The notes: a model not told the origin generated them from the sequence alone. A stretch of 49,230 nucleotides of DNA from an uncultured Pseudomonadota bacterium (GCA_950059285.1 CATLTV010000013.1:1-49230), one strand, 5' to 3'; positions 1 to 49,230 are shown, counted from the stretch's first letter. Numbers and translations are program-made.

Positions 1-29
1 GGGGGCAAAAATCGAAGATTTTTGCCCCC
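1..29. terminator. Inverted repeat at the left window edge
   Basis: A perfect 13-bp stem (1-13 with 17-29) closes a GAA loop. The arms are G-rich outside and A/T-rich inside. It may continue left of the window. It lies about 205 nt beyond the thiolase stop and so probably ends a unit entering from the left, or the thiolase operon itself. Positions 30-234 show no gene. Confidence 0.6.
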
Positions 30-234
30 GCGCTCCCCGTCGCTTTCGTCCTTACATCTTGATTACGCTCAAGAGCGTGATGGAGAAGGAGTTGTTGGAA
101 GAAGAGCGAAGGAGAAAGGATTGAAGTTCAAGGAGTGAAAACCAAGAAATGTAGCCGTGTTACCTTCTGTTTTTGCGACACCGAAATTCAACCTTTACAC
201 AAGCTTTTCCCGACAGATCCTTCTTGATCACGCT

Positions 235-1431
235 CTAGGCGCGTTCAACAATCATCGCGCTCCCTACACCTGCACCACCAGCCACGGCGACAAGTCCAAG
301 ACGTTTATCTTGACGCTCCAGCTCATCAAGTACAGAGGCCACAAGCATGGTCCCTGTGGCTCCCATGGCATGGCCCAGAGCAATTGTGCCGCCATTGACA
401 TTGACTCTGTCAGCGTCCACTCCAAGCTCGCGAATAAAGGCGAGCGTGGGGGCGGCAAAGGCTTCATTAACTTCGATAAGATCGATGTCGCTTACGCTCA
501 GGTTGGCGCGTTCAAGTGCTTTTTTGGTTGCAGGAATGCTTCCTGTCAACATCTCTACAGGGTCAACACTTGCAGTGGCCCAGGAGAGAACCTTGCCGCG
601 TGGTGTGAGGTCATCTCCTCTATGTGTACCCAGAATGGCCATGGCAGCACCATCTGCAAGCGCAGGTGAGTTTCCTCTGTGGTGCATCGCCTTTACATCA
701 TCAAGCGCGTCAAAACGTTCGATGGCCCAGGCATGTGAGCGCTCATCCATAAAGAGAGGTTTCATCGCTTCAAAGGCATCCGCACTGCTCCCCTCTCGGA
801 TCAACTCCTCCTGGTCAAATGTCGTATCAACGCCCTCCACATGTATGGGCACAATACTTCGCGCAAAATAACCTTCTTTTTGTGCGCGAGCTGCCTTGTG
901 ATGTGAGCTTGCTGCCCACTCATCAAGTTCACGACGCGTAAATCCACGCTGTGTTGCGACCACATCCGCGGCAAATCCCATCTGGACAAAGCGTGTCTTC
1001 TGGGCCACCTCGGGATCAGCAAACCACGCGCCCTTGTCACTAAAGATCGGGACGCGTGACATGGACTCAATGCCCCCTGCGAGCATCAGGTGTCCGCCCA
1101 TGCCCGATGTGAGCTGGCCTGCGGCCATCAGAATGCTATCAAGCCCCGAGGTGCAGAGCCTGTTCAATGTGACACCGGGGATCCTCGCATCAAGACCTGC
1201 ATAAAGTGCTGATACTTTTGCTAAATTTGTACCTTGATCGCGCGTTTGCGTGACGCAACCAAGAATAAGATCTTCAACATCAGCAAGATTAAAACCTCGG
1301 GCATCAAGCGCCGAGTAGAGCTGGCTCAGTAGCTCCACAGGCTTTACCGTGGAGAGTCCACCACCTTCTCTTCCCTTGCCGCGCGCTGTGCGAACGACAT
1401 CATAAATGTAGACTTCTTGTGCTGTAGTCAT
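235..1431 (-). CDS. Thiolase (acetyl-CoA C-acyltransferase family) lacking the second catalytic Cys
   Basis: This 398-aa protein has normal thiolase length and is expected to make or cleave beta-ketoacyl-CoA. The nucleophilic cysteine is visible in NRLCTSGLDS (C93), the NEAF motif is present, and the catalytic histidine is in GHAMGATG (H354). The C-terminal motif that normally reads CxxGGxG reads VAGGAGVGSAM, so the general acid/base cysteine is replaced by alanine (A384). The fold should be intact, but classical Claisen chemistry may be impaired or changed. It is the last gene of a three-gene minus-strand operon, 14 nt after the carotenoid oxygenase. SCP2-type thiolases and other divergent clades are alternatives. 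The family call is firm; the exact reaction is unknown. Confidence 0.9.
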   Translation of the reverse strand: MTTAQEVYIYDVVRTARGKGREGGGLSTVKPVELLSQLYSALDARGFNLADVEDLILGCVTQTRDQGTNLAKVSALYAGLDARIPGVTLNRLCTSGLDSILMAAGQLTSGMGGHLMLAGGIESMSRVPIFSDKGAWFADPEVAQKTRFVQMGFAADVVATQRGFTRRELDEWAASSHHKAARAQKEGYFARSIVPIHVEGVDTTFDQEELIREGSSADAFEAMKPLFMDERSHAWAIERFDALDDVKAMHHRGNSPALADGAAMAILGTHRGDDLTPRGKVLSWATASVDPVEMLTGSIPATKKALERANLSVSDIDLIEVNEAFAAPTLAFIRELGVDADRVNVNGGTIALGHAMGATGTMLVASVLDELERQDKRLGLVAVAGGAGVGSAMIVERA

Positions 1432-1445
1432 GTCAGTTCCTTTGC

Positions 1446-2873
1446 TCAGGTAAGCTCATCACCTGGGACCCATGCTGCATGGAATCCCATCGGGACACGT
1501 TGAGGTAAGAGGACACGCGCCACAGGGCCAGCCTCAAGATTTTGGGCATCAAGAATGACCACTTCCGATTGGTTTTCACGCTCATCGTGTACAAAACTCA
1601 CGAGATAACCATCATCCTCGACATCATCTTTGGCGCCCACACGTCGTGCCAGCGGAGCTTCAGAACCTCGGCGTCCCTCACCAAACCAGAAACGCTGATG
1701 CTGATCCCCCTGGAGGTCATATTTAAAAATACCATCAAAGAAGAGCGTGGGTTCATCGGACAGGTGTACGTTGTACGCATAGCGTGATTTGTAACCTGTG
1801 AAATTATCATTAATCGTTGGAAATTCCGTGTTTGCGTCGTCCAGCGGGCGTTCTTTTGTCTCGCCAGTTTTCATGTTGAAGCGCCACTCGTAGAGGTGGG
1901 CATCAAGGCGTAAAAAGGCGAGCATTTTGCCAAGTGGTTTGTTGTCATAACTTGTGGGTTCGGGGTCTTTGACACGACAGGCAATCAGGACAACCTCGTC
2001 ACCTTCTTCCCAGGCGTTGACGACGTGATACACATAACAGGGGTCTGCTTCAAACCACTTGAGACTTTGCATATCTCCTCGGCGTGGCAAAATACCAAAA
2101 CGCGAGGGAATGTCAGGGTGGAAGTTGACCTTGTAGCGCCCTGCTTTGAGCGCCTCGGGGTCAGCAAAGAGCGATAAGTCCATAAGAATGGCATAGTTTT
2201 CAGTGATCGCCATATCGTGGGGCTGTCGTGGTCCAGGCACTTCAATGGGTGCAGTGTGCACGAGGTCACCCGTGTGATCCACGACACCATAAGAGAGGTA
2301 AGGTGCCTTGAAGAAGCTCTGGTCAAAGAAGAATGCCTCGCCCGTCTTGCGGTCGACCTTGGCGTGTGCAGAGACGTTGAGCTTGAGCTTTCCATGGAAG
2401 TCATCCGCACCAATGGTTTCAAGTGTGCGTGGGTCCATGCGGTAGGGCTGACCTGCAAGATACCACAGCGCCATGAGCTGCCCGTTGTGGAAGATGACAT
2501 CTGTGTTGGACGTATCCTTGATAGGCATGCTCCTCGGGTTGTGAATTGCAGGTTCCATCAATCCTCGCCAGAGCCCCTTTTCTGCCTCGCTCTCCATCTC
2601 ATAGGCTTTGGTTCTGACGTACCTGTTGCGATAACTTGCCTTGCCATCCTCAAAGTGAACGGCGTGAAGCATGCCATCACCATCAAACCAGTGATGACGC
2701 CCCTCTGGCGTATGACGTGGGTTAGGCCCGTTACGGACATACACGCCATGAAGATCGGCAGGGATTTCCCCGATGACTTTCAGGTTGCTCTCTGTGATTT
2801 CATCTTTAACAGGAGCATAAGAGCCTGTTAAATAAGGGTTTTGTTCGTGTTCAAAGTTAATCTTGATACTCAT
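1446..2873 (-). CDS. Carotenoid oxygenase (RPE65/CCD family)
   Basis: This 475-aa protein has the usual length of bacterial carotenoid or stilbene cleavage dioxygenases, non-haem Fe(II) enzymes with a seven-bladed propeller. The four iron-binding histidines can be assigned: H170 (NVSAHAKVD), H219 (RQPHDMAI), H283 (VYHVVNAW) and H465 (MGFHAAWVP). The family N-terminal signature VRNGPNP and the FDGDGMLH segment are also present. There is no signal peptide, so it should be cytoplasmic. It starts 3 nt after the hydrolase stop codon and the two are probably translationally coupled. Substrate (carotenoid, apocarotenoid or stilbene) cannot be read from the sequence. The neighbouring thiolase and hydrolase suggest that cleavage products are processed further. 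Confidence 0.93.
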   Translation of the reverse strand: MSIKINFEHEQNPYLTGSYAPVKDEITESNLKVIGEIPADLHGVYVRNGPNPRHTPEGRHHWFDGDGMLHAVHFEDGKASYRNRYVRTKAYEMESEAEKGLWRGLMEPAIHNPRSMPIKDTSNTDVIFHNGQLMALWYLAGQPYRMDPRTLETIGADDFHGKLKLNVSAHAKVDRKTGEAFFFDQSFFKAPYLSYGVVDHTGDLVHTAPIEVPGPRQPHDMAITENYAILMDLSLFADPEALKAGRYKVNFHPDIPSRFGILPRRGDMQSLKWFEADPCYVYHVVNAWEEGDEVVLIACRVKDPEPTSYDNKPLGKMLAFLRLDAHLYEWRFNMKTGETKERPLDDANTEFPTINDNFTGYKSRYAYNVHLSDEPTLFFDGIFKYDLQGDQHQRFWFGEGRRGSEAPLARRVGAKDDVEDDGYLVSFVHDERENQSEVVILDAQNLEAGPVARVLLPQRVPMGFHAAWVPGDELT

Positions 2874-2876
2874 AAC

Positions 2877-3773
2877 CTATCCTTCCTGACCCCTTGAGGG
2901 CATATGTGTGTTAAACCATTGGAGTGCGTGCTCAAGCAAGCGTTCAAGACCTGGTCCTGCGTAGACATCCTTGTGTTTGATGCCTTCCAGCACGACGAGT
3001 TTTCTGGGCTCACGAGCCTTTGCAAAGTAGCTCTTACCTTCATTCACGGGGACGAGCAGATCGGCGTCCACATAGATCCACATGGCAGCGCGTGGTGAGA
3101 TGAGGTGGGCGTAGTTTTCAGGCTTGAATTCGACGATATCAAGCATGGACTCGAAGGTAATTTCAGGTCGCCACTCGGGATGTTCTTCAGCGAGTTGATT
3201 GAGGTCTGCTTCCATCTCGGGATCGCGGCTCATCATGCGAGGGACAGAGATATAATCAAGTTCTCCTGTGGTGACAAAGCGTTGTCGTTTTTTGCGGACC
3301 TTGTCCATGAATTTGTCAAAGCCATCTCCGTGGCGAAACTGCCGTTCGCAATCGGCAGGGCCTGCTGTGCCGACGACACATTTGACGCGTGTATCCAGAG
3401 CCGCAGCGACAGTGGCGATGCCACAACCAAAGCTTGTGCCATAGAGTCCAATGTTTTGACTGTCCACCTGAGGAAGGCTTGTGAGGTATGTGACCGCGTT
3501 TCTGGCGTCGGTGACCTGAGCCATGGGAATGAGTCTTTGGCGAGGTTCGCCACCGCTTTTACCAAAGTATCGGTAATCGAAGGTGAGCGTAATATAGCCT
3601 GCTTCTCTGAAGCGTTGTGCGTAGACAGGAAACCAGATTTCTTTGATGATCGAAAATCCATGACAGAAGATGACCGCAGGTCGCTGTTCGCCTTCTTTAT
3701 AATCGTCTGGCAGGCCAAGAATGCCAGAGACAGGTATGCCTTCACTGTAGAATGTGACCTGTTGCTCGCTCAT
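2877..3773 (-). CDS. Alpha/beta hydrolase
   Basis: This 298-aa serine hydrolase carries an oxyanion-region CHGF segment, the nucleophile elbow YGTSFGCG (S114), a likely acid in VDADLLVP and the histidine in GIKHKDVY (H267). It resembles the bacterial DLH/acyl-peptidase-like cytosolic hydrolases; the substrate is unknown. It is the first gene of the minus-strand operon leading into the carotenoid oxygenase and thiolase. The start is supported by a GGAGT motif upstream on the minus strand. The promoter must lie between 3774 and the hairpin at 3911. Confidence 0.87.
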   Translation of the reverse strand: MSEQQVTFYSEGIPVSGILGLPDDYKEGEQRPAVIFCHGFSIIKEIWFPVYAQRFREAGYITLTFDYRYFGKSGGEPRQRLIPMAQVTDARNAVTYLTSLPQVDSQNIGLYGTSFGCGIATVAAALDTRVKCVVGTAGPADCERQFRHGDGFDKFMDKVRKKRQRFVTTGELDYISVPRMMSRDPEMEADLNQLAEEHPEWRPEITFESMLDIVEFKPENYAHLISPRAAMWIYVDADLLVPVNEGKSYFAKAREPRKLVVLEGIKHKDVYAGPGLERLLEHALQWFNTHMPSRGQEG

Positions 3774-3910
3774 GTGGATGACTCCATGCAGTGTTGAAAT
3801 GATTACACCATGTGAGTGTACCTGGAATGTGGCAACACGTGGTGTGAATGACGACGAGGGAGGGTGATACTACTGCAATTGAAGAATTCTTTCATCCTTG
3901 ATTCAGAGGA

Positions 3911-3980
3911 GACAAAAAAAGAGGAAGAGGGGCGGCCATTTGACTTGTCAAATGGCCGCCCCTCTTCCTCTTTTTTTGTC
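3911..3980 (-). terminator. Long perfect hairpin after the M15-like peptidase gene
   Basis: The 34-bp arms 3911-3944 and 3947-3980 are exact reverse complements separated by TT. Each arm has an A/T tract outside, a purine-rich middle and a GC-rich inner block. It lies 35 nt past the stop of the minus-strand peptidase gene and before the minus-strand hydrolase operon, so it fits a terminator for the former. It is far longer than an ordinary intrinsic terminator. Confidence 0.85.
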
Positions 3981-4015
3981 CTAAGATGTTGATAATAATG
4001 ATGATTTATCAACTA

Positions 4016-5773
4016 TTATCGACAACTGCTGTGAGGATAGCTTGCTTCGCCAGCGCCTGGTGTACCACACATCCAGTTGCCATCATCACATTCGGCCCAG
4101 CGGCAGGTTCCGCCACACGCGCTGTAGCTCATCTGTACCCATTCACCGTGTGTAATGTTGCGGCCCATGGTCTTGCTCCAGCACGAGTCACCAGCAGGTT
4201 CCTGAGGAGCTGCGCCACAGTCAGTGTGACCGAACTTCTCGTATTCGCAGGAGCTTTCAGGTGTACAGGTCCAGCTACCATCATCACAAGCAGCCCACTG
4301 GCAGGTGCCAGTACCACCACAGGAGTTGTAGTTCATCTGGACGCAAGCGCCATGAGGGACATCCTGTCCAAGTGTGCGGCTCTGGCAGCTTGCACCTGTT
4401 GGGCGAGGAGTGCCTGTACCAGGATCTGTATCCATACCGGGATCTGGTGTGGGCTCGGGATCAGGCGTAGGCTCGGGATCAGGCGTAGGCTCGGGATCTG
4501 GTGTAGGAGCAGGAGCACATGTGGCAGCGGCGTGTTTTTCGCCGTCACACTGAGCGACATCAGTACAGCTCCATGCGCCCTGATTGGTACACTCGGCCCA
4601 TTGACATTCGCTACCACCACATGCGGCGTAAGGCATCTGGACGCACTCACCCGCAGGAATAGCTTGGTTCAAGGTGCGGCTCCAGCAGGTCACGCTGCCA
4701 GGTTGTGTGGTAGAACCGCCACGGAACCATGAGGTGCGCTCGTTTGCACCATCATTGGAGAGCTCAATGTGGAGGTGATCATGGTGGGGGTGAGGACCAG
4801 TATATGCGCGGTGCTTGTCGCCAGAGCGAGAAGCGTTCCAGGAGGTACGGTCCCAGATGAAGTACTGGACACCGAGAGCCTCGGCGTTTTCAATCAGCCA
4901 GTTGGCAATCGGATCGCCAAGGTCGTTATCAGCCTGACCGTTGTGAAGTGGCACAAAGAGGTCAATGGCTTTACCCGTACCGTGCATAGAGGTCTGGCTG
5001 CGGTTGGCTGTGTTTTGACGGCAAGAGTAACCGCCATAGCTGCGTGCACCTGCGAAGTTTGCCTTGAGGTAGTCACCCAGTTTTTTGGTGCCTGAGAGGA
5101 AGTGTCCACCACAGTTACGTCCACCATTCCAGGATGGAGCACCGTTGTAGGGGACGCTCTGATTACGACCAGCAGCAATAACGTTTGTAGGTGGAATGTA
5201 ACGGCCTGCGCGTGAGATTTCGAGGCGAATGACATCGTCATCAAGCCCGGTCATCTGGTCATCAAGGTTTGGATCCCAGTCATCATCAAAGTAGAGGTGA
5301 CCTTCTGGATCAGCGGTCTGCACAAACTCTGCACGGATGAACTCGATGTTGTCAGGTACACCATCAAAGCGCACGTGAATTGCTTTTGCCATCTGAGTCA
5401 GGCCAATGTTTGCATCGGCGTGGTCTGATTCAGGGTTCTCAAAGCTCATTGGCTTGTATTCGCTCAATGTGCCATCGAGTTCTTCCACGGCGTAAGACAT
5501 GGCGGGAATTTCTGTGGCGGCAAAGTTGAACAACACACCCATGAAGGATTGCTCAGGTGCAAAGACAAGCTCACCATTTTGCAACATCCCCTGAAGCTCT
5601 TGATTATCCATGACGTAGACCACTTCACCATGCTGATGTGTGGCAACATCTTCAACGATGGCAGGGTCTTCATAGGTTTCAAACTGACCCTCTGCATTAC
5701 ATCCAGTAAACACGGTGGTCATACAGGCCATGGAAACCAGAGCTGCATAGAGTTCAGTACGAGACAGGTTCAT
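4016..5773 (-). CDS. Lipoprotein peptidase, M15-like, with three Cys-rich C-terminal repeats
   Basis: This 585-aa exported protein starts with a type II signal peptide (lipobox FTGC, lipid Cys25). Residues about 205-340 form a D-Ala-D-Ala carboxypeptidase-like (M15/VanY-type) domain with the zinc motif H264-x6-D271 in SMHGTGKAIDLF and a second histidine cluster HHDHLHIEL (H333/H335). A Pro/Glu/Asp linker of repeated PEPTPD units follows. Three related modules of about 45 aa are each built on a CxSRTL...VQM.Y.aCGG.CqWAxC pattern; one lies before the linker and two after. They are probably disulfide-bonded surface or cell-wall binding modules. Likely role: peptidoglycan trimming of self or prey. 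It is flanked by long hairpins on both sides and looks monocistronic. Confidence 0.85.
   Translation of the reverse strand: MNLSRTELYAALVSMACMTTVFTGCNAEGQFETYEDPAIVEDVATHQHGEVVYVMDNQELQGMLQNGELVFAPEQSFMGVLFNFAATEIPAMSYAVEELDGTLSEYKPMSFENPESDHADANIGLTQMAKAIHVRFDGVPDNIEFIRAEFVQTADPEGHLYFDDDWDPNLDDQMTGLDDDVIRLEISRAGRYIPPTNVIAAGRNQSVPYNGAPSWNGGRNCGGHFLSGTKKLGDYLKANFAGARSYGGYSCRQNTANRSQTSMHGTGKAIDLFVPLHNGQADNDLGDPIANWLIENAEALGVQYFIWDRTSWNASRSGDKHRAYTGPHPHHDHLHIELSNDGANERTSWFRGGSTTQPGSVTCWSRTLNQAIPAGECVQMPYAACGGSECQWAECTNQGAWSCTDVAQCDGEKHAAATCAPAPTPDPEPTPDPEPTPDPEPTPDPGMDTDPGTGTPRPTGASCQSRTLGQDVPHGACVQMNYNSCGGTGTCQWAACDDGSWTCTPESSCEYEKFGHTDCGAAPQEPAGDSCWSKTMGRNITHGEWVQMSYSACGGTCRWAECDDGNWMCGTPGAGEASYPHSSCR
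4438..4507 (-). repeat. 18-bp tandem repeat encoding a PEPTPD linker
   Basis: About four near-identical 18-bp units lie inside the peptidase gene and encode the Pro/Asp/Glu spacer between Cys-rich modules. The repeat is in frame, so unit number could vary without breaking the gene. Confidence 0.8.
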
Positions 5774-6174
5774 CGAGTTCTCCTTTGGGTGTCGATTCTC
5801 AGGTGAAGTATATCGAGCCGATTAATTGATTCGTTGGTGCTACAGTTTTCTTGAACTGCGCGGTCAGTATAACTCAACTACAAGAGTTGTACCACTTCAT
5901 TGCAGAATCTTTGTCTGTATATTTTTAATCATTAAAATCAATAACTTAAGCATCAAGGTCTATATGAGGCTCTTGAGCAGGAGAGGAAGTGATGCAAAAA
6001 TGTCTCGTAATTACGAGACATTTTTGCATCACTTCCTCTCCTGCTCCTGTGCTCAGGCTGATTTTGTAAATCATGTGATCAGCTCCTTGTTTTGGAGTTC
6101 TATGCAATATGCTATGTTCATGCCTCCAAATCAGGCAGTTGGCTTGTTAGATTTGCTGAAAAGCAGGAGTTTTT
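5774..6174. other. Divergent intergenic region
   Basis: This 401-nt region lies between the starts of the peptidase gene (minus) and the ion-transport operon (plus). It must hold both promoters. Its only conspicuous element is the 72-nt palindrome at 5975-6046. Open frames crossing it have no family resemblance. Confidence 0.7.
5975..6046. repeat. Long perfect palindrome between divergent genes
   Basis: The arms 5975-6010 and 6011-6046 are exact reverse complements (36 bp, no spacer). The element sits about 200 nt upstream of one start and 130 nt upstream of the other, so neither neighbour needs it as a terminator. It could insulate the two promoters, end an unrecognised short transcript, or act as cruciform DNA. 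Confidence 0.85.
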
Positions 6175-7515
6175 GTGCAAACAACCTTGATCCTGGGTGC
6201 CTTCCTCGTGGGCGCACTCATCCTCGGACGTTATCTCTCTCACATCGCAAGATTCTCATCGTTCACTGTGACGGGAGGCATTTACGTCCTGCTCGGACTT
6301 ATCCTTGGACCCACCATATCAGGTGTGATGAGCACACATAACCTCGATGCGTTGACTCCTCTTGTGAGTCTCCTGCTCGGTGTATTTGGTTTTGGCCTCG
6401 GTTTGAGCGCTCAAAATCGCCTCTCATCCTGGCAGCTCTCCTTTACAGGCGTCCTCTACTGGTTTGTGGTCGCCTCTTTTGTTGGCGTCTCCTTCTGGCT
6501 GCTTGCCACATTTACACCCTGGTTTCCCACGCTCACCATTGGTCTTTGCCTCACCCTCGCGGCGCTTGCCTGCGCTGGAAGCGTGCATCAACTCGATGTG
6601 TTGACCGCCGCCTGGCATGCCAAGAAAGAGGTCATGAACAGGCTCATCACCTTTGCCTTGCTCGGTGAACTTGTCGCCGTGCTCGCTTTTGGTTTTAACG
6701 CGTCGTTTCTTCGTAGCTCCACGCTTGTGGTTGAAGGTGTGCGCCAGCTCACCACCATCGAATGGCTCTTTGCCAGCGCTGTCATCGGTGCACTGTTTGG
6801 CCTCCTGTTCAGCACATTTGTGGGCGATGAAGAAAACCAACCCAAACTCTTTTTGACCAGCGTGGGCTCCATCCTCTTTGCCAGCGGTATCGCCGTGGGC
6901 CTTGATGTCTCTCCCATGTTTGTGAACCTCATTGTCGGCATCGTGGTGGGCCTGTCCTCCTCACACGCAGATAGTTTACGCGATGCTGCCGAGCGCCTGG
7001 TACACCCTGCGAGCGTCCTGCTTCTTGTGCTCGCAGGTGCGCTCTGGGAACCTCAGTGGAACCTTGAACTTCTGCTCTGTGTCATCCTGTACCTCGTCTT
7101 CCGTGCGCTTGCCCTCTTTATCGCCAACGTCTCCATGACAGGTTTTCAACAGCACTCTGACTTGCGAAAAATCTTTGGTCCTGGACTTGCCCTTCAAGGC
7201 ACCTTCAGCATGGCGCTCGTACTCGACTTTGAGCAACATCAACCTGACACCGCACAGTTCATCCTCAGCATCATGATCATCGCCTTCCTCATCGAAGGTC
7301 TTGTCTCCCCCATCTTCTTACGACGCGCCTTGCTTGATATCGGAGCCATCTCCGCATGGGTTAATGACTACGATGAGACTCAAAAGAAAAAACCTGCATC
7401 CACAACATCAGCACATGCTGAAGACCCCTCCTCGGAGGAGTCCACTCCTCTGATCTGGAACACGCCCCCCAGTGAACTGGAAGTTCTGGATTTAAGCCGC
7501 GCTGAAGAAAGCTAA
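6175..7515 (+). CDS. CPA2-type cation/proton antiporter-like membrane protein
   Basis: This 446-aa protein is largely hydrophobic, with roughly a dozen predicted membrane segments and a short charged cytoplasmic tail rich in Glu/Ser. Segment order and motifs such as GGIYVLLGLILGP and GPGLALQGTFSMALVLDF resemble the Kef/NhaA-like sodium/proton exchanger superfamily. The start is GTG, supported by AGGAG six bases upstream (6165-6169). It opens the seven-gene ion-homeostasis operon and is followed 49 nt later by trkA. A K+/H+ or Na+/H+ exchange role is inferred from family and context; the ion is not known. Confidence 0.8.
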   Translation: MQTTLILGAFLVGALILGRYLSHIARFSSFTVTGGIYVLLGLILGPTISGVMSTHNLDALTPLVSLLLGVFGFGLGLSAQNRLSSWQLSFTGVLYWFVVASFVGVSFWLLATFTPWFPTLTIGLCLTLAALACAGSVHQLDVLTAAWHAKKEVMNRLITFALLGELVAVLAFGFNASFLRSSTLVVEGVRQLTTIEWLFASAVIGALFGLLFSTFVGDEENQPKLFLTSVGSILFASGIAVGLDVSPMFVNLIVGIVVGLSSSHADSLRDAAERLVHPASVLLLVLAGALWEPQWNLELLLCVILYLVFRALALFIANVSMTGFQQHSDLRKIFGPGLALQGTFSMALVLDFEQHQPDTAQFILSIMIIAFLIEGLVSPIFLRRALLDIGAISAWVNDYDETQKKKPASTTSAHAEDPSSEESTPLIWNTPPSELEVLDLSRAEES

Positions 7516-7564
7516 TTCACCACACAAGATTCATTTCTGTTGACCTCAAACAACCTGATTTTTT

Positions 7565-8902
7565 ATGAAAACTGTTATCATTGGTGCGTCAGAAGTCGCT
7601 GTTATTCTTGCTAAAATGCTCTCTAGCAACATGCATGATGTCACGATCATACATAATGAAGACCGCGATCTTCGTCACCTCTACGAGCTCGACCTTCAGA
7701 TTATCGAAGGTGATGCCACACATCGCGCCTTGCTCAAACAAGCGGCCGTCTCACAAGCCACACTTGTGGCGAGCGTCTCGCACAATGCCTCATACAACTT
7801 GGTGTCAAGCGCGCTCGCCAGTGAGCTTGGCGCACAGATCTCCATCGCTGTTGTGGAAGACCCCGGATTCTTCTCCACAAGCGCTGCTGTCGAATATGAC
7901 GTTCTTGGGGTTGAAGCAGTGTTAAACACTGCTCGCCTGGCTGGTCAGGAGATCATGAAACGCATTCGTAAAATCGACCTCGACTTCGTGGTCAACCTTG
8001 TGGGCGCATCCATCCAGGTTCTGCTTGTGCCCATTCGACGACTGAACAAGGTTCCTTCGCAGGCACCCTCCGAACTCAGTCTTCCCCACGGTACATTTGT
8101 GCCTGCGGTGCTTCGCGATGGTGATCTCATCGCGGCACAGGAAGTACATTCGCTTGATATCGATGACCAGTTGATGGTCGTGGGTACACCTGCATTGATT
8201 TCAAGCGCCTTGCACAAGCTTGGTGTACCAAGTTCACGAGGCCGTGTGATGATTGTGGGCGGAAGCTCAGCAGGTGCACAGCTTGCTCGCCGCCTCTCTC
8301 GTGAAGGACGTCGCGTTCAGCTTATTGAAGCGTCCGAGCGTCGTGCAGTTGAACTTGCCGAGGATCTTGAGTCCGTCACCATTCTTAATGCAGATGGCTC
8401 CAACCTCGCGTTGCTTGAAGAACTTGAGGTCCAGGATGTCGAATACATGATCACTGCCACGAGCGACGATGAGCTCAACCTGACCACAGCCCTGATGTCC
8501 AAACAGCTTGGCACCATGCATGCCTTTGCACTCATGAACCGCGCTGGCTATGGCGCAATCTACGAGCGCCTTGGTGTTAATGGTGTTGTATCTCGTGATG
8601 ATACGCTCTCCAAAAATATCATGACCATCGCGGATGTGGACCGCAGCGATGAAAATGAAACGATCAAGGGTTCGCATCATGTGCTGGAGATCTGGCGAGC
8701 ACCCTCGAATATGAAGGAAAACTTCAGCCTGAATGCGCTGAACTTGCCGCCGCAGGCGATATTGTTGGGGATTGTGCGTAGAGCACAGGCACTTCAACCT
8801 GGTCAAACCGAGGCGATTCGACCTCGTGATTCGCTGGTCTTTGCTGTACCTCAATCTCAAATTAAAGCCTTGCGCCGCGTCCTGTCAAAATTCTCTAATT
8901 GA
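7565..8902 (+). CDS. trkA: TrkA-type K+ channel regulatory subunit (two RCK units)
   Basis: This 445-aa cytoplasmic protein has two RCK_N-RCK_C repeats, as in classical TrkA, which gates the TrkH pore by nucleotide binding. The first Rossmann motif is VIIGASEVAVILA and the second, near residue 222, is VMIVGGSSAGAQLA. The first lacks the usual third glycine (Ala instead), so nucleotide binding in that half may be altered. Acidic residues that normally contact the ribose follow each motif. It lies 68 nt before trkH, the normal partner order. No convincing Shine-Dalgarno is visible ahead of the ATG. Confidence 0.93.
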   Translation: MKTVIIGASEVAVILAKMLSSNMHDVTIIHNEDRDLRHLYELDLQIIEGDATHRALLKQAAVSQATLVASVSHNASYNLVSSALASELGAQISIAVVEDPGFFSTSAAVEYDVLGVEAVLNTARLAGQEIMKRIRKIDLDFVVNLVGASIQVLLVPIRRLNKVPSQAPSELSLPHGTFVPAVLRDGDLIAAQEVHSLDIDDQLMVVGTPALISSALHKLGVPSSRGRVMIVGGSSAGAQLARRLSREGRRVQLIEASERRAVELAEDLESVTILNADGSNLALLEELEVQDVEYMITATSDDELNLTTALMSKQLGTMHAFALMNRAGYGAIYERLGVNGVVSRDDTLSKNIMTIADVDRSDENETIKGSHHVLEIWRAPSNMKENFSLNALNLPPQAILLGIVRRAQALQPGQTEAIRPRDSLVFAVPQSQIKALRRVLSKFSN

Positions 8903-8970
8903 TTGATTAATAAAAGTTTTTAACTCAATAATTTCCGAGTAGCACTCTTCATTTCTGGAGGCTCTTTACC

Positions 8971-10422
8971 ATGTATCCTCTCGCGGTGGCCAAAAACCTG
9001 TCGGCGCTTCTGTTGCTTTTTGCAGCATTGCTCTGTGCGCCTGTGGGTTTGTCGGTCTCACAAAATAACATGAGCGCGCTGGTCGCATATGCGACCAGCG
9101 CGCTCATCACGACGATCCTTGCCGTGGTTCTCGGGTTTATTAGCCGAAATGCAAAACCAAGAATCCACCGCAAGGACGCCCTGATTACTGTGGCCATGAT
9201 GTGGCTTATGATGGGCGTGCTTGGCGGATTACCTTTTGTGATTGAAGGGTCTATCTCCGATCCTGCTGCGGCGCTCTTTGAAGCTGTCTCGGGGTTCACT
9301 ACCACGGGAGCCACGGTGGTCTCGGATGTCGATGGCCTCAGTGATCCGACAAACCTCTGGCGATGCCTCATGCACTGGATTGGTGGTATGGGTATCGTGG
9401 TGCTCTTTGTCGCGGTATTTCCCCAGATTGGTGTGAGCGCCAAACAACTCTTCAAGAACGAGGCTGCTGGTCCCATTGTCGATGGTTTTAAGCCTCGCAT
9501 CAAAGAGACGGCCTTTTCGCTCTGGATCGTGTACACCATCCTGACTGTGTTATGCGCCGTCAGCTTCTTTGCTGCGGGCATGAACAGCTACGATGCTGTC
9601 TGTCATGCGATGAGTACCCTTGGTACAGGCGGATTCTCCACACGAGGTGCCTCGACGGGCTTCTATCAAAGCCCTCTTATTGACTGGATTACATGCTTCT
9701 TCATGTTTGTCGCAGCGCTCAACTTTGGACTCTTTTATGATGTCGCACGTGGTCGCTGGCGCTCTCTATTTCAGGATAAGGAGACTCGCTTTTATCTCAT
9801 GATCAACCTCCTTGTTGTGATGGTTGTCATGTGGTGCATCCTCCCTCTTCACAATGATAACGGCATTGAATCACTCCGTTATGCGCTCTTTCAAACCCTT
9901 GCGGTGACGACCACAACAGGGTTTATGACCGAGGACTTTGACAAGTACCCTGATATTGCGCGCTACATTCTGTTCATGTGTATGTTCATGGGAGGATGTG
10001 CGGGGTCCACAGCAGGTGGTCTTAAAGCCATTCGCATCCTCGCAATTTTAAAGCTTATTTTTCGGGAACTTGCGCTGGTGATTCAACCTCGTCAGGTCAT
10101 TCCCGTGCGTATTGGTCAGTCCACATTTCCTCCCAAGGTGCTGCATGCCATCCTCACATTTAGCGTGGCATTCTTCTTTTTGTGGGCGTTTGCCTCGGCC
10201 ATTTTGGTCGCGATGGGGATGGACTTTATCTCTGCAATGAGCGCCACCATTGCTTGCCTCGCAAGTATTGGACCTGGCCTGAACAAGGTTGGTCCTACAC
10301 AAAACTTCATGATTGTGCCCGCCGCAGGAAAGGTTTTGCTCTCATTCTGCATGATCGCTGGACGCCTTGAGATCTTCGCGCTCTTTGCTGTCTTCCATCC
10401 TCAATGCTGGCGAAAGGGGTAA
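8971..10422 (+). CDS. trkH: Trk K+ uptake pore protein TrkH
   Basis: This 483-aa membrane protein has the four-fold M1-P-M2 organisation. The four selectivity-filter segments are visible: FTTTGAT (about residue 110), LGTGGFST (217), TTTTGF (313) and ASIGPG (431), plus the GGCAGSTAGGLKAIR stretch typical of TrkH/KtrB. It should take up K+ with TrkA as regulator. A GGAGG Shine-Dalgarno lies before the ATG. Codons about 34-46 lie in a 38-bp perfect palindrome, so both strands encode nearly the same peptide there. The downstream antiporter gene follows directly. Confidence 0.95.
   Translation: MYPLAVAKNLSALLLLFAALLCAPVGLSVSQNNMSALVAYATSALITTILAVVLGFISRNAKPRIHRKDALITVAMMWLMMGVLGGLPFVIEGSISDPAAALFEAVSGFTTTGATVVSDVDGLSDPTNLWRCLMHWIGGMGIVVLFVAVFPQIGVSAKQLFKNEAAGPIVDGFKPRIKETAFSLWIVYTILTVLCAVSFFAAGMNSYDAVCHAMSTLGTGGFSTRGASTGFYQSPLIDWITCFFMFVAALNFGLFYDVARGRWRSLFQDKETRFYLMINLLVVMVVMWCILPLHNDNGIESLRYALFQTLAVTTTTGFMTEDFDKYPDIARYILFMCMFMGGCAGSTAGGLKAIRILAILKLIFRELALVIQPRQVIPVRIGQSTFPPKVLHAILTFSVAFFFLWAFASAILVAMGMDFISAMSATIACLASIGPGLNKVGPTQNFMIVPAAGKVLLSFCMIAGRLEIFALFAVFHPQCWRKG
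9070..9107. repeat. 38-bp perfect palindrome inside trkH
   Basis: The 19-bp arms 9070-9088 and 9089-9107 are exact reverse complements with no spacer and lie in the coding sequence near the TrkH N-terminus. It is the only long palindrome of this kind I found wholly inside a gene. Confidence 0.85.
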
Positions 10423-10425
10423 GTG

Positions 10426-13400
10426 ATGTTAAAACGTATAATAGTCCTCGCGCTCCTGTTCGGCATGATGTTTGGCCTGGAAATCGTCACACACGGTTTC
10501 TCGGGTGATCTTTTTATTGCCTCTCAGACACTCTCAAGTATTGGTTTTACCGCGCTCTTTGCCTTCACCGTGGGTGAGATCTTTGGCGCATTTAAACTCC
10601 CTCGAGTGACAGGTTACATCCTTACGGGGATTGTGCTTGGTCCACACCTCTCCGAGATCTTCTCCTCCACCATTGTGGAGCGCATGCAGATGTTTAACAC
10701 GCTTGCGCTCGGTCTCATCGCCCTGTCTGCGGGCCTTGAACTTGATATGCGGGGTACGTGGCGGCTGATGAAGACGCTTGGCGTGACCATTCTCTTAAAA
10801 ATTGTGGCCTTGCTGGTCCTTGTGGGCGGCGCCTTTGTCGCCATCGAGATGATATGGTCCCCCTTCAAGCTCGATATGAGCCAGACCATTGCTGTGGCGC
10901 TGATCATCGCCACCCTTGGTATCGGTACTTCTCCTGCAATCGCGCTTGCGATTCTTAACGATACGGGCGCCAAGGGACGACTCTCCGAACTGCTGCTTTC
11001 CATGGCGGTCCTCAAGGACCTTGTGGTGGTGGTTTCACTTGCCATTGCCATGGCTGTGGTCAACGCCTTGCTCTCGGGAGGAGGCTTTGATCCTCACTCA
11101 CTTGTACACGTTGCGGAAGAAATCGGTGCCTCCATCCTTGCAGGGAGTATTATTGGTGGTCTGACCATCGCATACATCCGCTTTGTTCATCAGGAGATGC
11201 TCTTTTTTGTGGTGGCAATGATCCTTGCCGTGGCTCAGATCAGCGCCATTCTTCACCTTGAACTCCTCCTGGTGTTCATTGTAGCAGGATTTCTCGTTCG
11301 TAACTTCTCCCCCTACGAACATGACCTGCTTCACCCGCTTGAAGTTGTGGCGCTCCCTGTCTTTGTGGTCTTCTTTACCACGGCAGGCGCCAACATCGAT
11401 CTTGGTAAAACCTGGGCTGTGCTCCCAATTGCGATCGCGCTCTTTGCTGCTCGTGGCGTGGCCTTCTTTGCCGCTTCAAAGTTTGGCGCACTCATCTGTA
11501 AAGAGTCCGAAGCCATTGCAAAACATAGCTGGATGTCTTACTTGCCACAGGCAGGTGTGACGCTTGGACTTGTCACCATTGCTGTAGGAAAACTCTCTCC
11601 TGAAGGCGCGTCCGAAACCATGGTACGCGTTGCCGAAGTCATGGAACCTCTTGGTGTGGCTCTTGTGGCATTAAACCTTCTGGTTGGCCCTGTCACTGTG
11701 GGTATGGCCCTCAAGAAAGCAGGTGAAGTGCCCGAAGAAGCTTCTGGTGAAGATGCACATGCTGCCGAATCACACGATGCACATGCCTCAACACCAAAGG
11801 CATCCACGCTCACGATCGAACCTCAACATGAGGAGCTTGATCCTCAGAAAATTCTCCTCAGCGTACAAGACATCCCTCTTGACTGGCTTGCCGCCATCGA
11901 TCAGGACTTTGCCACCGATACTTCACTACAGAATATCGCCACCGAACTTGATAAAAAAGTTGAAGACATGACGCTTGAAGTCATTGATTTACTTGAACAA
12001 CAGCTTGTCACACTGTTTGAAATCCTTCCCAATGAATACTCCCATGAAGAGTTTGCAGATATTGCAATTCAGTGGCAACGACATGCCCAGTGTGGAGAAT
12101 CTCAGGTAAGCGATGACCTCGATCATATTCTTCGAGACCTGTTCCCTTCTCTGCTCGGTGCACTCCCCAAAAGTACACTCACAAAACTTCACAGCGTGCA
12201 CCTGGATGCAAGCGATGAAAATACCATGGTCAAGGTCAGAGCCGCCGTGCGACGTGCGTCCGTCAGGTTCTTGCCCAATGGTGAGGCTGCCTACAGAAAA
12301 ATTCTTGTCAAACAAAGCGCTCGTGCGGTCCTTGAACCAGGGTTGCTCGCTGCGCTGCTTGACTGGATGACCGCCCTCGCCAACGCTCAGAACACCTTCT
12401 TTGGTGCCATGGTCGGTGCGCTTGAATCTCCCGAACCGCGCCAAAACCTGCTCGACACCATGCAGGCCCAAATCGATTACGCACGTGCTCGCGCACGTTC
12501 AGCCTGGCGTCATGGCTGGGTTCAGGCGCTTGAAGAACTTATTACAGAGCTCAACACGCTTGATACGCCTGTAAACCCTTCAACGTCTGTCTCTTACTCC
12601 AAGGCAGAACACCATATTCAAGAGCGCCTGAAACTACTCAAACGCGCCCGAAAGCACTGGCGTCTTGTCCACTCATCCACCGATGCTCATGTCATTGCTC
12701 GTGCGTCCAATATTGTCGCACGTCATGAACTTGTGGATCTCCTTGATTCACGCTTCATTCAACCCGAAAAACATATCACTGAGGAAATTCACTCCACGCT
12801 GGACATCGTGATTCAACGCCTCTCCATGATCGAAAGTCATGTGTCGCAAGTTGTGTCTGAAAGCGATGAAAAAGACAAAACCAAGGACAAAATCTTTACC
12901 CCAGAAGAGCTTGAAGAACTCGGTCAACAGGTCGAGCAGTGCTATGATTCACACCTTCAAAAACAACTGCGGCGCCTGGTCCATCAACATGGTGGTCGAC
13001 AACTTCTGGCCGAACTTCAAAAAGAAATTGAACACCGCCTCGCTCAACTCCCCTCCGAACTTGAAATGCTTAACCTCGAGGACACAAACTACAGCTCCTC
13101 AAGCTATCATCTCAACCTGCAAGACCTCTTCAGGCAAAACCTTCTCTCCGAATTCTTCACCGAATTGCTCAAAGAACATGGTGAGTTCAGCGAAGTCATT
13201 GCTCAGGTGCCCTCACGCACCATGGAAGCCCTCCATGCCATTCAGTATGCGCTCGAACTTGTCGCCCGTGGGCGTATCTCCCAACAGGAGGATGCTCGCC
13301 AACACATTCAGACAAGCTTCTCCCGAGGACTCAAGCAACTTGAAGAAATTAAAGAGGAAATTACTCAGGACCGTGATGAACTTGAACAGGATATCCACAA

Positions 13401-14736
13401 GCAAATCTCCAGATCGTTTGAGGAAATCACTAGCAACATCACACAACCCCCTCGGTTTGATGGAATTCGCTTTGTTCAGGAAGGTCTCAGACATCCGCTC
13501 GTGGAACGCGTTGAGCAACGCACCCAAGTCCTGCGCAAACAGGCTATCGAGCACTTCAAACAACTTCAAACATGGGTGTACAACCTCAGTGATCGTGAAG
13601 AAGTCCGTGATCTGCGTATCCGCAGAGGTATCGACAAACTCTCCTCACGTCAGATGAAACAATGGCTTGAAGACACGCTCCCTGCACCTTCACAACTCCC
13701 CATCGACTCTCTGATCCATCAACTCTTCTCACTGGACCCCGTCGATGACAGGCGACTTTTTGTCTCCCGTAATGAGAGCACGCAGCTCCTGGAAGCTGTG
13801 GAACGCTGGAAACACCATGAACGTGTCTCCATTGTGGTCAAAGGCCCCATCGGTTCTGGCAAGTCTTCGCTCATTGATAATCACCTCTTTGATATCGGTG
13901 CAACAAACCTCTACCGCCTCGATAGACGCTTCTGGCAACGCACCGATGGCCTCCTCAGAGCGCTCTCTTTTGAGATCGGCGTACGTGAAAACCTCGATGT
14001 CATGGCAAGAAAACTCAACAGAGGTCAACATGTCATCATTGTTGATGGTCTTGAACAATGGCTCGCCCCTGATATCTCGGGCTTTGAACAGTGGCGCACG
14101 CTCCGAAAACTGATCAGCAAGACACCCTCCACGCTCTGGATCGTCTCCACACATGATGGGTTCTATAATCTCCTTGCAGAAGCACTCCCCTGGGATGTCG
14201 CTTTTACCGATATCATTCAGATGAGCTCGTTGAGCACAGCCAAACTCATGGAGATTATGGATCTCAGACATCGTCTCTCTGGTTATGATTACAACTTCCC
14301 TGAACCCTCTGTAAAACAACGTGTTTTAACACGTCGTGAAGACAATAAAACATTCTACTTTGAAGACCTCAACAAGCGCTCTTCTGGTGATATTCGTGCT
14401 GCGATTTACTTGCATCTGCGCGCCATGTCTCAACAGCGTGAGGATATCTCATTGCAGCCTCTTCAATCACAGAGCATTCCCTTCCTTCAAGCACTCCAAC
14501 TTGAGGAACAAGCTGTGCTTCTGTCATTGCTTCAGTTTGCTCAACTTCCTCGAAAGAGTCTTCAGAATTATCTCTCGACGCCATCGATTGAAACATTTGA
14601 AATCCTTAACAGATTAAACATGTTAGGTCTTATTCAAGATGCTTCTTCGCACGACGAAATTTACATCCCATTCCATTTGAGACGGCCCCTCCTACTTGAA
14701 CTCTCCACACATCACACACAGGAGGTCTCATCATGA
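10426..14736 (+). CDS. Kef-type antiporter fused to a coiled-coil region and an AAA+-like ATPase domain
   Basis: At 1436 aa this is far larger than any ordinary Kef/CPA2 antiporter (about 400-650 aa). Residues 1 to about 410 form a 12-13-helix antiporter core (for example GYILTGIVLGPHL, ALSAGLELDMRGT, LPQAGVTLGLVTIAVG). A His/Glu/Ala-rich linker follows (about 435-455). Then come some 640 residues of soluble, mostly helical Glu/Gln/Leu-rich sequence. A P-loop domain carries Walker A GPIGSGKSS (1141-1149 counted from the GTG at 10423) and Walker B HVIIVDGLEQW (1203-1213). A sensor-2-like SGDIRAAIYL and a winged-helix-like tail follow. The usual Kef RCK domain is absent. ATG 10426 is preferred over GTG 10423 because of AAGGGG at 10414-10419. 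Its last four bases overlap the MscS-like gene, so the two are probably coupled and may form one complex. ATP-gated ion exchange is an inference. Confidence 0.85.
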   Translation: MLKRIIVLALLFGMMFGLEIVTHGFSGDLFIASQTLSSIGFTALFAFTVGEIFGAFKLPRVTGYILTGIVLGPHLSEIFSSTIVERMQMFNTLALGLIALSAGLELDMRGTWRLMKTLGVTILLKIVALLVLVGGAFVAIEMIWSPFKLDMSQTIAVALIIATLGIGTSPAIALAILNDTGAKGRLSELLLSMAVLKDLVVVVSLAIAMAVVNALLSGGGFDPHSLVHVAEEIGASILAGSIIGGLTIAYIRFVHQEMLFFVVAMILAVAQISAILHLELLLVFIVAGFLVRNFSPYEHDLLHPLEVVALPVFVVFFTTAGANIDLGKTWAVLPIAIALFAARGVAFFAASKFGALICKESEAIAKHSWMSYLPQAGVTLGLVTIAVGKLSPEGASETMVRVAEVMEPLGVALVALNLLVGPVTVGMALKKAGEVPEEASGEDAHAAESHDAHASTPKASTLTIEPQHEELDPQKILLSVQDIPLDWLAAIDQDFATDTSLQNIATELDKKVEDMTLEVIDLLEQQLVTLFEILPNEYSHEEFADIAIQWQRHAQCGESQVSDDLDHILRDLFPSLLGALPKSTLTKLHSVHLDASDENTMVKVRAAVRRASVRFLPNGEAAYRKILVKQSARAVLEPGLLAALLDWMTALANAQNTFFGAMVGALESPEPRQNLLDTMQAQIDYARARARSAWRHGWVQALEELITELNTLDTPVNPSTSVSYSKAEHHIQERLKLLKRARKHWRLVHSSTDAHVIARASNIVARHELVDLLDSRFIQPEKHITEEIHSTLDIVIQRLSMIESHVSQVVSESDEKDKTKDKIFTPEELEELGQQVEQCYDSHLQKQLRRLVHQHGGRQLLAELQKEIEHRLAQLPSELEMLNLEDTNYSSSSYHLNLQDLFRQNLLSEFFTELLKEHGEFSEVIAQVPSRTMEALHAIQYALELVARGRISQQEDARQHIQTSFSRGLKQLEEIKEEITQDRDELEQDIHKQISRSFEEITSNITQPPRFDGIRFVQEGLRHPLVERVEQRTQVLRKQAIEHFKQLQTWVYNLSDREEVRDLRIRRGIDKLSSRQMKQWLEDTLPAPSQLPIDSLIHQLFSLDPVDDRRLFVSRNESTQLLEAVERWKHHERVSIVVKGPIGSGKSSLIDNHLFDIGATNLYRLDRRFWQRTDGLLRALSFEIGVRENLDVMARKLNRGQHVIIVDGLEQWLAPDISGFEQWRTLRKLISKTPSTLWIVSTHDGFYNLLAEALPWDVAFTDIIQMSSLSTAKLMEIMDLRHRLSGYDYNFPEPSVKQRVLTRREDNKTFYFEDLNKRSSGDIRAAIYLHLRAMSQQREDISLQPLQSQSIPFLQALQLEEQAVLLSLLQFAQLPRKSLQNYLSTPSIETFEILNRLNMLGLIQDASSHDEIYIPFHLRRPLLLELSTHHTQEVSS

Positions 14737-15611
14737 GTAACCCCACACAAGATGCTCCTGAAACACATCCAAACGATGTCAAAAAAGATTCCAAATTACA
14801 AGAGGTTGAAGCCGTCGTGGAGAACGCTGCGTCTGAAGAGATCTCCTCTGTGACACAGCTTGAAACGCAGCTTGAACAGGTCAAAACCATCGACCTTCAG
14901 CTCATCACAGGTATTGGGATCGTCATCATTGTCTGGCTGCTCGCCAGGCGCTTTGCAAAATTCTCGGTGCGTAAAAAAATTATTCAACCCCTGACAGGCA
15001 CACGGCTTAATCTACTTATCACCACCTTCATGATGCTCATGTTGGGTTGGCTCATGACAAGCAAGATCTTTCAGGCCCTAAACCTCCAGTTCTCCACAGC
15101 CGCAGTGATGCTTGGCCTCCTGATGCTCGTCTCGTTGCCTCTACTTGCTCGTGATGTGCTCGCTGGATTGACACTTGGCTTGCGCGGTCAGCTCGCGCCT
15201 GGAATGCGCCTGAAAATGCAAAACTATGATGGCTATGTTGAACAGGTCGGCCTCTCCTCCGTCACTCTTCTTGGTGATGACGGCGGACGCATCGTCCTTC
15301 CCACGCGCCAGCTTAGACAGAGCCCTTACGAATTACGTGCAGCCAACCGCATCGCACGCCTGTCCTTCTCCATACCGCTCCCCAGAAAAATTGATGACCA
15401 TGCTCAGGATGAGCTCCTTGAGAAAATACGCTGGATCTGCATCACCTGCCCATACAGACAACCCTCTTCCCCCGTGTCCGTGTCACTTCAGGATGAACAC
15501 TCCGACACACAATCCTTGCAAATCTCTCTTCAGGTCGCATCTGAACAGGCATCTCCTCTAGCAAAATCGTTTTTAAATCATCACATTTCAACCATTGAAG
15601 AGCTCTGCTAA
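14733..15611 (+). CDS. MscS-like mechanosensitive channel protein
   Basis: This 292-aa protein has an acidic hydrophilic N-terminus (about 50 aa), then three hydrophobic helices. A small beta domain follows (about 150-190; LAPGMRLKMQNYDGYVEQVG, then RIVLPTRQL) that matches the MscS middle beta domain, and a short C-terminal alpha/beta region. It should form a homo-oligomeric channel that releases solutes or ions under membrane tension. The start is strongly supported by AGGAGG ahead of ATG 14733, and it overlaps the preceding stop as ATGA. Tight coupling to the Kef-ATPase fusion suggests joint action in osmotic or K+ control. Confidence 0.87.
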   Translation: MSNPTQDAPETHPNDVKKDSKLQEVEAVVENAASEEISSVTQLETQLEQVKTIDLQLITGIGIVIIVWLLARRFAKFSVRKKIIQPLTGTRLNLLITTFMMLMLGWLMTSKIFQALNLQFSTAAVMLGLLMLVSLPLLARDVLAGLTLGLRGQLAPGMRLKMQNYDGYVEQVGLSSVTLLGDDGGRIVLPTRQLRQSPYELRAANRIARLSFSIPLPRKIDDHAQDELLEKIRWICITCPYRQPSSPVSVSLQDEHSDTQSLQISLQVASEQASPLAKSFLNHHISTIEELC

Positions 15612-15618
15612 CCTCCTT

Positions 15619-16188
15619 ATGATAAACCAAAATAAAATGATAAAACAAACACTTACATCTGTCGTGACAATGGCTTGCCTCCTTGCCGTGACCTCCTCCG
15701 TGGTACACGCAGAAGACACTCCTCAAGAGTCATCCTCGATAAACGCAGGTCTCAACCTACGCACTGATCTTGGCGCACACCCACTGCGTATTGATCTTGG
15801 CTGGAGAACTCAAAACACAGACCTCCTGCTTGTCCTTGACCCCATGTTTTGGACCGATGGACAGTCCAGCTCGGACCTTATTTTTGGATGGCGTTTCCAG
15901 AATCGTGTTCAACCTATCATCGGTTGGCGAATGCACAGCATCAAGCTCCCTGAAGGACGTCAACTGCAACAAAACCTGCTTGCAGGTGTGGCCCTCGATT
16001 TGCCCACGTTCTTTGACAATAAACTACGTGGACAGTGGGGTTTTGAGCTTGCGACCACGTTAGTAAAACATGGCGCAAATCTACCCGCTGAAACCATCTC
16101 ATTTGCCTCTGCACGACACTACCTTGACCTTGTCAACTTTGGCATGTTCGCCCGCTTTGACTTTCATATTCCTCTGGGGACCAAGTAA
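15619..16188 (+). CDS. Small exported envelope protein, probably beta-barrel
   Basis: I do not recognise the family. From ATG 15619 the product is 189 aa, with a Sec signal peptide ending near VVHAED. Alternating hydrophobic and polar strands with many aromatic and Gly residues (LRIDLGWRTQ, LIFGWRFQN, IIGWRMHS) follow, suggesting a small outer-membrane barrel or periplasmic beta protein. Longer translation from 15595 would overlap the preceding gene; ATG 15637 is also possible, and none has a clear Shine-Dalgarno. Its stop overlaps the next start (TAATG), so it belongs to the ion-transport operon. Confidence 0.7.
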   Translation: MINQNKMIKQTLTSVVTMACLLAVTSSVVHAEDTPQESSSINAGLNLRTDLGAHPLRIDLGWRTQNTDLLLVLDPMFWTDGQSSSDLIFGWRFQNRVQPIIGWRMHSIKLPEGRQLQQNLLAGVALDLPTFFDNKLRGQWGFELATTLVKHGANLPAETISFASARHYLDLVNFGMFARFDFHIPLGTK

Positions 16189-17084
16189 TGCCTCGTACCT
16201 TTTATAACTATACGTTTTTACTTGTCATTCTCACGGCTCATGTTGCCTGTTCAAGCGATGTTGAAGCCCCACGCATTATTTGCCACAACGCCAATTGTGT
16301 TGAACCTGCCAACCCCGTCGAGGATGACACGCCTGAAGCTCTCAACGCCTCTCTTGCGCTTGTAGATGCCCAGGATGTCCCGCTAATTGATGGTGTGGAA
16401 ATCGATACCTTCTGGTTTGGCGAAGAAGATCGTTGCCTCTTTGCGCATGACCTTGCTGATCCTGACAGTGCGCAAGATGCATCCGTTGCTTTTGATATAA
16501 TTTCCAATCATTTACAGCAGCGTATTGAAAACTCAAAAGCAATTACGCGACAGGGCAAGGCGTTTTCGATCTTCATTGAACTCAAGGGTCATGTGGGCCC
16601 CGCCAAGAGTGAAAAGCACTCCCCGGAACAACTCCAGAAACACGCCGACTGTGCAGCTCAACTGGGCGTTGATTTTGCCGTCCACTCAACCACACACGAC
16701 TACCCCCTTGAACTTGTATTCACATCATTTGATGCGTCTCTCTTGTTAGAACTCCAGTCCTCAACGCTCTATCAAGATATTGCCGCACAACCCAACGCCG
16801 TCAGCAAGTTAGGGTATCTTGTGGGTGTACCAGCACCGCTTGATTCTCAAAGCAAACCACTGGACAGCATTCCTTCTGAACTCAACATTGATATGTTGAG
16901 CGCTCACCCACACTGGACAAGACACAGCACACTTCATGCTGCGGAAAGCCTCAACTGGGAGTTGTCACTGTGGATGTTCAGCGCTGTGCCCGAAACCTAT
17001 GACGCCATCCTCACGTATAACCCTCACTATATTACCACCAGTGAGGCAAACCTTTTGTCTGGATGGCTTGAAGAGCAAAAGTAA
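16188..17084 (+). CDS. Lipoprotein with glycerophosphodiester phosphodiesterase-like domain
   Basis: This 298-aa protein has a lipoprotein signal peptide (lipobox HVAC, Cys21). The mature part resembles a degenerate GDPD/PI-PLC-like TIM barrel: GVEIDTFWFG followed by FAHD near residue 75-90, FIELKG, VFTSFD and a C-terminal ITTSEANLLSGWL strand typical of GDPD ends. The usual first HRG motif is not seen, so activity is uncertain. It is the last gene of the ion-homeostasis operon. Its final 13 bases, including the stop, are part of the left arm of the following hairpin. Confidence 0.75.
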   Translation: MPRTFYNYTFLLVILTAHVACSSDVEAPRIICHNANCVEPANPVEDDTPEALNASLALVDAQDVPLIDGVEIDTFWFGEEDRCLFAHDLADPDSAQDASVAFDIISNHLQQRIENSKAITRQGKAFSIFIELKGHVGPAKSEKHSPEQLQKHADCAAQLGVDFAVHSTTHDYPLELVFTSFDASLLLELQSSTLYQDIAAQPNAVSKLGYLVGVPAPLDSQSKPLDSIPSELNIDMLSAHPHWTRHSTLHAAESLNWELSLWMFSAVPETYDAILTYNPHYITTSEANLLSGWLEEQK

Positions 17085-17145
17085 AGGTCATGTAGGGGGC
17101 GCCTGTTTCAACAGGCGCCCCCTACATGACCTTTACTTTTGCTCT
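17072..17145. terminator. Long perfect hairpin between convergent genes
   Basis: The arms 17072-17107 and 17110-17145 are exact reverse complements (36 bp) with a TC loop. The left arm contains the last codons of the GDPD-like gene. The right arm ends inside the P450 stop codon. It can serve as a bidirectional terminator. Confidence 0.9.
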
Positions 17146-18475
17146 ATTTTCGTGTGCTTACACGCACCTTTACAGGTGTATTGGGGGCAATGGTCAAGTT
17201 ACGACGCTTGGGTTTGACCTCTGTGTCCAGAAGCTCAAAGTCTGCTTCATGAATCCATGTGGCCAGCACGATACTCATCTCATAACCCGCAAAAGCAGCA
17301 CCAACACAGCGGCGATGACCTCCGCCAAAAGGCATGTATTCCCATGGTTTATAGCTCTTCTCGATGAACCTTTCAGGCTTGAACTTTTCAGGCTCATCAT
17401 AGATCTCAGGATCGTGATGTACGGCAGAAATCGCCACGCTCACAACCTTCCCTTTTCCAACACGATAGGGGCCAAGATCCATCGGTTCGAGCAAGGTGCG
17501 CAAGACATCAGGTACAATAGGATAGATCCTGATCGTCTCCTTCCAAACACCTGTAAGATATGGCAATTTAGCAATTTGATCGAGGGGCATATCCTGCGCA
17601 AACGCTTCATCGACTTCTTCTTTAAGGCGAGCCAGAACCTCGGGGTTTTTGTGGATATGATACATGGCCCAGGTCATTGCAATGGCGGTTGTTTCGTGAC
17701 CTGCTGCAAGCAATGTAAACAAATGGTCACGTATGGTCTGGTCCGAAAACTTGTATCCATCCTCATCTTCTGCCTGCAAAAGAAGGCTCAAGATATCATC
17801 GCCATAGCCCTGCTCTCGTTTGGCGTTAATTTCGCCATAGATCAGACCTTCTCCCACGGCCATGTGTCGTTGAAACTTGGCCCATGGACCAAGTCCCATA
17901 AATGAGCGCTGTAAACTCTTGTTAAACAGAAACGCAGGGTGCAATGCATCCATAATCGACTTGAGCGCAACCCTGACCTCTTCAATGCGCGACTCATCAT
18001 CAATGCCAAAGATGGCGCGAATGATGACCTCCATGGAAAGTTCATTCATACTGTCATAAGTATTTAGAATTCCATTTTTATTTGTATCTTGCTTGAGCCG
18101 TTGAAGAGCCACATTGTGCATCAGCTCACCATACGCTCTCATCTGCCTTCCCTGAAAACAGGGCATAACCAGTCGACGCTCACGCTTGTGCTTCTCTCCC
18201 TGGATTAAAAAAAGGGAGCCTTTCCCAGTGAGAGGCTCCGTGACATCTGCGGCAAATGGATCGTAGTCCATCGGGTTATGTGCAAAAATTTCTTTGATAT
18301 ACTCGGTGTTACGCGTCGCAACAATGTCTCCATTTAATGCGGTCAAGCGCGCCGTATCACCATACTCACCAAACAGATCCTCATACATTTTGTAGTGGTC
18401 TGCCATAATCTTATACGTGTTACGTAATGTGCTCGTTGTGCCTGACGGCAAATGCTCTTGCTCTACCTGTGTCAT
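17144..18475 (-). CDS. Cytochrome P450
   Basis: From ATG 18475 the product is 443 aa, a normal soluble bacterial P450. Motifs in order are the I-helix AAGHETTAIAMTW, the K-helix ExxR in ETIRIYP, FKPERF, and the haem loop PFGGGHRRCVGAAF with the thiolate ligand C390. It is expected to hydroxylate or epoxidise a hydrophobic substrate using external redox partners, none of which is adjacent. A longer frame to 18556 exists, but AAGGAGT is spaced correctly only for 18475. It appears monocistronic between two long hairpins. Confidence 0.93.
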   Translation of the reverse strand: MTQVEQEHLPSGTTSTLRNTYKIMADHYKMYEDLFGEYGDTARLTALNGDIVATRNTEYIKEIFAHNPMDYDPFAADVTEPLTGKGSLFLIQGEKHKRERRLVMPCFQGRQMRAYGELMHNVALQRLKQDTNKNGILNTYDSMNELSMEVIIRAIFGIDDESRIEEVRVALKSIMDALHPAFLFNKSLQRSFMGLGPWAKFQRHMAVGEGLIYGEINAKREQGYGDDILSLLLQAEDEDGYKFSDQTIRDHLFTLLAAGHETTAIAMTWAMYHIHKNPEVLARLKEEVDEAFAQDMPLDQIAKLPYLTGVWKETIRIYPIVPDVLRTLLEPMDLGPYRVGKGKVVSVAISAVHHDPEIYDEPEKFKPERFIEKSYKPWEYMPFGGGHRRCVGAAFAGYEMSIVLATWIHEADFELLDTEVKPKRRNLTIAPNTPVKVRVSTRK

Positions 18476-18577
18476 ATACACTCCTTTTAATTGTATGTAT
18501 GTGCATAATTGTGTGTACCAGCTAGTGCATTTAATTCTGACGACATGGTTGCGCAAATCAACGTGTCATATTGACGC

Positions 18578-18634
18578 AGATAGACAAAGGGCGGCGAGTG
18601 TTGTGAAACAACACTCGCCGCCCTTTGTCTATCT
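18578..18634 (-). terminator. Long perfect hairpin after typA
   Basis: The 27-bp arms 18578-18604 and 18608-18634 are perfectly complementary with a GAA loop. The hairpin lies 15 nt past the minus-strand typA stop and about 100 nt ahead of the P450 start, so it fits a typA terminator. Confidence 0.87.
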
Positions 18635-18649
18635 TGCTGAATTTAAAGA

Positions 18650-20455
18650 CTATTTCTTGCTTGATTTACGCTTGTTGTGATCAAGGATAGCCTTACGAAG
18701 ACGGATGGATTCAGGTGTGATTTCCACGTACTCATCGTCCTCAATGAACTCGATAGCCTTCTCAAGACTCATCTCAAGAGGGGGAGTAAGAACGGTCGCA
18801 GAGTCAGAACCTGAAGCACGCACGTTGGTCAGCTGCTTCTTCTTACAAGGGTTCACGACGAGGTCGTTTTCACGAGCATGCTCACCGATGATCTGACCAT
18901 TGTAGACAGGCTCAGCAGCGCCCACGAACAACTTGCCGCGCTCCTGAAGGTTGAACAGCGCATAACTTGTGGTTTCACCTTTCTCAAGCACGATGAGTGC
19001 ACCATTTCGCTTGTGAGGAAGCTCGCCACGGTACTCTTCATAGGCATCAAAGTTGGTGTACATCACACCTGTACCACGTGTGTCGGTCAGGAACTCGGAG
19101 CGGTAACCAAGCAAGCCACGTGCAGGCACCTTGAAGAGCAACCTCTGTGTGTTGTCTCCGTTGACCTTCACTTCAAGAAGCTCGCCCTTACGCTGGTTCA
19201 GCTTCATGATCACTGTACCTGCGTAATCAGCATCGGTCTCCACGACCACTTCTTCCATCGGCTCAAGGGTCTTGCCGTTCTCATCTGTTCTGAAAATCAC
19301 CTGAGGACGAGAGACCTGAAGCTCATAACCTTCACGCCTCATGGTCTCGATAAGCACAGCCAAGCTAAGCTCGCCACGACCAGAAACCTTGAAGGCCTCG
19401 GCACGCTCTGTAGGCTCAACTTTCAAGCTCACGTTACCTTCAAGCTCGCGATCAAGACGGTCCTTGATCTGACGACTTGTCACGTACTTGCCTTCCAGAC
19501 CAGCAAATGGAGAATCGTTAATCATGAAGATCATGGACAGTGTAGGCTCATCAATCTTGAGCATGGGGAGAGGATCGGGGTTGTTGATGTCCGTCAAAGT
19601 CTCACCAGGAAGAATCGCATCAATACCTGTCACAGCAATGATGTCGCCAGCCTCGGCGTAATCAACTTCCATACGCTCAAGACCCCTGAAGCCCCAGATC
19701 TTTGTAATACGTGCAGAATCATCGTTGCCTTCGCGCCTGTGCACAAGAACCCTGTCGCCCACCTTCATGGAGCCGTTGAAGACACGACCAATCGCCACGC
19801 GACCAAGGTAGTCATCGTAGTTCAAGGTTGCGACCTGCATCTGAAGCACAGCTTCAGGATCACCAGCAGGAGGCTCAATTTTGTCCACGATCATCTGGAA
19901 CAGAGGCTCAAGATCCTTGGGCTCATCGCCCACTTCGTTGATGGCGTATCCTTCCTTGGCAGAAGCGTAAATCACAGGGAAGTCAAGCTGCGCATCAGTC
20001 GCGCCAAGATCAACGAACAAGTCGAAGACCATATCAAGCACAGCGTCAGGACGTGCGTTTGGACGGTCAATTTTGTTGATCACGACCACAGGGTTCTGGC
20101 CAAGCTCCAGAGACTTACGAAGCACGAACTTGGTCTGTGGCATGGGGCCTTCAAACGCGTCGACGAGCAAGAGCACGCTGTCCACCATCTTGAGCACGCG
20201 CTCCACCTCACCACCGAAGTCGGCGTGACCAGGAGTATCAATGATGTTGATCTTATAGTCGTTCCAACGAATCCCTGTACACTTGGCAAAAATGGTAATG
20301 CCACGCTCTTTCTCAAGATCATTGGAGTCCATCGCGCGCTCACTGAGCTCTTTGTGAGATTCGATGGTGTTGGACTGGCTCAGGAGCCCATCAATCAGTG
20401 TGGTTTTACCGTGATCGACGTGGGCGATAATTGCAATATTACGGACATTTTTCAT
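18650..20455 (-). CDS. typA: Translational GTPase TypA/BipA
   Basis: This 601-aa protein has the standard length and full domain set. The G1 motif is AHVDHGKTT at the N-terminus, G3 is [12 protein letters not shown], and G4 is [11 protein letters not shown]. An EF-Tu-like domain II, two EF-G-like alpha/beta domains ([14 protein letters not shown]) and the BipA-specific C-terminal region follow. It binds 70S ribosomes and assists assembly and stress adaptation. It is flanked by hairpins on both sides and appears monocistronic. Confidence 0.97.
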
Positions 20456-20658
20456 GATCTTATCAATCTACTCTTTAGAAGGAGTCTTGGAGGGCACATG
20501 TTCCATGCACTCTGGCTTCTGTTTTCTGTTACACTCTGCGGCATTACAGCTTCTTCTCATATGCTTTAGACCAACAGGTGCAAAGCGCTCGCCTTCATAT
20601 AAGGCTTGAGTTAGAGATGCAACCTTGAATATGGCTTGTTACAACGAAGTCACCGAAA

Positions 20659-20712
20659 AAAGACAAAAAGAGGGCGCTGTTGACATGTCAACAGCGCCCT
20701 CTTTTTGTCTTT
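20659..20712 (-). terminator. Long perfect hairpin after rpsN
   Basis: The 27-bp arms 20659-20685 and 20686-20712 are exact reverse complements with no spacer. The hairpin lies 38 nt beyond the rpsN stop and upstream of typA. A/T tracts flank a GC-rich core. It is consistent with termination of rpsN. Confidence 0.87.
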
Positions 20713-20750
20713 CTCTATGCTTAACTCATCGAGCTAAACACGATATGATC

Positions 20751-21056
20751 TTACCAGCTTGCTTTGGTCACGCCGGGGATCTCACCTTGAAGAGCAAGTT
20801 CACGGAACTTGATACGAGAGAGACCGAACTTGCGAAGGTAACCGCGTGAACGACCTGTAAGGTTGCAGCGGTTGCGCTGACGTGTTGGGCTAGCATCACG
20901 ACCCATTTTAGCAAGCTTCTTATATGCTGCTTCGCGATCTTCAGGTGCGGTGCTTCCAGACTTGATGATTGCAACGAGTTCTGCACGACGGTCTGCGTAA
21001 CGAGCAACGGTCTGTGCGATGCGTTTTTCACGTTCGATTTGGCTGACTGTAGCCAT
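20751..21056 (-). CDS. rpsN: 30S ribosomal protein S14, long zinc-independent form
   Basis: This 101-aa protein matches the long bacterial S14 type ([20 protein letters not shown], then [12 protein letters not shown]). The short zinc-binding type has two CxxC motifs; this one has a single cysteine and cannot form that site. A GAGG Shine-Dalgarno precedes the start. It stands alone, outside any ribosomal protein operon. In some bacteria this marks a paralogue induced when zinc is scarce, but I cannot see whether a second S14 exists, and I found no clear zinc-repressor site upstream. Confidence 0.96.
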
Positions 21057-21349
21057 ATGACATTCCTCTTAAATTAAAATGTTGTGTTCAAATAGTGACT
21101 TTATCTTAACACGATGTTCGGTGGTGTTATCTCTTTCATGCTCCATCAACTTGACTCTCACTTCAAAACTGGTTGGCATTTTTGCCAATGAAATCAAAGT
21201 CTTGTATTTTTGGGCACCTCCTCAAAAGCTCTTTCTACCCTGAGAAGGCGAGTTATTATGGGATATTATGGGTGGAAGGTCAAGCTAAATCGTTGATTCT
21301 TGTATCGTGTTTATCTCTCCTTGCATCCTCTCAACTGTCCTGACAGAAG

Positions 21350-22159
21350 ATGCTCTCTGTATTCATATCCCACTTGCCCCCTGGATCATACATGACTCAC
21401 CCACTCCACATGACGCGCTTTCAACACGGCTCCAGTGCTCACTTCTTTGGTGTTCATGGCTGGGGGTCCACGGGCCCACAAAGCTTCTCCGACCTCGCTC
21501 AGCACCTCCCTGAAGATGCCTCTCTTTTTGCCCCAGACCTCCCGGGATGCGGACAAACACCCCCACTCTCATCCTGGACACCCGAAGCGGTACACCAGTC
21601 TCTCCTCGATTCCTTTGATGCCCATTACACTGGAAAACCCATGACCGTCATTGGTTCCTGCTCGGGTTCCTTCCACGCACTACCACTCGCCATTGCTCGA
21701 CCTGAACAAGTCAAACACATTGTGCTCCTTGAACCCTTTGCCTTCATGCCCTGGTTCTTTGGCATCTTCCTCAAACCCCTGACGGGTTATCCCCTCTACA
21801 AGATGGTGTTCGATAATCCCATCGGACGAGCGATGACCCGCGCTAGCCTCAAACGTCAAGGTGGTGACCAGGACAAGGTCGATATGGTGGGAAACTTCGG
21901 TCAAAGCACTGACCTTGGTGAGGCCTACAAGTATCTTCAATATTACGGGACGATTGTAGATCACAAGGTCTTTGCCAGGGCCACTCAACCTGTACACATC
22001 ATTTGTGGCGAGAACTCATTCAAGGCCATTCACAAATCTCTTGACCTCTGGAAAGAAAACTGGCCCGAGCTGACGCCTCATGTGCTCCCTGGCATTGGAC
22101 ACATGTTGAGTCAGGAAGCACCCGAACTTACCGCATCACTGATCTTCAATGTGCGATAG
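21350..22159 (+). CDS. Alpha/beta hydrolase with Cys at the nucleophile position
   Basis: This protein of up to 269 aa has an alpha/beta hydrolase fold: VHGWGSTG, LFAPDLPGCGQT and a C-terminal histidine in PGIGHMLSQE. The nucleophile elbow reads VIGSCSGSFH, placing Cys rather than Ser at the G-x-Nuc-x-G position. The strand-7 acid region reads IICGENSF, with Ser where Asp is usual. Dienelactone hydrolases and PHA synthases use a Cys at this elbow, so activity is possible but unusual. In-frame ATGs at 21392 and 21410 are alternative starts; no Shine-Dalgarno decides between them. Its last 20 bases form part of the following hairpin. Confidence 0.83.
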   Translation: MLSVFISHLPPGSYMTHPLHMTRFQHGSSAHFFGVHGWGSTGPQSFSDLAQHLPEDASLFAPDLPGCGQTPPLSSWTPEAVHQSLLDSFDAHYTGKPMTVIGSCSGSFHALPLAIARPEQVKHIVLLEPFAFMPWFFGIFLKPLTGYPLYKMVFDNPIGRAMTRASLKRQGGDQDKVDMVGNFGQSTDLGEAYKYLQYYGTIVDHKVFARATQPVHIICGENSFKAIHKSLDLWKENWPELTPHVLPGIGHMLSQEAPELTASLIFNVR

Positions 22160-22219
22160 CGAAGGGGCGGCGGCTGATAAATCAGCCGCCGCCCCTTCGC
22201 TATCGCACATTGAAGATCA
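22140..22219. terminator. Longest perfect hairpin of the window, between convergent genes
   Basis: The 39-bp arms 22140-22178 and 22181-22219 are exact reverse complements around an AA loop. The left arm includes the last six codons and stop of the hydrolase gene. The right arm copies them in reverse. It ends 24 nt before the stop of the minus-strand LURP-one gene. Confidence 0.92.
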
Positions 22220-22243
22220 CAATATATCATATAACATGTTGAT

Positions 22244-22831
22244 TTATTGCTGTTTTCCTTCAATAGCAAGCAACAACACCACAGATGCCACGGCCAGTCG
22301 CTTATCAAGACCACACTGCTCTGCACGGCTCAGGTCAATGTCATATTTGGCGACAAATGGGTTGAAGTTTTGCTGGAACGTTGCGGCTTCCTGTCCATTT
22401 ACAGTCACTGTAAATCCTTGTGGTACAAGGTTTGAGAGGAAGCGACGAATCATCGCCAGCGCCATGGAATCTTCCATGACTGTACCAATCTGAGTTCCGT
22501 TGGCGTCAAACATATGCCACTCATCGCGCAACATGCTCTTGAGGCCCTGACGTTTCAACGCTCCCACAACCTGACCCGTCTGCACGTCAGTCACATCATA
22601 GGTGCCTGAAAAATCCATGATACTGCGCGCCTGAATTGTCATCACAGGATGCTGCTTGCCCTCATCGCGATACACCGTGATGGCTTCCTTGAGCTTGAAC
22701 GCTTTTTGATGCACAAAAAAGCACAAATTCTCTTGTGTATCAAAGACATAGAACTTATTGCCAAACATGGAAAAAATCTTCTTCTTGGCAAGGTAACGAT
22801 CCTGATTCACGAGCACCATATCCTGACTCAT
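22244..22831 (-). CDS. LURP-one/tubby-like (YxjI-type) protein
   Basis: The 195-aa product resembles the LURP-one-related family, a 12-stranded tubby-like beta barrel around a hydrophobic C-terminal helix. Repeated strand patterns are visible: FYVFDTQENLCFFVHQKAFK, ITVYRDEG, TYDVTDVQTGQVVGAL, WHMFDANGTQIGTV. The C-terminal helix LAVASVVLLLAIEG fits the buried helix. ATG 22831 with GGAG seven bases upstream is preferred over TTG at 22837. The function of bacterial members is poorly known; lipid or membrane association is likely. It converges on the hydrolase gene across the long hairpin. Confidence 0.8.
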   Translation of the reverse strand: MSQDMVLVNQDRYLAKKKIFSMFGNKFYVFDTQENLCFFVHQKAFKLKEAITVYRDEGKQHPVMTIQARSIMDFSGTYDVTDVQTGQVVGALKRQGLKSMLRDEWHMFDANGTQIGTVMEDSMALAMIRRFLSNLVPQGFTVTVNGQEAATFQQNFNPFVAKYDIDLSRAEQCGLDKRLAVASVVLLLAIEGKQQ

Positions 22832-23090
22832 ATACAAACTCCGTTATATGTTTCGTTTTTTACGACCTGGGATTGGTTATTTTGTCTCATGATTTCAAAT
22901 CCACAGCAAGATCGTTTTGCGATCATCCCTTCAAACATCATCTGCACTGCATACACATTACACTGTACTCTGATACATTTGTGCTCACGTTTATAACGTC
23001 AAAGATGCTTTAAGTGTAAACTATTGCATCCTGTCTCATATGATTTATGGCATGACTCATCAACATCATGCCTTATGAAGGAGCCCCACC

Positions 23091-23471
23091 ATGTCAAACA
23101 AACCTATTTCAATTACAAACAAAGATGAACTAGTTCAGTATCTTGGACAGGATTCTGGCGCGGCCGTCATTGACTTCTGGGCACCTTGGTGTGGTCCTTG
23201 CCGCGCCATGGCCCCTCACTTTGACGCCGCCTCGGAGCACTACGCCGATGAACCTGTCGCCTTCTATAAAATCAACACCGAGGCAAGCCCCGAGCTTGGC
23301 TCCATGTTCAATGTGCGTGCGCTCCCCACCACCATGTTACTGATCAACGGCAAGGTCGAGGATGTGATCCCTGGCCTGCTCACACCTCACAAGATCAAAA
23401 AACGTGTGGACTGGCTTTTATCAAAATCCAAAGGAGAGAGCGTGTTTAAACGCTTTATCAAGTCTTTGTAA
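23091..23471 (+). CDS. Thioredoxin family protein
   Basis: This 126-aa protein has the classical active site FWAPWCGPCRAM (C34, C37) and the cis-proline loop RALPTTML. With no signal peptide it should be a cytosolic dithiol reductant. A C-terminal extension of about 20 aa rich in Lys/Arg follows the fold. AAGGAG precedes the ATG. The last 14 bases overlap the 3' end of the minus-strand desaturase gene, with no hairpin between them. Confidence 0.93.
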   Translation: MSNKPISITNKDELVQYLGQDSGAAVIDFWAPWCGPCRAMAPHFDAASEHYADEPVAFYKINTEASPELGSMFNVRALPTTMLLINGKVEDVIPGLLTPHKIKKRVDWLLSKSKGESVFKRFIKSL

Positions 23472-24252
23472 ATGGCTTGATGAGCATCGCCATGTAGCGG
23501 GTTGGATAATCCTCATCAAGCCCCATCTCTTCGGGCTCTCCCTCGGGCGCATAATGCGTCCCAAACACCACATCCAACCAGGGCGCAAGGTTCGCATAGT
23601 TCCCCACATCTCTTCCCTTGGCGTGATGCCAGTGATGCAGATGTGGGGACCCTAACAGGTAACCAAATATCCCCACCTTGATCCTTACATTGGAGTGGAT
23701 AAATATCGCCCATAACCCCCGAAAGAAAATTAAAAGCATCACCTCGGAGAAGGCAAAACCACACACAATCGCAGGGATATTCACCATGAATTGTGTGTAT
23801 AAACCGTCAAGAGGATGCTCTCTGTGTGCCGCCAACCAGTCCACCTCATGGCTACTATGATGCACCGCATGAAATCGCCAGAGAATGTCCACGCGATGCT
23901 GTAAACGATGTGCCCAGTATGCCACAAAATCCCCAAGTACTAGCGCGATGACAAGCTGTAGTCCCCATGGAATCTGGGCAAACAGAATATGTATTTGACC
24001 CAACACGCTTACTGATGCAAGCGGTTGTATTACGAGGTGAATGATAAAATTTGCGAGCGCTATAAACAGTAGATATTGACCCAGGAAAAAACCCAGGTCT
24101 GTCCAGAACCCTTCCCTGAAAATCTTTTGCTCACGCGCAGCACACAACCGCTCAAGCGGGATGAATAACACAGCCAACAACACAAGACTTGTCAACGCAT
24201 GCGTTGAACGGTCCTGTAGAAATAACATCGCCTGCTGCACATACTCTGGCAT
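23458..24252 (-). CDS. Sterol desaturase/fatty acid hydroxylase family protein
   Basis: This 264-aa integral membrane protein has the di-iron histidine clusters of the family: WAHRLQHRVD, RFHAVHHSSHEVDW and HLHHWHHAKGRD, with membrane helices before and after the first cluster. It should use O2 to hydroxylate or desaturate a lipid. It lies 8 nt downstream of a small lipoprotein gene with which it is probably co-transcribed. The substrate is unknown; a second family member is at 34054-34869. Confidence 0.9.
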   Translation of the reverse strand: MPEYVQQAMLFLQDRSTHALTSLVLLAVLFIPLERLCAAREQKIFREGFWTDLGFFLGQYLLFIALANFIIHLVIQPLASVSVLGQIHILFAQIPWGLQLVIALVLGDFVAYWAHRLQHRVDILWRFHAVHHSSHEVDWLAAHREHPLDGLYTQFMVNIPAIVCGFAFSEVMLLIFFRGLWAIFIHSNVRIKVGIFGYLLGSPHLHHWHHAKGRDVGNYANLAPWLDVVFGTHYAPEGEPEEMGLDEDYPTRYMAMLIKPFTKT

Positions 24253-24260
24253 GATATGCT

Positions 24261-24599
24261 CTACTTGTTATTCAAGTTCAGCTTCAACTTGCCGCCACCA
24301 CCATTGTTGAACTTGAAGTTTGGCATTGGACCCGACTTCGTCGCAGGGAGTAAATTGGTATCAAGCTGGAGCTTGAGTCTCTGCCCTGAACCCTGATCCT
24401 CACCTGCCATGTCTTCACCCCTGGTCGATGACATGTCTGGCACAGCTTCACCATCTGCTTGTTTTACTGCCCCCTGCTGCATCTCCTCCTTTGTCTCCTC
24501 GGGAGTGGTTGCCGTAGGCTCCTCTGTAGTCGCTTTCTTTTCTTCACAGGCCCACACTCCACACAACAGCATCATCAAACAAATCAGACGTGTCTTCAT
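24261..24599 (-). CDS. Small Glu/Lys-rich lipoprotein
   Basis: This 112-aa protein has a lipoprotein signal peptide (VWAC, Cys18), a low-complexity Glu/Thr-rich spacer and a C-terminus with repeated LKLxL patterns around a Gly-rich patch. It has no recognised domain. GAGGG precedes the ATG. It is the first gene of a two-gene unit with the desaturase-like enzyme and might anchor or assist it at the membrane; this is inferred from position only. Confidence 0.75.
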   Translation of the reverse strand: MKTRLICLMMLLCGVWACEEKKATTEEPTATTPEETKEEMQQGAVKQADGEAVPDMSSTRGEDMAGEDQGSGQRLKLQLDTNLLPATKSGPMPNFKFNNGGGGKLKLNLNNK

Positions 24600-24734
24600 T
24601 TTTCCCTCGCTTCAAAATTTAAAAACCAAAGTCTTTTCACCTTGTATTTCAAACAAATACGCATTGTTTCCTCATGGATAACAGTGCGTTATCTTTTCTT
24701 GCTAATGACTCTTATCACAAAGTGGTTAATCTCA

Positions 24735-24920
24735 ACAGCAACAGCGCTGCTGTAGCACAACCCCTATGGCAGCCTCATAGTACGACATGGTGAGCTCCGA
24801 ATCCTCCAATTCTACACCATGACAGCCCTATGAATATACAACCCCGCGTTTTTACCTTTTTAGCGGGGCTCCAAGAGAGGAGAGCCTGACCTTATATTAC
24901 ACCAGGCTCTCCTCTTTTTT
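24735..24920 (+). ncRNA. Candidate small RNA or permease leader RNA
   Basis: Nested helices are visible: TCATAG 24775-24780 with CTATGA 24828-24833, enclosing CATGGTG 24786-24792 with CACCATG 24815-24821 and a 4-bp apical stem. A CCCCGC/GCGGGG hairpin and a terminator follow. It may be a stand-alone sRNA or an attenuated leader of the metal permease gene. I recognise no RNA family, and the 5' end is a guess. Confidence 0.35.
24876..24920 (+). terminator. Classical intrinsic terminator
   Basis: A 13-bp stem (24876-24888 with 24903-24915) with a 14-nt A/T-rich loop is followed directly by a T-run. Unlike the other hairpins of the window it has a normal loop and tail. There is no protein gene immediately upstream on this strand. 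Confidence 0.75.
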
Positions 24921-25116
24921 ATTTTTTATACTGACGTACACTCGCCTGAAAAGATCTCAAAAACTCACATTCACCCCACACGATAAAAGTCGTCTGGTTT
25001 TCTGGAAGCTCTTTTACCTCTGATGTGTTTGTGTTAATGACCGATGATCTCGCGTTAAACCGTGTATCTACACTGTGACGCTTATCTTTTGATGCTCTTC
25101 GCCCTCGACACATGAC

Positions 25117-27216
25117 ATGACCCTGCTCATCTTATCCCTGCTCGTCCTTCTGAGTGGGCCTTTGCTCTATAAACTTGTGCAACACGAACCACGTGCGTTC
25201 TGGAGCATCGACGGTTTTGTCCTCGCCAGTATCGGCGGCCTCATCCTCTTTCATGTCCTCCCTCCCACACTTGCTACCGCAGGCGGCGGCGCTCTGCTCG
25301 CCATGCTTGCAGGTCTTGTTCTCCCCATCCTTGCAGAACAAATCCGTGGCGGACATGACCATCACAGCCTCATTCACAAGCTCTCTGTAGGCGTTGCCCT
25401 TGTTGGCCTTGTTTTACACACCTTGCTCGATGGTATTACCCTCGCAGCTCAGACTCATAATGAAGTGAGCACAGCACTTGCCAGCGCTGTCCTGCTCCAT
25501 CGATTCCCTGTCGCTCTCCTCGTCTGGTGGCTTATCCGACCTACCCGAGGTCGACGCGCAGCCATATTCGCCATTACCATGATCGCCGTCGCCACGGTCA
25601 CAGGATTCCTCGTTGAAGAGCATCTTCACCAGGCCATGGAAAGCGTCGGATTTGCCTACGTTCAAGCTTTTATTGCTGGCTCATTACTTCATGTCATCGC
25701 CCATCACCCTCCTCACCAACACGATCACTCCCATGACCATGACCACCATCATGACCATGCTTCACAAAGCTCATGCGGATGCTCCTCCATTTCGGAAGAT
25801 ATCCTTGGTGAACCTGTAAGTTGCTCCTCGTCACAAGATGATGATCGTGGTCATCATGAACATCACCACCACGATGATGAGCACCATGGTCACAACCATG
25901 ACCATCATCACGATCACGAAACCTCACATCCTATGGGGGAAATTGCTCATGATCACGCGATGATAGGAGGTCATCACCACGCAGATGGTCACCATCATGA
26001 TCATGACCACCACAGCCATCCACACCCCCTGATGAGTGGTATTGGTGCGATTGCAGGTATTGGACTTGTGGTTGCGCTCCCATTTATTGAAACGCTCGTA
26101 CTGTCACAGCACAGCGGCGCGCATGCCGATGATGGCCACCATCATCACCACGCACATGATGTCGTGGTAGAGGACTCACTGTTTGTTTTCACAGGCTATG
26201 GAGAACGCTTCTGGGACCTTTTTGTTGAAAGTGCTCCTGCGCTTTTGCTTGGATACATCCTCGCAGGACTCTTTGCATCGTTTCTTCCTCGTGCCTCCAT
26301 GACGTGGATGAATCGCGGTTCTCATCCTCAAAAAGCATTGCGCGGCATGGCATTTGGTCTGCCCATCCCTATTTGCTCCTGTGGCGTGGTTCCTCTCTAT
26401 CAGAGCCTCATTCGTAAAGGCGTACCAGCAAGTGCGGCCCTCGCGTTTATGATTGCCACCCCCGAGCTTGGCATTGAAGCCCTGCTCCTCTCCCTCCCTT
26501 TGCTTGGCACCGAACTTACCATTGCTCGCCTTGTCGCAGCAGCACTAGTTGCCTTACTCGCAGGATGGGTTATTGGCCGTATAATCCCTACCATCGACAC
26601 ATCACAAGATGTTGAAATTAAAAACAAAAACAAGCCATTAAAAGAACGTTTAAAGGAAGCGGCTGACTTTGGTCTGCGTGAAGTCCTCGACGAAACAGGA
26701 CCCTGGATCATCGTGGGCCTGAGCATCGCTGCATTGCTCGCGCAGGGAAGCTTGACTAATAGCTTGCTAAACATCCCTAGCGTCGTACAGGTCATGCTTT
26801 TCGCTCTCATCAGCCTCCCCCTGTATGTATGTGCATCGGGCGCAACACCACTGGCAGCTGGACTCATCTTTGCCGGTGCATCCCCTGGTTCTGCGCTCGC
26901 ATTCTTACTCGCTGGACCTGCCACCAATGTCACCACATTTGGTGTCCTCTCCAACATGCATGGCAAACGCATCGCGATCCTGTTTGGACTCGTTGTCATC
27001 GGGCTCTCGGTCATGATGGGCCTTGGTGTGGACCTCATCTTCCAAAACACGTCCTTGCATGTACAGGTAGAAGACCACCTCCATGATGAACACTCCTTGG
27101 TGCAACTGGTAAGCGCATGGGCTCTGGTCGCACTCTTCTTCATCTCGCTGCTCCGCACAGGACCAAGACACTGGATGCAAACTGTACTCAGCTTTGGCGG
27201 CGGTCATAGTCATTGA
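25117..27216 (+). CDS. Metal permease: ZIP-like N-terminus plus DUF318/YraQ permease (Cu/Zn efflux type)
   Basis: This 699-aa membrane protein has two parts. Residues 1 to about 195 form a ZIP-like helical region with a metal-site-like VLHTLLDGITLA helix. A very His-rich cytoplasmic stretch follows (about 200-350, dozens of His with Asp), interrupted by a helix. The C-terminal half is a DUF318/YraQ-type permease with the signature GLPIPICSCGVVPLYQSL and a second Cys in VCASGATP. It resembles the SO_0444-type Cu/Zn efflux family, so export of zinc or copper is most likely. The His stretch would bind metal. The final bases lie in the following hairpin. No strong Shine-Dalgarno is seen, and an in-frame alternative start cannot be excluded. 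Confidence 0.87.
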   Translation: MTLLILSLLVLLSGPLLYKLVQHEPRAFWSIDGFVLASIGGLILFHVLPPTLATAGGGALLAMLAGLVLPILAEQIRGGHDHHSLIHKLSVGVALVGLVLHTLLDGITLAAQTHNEVSTALASAVLLHRFPVALLVWWLIRPTRGRRAAIFAITMIAVATVTGFLVEEHLHQAMESVGFAYVQAFIAGSLLHVIAHHPPHQHDHSHDHDHHHDHASQSSCGCSSISEDILGEPVSCSSSQDDDRGHHEHHHHDDEHHGHNHDHHHDHETSHPMGEIAHDHAMIGGHHHADGHHHDHDHHSHPHPLMSGIGAIAGIGLVVALPFIETLVLSQHSGAHADDGHHHHHAHDVVVEDSLFVFTGYGERFWDLFVESAPALLLGYILAGLFASFLPRASMTWMNRGSHPQKALRGMAFGLPIPICSCGVVPLYQSLIRKGVPASAALAFMIATPELGIEALLLSLPLLGTELTIARLVAAALVALLAGWVIGRIIPTIDTSQDVEIKNKNKPLKERLKEAADFGLREVLDETGPWIIVGLSIAALLAQGSLTNSLLNIPSVVQVMLFALISLPLYVCASGATPLAAGLIFAGASPGSALAFLLAGPATNVTTFGVLSNMHGKRIAILFGLVVIGLSVMMGLGVDLIFQNTSLHVQVEDHLHDEHSLVQLVSAWALVALFFISLLRTGPRHWMQTVLSFGGGHSH

Positions 27217-27283
27217 ATATGAATCGAAAAAAGGCGACTTGCTTGAAAGTAAGTCGCCTTTTTTCGATTCATATTCAATGACT
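27208..27283. terminator. Long near-perfect hairpin between convergent genes
   Basis: The arms 27208-27244 and 27247-27283 pair over 37 positions with one G-T pair and a GA loop. The left arm includes the last codons and stop of the metal permease gene. The right arm ends 6 nt before the stop of the minus-strand MBL-rhodanese gene. Confidence 0.88.
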
Positions 27284-27288
27284 TAAAT

Positions 27289-28689
27289 TCATGAATCAAG
27301 TTCATATCCACGCGCATTCCAGGCCAACAAACTCCCTGCAATAGTGTAGACATCCTGGAATCCCACCATACTCAAAATACTGGCAGCAATACTGGCTCTG
27401 AAGCCACTTCCACAGTACACAGCAACAGGCTTTTCGCGGTCCAACAGCTCTGATTTTTCTTTTAGCTCGGACAATGTGATTGTACGTGCACCTGGTATTG
27501 TACCGTTTTTCCACTCACCTGGTTTACGCACATCTACAAGCTGCAATGTACGTTCATCTTCAATCACATTCTTGAGCCTATCTACACTCATAAGATTTTG
27601 AGTTTCAAATGAATTACCTTGTTTAAACCACGAGGTAATACCACCCGCAAGATAACCTTCCGCCTCAAGTCCAAGACGCAGCAAATGGGTTTGAATATCC
27701 TGGGTACTGATACTGTCTGAAGCAACCAGTGCAATCTTTTTATCTGCGTCAATCAAACTGCCTGCCCACACAGGAAAAGAACCGCCCATGGCAATATTCA
27801 GGCTTCCCTTGATATGTGCACCTGCGAAGGCTTCATAAGAACGTGTATCCAGAATTACGGTGCCCTTATCATCCACATACTGTTCAAACTCATCGCCTGA
27901 CCAGACATCAAGGTGAGCACGATCGTGAATGAGCTCTGGCCCCTCTCTGTTGATACGCTTGAGGCGTTTGTAATATGAGGGTGCAGGTGACTCTTCAAGC
28001 TCTTTCATCAGTGATTCCACAAACTCGTCTTCATCCTCAATCTGGAGTCGACTGTTGTGTAATCGCTCGTAACCGATGGTGCTTCGATCGCGGGCTCCGA
28101 TACTGCTACCACATGGAGAACCTTCGCCATGCGCAGGGTATACCTCCACGCCATCCTCAAGTTTCATCAGCTTATTATGCAATGAATCAAACAATTTACG
28201 CGCGAGGTCTTCGTGATCTGCTCCTGGCTCAAGGTCTGGTCTTCCCACCTCGCCAGCAAAGAGCGTATCGCCCGTAAAGACGGCCCATTCTTTTTTGGCG
28301 CCAGCGCCACCGCCCGAAAGCACAAGGCTTACATGCTCGCTGGAGTGTCCAGGCGTATGTAAGACACGAAGACTTAATTCACCGACCTGAACCACATCAC
28401 CCTCGCTTAGACGATTGAGTTCAAAACCATAATCACCCTGCTCCTGATTCTTGATCTCACCGCCATAAATGGTCGCACCTGTTTGCCTTGCGAGCTCACG
28501 GCTACCCGACACAAAGTCAGCGTGAATATGTGTCTCAAAAATATCTGTAATTGTAAGGTCGTGCTCTCTGGCTATCTGCATGTACCTATCAATGTCTCGA
28601 CGGGGATCGATGACAAGCGCCTGAGTACCCGTGGCGAGCATGTAGGAAAGATGTGCAAGACCTTCTGATTTGATGACTTCAAATAACAT
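27289..28689 (-). CDS. MBL-fold hydrolase with two rhodanese domains (persulfide dioxygenase-like)
   Basis: From ATG 28689 the product is 466 aa. Residues 1 to about 245 form a metallo-beta-lactamase fold of the ETHE1/glyoxalase-II type, with metal ligands in THIHADFVSG (H54, H56, D58) and HTPGHSSEH. Two rhodanese domains follow. The first (about 265-355) has lost its catalytic Cys (IALVASDS). The second keeps it in YCGSGFRAS. It probably oxidises glutathione persulfide and handles sulfane sulfur in the cytosol. A longer frame to 28791 is rejected because an AGAGGTGG Shine-Dalgarno fits 28689. It converges on the metal permease gene. Confidence 0.92.
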   Translation of the reverse strand: MLFEVIKSEGLAHLSYMLATGTQALVIDPRRDIDRYMQIAREHDLTITDIFETHIHADFVSGSRELARQTGATIYGGEIKNQEQGDYGFELNRLSEGDVVQVGELSLRVLHTPGHSSEHVSLVLSGGGAGAKKEWAVFTGDTLFAGEVGRPDLEPGADHEDLARKLFDSLHNKLMKLEDGVEVYPAHGEGSPCGSSIGARDRSTIGYERLHNSRLQIEDEDEFVESLMKELEESPAPSYYKRLKRINREGPELIHDRAHLDVWSGDEFEQYVDDKGTVILDTRSYEAFAGAHIKGSLNIAMGGSFPVWAGSLIDADKKIALVASDSISTQDIQTHLLRLGLEAEGYLAGGITSWFKQGNSFETQNLMSVDRLKNVIEDERTLQLVDVRKPGEWKNGTIPGARTITLSELKEKSELLDREKPVAVYCGSGFRASIAASILSMVGFQDVYTIAGSLLAWNARGYELDS

Positions 28690-29335
28690 AAAAAACCACC
28701 TCTTATTCTGTAACCAATTGAAAAACAAATAAATAATTGTAATTTTATTTTTATAACAAGCACGTAAATGTATTGTCAGGTGCCTGGTCATATGATTGCC
28801 CTATAAAGGCATCACTGCACAAGAATCTAACCCCTCACACTATATTGGACAGTCACTCGTCTTGACTCTGCCCATTAGCAAACCACAGAGCTTTGACAAT
28901 TTTTTAAAACTTGCTCTCACGACACCTTCTTGTCGCTCTGCCGTGGACTCAGCCTACGTACTCCAAAATGCCACCTCCAGGAGTACTTTTTGGCAGTCAA
29001 GACGTACCGTTTTTATGACCATGAATAAGAACAACATTATGTGAGTTCACACTCATGCTTGCTTTTTCCACGCAAGAAACCAACCTCTCAGATTGCGTCA
29101 GAATCGATTTCTTGACCATTGTTCATATGAGCATGTGCATTTGTAAATAAACGCGCTTAAATCGTAGCTTTGCTGCGTATACGTTCGTAACTCATCAGCA
29201 ACCACGCAGGGATAGGGCTTTTATATGAATAACGCGCGCTCTAATAAGACGCCTGTCACTAACTCTCAACAATACAATTTGTATTTGTTTCGATATTTAT
29301 AATTGCCTTTTTTGACAATCTATTTCCACGTATTT
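28690..29335. other. Gene-free stretch with a structured RNA candidate
   Basis: No credible protein gene lies in these 646 nt. The upstream part carries the promoter region of the MBL-rhodanese gene. 28858-29004 folds into a closed multi-helix element. From 29010 to 29335 I see only A/T-rich sequence leading into the atypical LRR-like gene. Confidence 0.6.
28858..29004. ncRNA. Candidate structured noncoding RNA with closing stem
   Basis: The two ends pair: CGTCTTGAC 28858-28866 and TGCC 28869-28872 with GGCA 28992-28995 and GTCAAGACG 28996-29004 (13 bp with a 2-nt bulge). Inside are CCAC-AGAGC 28883-28891 with GCTCT 28935-28939 and GTGG 28943-28946, and GTACTCC 28958-28964 with GGAGTAC 28980-28986. 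A TATAAA sequence lies at 28802-28807, and a CGTTTTT run follows at 29009-29015, which favours the plus strand. It resembles no family I can name. Confidence 0.42.
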
Positions 29336-30256
29336 TCAGTCTTTTAACTTGAAATTTTTTACAATACTTATCAACTCAGATGATGTATCATCGTCAATGT
29401 TACAATATTCTATATCCAATGTATTTATAACATTGAAAGTATTATTTCTTATTTTGGGAATCTTATTAAGGTCATAGCTGAAAAATTTAATATTTTCAGC
29501 CGCATATAGTAATTTAGAAAATATATCTTGAGTTTGATACACACTACATGTCGTCATTCCATACATTACAACGCTTTTAATTGAGGATATACTGAGTATA
29601 AAATTTTTAGTTGAAATACAGTCAAAGTAACAACTAATAATCGACAGCTGTAATAAATTTAGATTTTTCCCTCCACTAAGACACCCTGAACAACTATTAA
29701 ATTCAATATTTTTAATATTATTTGAAAACTCGACGCCATTAACAAAGTTAATCGCATCAAAAGAAATATACTCTAAGAACTCAAAAGAACTAAAGATATT
29801 ACAATTATAAATATTCATACCTGAAAGGCGCAAGTATTTACTTTTTAATATTAACTCTTTAACCACTTCCAAGTCATTAGTATCTAAATCCATATTGGCA
29901 AGATCATAATGTGTAATATTGTTTACTTCTTTTACTTGAGATAGAGCATTAATCAACTGAACTCCAAGAATGTCTTGATTATTGACAGGCTCTACTTCGA
30001 ACGATTCAAATATATCAAAGAAATTAAAAATGTTAGCATTATACTCTCTACACAACTTCCAGATCCAATGTACAGGCAACTTACGACGCAAAGAATACTC
30101 TTCAGCTATACCAATGAGCCATTCCTTTGTTTCATGTATTTCTTCTAATGTGAAATTAACATCAATAATATAATTACAGATTCTCTCCCATACAATATCC
30201 GCATCGCTACTCTCACATAACAATATATTAAACTTTTCCATAAACTCTAAGGACAC
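29336..30256 (-). CDS. Orphan AT-rich gene, leucine-rich-repeat-like protein
   Basis: The product is up to 306 aa, with a helical N-terminal third and a C-terminal two-thirds of irregular 22-28-residue units rich in Leu/Ile/Asn (for example LRLSGMNIYNCNIF, IEYCNIDDDTSSE), resembling leucine-rich repeats. It lacks a signal peptide. Its codon use is strongly A/T-ending, unlike every other gene here, which suggests recent transfer. The start is GTG 30256 or ATG 30241. It stands alone between gene-free A/T-rich flanks with no recognisable mobility gene. Function unknown; a protein-interaction or effector role is speculation. Confidence 0.7.
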   Translation of the reverse strand: MSLEFMEKFNILLCESSDADIVWERICNYIIDVNFTLEEIHETKEWLIGIAEEYSLRRKLPVHWIWKLCREYNANIFNFFDIFESFEVEPVNNQDILGVQLINALSQVKEVNNITHYDLANMDLDTNDLEVVKELILKSKYLRLSGMNIYNCNIFSSFEFLEYISFDAINFVNGVEFSNNIKNIEFNSCSGCLSGGKNLNLLQLSIISCYFDCISTKNFILSISSIKSVVMYGMTTCSVYQTQDIFSKLLYAAENIKFFSYDLNKIPKIRNNTFNVINTLDIEYCNIDDDTSSELISIVKNFKLKD

Positions 30257-30756
30257 GATCGCTTCTCATCTTGTTGTAAAGTCTTAATGTTTTTAAGACC
30301 CATGTTAAAAATATTAATTACTATTTATAATATTTATTTTACGTGGTGTAACTACACTAGCCTACATTCACGTCCTCATAAGAAGAAGGTGTTGACGATC
30401 ATTTTTTGAAATGATTCTTCTACGCTTCAAACTGAAGAGCAGACCTGGTGAGCTAATTTATACTTCACAGTTGACCTGACGGTGTATCCACTAAAGTTTT
30501 ATTTGAAAACCGTCGTGTTCTTGAACAGGGACCTTTTCCCTGATCACATCTTCAAACCATCCCATCACCCATGCACCTGATTTCTTTTGAACCCTGGCAC
30601 AACTCTTTGATACAATTCAAAGAATTCATTAATTTTCGATCCAACCAAAGCGCTCACGCGTAATGATAGGGTGAGATCACACATGTTACATGATGCGTAT
30701 TTCGTTGCCGCTCTGGACAAAGCCCCAAGTAATCAGACTAACCCAAGGATTCTAAC
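30257..30756. other. Gene-free stretch
   Basis: This 500-nt region between divergent genes is A/T-rich. It holds a short stem (ATCATTT/AAATGAT near 30398-30416), a 6-bp stem at 30525-30541 and a sigma-70-like promoter at 30607-30635. No gene is visible. Confidence 0.55.
30607..30635 (+). promoter_or_regulatory. Sigma-70-like promoter candidate
   Basis: TTGATA (30607-30612) and TAATTT (30630-30635) are separated by 17 bp, about 120 nt upstream of the beta-propeller lipoprotein gene start. Confidence 0.35.
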
Positions 30757-32802
30757 ATGATATACACATCTACATCACGATATATTGTGGGCTCATTACT
30801 GCTATGCTTTGCCGTCACAGCCTGTAGCGAAAGTGAGCATGATAGCGACAACCTCACAGTCACTCAGGGACTCTCCAAAGGTCAACCAGGCGCCGCAATC
30901 GGCGATATCGACTACTGTACTGATCCAAATAACCTGTGTGATATCGGCGAGGGGGCTTGTGGTAGACATTCACAATGTATGAGTGGTTTGAAGTGTGCAC
31001 CACGTGGCGATATCTATGGTTTTCCTGACTTGCGGGTTTGTGTTCCCGCTCATTGTGTGAACTCCCGTCAGGAATCTCATCTTGGAGAGGTCGGCGTGGA
31101 TTGTGGCGGTGAATGCGGCCCCTGTGAATATGCAGACCAGTGTTACAATGGCACACTTGATGCCGATGAAGAAGCCATTGATTGTGGCGGTACAAGCTGT
31201 GAACCCTGCGCTGATGTGGTGCTCACAGTAAACTCCCCCACTGAAGATACTTTCTATACAACAACACTCACGCCTCGTGTAGCTGGCTATATTGACACCT
31301 CCTCACCTGACCAGCGTGGTAACCGTCGAGTATCATTTATGATCGATGGTGTGTCTGTAGGAGATACGCTCACCACATCAAACGGCTCCTGGAGCTTTCG
31401 CCTGCCCAGCCGCCCTCCTGGTACATACACTTTATCAACCACTGTAGAAAACAGCACATTCTCTGATACCGACCAGCGAACCTATCGTGTCATTTACAAC
31501 AGGAGTGACTACTCCTTTGGTCAGATGCTGTCTGGTGGAAAGTCTTCCTCAACGGCAGCTCGCACGGTTGAGTTTGGGCCCGATGAATCCATTTTTACTG
31601 CTGGCGTGGTGGCCTTGGATTTAACCTATGGTAGTGAGACCATCTCCCGTGGATCTTCCAGTGGTATCGTAGGTTATGTGAGTCGTGCTGCTGCAGATGG
31701 CACACCACTGTGGATTGAACGCTTTGCCAGTGATGTAAAGACATCGATCGATGATATGAAAGCGCTATCAAACGGTGATATTGTTGTTTTGGGCGAGTTC
31801 AGAGGTACTATTGACCTTGGCAATGGGCCTGTAACCGCATCAGGATCTCAAGATGTGTTTTTAATGCGTCTTGATGGATCAACTGGCCAAATCGTATGGG
31901 CAAAAACTCTGTCCTCTAGCGTATCCGCAAGCGTTGGACGACTCGCCATTACTGCGAATGATGACATCATATTCACGTCTAACTACACAGGCACAGTTAA
32001 TCTTGATGGCAATATCTCTGTAGCACAGGGCAGCAGCACAGATATGTATGTGGCGAGGTTAAGTGCTGATGGGAGTGTCCAGTGGAGCAACTCTTATGGC
32101 GACGATGCCAAGGATACAGTCAACGATGTCGATGTAGACAGCGTGGGCAATATCTATCTCGTCGGAAGCTTTGAAGAGAATCTCACTGTAGATACAGAGA
32201 CCGTTTCAAGTCCTATGACCACAAGCTCTGTGCTCATCAAACTTACTGCATCTGGCAAGCTCATCTCACTCAAGAAAATTGGGGGTGATAGTTACGATGC
32301 AGCGGTACGAATTGCGATTGATCCTGCTGACAATGTCGTGATTAGTGGCATCTTCGCAGAAGAGATTGACTTTAATGGCACTCCATTGAGTGCCACTGAT
32401 GAATTTGACATTTTTCTTGCCAGTTATGATTCAGACGGAACCTACTTATGGAGTCGCCAAATCATTGCTGAACTCGGTACAATTATTAACCTTTTGGAAA
32501 TTAATGCTACGGGAAATATCATCGCGGCAGGGCCAACCTTTGCGCCCATTAACCTGGGCGGAGGTCTTCGCTCACCAGCGGGACGAGTTGATGGATTCCT
32601 TGCCATTTATACTTCAAATGGAGAGCTTGCCAGTCAACGTTTCATTACTTCAAACAGTGAACTCACCCCGCGTGGTCTTGCCATCAGCCACTTGAATTCC
32701 TACGCCATTGTAGGTGATTTACGCGGTACTGAAGCGTTCTTTGGTGGTGCACCCATTGAGAATACATCACGACGCTCGGGCTTTCTTGCCATCTATCGTT
32801 AA
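30757..32802 (+). CDS. Surface lipoprotein with Cys-rich, Ig-like and beta-propeller regions
   Basis: This 681-aa protein has a lipoprotein signal peptide (VTAC, Cys23). Cys-rich modules follow (about 48-155), including two DCGGxC(x)PC motifs of the type common in myxobacterial surface proteins. An Ig-like domain (about 160-240; FMIDGVSVGDTL) comes next, then about 430 residues of repeats of the form xxVAxLxADGxxxWSxxxG separated by DxVxDVxVDxxGNIYLVGSF strands, matching SBBP-type beta-propeller repeats. It is probably displayed on the outer membrane, with an adhesion or recognition role. A promoter candidate lies at 30607. It converges on the MarC gene. Confidence 0.85.
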   Translation: MIYTSTSRYIVGSLLLCFAVTACSESEHDSDNLTVTQGLSKGQPGAAIGDIDYCTDPNNLCDIGEGACGRHSQCMSGLKCAPRGDIYGFPDLRVCVPAHCVNSRQESHLGEVGVDCGGECGPCEYADQCYNGTLDADEEAIDCGGTSCEPCADVVLTVNSPTEDTFYTTTLTPRVAGYIDTSSPDQRGNRRVSFMIDGVSVGDTLTTSNGSWSFRLPSRPPGTYTLSTTVENSTFSDTDQRTYRVIYNRSDYSFGQMLSGGKSSSTAARTVEFGPDESIFTAGVVALDLTYGSETISRGSSSGIVGYVSRAAADGTPLWIERFASDVKTSIDDMKALSNGDIVVLGEFRGTIDLGNGPVTASGSQDVFLMRLDGSTGQIVWAKTLSSSVSASVGRLAITANDDIIFTSNYTGTVNLDGNISVAQGSSTDMYVARLSADGSVQWSNSYGDDAKDTVNDVDVDSVGNIYLVGSFEENLTVDTETVSSPMTTSSVLIKLTASGKLISLKKIGGDSYDAAVRIAIDPADNVVISGIFAEEIDFNGTPLSATDEFDIFLASYDSDGTYLWSRQIIAELGTIINLLEINATGNIIAAGPTFAPINLGGGLRSPAGRVDGFLAIYTSNGELASQRFITSNSELTPRGLAISHLNSYAIVGDLRGTEAFFGGAPIENTSRRSGFLAIYR

Positions 32803-32828
32803 TCCACAATAACGACCACCATCACATC

Positions 32829-32876
32829 TGCGAGGGCTTTGTCAGGAGAGTGCAATCGACTGATAAAGTCCTCGCA
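32829..32876. terminator. Imperfect hairpin between convergent genes
   Basis: The 16-bp arms 32829-32844 and 32861-32876 pair with two G-T pairs around a 16-nt loop. The right arm and loop lie inside the 3' end of the MarC gene. It is a weaker version of the long hairpins and probably ends one or both genes. Confidence 0.6.
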
Positions 32877-33471
32877 TTGCATCAACCAACATTTGAATGG
32901 AGAGCATGATCAGAACCATGCCCATCAAGCGCTCCATGGCATCAATGCCTCTCTTGCGTAAGACTTTGTACAGCCACGGCGCAGAGAGCAAAATCACCGC
33001 ATTAATAAACCACGCAAGACCCGTTGCTGCAGTCCACATACCAAGGTTATCACCACCCTGATGAGCCATGAGCACAAGCGTGGCAATCGTGGTCGGCCCC
33101 GCCACAAGTGGGATCGCCAACGGCACAATAAACGGCTCCTCCACAGGTTCATCCTTCTTGGCGTCTTTTCCCTGTTTCTTTGGGAAAATCATGCGCAACG
33201 CAATTACAAAAAGAATCACCCCTCCTGAAATACGCACAGACTCGGCTTCCAACCCAAGCGTGTCGAGGAACTGTCGGCCAAAGAACAAAAACGCCAGCAT
33301 AATGCCGAGCGCAATAAGCAGCTCGCGCAAAATAATCGGACGCACTCTGGATGGATCAATCGGCTTGAGCATCGCCAGAAAAATCGGCACGTTTCCCAAT
33401 GGATCCATGACCAGTAAGAGCAATGTGGTGGTCGCAACAAGTTCGGGTGGAATAAATGATGGCAGTGTCAT
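32842..33471 (-). CDS. MarC family integral membrane protein
   Basis: The 209-aa product has about six membrane helices and matches the MarC/UPF0056 family: LLLVMDPLGNVPIFLAML at the N-terminus, SGGVILFVIALRMIFP, and PLAIPLVAGPTTIATLVL in the middle. The family's transport function is undefined; an earlier link to antibiotic resistance was withdrawn. ATG 33471 is preferred over 33486 because of AAGGAG six bases upstream. It stands alone. Confidence 0.93.
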   Translation of the reverse strand: MTLPSFIPPELVATTTLLLLVMDPLGNVPIFLAMLKPIDPSRVRPIILRELLIALGIMLAFLFFGRQFLDTLGLEAESVRISGGVILFVIALRMIFPKKQGKDAKKDEPVEEPFIVPLAIPLVAGPTTIATLVLMAHQGGDNLGMWTAATGLAWFINAVILLSAPWLYKVLRKRGIDAMERLMGMVLIMLSIQMLVDAMRGLYQSIALS

Positions 33472-34053
33472 GAGCACTCCTTGCACAAGATTTCTTACAA
33501 TCCTGTCAAGCCTTTAAGTTCTGTGGAGATAAGATAGCGGACTGAACAGAGCGAAGACCTGATGGGATGAGGAGGAGAGGATTCGACGTCTTAGCCTCAG
33601 GCTAAATAGAGCCTAAATTACTGTAAATAAATATGAAAACTATGATCAGTCAGGTCATTACTGAAGCCCCCTTCAGTTGACCCGCAACATAGCGAAGTCT
33701 TCTCGTTTGTCACGCTCCTTTTTCTGCATCTTTGCTCAAAAACAAGAACATCCCAAGAAATAACTAAACAAGTGAGCAGTGATGCGAGAAAATCGCATCA
33801 CTGCTCACTTGTTTAGTCTTTACACCTCCCTCCATACAAAATTTGCCAAATCATCTGTACAAAATTTGTGTGTGTCGCACGTTCAACTGATGGACATCTC
33901 CTCATCGAAACTAAATGATTTTTTAAAATAATCAAATATTTTCAACAACTTGTAATAAAAGCAAAAAGCATGGCATCAATCCTGCGATAGCACCTCATCA
34001 ACATCACGCGCTCACCTTCGTAGGCGCACACCTTTTTGTATGCAGGTCTTGCC
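33472..34053. other. Divergent intergenic region
   Basis: These 582 nt between the MarC and desaturase-like genes contain small hairpins (TTAGCCT 33591-33597 with AGGCTAA 33599-33605; ACTGAAG/CTTCAGT near 33659-33677) and the long palindrome at 33763-33817. No gene is visible. Confidence 0.6.
33763..33817. repeat. Long palindrome, CAGTGATGCGA family, between divergent genes
   Basis: The 25-bp arms 33763-33787 and 33793-33817 are perfectly complementary with a GAAAA loop. They share 24 arm bases with the hairpin at 36277-36353, whose loop is the reverse complement, and a shorter core with 36916-36984. It lies over 230 nt upstream of both neighbouring starts, so it is not an obvious terminator. 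Confidence 0.88.
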
Positions 34054-34869
34054 ATGTGGATTCCTCTGATCGTAGTCGCTGTGGGCATTGTTATGATGCT
34101 CGTTGAGCTCCTTAAACCTGGCCGCTCCTGGCCACATGTAACAGGATGGTGGCTTCGAGCCATTTGCTTCAATGCTCTTCAGGCTGCACTTGTATGGATT
34201 GCAGGCATCGCCTGGGACACATGGATGCAAGAACACTCCCTGCTCTCCATCGCCTCACTTGGCACAATCGGCAGCTCAATCGTAGGCTATCTTATCCTCA
34301 CATTCGTCTACTACTGGTGGCATCGAGCTCGACATGAAAGCTCCTTTTTGTGGCGATGGTTTCACCAGTTCCACCACAGCCCTCAACGTCTTGAAGTCAT
34401 CACCAGCTTCTACAAACACCCACTTGAAATTACCGCCAACGCGCTCCTCTCTTCACTCGTAATGTTTCTCTTGCTTGGTCTCTCTCCCGCTGGCGCTGCA
34501 GGTGCCACGCTCCTGAGTGGACTGGCAGAACTCTTTTACCACTGGAACGTCAACACCCCACGCTGGATTGGATTCTTATTTCAACGACCAGAGTCTCACT
34601 GTGTTCACCATGAGCGGGGCAAACACCACTACAACTATGGTGATCTTCCCCTCTGGGACATGCTCTTTGGCACATTCCTGAACCCCTACTCCTTTGAACA
34701 ACAATGTGGCTTTGAACCCGATGCTGAACTTCGTATCAAGGATATGATGCTAGGAAAGGATGTACAAGAACCTCTGCTTTCAAACAAAAATAAACATTTA
34801 AAATCAATAAGATATAATAAAAAATCTGCACATTTGCCTCACTCCTCTTGCACGGAGGCATCCAGATGA
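34054..34869 (+). CDS. Sterol desaturase/fatty acid hydroxylase family protein
   Basis: The 271-aa membrane protein carries the di-iron histidine clusters WWHRARHES, FHQFHHSPQRLE and HCVHHERGKHHYNYGD, with helices around them. It should be an O2-dependent lipid hydroxylase or desaturase. ATG 34054 follows a GCAGGT motif; a TTG at 34036 is less likely. Its stop overlaps the start of the next gene, and the three-gene unit to 36292 is bracketed by two related palindromes. It is distinct in sequence from the family member at 23458-24252. Confidence 0.9.
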   Translation: MWIPLIVVAVGIVMMLVELLKPGRSWPHVTGWWLRAICFNALQAALVWIAGIAWDTWMQEHSLLSIASLGTIGSSIVGYLILTFVYYWWHRARHESSFLWRWFHQFHHSPQRLEVITSFYKHPLEITANALLSSLVMFLLLGLSPAGAAGATLLSGLAELFYHWNVNTPRWIGFLFQRPESHCVHHERGKHHYNYGDLPLWDMLFGTFLNPYSFEQQCGFEPDAELRIKDMMLGKDVQEPLLSNKNKHLKSIRYNKKSAHLPHSSCTEASR

Positions 34870-35366
34870 AAGCCTCCCCATACACCACATATTTTGTGCT
34901 CGGATTACTCATCCTTGGCCTTGCAAATATGCTCGGAACACTCATTCAAAGCCCCACGCTCAAGGGACTTGCCGCAGGCACCGCTGCAAGTCCAGCACCC
35001 AAGGTATTCTCGAGCGTGGATGGCCTGGAAACGTTCTCCACCAGGTTCACTCTACAATGGACCACACCACAGAAAACCACCCACTCGTTGGAGCTCACGC
35101 ACGATATCTACCCTCGCCTGCAAGGGCCCTACAATCGACGCAATATCTGGGGGGCCATGCTTGCTTATGGCCCGGCGCTCACATCAAATCCTCTGACTCA
35201 GGACATGTTCATCGATGCCATGGTCTACGGACTCTGCGAGGACGCACCTCTCTTACAAGAACTGGGCATTGACCCCTCCAACGTCCAGGACATCGCCATT
35301 GTCTACACCCCACGTGAAGGCACCACAACCACACTCCCCATGACCATCCAGCGAGAATGTCCATGA
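34866..35366 (+). CDS. Membrane-anchored protein of unknown function
   Basis: The 166-aa product has one N-terminal membrane helix (TTYFVLGLLILGLANMLGTL) and a soluble domain of about 135 aa that should face the periplasm. I recognise no family. ATG 34866 has CGGAGG upstream and overlaps the preceding stop (ATGA), and the gene overlaps the next gene by 10 nt. Such tight coupling implies a shared role with the desaturase-like and HTTM proteins. Confidence 0.8.
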   Translation: MKASPYTTYFVLGLLILGLANMLGTLIQSPTLKGLAAGTAASPAPKVFSSVDGLETFSTRFTLQWTTPQKTTHSLELTHDIYPRLQGPYNRRNIWGAMLAYGPALTSNPLTQDMFIDAMVYGLCEDAPLLQELGIDPSNVQDIAIVYTPREGTTTTLPMTIQRECP

Positions 35367-36292
35367 TGAACACTGCGCCACAACACGCTTCATCTGCCCA
35401 TCCACTCTCGTGGTGGCACACCTTTGTCGATCACATACACAAACCCTCGCGCTGGACCGCACATCAGTTTAGTCTTGTGCGTATCATCCTTGGCGCTTAC
35501 CTCACGCTGCACTTTGCCTCACTCCTGCCATGGGGAGTGGAGATGTTTTCAAATCAAGGCGTGATTCCTCTCGCCGCCCACTCACCCCTGATCAAAGCAT
35601 TTCCAAATCTTCTCGCCTGGATGGATGATCCTCTATATATCCTCTCTGTGCTTGGCACTGGAACGCTTGCCAGCGTGGGGCTCATGCTCGGTCTAAAGCG
35701 CAGAGTTATGGCGCTTTTATTATGGTATATCTGGGCCATCTTACTTGGACGAAATCCTCTGATCCTCAACCCTGGTATTCCCTATGTGGGATGGATGCTC
35801 CTCTGTTTTGCAGCGATTCCATCAGCTCCTGCATGGAGTATGGATGCGCTCAAAAATAAAGATAAATCAACACGATGGCACTTGCCTTCAGGATACATCA
35901 CTGTGGCATGGATCATCATGGTTGTCGGATACAGTTACTCGGGACTCATGAAGCTTGGAAGCCTGTCCTGGATTGATGGCACAGCACTTGAGCATGTATT
36001 ACAAGGCCCGCTTGCACACACCACCTGGTTGCGCGAAGTGCTGGTCAGTCAACCTATGTGTCTTAAACTCCTGACCTGGAGCACGTTGGCTCTGGAACTC
36101 TTTGCTGCACCACTTGCACTGATCAAACGATTAAGACCTGTTCTTTGGTGGGCTTTTATCGGTCTTCATGTGGGTATCTTGTGCACGATTAATTTTGCCG
36201 ACCTCACACTTGGTATGTTGATGATTCATCTTCTGACATGGAATCCATCATGGCCAGCTCCATGGAAGTTGATCAAACACAAGAAAAGCTAA
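35357..36292 (+). CDS. HTTM-domain membrane protein (vitamin K-dependent carboxylase-like)
   Basis: This 311-aa multi-helix membrane protein resembles the bacterial HTTM family related to gamma-glutamyl carboxylase and DoxX: FSLVRIILGAYLTLHFASLL, the VGLMLGLKRRVMALLLWYI helix pair, NPGIPYVGWMLL, and SYSGLMKLGSLSWIDG followed by late helices. The biochemical role of bacterial members is largely unknown. ATG 35363 is a second possible start. It ends the three-gene unit; its last 16 bases lie in the left arm of the following hairpin. Confidence 0.85.
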   Translation: MSMMNTAPQHASSAHPLSWWHTFVDHIHKPSRWTAHQFSLVRIILGAYLTLHFASLLPWGVEMFSNQGVIPLAAHSPLIKAFPNLLAWMDDPLYILSVLGTGTLASVGLMLGLKRRVMALLLWYIWAILLGRNPLILNPGIPYVGWMLLCFAAIPSAPAWSMDALKNKDKSTRWHLPSGYITVAWIIMVVGYSYSGLMKLGSLSWIDGTALEHVLQGPLAHTTWLREVLVSQPMCLKLLTWSTLALELFAAPLALIKRLRPVLWWAFIGLHVGILCTINFADLTLGMLMIHLLTWNPSWPAPWKLIKHKKS

Positions 36293-36353
36293 ACAAGTGA
36301 GCAGTGATGCGATTTTCTCGCATCACTGCTCACTTGTTTAGCTTTTCTTGTGT
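36277..36353. terminator. Long perfect hairpin, CAGTGATGCGA family, between convergent genes
   Basis: The 36-bp arms 36277-36312 and 36318-36353 are exact reverse complements with a TTTTC loop. The left arm includes the HTTM gene's final codons and stop. The inner 24 bp are identical to the palindrome at 33763-33817. Confidence 0.9.
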
Positions 36354-36363
36354 AGCACAGTGG

Positions 36364-36882
36364 TTACTGTACGTCTGAAGCTTCCTCAACAGGCTCCTCG
36401 GAGACGCTCTCTTCAAGCCCTTCTTCGTTCACGACTTGTGTTGATTCAGGGTTGATAAACGCACTCATTGGGCATGACTGAATCTTGAGGTCTGTTACCT
36501 TGGTATCAAAATAAGCCTGGCGCTGTTCAATGCCCATGGCAGACATTTCCTGGAAAAACTGTATGGCTTCAGGCGTATAAATATTGTTGGAGATGTACGT
36601 GCTAATTGCCACAACACGTTCGTCCTGCTCCATCTCCTCGGAGACCTTTTCAGGTGCATGACATACAATCACAAGATCATCGCGCAAGGTGCGCTCTTCT
36701 GGAGCCTTCTTCTCAACTTCCGCCACCTCATCAAGCTTCTGAGAGACGACCTGAGTCTCCTCTTCTGTTTGAGTGGTTTGTTCGGCAACCTGCTCTTCCT
36801 CCGTGCCTGAAGACTTGCCTGTACTACAGGATGCACAGAGAGCCACAACACTTAAACTCGCAAATAAAATGTTAATCTTCAT
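36364..36882 (-). CDS. Small acidic lipoprotein
   Basis: This 172-aa protein has a lipoprotein signal peptide (CASC, Cys19), a Glu/Gln/Thr-rich spacer, a core with two cysteines (VIVCHAPEK and IQSCPMSA) that could form a disulfide, and an acidic tail. No family is recognised. It stands alone: a long hairpin lies between its start and the next gene, and another follows its stop. Confidence 0.78.
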   Translation of the reverse strand: MKINILFASLSVVALCASCSTGKSSGTEEEQVAEQTTQTEEETQVVSQKLDEVAEVEKKAPEERTLRDDLVIVCHAPEKVSEEMEQDERVVAISTYISNNIYTPEAIQFFQEMSAMGIEQRQAYFDTKVTDLKIQSCPMSAFINPESTQVVNEEGLEESVSEEPVEEASDVQ

Positions 36883-36915
36883 GATGATTTATCCTTGTTT
36901 TTCAATAATTTAAGC

Positions 36916-36984
36916 CAAAACAAGTGAACAAAAGATCAGTGATGCGAGAAAATCGCATCACTGATCTTTTGTTCACTTGTTTTG
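36916..36984 (-). terminator. Long perfect hairpin, CAGTGATGCGA family, after the SDR gene
   Basis: The 32-bp arms 36916-36947 and 36953-36984 are exact reverse complements with a GAAAA loop. The hairpin lies 14 nt past the minus-strand SDR stop and 33 nt upstream of the lipoprotein start. The inner core matches the hairpins at 33763 and 36277; the outer part differs. Confidence 0.9.
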
Positions 36985-36998
36985 ATTTGAGTTTTCAT

Positions 36999-37718
36999 TC
37001 ATGTGCGTGCCAACACAGGGAGCAACACACCATTCAGAGGTGCTCCTGCTGGCGTGGTGAAATTGTGAATAATCTCGGCGAGGTCGTCGAGTTTGACCCA
37101 GGTATCAAAATCCGCATCTGGCATCTCCTCGCGATTGGGTGGCGTGTCGAGAATGGATGGCAACACTGCATTAATAGTACAGGGCAAGGACGCAACCTCA
37201 CGTGAGACGCTCTTTACAATTGCATTGAGCCCCGCCTTGGTTGCTGCATAGGCAGCCTCTCCCACACCAGGAGAGAGCGTGGACTTGGAGCTGATGAGCA
37301 CAATATGACCGCGCTCCTCTTCTTTCATCTCTCCCAACACTTCGCGCACAACATAGAGTGATGAGCGCAGGTTCACCTCAAGCAAAAAGTCGAGGTCATC
37401 ATCAGAGATCTTGTCGAACTCGCTCCATCGAAAGCCACCTGCACAATGTACAAGGGTGCGTACTGGCCCAAAGGCATCGCGGATTTTCTTGAACGCAGCT
37501 CGCACATCCTCTGCCTTGGTCACGTCAAGCTTCAGCGTACAGAAGTTATCAAGCTCTCCATCCACAAGAATATCGTCATGCTTGTAACTGACATCCAGAC
37601 CAATCACGGTCAGATCCTGTGTCGCAGCTTCCTTGCAAAAACGTCGGGCCACGGCTTTTCCCAGTGAACCTGCTGTTCCTGTAATGACGATAGCACCTTG
37701 CTTCTCTTCTTCTGACAT
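36999..37718 (-). CDS. Short-chain dehydrogenase/reductase
   Basis: This 239-aa protein has a classical SDR fold: the cofactor motif VITGTAGSLGKAVA near the N-terminus, VHCAGG in the NNAG position, a catalytic serine in LISSKS and YAATKAG with the Tyr/Lys pair. It is a cytosolic NAD(P)-dependent oxidoreductase of unknown substrate. AAGGAG precedes the ATG. It lies 42 nt downstream of the kinase gene and is probably the last gene of the same minus-strand operon, followed by a long hairpin. Confidence 0.92.
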   Translation of the reverse strand: MSEEEKQGAIVITGTAGSLGKAVARRFCKEAATQDLTVIGLDVSYKHDDILVDGELDNFCTLKLDVTKAEDVRAAFKKIRDAFGPVRTLVHCAGGFRWSEFDKISDDDLDFLLEVNLRSSLYVVREVLGEMKEEERGHIVLISSKSTLSPGVGEAAYAATKAGLNAIVKSVSREVASLPCTINAVLPSILDTPPNREEMPDADFDTWVKLDDLAEIIHNFTTPAGAPLNGVLLPVLART

Positions 37719-37760
37719 TCTAACTCCTTGAATATATTTAAATAATAAGAACTACTGTTG

Positions 37761-39755
37761 TCATACTTTTTTCTCCCCCTCGCCCCATTGCCCTTTACCC
37801 GTGAACCAGCGCCAACCTACTGAGGAGAGCGCCACAAAATTACACACAACCAGAATCCAGGGCGCATGACCTTCAAGAACCACGATGAGCGATGCTCCAA
37901 GAACGTAAATCGCACCAATGATATGGAACCACTTCTCGAGAAGAACTCCCATCATAAAACCAATCACGCCATATGAAAACATCTCCAGGCTTACACCATT
38001 GGTAATGTCCAGACCATACTTCCATGACAGCGCTCGTGCGATTAGACCAATCACGAGAATCGCGGGAATGATGGCCAACAGCTTGCGATTGATTAAATTG
38101 AGCACGATAAACTTTCTGGCCAGGAACCACACAATAAGCACCAGTGTGGTGACCACAGATTTAAAAATCAATACGTTTTGACATAGCACATCCTGAGGAA
38201 GATCTTTAGCACCTACCAGAAAATGTGAAATCATCGCTGCGCTTGTCCATATGATGCACAATACAAACACAAGGATGCCCTTGCGCTTACGACTCACGCC
38301 AAGACTGATGCCATGCTCTAGCTCCTCCAGTGATTCAATACGTTTTTGCTCTGCCTGCAAACTACATTCAAGCGCATTGAGCTTGGCCTTGTTCTCAAAG
38401 GAAATATCTTCACCAAGCTCCTGCTCAAGCACATGTGCTGCGGCAAGGTTCTCGTGTACAACCTCCAGTGTGAGCATCGTGTTGAGCATATCCGTCTTGC
38501 GACGCTTAATCTTATCCAAATTGGGGTTGAGCTTCTTGGCTTGCTCCAGAGCAAAGCGGCAAGCACCCACAAGGGCATATGCCTGAATCATGTGCCCCGA
38601 GGTGACGCTACCTTCATCAAGCGACTGCTTTGCGATAGCTCTGAGTGTGTCGATGTGCTCCTTACTTGCCTTGAGGAGATGACCCGCTTGCCGCTTTTCC
38701 CTGTAACTTGAAATGGCCTCTCTTAACAGCTCTGCGCTGGCGTACCTCTCGTGAGGATCACGTGCACATGCTTTGTTGCAAATTCTTGCAAGCTCCTCGT
38801 CAACCTCTTGTGAATACTCATGAGGTGCCGAGTGATATGCGTGCAGGAGCACCGCGTGCAAGGATCGTCCTGTGTGCCGGGGAGATCCTGTAAGAAGCTC
38901 ATGTAAGATGGCTCCAAGTGCGTACACATCTGTATGAACGTTGATCAATGCACCTTCTGCGGCGGCCTGTTCTGGCGCCATGTACATTGGTGTACCTGCA
39001 ACGTGATTGACTTCTCGGGCCAGAGGAAGCACACCACCTTCATCAGGAACAAGCGCCACAGCAATACCCCAGTCCACCACGTAGACCTCACCAAAATCGC
39101 CAAGCATGACGTTTTCTGGCTTGAGGTCACGGTGGATAATCCCCTTGCTGTGTGCATAGTGCATCGCAAGGCACACGTTCTCAAAGATATCGAGGTGGCT
39201 CTCAAGGACGTCTTCTTGTTTGCGATATGCACGAGGCAAATGACGGGCATCGGCGAGCGCATCTTGCCAGCTTACACCCTCAATGCGCTTCATCACAAAG
39301 AGGGGCCGGCCTTGTTCATCCATGCCAAGAGAGTAAACAGGCACAATATTAGGGTGCTCCAGACGACCTGTGATACAGGCTTCGCGAAGCAGGCTCTGAA
39401 TTGTCGAGGGAGAGAGCATGTCTTCAGTAAGCTGCTTGATAGCAACGTCTCGACCAAGTGCACGCTGTCTTGCTAGATGAACCACACCCATGCCCCCTCG
39501 ACCCAATGTCGAGAGGATCTGAAAGTCCACCACCTCATTTTCGGGCGAAATATTATGCCGAGGCAAATCGAGCTGTTGCTTGCCTACTCGGATAGAATGC
39601 GTGGTGGTTTTGATGGTCGCTCCAGTTTTGAGCAACAGTGTCTCTTGTCCTGGATCGACGTAAGTCTCTTTGAGCAAATTTTCCCAGTTGGGCGTCTTGT
39701 TCAATCCGTTCGGTGCTTGGGAAAGCATCGTGTCGGCCACTTCAATATTTTTCAA
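37761..39755 (-). CDS. Membrane-anchored Ser/Thr protein kinase
   Basis: This 664-aa protein has an N-terminal Hanks-type kinase domain (about 78-350): Gly loop LGRGGMGVVHLA, ATP-binding lysine VAIK (K107), catalytic HRDLKPEN (D210), DWG (228-230) in place of DFG, and APEQA. A helical region with TPR-like character follows (about 365-480), then several membrane helices (about 495-650) with a short basic tail. The kinase would face the cytosol; the multi-helix membrane part may sense the envelope. The start is TTG 39755 or ATG 39728. It lies 18 nt downstream of the Ig-like lipoprotein gene. Confidence 0.92.
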   Translation of the reverse strand: MKNIEVADTMLSQAPNGLNKTPNWENLLKETYVDPGQETLLLKTGATIKTTTHSIRVGKQQLDLPRHNISPENEVVDFQILSTLGRGGMGVVHLARQRALGRDVAIKQLTEDMLSPSTIQSLLREACITGRLEHPNIVPVYSLGMDEQGRPLFVMKRIEGVSWQDALADARHLPRAYRKQEDVLESHLDIFENVCLAMHYAHSKGIIHRDLKPENVMLGDFGEVYVVDWGIAVALVPDEGGVLPLAREVNHVAGTPMYMAPEQAAAEGALINVHTDVYALGAILHELLTGSPRHTGRSLHAVLLHAYHSAPHEYSQEVDEELARICNKACARDPHERYASAELLREAISSYREKRQAGHLLKASKEHIDTLRAIAKQSLDEGSVTSGHMIQAYALVGACRFALEQAKKLNPNLDKIKRRKTDMLNTMLTLEVVHENLAAAHVLEQELGEDISFENKAKLNALECSLQAEQKRIESLEELEHGISLGVSRKRKGILVFVLCIIWTSAAMISHFLVGAKDLPQDVLCQNVLIFKSVVTTLVLIVWFLARKFIVLNLINRKLLAIIPAILVIGLIARALSWKYGLDITNGVSLEMFSYGVIGFMMGVLLEKWFHIIGAIYVLGASLIVVLEGHAPWILVVCNFVALSSVGWRWFTGKGQWGEGEKKV

Positions 39756-39773
39756 TACACCACCACATTCAGT

Positions 39774-40862
39774 TCACATATCCTCGCACACATCACTATC
39801 GGGAAAATCATCGGGTGGATTGCATTCCCCTACAATTGCTCCACATTGATCTCCACACACAAAAGGATGATTCTCGGGCTCCTCTCCTGGCTTCACATAA
39901 ATGCCCACCATGTCCTCACTGCCACCACCATATTCAATGCGGTTGGCATCAATATTACCAATCCTCAGGAACAGTGATTCAAAGCTCAAGGAACCTTGTA
40001 AGAAGTCATTCCCCTCATCATCCTTGACAATCTTGCCATCAAGTCTGACTTGATTCAAGTTCACAAAAAATGGGTCTGTGGGCAAGAACAGGTCCACAGG
40101 ATCTGTCTCAAGAATGCGATCGCCATCTTCTGTTAATGTCACAAATCCAGCGATATGCGCGGACCAACCCTGCTCCGTGGGGTCAACAATAAGATCATTA
40201 GGATTGGTCGTCTCCTTGGGCGCTCCATTGATCTCATCGCCCTCTCCTCCTGCGGTAAAGAACCTCCCGTCAGGCATGACAATCACATCCGAAATAAGTG
40301 TCAAAACCGCAGGTACGGGCTCGTTGATCACCGCGCTAAAGATGTATGTTCCATTTTGAAACTCGACGGGATCCGCGTTAAATCTTCCCTCGGGCGCACG
40401 GAATTGCACGTTGTAAAAGATGCTCTTTCCTGTGGTGTTACCCTCGGCATCAGACAACCCTGGTAACACTTCGATCAACACGGTCGCACCTGGTCGCGCC
40501 ACATTTGTGGGCGATAGTGTAATGTGCACACTTGTAATGCCACCATCCGTGTTTGTGGTAGACTCAACCTCCACATCCTCACCACAGTTGCTGTTCAGGG
40601 TACATGTATCCACAATCGGTGTGGCGTCATCTGGCAAGAGGCCCTCCACATCCAACACAGGCTCCCATACACGAAAGGCAAAGCTCTCCACCTCCACAGC
40701 TTCAGAAAATGTCAGCGTCACAGGTTCAGTCGAGACAAACGAACCTCGTTCAGGACGCTCAAGTTTTGACTCGGGTGGAGGATTGTAAATAAACGTGTCA
40801 CATGAACAGATAAGAAGACTGCTCAGGGCAAGGATACTTTGACAAATCGTGGATGTTTTCAT
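39774..40862 (-). CDS. Lipoprotein with bacterial Ig-like (Big_5/SbsA-type) domain
   Basis: The 362-aa product has a lipoprotein signal peptide ending near LLICSC. An Ig-like domain follows (GSFVSTEPVTLTFSEAVEV to YNVQF) of the SbsA/Big_5 type. A second beta-rich domain (about 155-330) and a Cys-containing C-terminus complete it. A longer frame to 41063 would overlap the porin gene and is rejected; ATG 40868 is close and also possible. It lies between the porin and kinase genes in one minus-strand operon and probably sits at the outer membrane. Confidence 0.82.
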   Translation of the reverse strand: MKTSTICQSILALSSLLICSCDTFIYNPPPESKLERPERGSFVSTEPVTLTFSEAVEVESFAFRVWEPVLDVEGLLPDDATPIVDTCTLNSNCGEDVEVESTTNTDGGITSVHITLSPTNVARPGATVLIEVLPGLSDAEGNTTGKSIFYNVQFRAPEGRFNADPVEFQNGTYIFSAVINEPVPAVLTLISDVIVMPDGRFFTAGGEGDEINGAPKETTNPNDLIVDPTEQGWSAHIAGFVTLTEDGDRILETDPVDLFLPTDPFFVNLNQVRLDGKIVKDDEGNDFLQGSLSFESLFLRIGNIDANRIEYGGGSEDMVGIYVKPGEEPENHPFVCGDQCGAIVGECNPPDDFPDSDVCEDM

Positions 40863-40917
40863 GACCATTCTCTGAAAGATGATTACAGCTGTTGAAATTA
40901 TAACACATGTAACTGAA

Positions 40918-42591
40918 TTAAAAATTGAAGATAAAACGGTTCTCAAGCAGGTAACTATTTGCTGCGTCGCCATTTTCATCCTGCAACGCATCGCCTGGAA
41001 AGAGCACTGCACCTTCCACAACCCACTGGAAGTGCTTCTTGTACTTCCAGCCAATCTGACCATCTATCTCGGTGCCATAATAAGACCCTGGACTGCCACC
41101 GTGGAAGTTGACCAGATCGTCGTCAACCTCCTGACCATCTTCCTTCAAGGTGGTCATAATCGGATCGACCACACCACCATCCTCGGGCCACGCAAACAAC
41201 GCTCCTGTACGCAGCCACAACCTGCTTTTCTTGTTGCGTACAAGATCCACATAAACCTGCGGGAAGATCGCGATTGCGTTGGTGAATCGACCATCACTCT
41301 GAACCTCGGTCAATGGGAATGACTCCACATCCGTCTGAGACAGGTTCTCCACACCGACCGCCACACTACGCGCAGTTTCAAATGCCATGATGTGCTCAAA
41401 AAGGAGCGCGCCCACGTTCTTGTCTCGTGCAAAACTAAACGATGTAATGGGCGTTGTGTTCCTTGGGTCCGCATCTCCTGATGCGTAGTCAAATTCCATG
41501 GTCAGAACCATCCTCCCAAGATCAAGATCCGCAGTAGCTTGTGCACCATGTGCCTTCAGCTGCTGACGCTTTGGTTCGGTGTTGCCAAGCGCAGCAAAAC
41601 CCTCGGAGATCTCGCGGGTCTGACCACGTGTATGGATATACAACAGACGCAAGGTAAGATTCTCAACTTGCGCCTCTGCTGTCAGAGGTAGCCCCAGAAT
41701 GTCCGAATCAAACTTCTCGTTACGCACATACACAGCGTTGCCGCCCAGGCGCACGTTCTTCCAGTCAAATCCCAACCAATCTGCGTTCTTTCTCCTGAAG
41801 TCCAGCGCCAGACCCATCTGCCTCAAATCATCCGCCTGACGCTGCACGCGATCCTGCTTCATAAAATCATAAAACAAACCCATCACGAGGCCATTATCCA
41901 ATGACGTGTCAATCACGTGATTGTCGCGTGTAGCAAGCTTGATCGCCTCATCAAGCTTGGTGCCAAACAAAATCCTGTCCACCGCATCGGAGTACTGACT
42001 CACGCCAAAACGGTTATATGCACCACCATCGTGCCCTGCGATACCATCTCCATAATTGAGCGGCTGACGACCCACCCTCAGCAAACCAATGGGAAGAATG
42101 ACGTCTGCATACAGGTAGTTGACCTCCATCAGAGGAGCTTCCTCCAGAACAGGCACGTAACTATCTGGATTCAAAGGATCTTCTGTGGAATCACTGGGCA
42201 AACCCACTCGCCAGCGGGTCATGTTTGGCTTCTTTGCTGCAATCGAAATCCCCGAGTTGGAACGCGGCGAGCCAATAAAGCTCCCGTTATCCCCCCAGAG
42301 CACGCCATCAAGCACGTCTGCCTGAAAGTTTAACCTCCCAAGCTTTGGTACGATCAACGCAGAATCCAGACGCAAGCGCTGCTCTGTCCACTGCACAACC
42401 GCAGGATCGATGCTGCTCAGATCCATTGGCTCAATACGCACGGAGCGTGCCCTGTATTCGGCGTTAAACTCGTAAGTCGTCGCCGATGCCTTCTCATCCG
42501 AAGGTCTGACCTGGGCGTCAAGTGGAGCGCTCCATACACATGCTAACATCAACGCGCATACGCCACCCTTTATTACCTTGATCCTGCTCAT
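40918..42591 (-). CDS. Outer-membrane porin-like beta-barrel protein
   Basis: From ATG 42591 the product is 557 aa, with a Sec signal peptide ending near PLDAQ. Many amphipathic beta strands follow (YEFNAEYRARSVRIEP, LNFQADVLDG, ADVILPIGLLRVGRQPLNYG), ending in a terminal aromatic strand LLENRFIFNF as barrel proteins do. It resembles the TIGR04551-type porins of deltaproteobacteria. AAGGAT precedes 42591; the frame runs on to 42729 but lacks a signal there. It is the first gene of the porin - Ig lipoprotein - kinase - SDR unit. Its ligand is unknown. Confidence 0.83.
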   Translation of the reverse strand: MSRIKVIKGGVCALMLACVWSAPLDAQVRPSDEKASATTYEFNAEYRARSVRIEPMDLSSIDPAVVQWTEQRLRLDSALIVPKLGRLNFQADVLDGVLWGDNGSFIGSPRSNSGISIAAKKPNMTRWRVGLPSDSTEDPLNPDSYVPVLEEAPLMEVNYLYADVILPIGLLRVGRQPLNYGDGIAGHDGGAYNRFGVSQYSDAVDRILFGTKLDEAIKLATRDNHVIDTSLDNGLVMGLFYDFMKQDRVQRQADDLRQMGLALDFRRKNADWLGFDWKNVRLGGNAVYVRNEKFDSDILGLPLTAEAQVENLTLRLLYIHTRGQTREISEGFAALGNTEPKRQQLKAHGAQATADLDLGRMVLTMEFDYASGDADPRNTTPITSFSFARDKNVGALLFEHIMAFETARSVAVGVENLSQTDVESFPLTEVQSDGRFTNAIAIFPQVYVDLVRNKKSRLWLRTGALFAWPEDGGVVDPIMTTLKEDGQEVDDDLVNFHGGSPGSYYGTEIDGQIGWKYKKHFQWVVEGAVLFPGDALQDENGDAANSYLLENRFIFNF

Positions 42592-43015
42592 CATATCCTT
42601 GTCTCGTGGGATGTTATCCTGACCATGTGACTTCTGTTCTTTGTGTACTCTGCCACTGCTTGTCTTCGAAATACAAGCACTTTCCATGAAAAAATACCCT
42701 TTAGTCAGAATATAATCGCAAATCCACACCCCATCATTGCCTTGTACACATCACAAACCACTTTATACGACTTGCTTTGAGCCTCAAAGTCATCAGAAAG
42801 CGTGGCTAACCCAAAGCATGTTGCGCGGTTTTCATTGCGGTGAACTACCCGACGCGTTAGCATCCGCCTCCATACGAGGTCAGACATCATGTTTCGACCT
42901 TAAAAAGTCAATAAGCATTTGATTTATAATGGCTTTCATCACAAGAGCATAACGTAAGTCCAAGCGTCTATGCTCATGAAAAATAACAAAATATCATCCT
43001 CAAGGGATTATCATT
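42592..43015. other. Divergent intergenic region
   Basis: These 424 nt between the porin and the next plus-strand gene contain no credible gene and no long hairpin. A consensus TATAAT at 42925-42930, about 85 nt upstream of ATG 43016, may be a -10 element; no good -35 is seen. Confidence 0.5.
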
Positions 43016-43486
43016 ATGTATGAAATTATACTCGCCGTGCACTCTGTGGTCCGCTGGCTCGTCCTCATCGTCGGCGTCGTGGCACTGGCTCAAAACATCT
43101 CAGGCTGGCTTGGGAACAAGACCTGGACAGCGAAGAACCGCAAGATCAATGGCGCCTTCATTGGTATGTTTCACCTCCAGGTTCTCCTTGGATTGCTCCT
43201 TTATGTGGGTGGGTTCAGCCCCACCATGAACCGCATTTTTAGCAACTTTGGCGGCGCAATGAAGGACGCTGCCCTTCGCTTCTGGGCTGTGGAACACATC
43301 AGCATGATGTTGCTCGCTGCCATCGTGGCACATGTGGCACATGTGGTCAGCAAACGACAGGATGCCGATGTTACACGCTTTAAATACGCATCCATTGGAT
43401 TTATCCTCGCGTTTGTGCTGGTATTGGTGGCCATACCATGGCCCTTCCGTGAAGCTGTTGGCCGCTCTCTGATTCCATCCTTTTAA
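43016..43486 (+). CDS. Four-helix membrane protein (cytochrome b-like)
   Basis: This 156-aa protein has four hydrophobic helices with conserved-looking histidines in the first (AVHSVVRW), second (MFHLQVLLG), and third (VEHISMMLLAAIVAHVAHV), a pattern seen in small haem-binding or CopD/cytochrome-b561-like proteins. Haem binding is inferred, not shown. AAGGGA precedes the ATG. It lies 12 nt before a lipoprotein gene and is probably co-transcribed with it. Confidence 0.78.
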   Translation: MYEIILAVHSVVRWLVLIVGVVALAQNISGWLGNKTWTAKNRKINGAFIGMFHLQVLLGLLLYVGGFSPTMNRIFSNFGGAMKDAALRFWAVEHISMMLLAAIVAHVAHVVSKRQDADVTRFKYASIGFILAFVLVLVAIPWPFREAVGRSLIPSF

Positions 43487-43498
43487 GACGACCTGATT

Positions 43499-44320
43499 AT
43501 GCCCCACTTCATTCGCTCATTTTATCCTGTCTGTCTCATCGCAATGTCCTCCGCCATTCTTGGCTGTAATGACCCTGAATTCAGGCTCCCCGATACCTCT
43601 GATGCTGGCGTGGACGCCAATGCAGATATGATGGATGTCGAGGATCTCTCCGACATGCACATTGAGGACATGACAGAAGATCTTGGAATCATTGTTGATT
43701 CTTCACCTGACATGATTGAATCGGACATGGCAGATATGCAGGCTGACGCCGATATGCTGCCTGATGAAGACATGGATATGGCTCCTGATATGATGGAGGA
43801 TATGTCTTCCACAGACCTCCCATCCACATGTGGTGAGAGCTGCCAGCAGCAAGATCTCACCCTGATGTTTGGACAGAATTCACGCACAATTGAACGTGCC
43901 GTGTATGGCTTGAGTAGCCCTGACATGTCGGTCAATGGTCAGTGGGAAATTTATATCGAGGCTCTTCAAGGAGGCTTCTCGGGTTGTCCCGATGAACAAT
44001 CAAGTGCGCCCGATTACACCATGGTCCTGACAGGGATGCCTATCTTCACACAAAAAGGCGACTGGACCAGTGATAGTCATAATATCAACGCAGTTTTGTT
44101 TGATTATGAAGGAGACCTGTTACCTGATCCTCCATTCTACGCGCGCGCGACGGCTGTTCAGGTGAGTCCGCGTGCGCTTGATGTGTGTGTCCCCTGCGTG
44201 GAAAACAGCATGTCCGATGAGGATGGCTTTGTGGCACTGGATATGAGCGCAACCTTCATGGAGGGCACCATCTCGGGCTCCCTTTATGCGGTGCATTGCG
44301 ATTCACTGGATGCCAAATAA
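43499..44320 (+). CDS. Lipoprotein with Asp-Met-rich spacer
   Basis: This 273-aa protein has a lipoprotein signal peptide (ILGC, Cys23), a spacer of about 80 residues dominated by repeated DM and DMxxD units, and a C-terminal domain of about 155 aa with cysteines in CGESCQQ, SGCPDE, VCVPCVE and VHCDS that may form disulfides. The spacer style is typical of surface lipoproteins in this kind of genome. Function unknown. A long hairpin begins 7 nt after its stop. Confidence 0.8.
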   Translation: MPHFIRSFYPVCLIAMSSAILGCNDPEFRLPDTSDAGVDANADMMDVEDLSDMHIEDMTEDLGIIVDSSPDMIESDMADMQADADMLPDEDMDMAPDMMEDMSSTDLPSTCGESCQQQDLTLMFGQNSRTIERAVYGLSSPDMSVNGQWEIYIEALQGGFSGCPDEQSSAPDYTMVLTGMPIFTQKGDWTSDSHNINAVLFDYEGDLLPDPPFYARATAVQVSPRALDVCVPCVENSMSDEDGFVALDMSATFMEGTISGSLYAVHCDSLDAK

Positions 44321-44326
44321 ACAACT

Positions 44327-44398
44327 GGTGATTACATACAGAGAGGTCATGGCGAGCGCGCTAGCGCGCTCGCCATGACCTCTCTGTATGTAATCACC
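44327..44398. terminator. Long perfect palindrome between tandem genes
   Basis: The arms 44327-44362 and 44363-44398 are exact reverse complements (36 bp, no spacer), with an alternating GC core GCGCGCTAGCGCGC. The palindrome starts 7 nt after the lipoprotein stop and contains the first in-frame ATG (44375) of the next reading frame. Confidence 0.9.
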
Positions 44399-44428
44399 TT
44401 TAAATCTTATAACGTATTCTATAAATTC

Positions 44429-45328
44429 ATGAAAAACACACTGGCTAAATTGTGGCCTGCCCTGGTGCTGATAAGCTCAGGGCTTATGTATGCGATTGCT
44501 CTGAAATATTTTGTCTTCCCTGCCAAGGTTATTCTCACTGGCCTTGAAGGTATCTCATCCTCGCTCTCCTATTACTTTGAAAGCACCTCATTGTTCCTCG
44601 TGCTTTATCTTGCGTTTCAGCTGGTGTTGTTTGCGTTTGCCTGGCTGAAGCTCAGCCGCGACTTTGCGATACGCACGCTCCTGGTGATTATCACTGTCGT
44701 GATTTTTCTGCCTCTGTTGCCCGAGCTTCATATTGCGCAGCCTGAACCACAGAATGAACGTATTTTGCTGGTCTTATTTGGTGGTATTCTTTCGGGCACA
44801 GCCAAGGCGCTCGCCTTTCGCAGCCATGGCAGCACGGGAGATGAGGACATTATTGGTGCCTATTTCGCATCAAAATATCTCAAACCTGTGGGCAGCATTG
44901 CGGTGCTCTCGGCGGTTGTCTCCACAACCTTTGGGCTTGTGCTTGAGCTTCTTAAAACCCAAGACTTGAACGCGGTCCTGAACACGCTGATGTATACATG
45001 CATTTACATCTTTGCCAGCGTGGAGATGCTCAATAACCTCTACCAGAAATTTGCCCTGAGCATGTTGGTCGTCATCACCAACAAGGCCTCTGATATTGGG
45101 CAGGGCATACGTGAACTCTATCCACACCGTACCTTTATTTTACAGGATGGTGTGGGCGGACATTCTGGCGAAAAGTTTCATATGTTGAGGACCATTGTCA
45201 CCAACGAAGAAATGCCACAGATCATTGATATGATTGAAGAAATAGATCACAACATCTTCTATTTTCACCATACCATCAAGGATGTATCGCAGACCTATTA
45301 CATCTCACCGATTGGGAAACGAAAATAA
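44429..45328 (+). CDS. YitT/DUF2179 family membrane protein
   Basis: From ATG 44429 the product is 299 aa. Five to six membrane helices (ALKYFVFPAKVILTGLEGIS first) precede a C-terminal DUF2179 domain of about 85 aa (VITNKASDIGQGI, then GVGGHSGEKFHMLRTIVTN). The family is widespread but its transport role is unclear. The frame opens at 44375, but that ATG lies in the arm of a 36-bp hairpin and would add 18 unrelated residues, so 44429 is preferred. No clear Shine-Dalgarno is visible for either. Confidence 0.85.
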   Translation: MKNTLAKLWPALVLISSGLMYAIALKYFVFPAKVILTGLEGISSSLSYYFESTSLFLVLYLAFQLVLFAFAWLKLSRDFAIRTLLVIITVVIFLPLLPELHIAQPEPQNERILLVLFGGILSGTAKALAFRSHGSTGDEDIIGAYFASKYLKPVGSIAVLSAVVSTTFGLVLELLKTQDLNAVLNTLMYTCIYIFASVEMLNNLYQKFALSMLVVITNKASDIGQGIRELYPHRTFILQDGVGGHSGEKFHMLRTIVTNEEMPQIIDMIEEIDHNIFYFHHTIKDVSQTYYISPIGKRK

Positions 45329-45343
45329 CACACTCCTGACATA

Positions 45344-45922
45344 TTATTCGACTTGTGAACGCAGGTGCTTGATGAGCTTTGGCAAGGCCGATTCCTGAGC
45401 TTTTTCCTTTACCCAGTCAGGAATTGAGGTGTGTGGTTCTGCCAGAATCTCATAATGCACCATGGTCTGGGTGCCTGCCTCATTAAAAGGGGTCAGGATC
45501 CAGGCGCCTGTATTAACGCTGTAATCACCACGAACCAGCGTCCACTTGCGTGACCACTCCTTGGGTCCTGCCTTGTGTGTTGCCTTGGTCACAGACTTGA
45601 GGTTGTCCAGTGGGAATGGCATATCCACCTCAATCTCGCACACCTTGGTGCTGCCACTCTTCTTGAGAAGCTTGGCACTCGATGTACGCAGCATGGTCTT
45701 CTCGTAATCCTGACAACGATCAATCAATGGCCAGACCTTCTCGGGTGGCGCATTGATCATTGCCTTGACCACAGCTTTGGGCGTGTCATAGCCCTTGACC
45801 TTCACCATCTTCACATCAATGTGACCATTGGCGTAGCGATTCTTACCTCCTGTCATCGCTGTCGCAGGTATCAACACAAAGCTCAGACACAACAACACCC
45901 ATCTGTGCTTGAACCTCACCAT
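45344..45922 (-). CDS. Exported START/SRPBCC-like protein
   Basis: The 192-aa product starts with a Sec signal peptide (VLLCLSFVLIPATAMT). A polyketide cyclase/START-like fold follows: AMINAPPEKVWPLIDRCQDYEKTM, central strands, GAWILTPFNEAGTQTMVHYEI and a C-terminal helix ALPKLIKHLRSQ. Such proteins bind hydrophobic ligands in a helix-grip pocket; here this would occur in the periplasm. ATG 45922 has AAGGTGG at good spacing; the frame extends to 46021 without support. It converges on the YitT gene with a 15-nt gap and no hairpin. Confidence 0.87.
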   Translation of the reverse strand: MVRFKHRWVLLCLSFVLIPATAMTGGKNRYANGHIDVKMVKVKGYDTPKAVVKAMINAPPEKVWPLIDRCQDYEKTMLRTSSAKLLKKSGSTKVCEIEVDMPFPLDNLKSVTKATHKAGPKEWSRKWTLVRGDYSVNTGAWILTPFNEAGTQTMVHYEILAEPHTSIPDWVKEKAQESALPKLIKHLRSQVE

Positions 45923-46299
45923 TTTGTGACCACCTTGATCTTTCATTAAGCTTTGCATTCTCTTTCTCTCTTGTATCATCACGCCCCGTTTTCGACCAAA
46001 AATCAGATCTTTACATGCCAACCTGTGTATCCATACATTCTACCACAAAAATGACTTGGAATGAGTATGCTTTATTCAAAAAAATTAATCAAATGGTTAA
46101 TTTTTCATGTCCACCACATCAAACCATGTACGCTTATCTCAAATCCTGAGCTCTGATTTTTGAAATAAGCTGTAATTTCTTGAAGCATCCCACACCTACT
46201 CGCTATACTTGTGGTCAACGTACCTAGAGTGCCTCTGTCGATACACATGCGCAAGGCATTCTCCCTCTCGTTTAAATTTCAGCAGGAGTCCTGTACATC
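45923..46299. other. Divergent intergenic region
   Basis: This A/T-rich 377-nt region between the START-like and alphaCTD-sigma4 genes has one A/T stem (AAAAATTAA/TTAATTTTT around 46081-46106) that could be an operator or weak terminator. No gene is visible. Confidence 0.5.
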
Positions 46300-48495
46300 A
46301 TGTCTTCAGAACTACATTACGAGGACCAAACTCATATTCTCTTGAAGCAAGATGTGCATCAACTCAATCCACCCTCTCTGGTGCACAAGACCCTCCGACT
46401 GCTCAATATCCACACCATTGGTGACCTCCTTGACTTCGACCTCTCCGAGGCCAAACACTACCGAGGTGTTGGCTCTGCCAAGGTCCAGGCGCTCGCAAGC
46501 CTTCAAGAAGAAGCACGACACATCCAGGAACTTGAACCTCAAGATGAGGCATTCCTCGCGCTGACCTCCCCAAGCTTCATTGAAGAGCTCACCGCGACTC
46601 AAGCTGACCTCGATGGACACTGGGCACAAACCCTTCGACGCATCGATCTTCGTACACACAATCTCCTTGAACAGGCCGAGGTCTACTCACTTCGCGAGCT
46701 TGTCTCTCGCTTTGAAGCTGGCACATTGCTCTCCATTCCAGGGCTCGGACAGGCCGCGCTTGAACATATTCAGGACCACCTCAATGACCTCATCTACTTT
46801 GGCGTCGATGGCTACCTCTGGAGAGGTCTTGATGAAGTCCCCTCGCACCTGGATGAATCTGTTTCATATGTCCTTCAATCACTTGATAGCGATGACCACC
46901 TGCTTGTCGTCACGCGCTTTCTTCAACATCAAACGCTGGAAGAGATTGGCACCACGCTCAACATCAGCCGAGAGCGCGTCCGACAGAAGCTCGAACGTAT
47001 CTTCGACCTCATTCGACGCCAGTGGCACGACCACTTTGATGACCTCCTTGGCGAGCTTATCGCTGTCCTGGATGATCGTGGCGGCCTGATCTCAAGCACT
47101 GTCTGTCATGCCCTCACGGAGCACGCCAATCATGATTACGTCGTGCTTGGCCTCGAAATCCTTGGCATTAACTCGCGGTGGTGCCCCACGTCACACTTCC
47201 TGACCACGCTCAATAACAACCAGATTGAGAGCCTCTTCCAACAGTTCCGCACCGACCTGGCTGCACGCACACAGGGCGTCACCACTGCTGCTCAACTTGA
47301 ACAGATGGCGCGCAACCGTGGCTGGCCTGCTCCTGCTCCCGAAATTATCGCATTCCTTGAAAACCGCTGGGAGGTCTCGCTTGGCGATGACATGCTCGTA
47401 CAACACCCCTGGGTTGACTGGGAGGTTCTGTGCGCTCAATCACTTGCAAGCCACGACAAACCTGTCTCTCTTGAACAACTTATCGATTTGCTCGTAGAGG
47501 ATTATGGCCTGACATCACGCCCTTCCACGCGTCAAATCTACCTCGTGATCTCGCAGGCTCCTGACATCCATGCCAGCGAACGTGGGCTCTATATTCACCG
47601 CAATAAGATTCCTCTTTCTGATGAAAAACTTAATAAAATTCAGGAAGATACAATATCAATTGTGGAGCATCTTGATCACGCCATAAGCACGTCCAAGCTC
47701 CTTGAACATCTGGAACCTCATCACCCAGGTGTCTCGGCTGCTATCTCTCCCATGCTGCTGCGTGACATCCTCGGTCGACACCCCAAGATCAAACTCTTCC
47801 AGTCCACCGATATGATTGCGCACCTCGACGCATTCCAGGGCAAGAGGCAAACACAAGCCGAGCTTCTTAATGATCTGCTCTCCGACCAGATGGAGCCACT
47901 TGATTGCAATGCAATTTGTGAACTGATTCCCGAACATATCAGCTTCCACCCTGCTGCAATCTATCAAACGCTTCAACAATCACCCTTTATCCTGAACCTT
48001 GGTCAGGGCTCGTTCCTCCATCGTGAAGCCATCGGGCTCACACAACGCGCCCTCGAGGCCGTCTGCGAAAGCGCCCTCCAGATCCTCTCGCAGCGTACAC
48101 ACCCCATCTCCGCCTCTCGCCTGCTTGATGCTCTGGCCATGTCTCCCAACACGGCCTATCTCAAGGTGCATCCCGTGGGCTCCAAGGTCCTCATGGCCAT
48201 CCTTGACATAAAACCCACCATCAGCACCGGGCCTGGTGACTTGATCATGTGCTCAAAGGACTCCGAAGAGCCAACCCATGACCCTGCACTCCTCATGATA
48301 CAAACGCTGGTTCAGGAGCACGGCGAGCTGTCGTCTCCAGAGGTCAAAACCCATATCAAGGATCTGTGTGGCTGGGATAGCTCTTCAAGCGTCTTTTATC
48401 ACACGCTTCACAAGGCCGTAGATCTCGGGCTCGTCAGCAAGTCTGGCTCGCAGGACTCCATTCTTCTTACTGCGATACTCCCTCCTGAAAATTAG
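46300..48495 (+). CDS. Multi-domain DNA-binding protein: two alphaCTD-like modules, sigma-70 region 4 and winged-helix repeats
   Basis: This 731-aa soluble protein starts with two helix-hairpin-helix modules like the RNA polymerase alpha C-terminal domain. One is at about 23-72 (VHKTLRLLNIHTIGDLLDFD, then RGVGSAKVQALASL). The other is at about 112-164 (LRTHNLLEQAEVYSLRELV, then IPGLGQAALEHI). A sigma-70 region 4 helix-turn-helix follows at about 205-245 (TLEEIGTTLNISRERVRQKL). The remaining 450 residues contain about five winged-helix-like units (for example VSLEQLIDLLVEDYGL, ISTSKLLEHLEPHHPG, LSSPEVKTHIKDLCGW). It has no aspartate-rich core-binding region like sigma region 2. CAGGAG precedes the ATG. 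Probable role: transcription factor or promoter-recognition accessory; its targets are unknown. Confidence 0.82.
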   Translation: MSSELHYEDQTHILLKQDVHQLNPPSLVHKTLRLLNIHTIGDLLDFDLSEAKHYRGVGSAKVQALASLQEEARHIQELEPQDEAFLALTSPSFIEELTATQADLDGHWAQTLRRIDLRTHNLLEQAEVYSLRELVSRFEAGTLLSIPGLGQAALEHIQDHLNDLIYFGVDGYLWRGLDEVPSHLDESVSYVLQSLDSDDHLLVVTRFLQHQTLEEIGTTLNISRERVRQKLERIFDLIRRQWHDHFDDLLGELIAVLDDRGGLISSTVCHALTEHANHDYVVLGLEILGINSRWCPTSHFLTTLNNNQIESLFQQFRTDLAARTQGVTTAAQLEQMARNRGWPAPAPEIIAFLENRWEVSLGDDMLVQHPWVDWEVLCAQSLASHDKPVSLEQLIDLLVEDYGLTSRPSTRQIYLVISQAPDIHASERGLYIHRNKIPLSDEKLNKIQEDTISIVEHLDHAISTSKLLEHLEPHHPGVSAAISPMLLRDILGRHPKIKLFQSTDMIAHLDAFQGKRQTQAELLNDLLSDQMEPLDCNAICELIPEHISFHPAAIYQTLQQSPFILNLGQGSFLHREAIGLTQRALEAVCESALQILSQRTHPISASRLLDALAMSPNTAYLKVHPVGSKVLMAILDIKPTISTGPGDLIMCSKDSEEPTHDPALLMIQTLVQEHGELSSPEVKTHIKDLCGWDSSSSVFYHTLHKAVDLGLVSKSGSQDSILLTAILPPEN

Positions 48496-48726
48496 GCGCA
48501 TTTTCATACTGTTGCGAAAGCAATAATTTGGCTGCGATCTTATTTTTCTGTGAATATCATTGTACTTTCAGGGTATATCTCCTATCATCCCATGCCCTTT
48601 GCAAAATGAAAGGTGTGCTTACTCTTTGTGGGTCGATCACCTGTATCCTCAGACGTATCGATTCAACTCATTGTAATATCACAGCTTTATTTATAAAAAT
48701 AACGTATCAAGCATGGAGTCTACGCG

Positions 48727-49143
48727 ATGACAAAAACAACTCAGAAGCACGCTGTACCCGAGTTTTTCCTGGAAGATGAGGAAGATTTCTCTGAAAAAGA
48801 ACTTGCCTACTTTCGTGAACGCCTGGAAGAGGAGCGTAGCTCTGTCAAGGAACGTTTGCGTCTTCGTCTTGAAGGAATGACCGATGATGAGCGCCCTGCT
48901 GATGAGCTTGACCAAGCTGGACGTCTCTCTGACCAGGCCTTCTTGCTCCGACTCGCAGACAAGGAACGCAAGCTCCTCAACCAGATCGAACATGCTCTCG
49001 AAAAACTCAATGCAGGTGACTACGGTTACTGTGAAGGTACCGAGGAACAGATCACACGCAAGCGCCTCGTCTTGCGTCCCTGGACTCGCTACTCCATTGA
49101 ATACAAGGAAGAGCTTGAGCGCGCCAAGAAACAAGGGCTCTAA
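48727..49143 (+). CDS. DksA/TraR family protein lacking most zinc ligands
   Basis: This 138-aa protein has the DksA coiled-coil hairpin (about 20-90, with acidic DDERPADELDQAG near the tip) and a C-terminal globular segment GDYGYCEGTEEQITRKRL...RYSIEYKEELE. The four zinc cysteines of classical DksA correspond here to C102, T105, S123 and Y126, so no zinc finger can form. Such forms in other bacteria act without zinc and bind the RNA polymerase secondary channel with ppGpp. GGAG lies upstream of the ATG. Confidence 0.9.
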   Translation: MTKTTQKHAVPEFFLEDEEDFSEKELAYFRERLEEERSSVKERLRLRLEGMTDDERPADELDQAGRLSDQAFLLRLADKERKLLNQIEHALEKLNAGDYGYCEGTEEQITRKRLVLRPWTRYSIEYKEELERAKKQGL

Positions 49144-49199
49144 TCCCCTGTCATAACGCCTCATGGCCCTCTTTTTAGACGCTCGTTGACACGAGAGGA

Positions 49200-49230
49200 G
49201 GGCGGATTTTTACGCAGTAAAAATCCGCCC
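49200..49230. terminator. Inverted repeat at the right window edge
   Basis: The 14-bp arms 49200-49213 and 49217-49230 are perfectly complementary with a GCA loop and end exactly at the last base, so the stem probably continues outside. It lies about 57 nt past the DksA-like gene stop. Confidence 0.7.

Follow-up and report, generated by a model that had tools for sequence, protein, structure and literature searches.

The familiar regulated K+/H+ antiporters carry RCK/KTN domains and respond to small ligands, and the familiar MscS channels respond to membrane tension, MscK and bCNG being ligand-controlled members of the MscS superfamily. The window analysed here (the whole 49,230-nucleotide stretch of DNA) encodes a single polypeptide in which an antiporter domain is joined to a long helical region and an AAA+ domain, and the gene for this fusion is directly followed by one for an MscS-like protein. 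The locus raises the question of what controls the antiporter and the channel, and whether the two are governed together.

The fusion protein and its operon

The fusion reading frame (10423/10426-14736, plus strand) is open, free of internal stops and identical to the sequence of the source genome, and encodes 1436 amino acids counted from the ATG at 10426 (Table 1), as a first-pass annotation of this DNA had proposed for the union of antiporter, helical region and AAA+ part. The span given there, 10426-15611, had correct coordinates and was too narrow: a second antiporter-like gene at 6175, with which the conserved unit begins, had been overlooked. Pfam analysis of the fusion assigned Na_H_Exchanger to residues 45-430 (E = 5.7e-23) and, weakly, AAA_16 to residues 1111-1172 (E = 0.001), and returned no match to an RCK/TrkA_N domain, in line with the earlier view that the protein lacks RCK.

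Profile comparison with solved structures placed NHE9 and NapA closest to the antiporter domain, and D198 aligns with the conserved ion-binding Asp of both; across 58 fusions this column holds D in 45, E in 9 and N in 4 sequences and is thus acidic in 54 of them. KefC was absent from the solved-structure profile matches up to an E-value of 10. What the fusion has in common with the KefC/KefB-KefF/G systems (CPA2) is the CPA membrane domain with its TM6 Asp (PF00999, 5.7e-23), followed by a C-terminal cytoplasmic regulatory part that is nucleotide-binding in KefC (PMC10224563, PMC11150392) and putatively so in the fusion. In the latter, however, this part is formed by the helical and AAA+ domains in place of RCK/KTN, and the scanned operon genes include no KefF/G-like gene but a second antiporter-like and an MscS-like gene instead. 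With RCK absent and NHE9/NapA rather than KefC as the nearest solved relatives, the designation of the antiporter as "Kef" was abandoned. From NHE9 and NapA the fusion differs, in turn, by its AAA+ arm.

No Pfam family matched the helical region, and searches of PDB sequences and folds gave no convincing solved relative for it, the fold-search list being crowded by AAA+ matches that may mask a weak helical one. AF2 modelled the region of the window as almost wholly helical with long helices, as the first reading of the sequence had predicted, at moderate confidence (mean pLDDT 62, pTM 0.41), while the corresponding region of a relative was modelled confidently (mean pLDDT 80, pTM 0.51, helices near 90).

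Foldseek searches with the AAA+ part of the window returned ORC/Cdc6 structures (2v1u, 7jgr) and RuvB, and the model of a relative additionally retrieved Apaf-1, CED-4 and a plant NLR, the ORC/Cdc6 and Apaf-1 matches reaching a probability of 1.00. Profile searches matched the AAA+ part to Cdc6 (2v1u, E = 3e-7) and TnsC, and the C-terminal part to MarR/ArsR winged-helix structures. By fold, the domain comprises the P-loop core, lid and winged helix that it shares with ORC/Cdc6 initiators and with STAND ATPases such as Apaf-1 and CED-4, and the window copy carries a Walker A of the form GxxGxGK[S/T], an acidic Walker B and a sensor-2-like arginine. These results uphold the motifs, the winged-helix-like tail and the AAA+/STAND-like assignment proposed previously. 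The Walker B DGL and the GNP(L) motif of the family are features that we take to be STAND-like. In contrast to ORC/Cdc6 and STAND proteins, the domain is here covalently joined to an antiporter or a TM bundle, its Walker motifs are often degenerate, and no repeat sensor domain was seen.

Table 1. Positions of the features described in the text, counted from the first nucleotide of the window.
Feature	Position	Strand	Evidence
446 subunit: divergent second membrane protein of antiporter fold, 446 aa, with which the conserved unit begins	6175..7515	+	
TrkA-like protein (RCK/KTN), K+ uptake regulator	7565..8902	+	PF02254 3.1e-32, PF02080 5e-8
TrkH-like K+ uptake channel subunit	8971..10422	+	PF02386 3e-64
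Fusion residues 1-440: CPA-superfamily cation/proton antiporter domain, ion-binding Asp198	10426..11745	+	PF00999 5.7e-23
Fusion residues 441-1052: all-helical domain (~610 residues), without known family	11746..13581	+	AF2 long helices, hhalign
Fusion residues 1053-1340: AAA+ (ORC/Cdc6-STAND type) core and lid	13582..14445	+	Foldseek, profile matches
Walker A GPIGSGKSS, fusion residues 1140-1148	13843..13869	+	Window fusion
Walker B HVIIVDGLEQW, fusion residues 1202-1212	14029..14061	+	Window fusion
Sensor-2-like arginine R1324, in SSGDIRAA		+	Window fusion
Fusion residues about 1352-1436: C-terminal winged helix, and stop codon	14479..14736	+	MarR/ArsR profile matches, secondary structure of model
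MscS-like channel protein, 292 aa	14733..15611	+	PF00924 4.5e-5 (above its cut-off); 3t9n/3udc
Two co-directional genes: 197-aa secreted protein, 298-aa lipoprotein	15595..17084	+	Overlapping frames

The 446 subunit has no Pfam match, and comparison of its family with that of the fusion antiporters gave an alignment over 390 columns with an hhalign probability of 99.85. Every antiporter-fusion locus whose upstream flank exceeds 4.8 kb, 27 of 27, has this gene upstream of the fusion. Its ion-binding position is acidic in 13 of 34 sequences, compared with 54 of 58 for the fusions, and the protein is a candidate pseudo-antiporter subunit.

Both Trk homologues scored under the cut-offs of their NCBIfam models (closest TrkA model, 5e-75, under the curated cut-off; TrkH-like protein, NF008020, 2.1e-97). 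They resemble the TrkAH K+ uptake system, but here their genes sit after that of the second antiporter-like protein and before the fusion gene. Trk genes are present in 33 of 63 fusion loci, so that their placement in the same operon, which had been claimed, holds for the window and for about half of the antiporter fusions. Two gene orders were observed, 446-TrkA-TrkH-fusion-MscS in the window, some order-level relatives and others, and 446-fusion-MscS in most of the window's own family; across families the genes mostly follow one another with gaps or overlaps of a few bases. A near-perfect palindrome of 38 bases with a 17-pair stem (9070-9107) is located within the trkH coding sequence.

The ATG of the MscS-like gene at 14733 lies inside the stop region of the fusion (ATGA), with a good, AGGAGG-like ribosome-binding site ahead, which agrees with the 4-base overlap described before. 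Its product has the membrane and beta-domain organisation of the MscS superfamily, with homology to both the pore helix and the beta-domain, and residues 53-236 match the solved MscS chains 3t9n/3udc (E = 9e-5). It departs from the superfamily in its near-constant AAA+ partner gene and in TM3, which is divergent in the protein of the window and in the partners of antiporter fusions; given this divergence, the window's MscS-like protein may not be tension-gated.

The two genes that follow probably share the operon transcript and lie outside the conserved unit; relatives of the 197-aa and 298-aa proteins were found in none of the fetched homologous loci. They are followed by a strong bidirectional terminator-like stem (17086-17131). 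By eye, the 298-aa lipoprotein appears faintly GDPD-like.

Distribution and the pairing with MscS

A profile of the AAA+ domain had matches in 157 of the 379 Myxococcota genomes sampled across the phylum and in 20 of the 21 genomes of the window's family, the latter frequency giving the domain a housekeeping look. Loci were fetched for 104 AAA+ genes, 103 of them with an intact 3' end. Of the 104, 63 encode the antiporter and the AAA+ domain as one chain of about 1500 aa (class I). The others are antiporter-less; 28 of them are complete at the 5' end (class II, about 1100 aa) and mostly encode several predicted TM segments just ahead of the AAA+ domain. The helical domain is homologous between the compared class I clades (hhalign 98.5-99.9); kinship with the N-terminus of class II was considered and rejected at an hhalign probability of about 1% or less. 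The source genome also encodes a further protein of this architecture (1606 aa), which has an MscS-like neighbour of its own. A wider contig scan relied on two narrow alignment-derived patterns and could have missed relatives outside Myxococcota. One locus labelled Spirochaetaceae (L078, CAJWOB010000012.1) encodes an AAA+ domain that shares 64% identity with the query family, the record being probably mislabelled or misbinned.

An MscS-like gene lies directly downstream of the AAA+ gene in 89 of the 103 loci with an intact 3' end (53 of 62 in class I, 25 of 28 in class II), some of the misses being contig ends. All 39 sampled downstream partners independently matched PF00924, and in all fetched loci just 12 ORFs besides these were hit by the MscS profile. 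The pairing first noted in the window is therefore conserved across the phylum, and since the MscS gene follows class II with the frequency given above, the association of the AAA+ domain with the channel persists where there is no antiporter. Class II examples with the MscS gene directly after are L066, L068, L071, L118 and L122; by eye, the neighbours of L066 and L068 are conserved as well and include M16-like peptidase, ABC transporter and MCE-like genes.

Comparison of the fusion with its order-level relatives revealed identities of 60-62% for the antiporter, the highest of its pieces, 31-32% for the AAA+ domain and about 20% for the helical domain; in the same comparison, the partner proteins reached 62-63% (TrkH) and 25-26% (MscS-like protein). 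In the tree, the window groups with these order-level relatives (SH-aLRT 84; 99 for the wider clade) and not with the copies of its own family, and its type of fusion was not found in the other 20 sampled family genomes, so that the window operon was either acquired or descends from an old paralogue that has been lost elsewhere. Most of class II is separated in the tree, which is too weak at depth for counting gains or losses of the antiporter.

Erosion of the Walker motifs

The Walker motifs of the window are canonical, and those of its nearest relatives and clade are mostly so. Their conservation does not extend to the whole family: Walker A reads GK[S/T] in 12 of the 63 class I proteins and is non-canonical in the remaining 51, with GKR[S/T] in 16, GK followed by another small residue in 18, GR[S/T] in 7 and other forms in 10. 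Class II has kept GK[S/T] in 22 of 28 proteins and an acidic pair in Walker B in 16 of 28. The first-pass annotation had counted on invariant Walker residues and had named degenerate motifs in most homologues as evidence to the contrary, and it is largely this latter state that was found among the antiporter fusions; the ATP-dependent machine that it envisaged is contradicted as a general mechanism of these proteins. As Walker A is non-canonical in such a majority of fusions, ATP hydrolysis cannot be the family-wide switch mechanism, and the role common to their AAA+ domains may be nucleotide binding or that of a scaffold. The series from intact to eroded Walker motifs constitutes a natural set for asking how an ATPase turns into a scaffold.

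A candidate K+ and turgor module and competing explanations

We assign a probability of roughly 55% to the reading that the operon at 6175-15611 represents a K+/turgor-homeostasis module whose efflux side is placed under a nucleotide-binding switch. Counted in its favour were the conserved gene order with its recurring partners, the high conservation of the antiporter domain and its ion-binding acid, the pairing of class II with MscS, and the nearest folds of the AAA+ part (ORC/Cdc6, Apaf-1, CED-4), which are nucleotide switches. The reading gains plausibility from the salt-in (K+) osmoadaptation reported for the Bradymonadaceae (PMC13384644) together with the nucleotide control of related K+/H+ antiporters, exerted by ATP/ADP on KEA3 (PMC10981695) and by AMP on KefC (PMC11150392).

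In such a module, the 446 subunit would pair with the antiporter domain of the fusion as a CPA dimer in which one half is active and the other has a structural or regulatory part to play. CPA antiporters such as KefC and NapA function as dimers (PMC11150392), which makes the pairing of an active with a degenerate half a natural candidate. The helical domain would serve as a cytoplasmic arm bearing the AAA+ domain, which in its ATP-bound state would hold the antiporter and the MscS-like channel, physically coupled to it, in one conformation, probably the closed one. A fall in ATP, or a disturbance of the arm by turgor or crowding, would release both, upon which K+ (or Na+) would leave by proton-coupled exchange and via the channel, and TrkA-gated TrkH would refill the cell with K+. 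In lineages that have lost the Walker residues, the AAA+ domain might act as a nucleotide-independent or binding-only scaffold for the same contacts. Somewhat short of even odds, in our estimate, is the extension of this scheme to Myxococcota at large, in which a STAND/ORC-type switch on a helical arm would gate a heterodimeric antiporter and a dedicated MscS channel as one K+/turgor machine, with an antiporter-less sister form whose AAA+ domain would control MscS alone.

The components are each of a known kind; their combination and its consistency are new, and no account of an antiporter fused to AAA+, or of an operon joining AAA+ and MscS, emerged from a literature search that covered few subscription papers and preprints. 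The cluster suggests an undescribed control of cell potassium and turgor. If the module reading is true, the energy state of the cell or another nucleotide signal would directly control proton-coupled ion efflux and pressure release, in a module widespread in a phylum for one family of which salt-in K+ osmoadaptation has been reported.

The competitor that survives best, though we consider it unlikely, dispenses with nucleotide gating: the AAA+ and helical parts would put antiporter-channel complexes together, either as an assembly or quality-control machine or as a scaffold that is largely inactive. In its favour, most antiporter fusions have lost Walker A but kept their fold, gene order and partners, and the long helical arm suits it. 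However, a pure scaffold would not need the Walker A that the window and class II have retained, and the 16 fusions with GKR[S/T] might still bind nucleotide.

Distinctly less probable is a membrane-tethered regulator in which the ORC-like AAA+ domain and the winged helix would bind DNA and link gene expression or chromosome processes to the ionic or turgor state of the cell. Although initiators are the nearest AAA+ folds and the chain ends in a MarR/ArsR-like winged helix, this winged helix is not basic (net charge -4 in the window, against means of +0.8 for fusions and -0.2 for class II), and the usual partner of the protein is a channel. As a rule, the winged helices of STAND proteins are not known to bind DNA, which likewise speaks against such a regulator.

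Abortive infection or cell death, the alternative raised by the first-pass annotation, would have the STAND-like domain sense phage or damage and open the antiporter and the MscS pore, so that ion gradients collapse. The matches to Apaf-1, CED-4 and a plant NLR are those of a STAND-type fold, the antiporter evolves far more slowly than the C-terminal parts, and the patchy occurrence of the window copy, absent from the other sampled genomes of its family, would also fit. Set against this are the presence of the AAA+ domain in nearly all genomes of the family and in 157 of 379 across the phylum, the constant second-antiporter and frequent TrkA/TrkH neighbours, and the retained ion-binding acid of the antiporter. 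In addition, PADLOC gave no credible match to a known or candidate defence protein, no homologue was found in phage or plasmid collections, and neither clustering with defence or mobile genes nor any defence gene among the ten other window genes scanned was detected, leaving this explanation very doubtful. Weak PADLOC matches (MTase_I, CasR) were located in coiled-coil or winged-helix parts and were discarded.

Least probable of all is that the Na+/H+ antiporter is an ordinary one, its ATPase tail unrelated, and merely stands beside an independent MscS channel, for although the MscS-like protein could act alone, the near-constant adjacency over deep divergence and in two architectures, and the fused polypeptide itself, argue against it.

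Elsewhere in the window, positions 25117-27216 encode a 699-aa protein that combines a ZIP-like N-terminal part (E = 4.7e-6, below cut-off) with an ArsP_1 permease as its C-terminal part.
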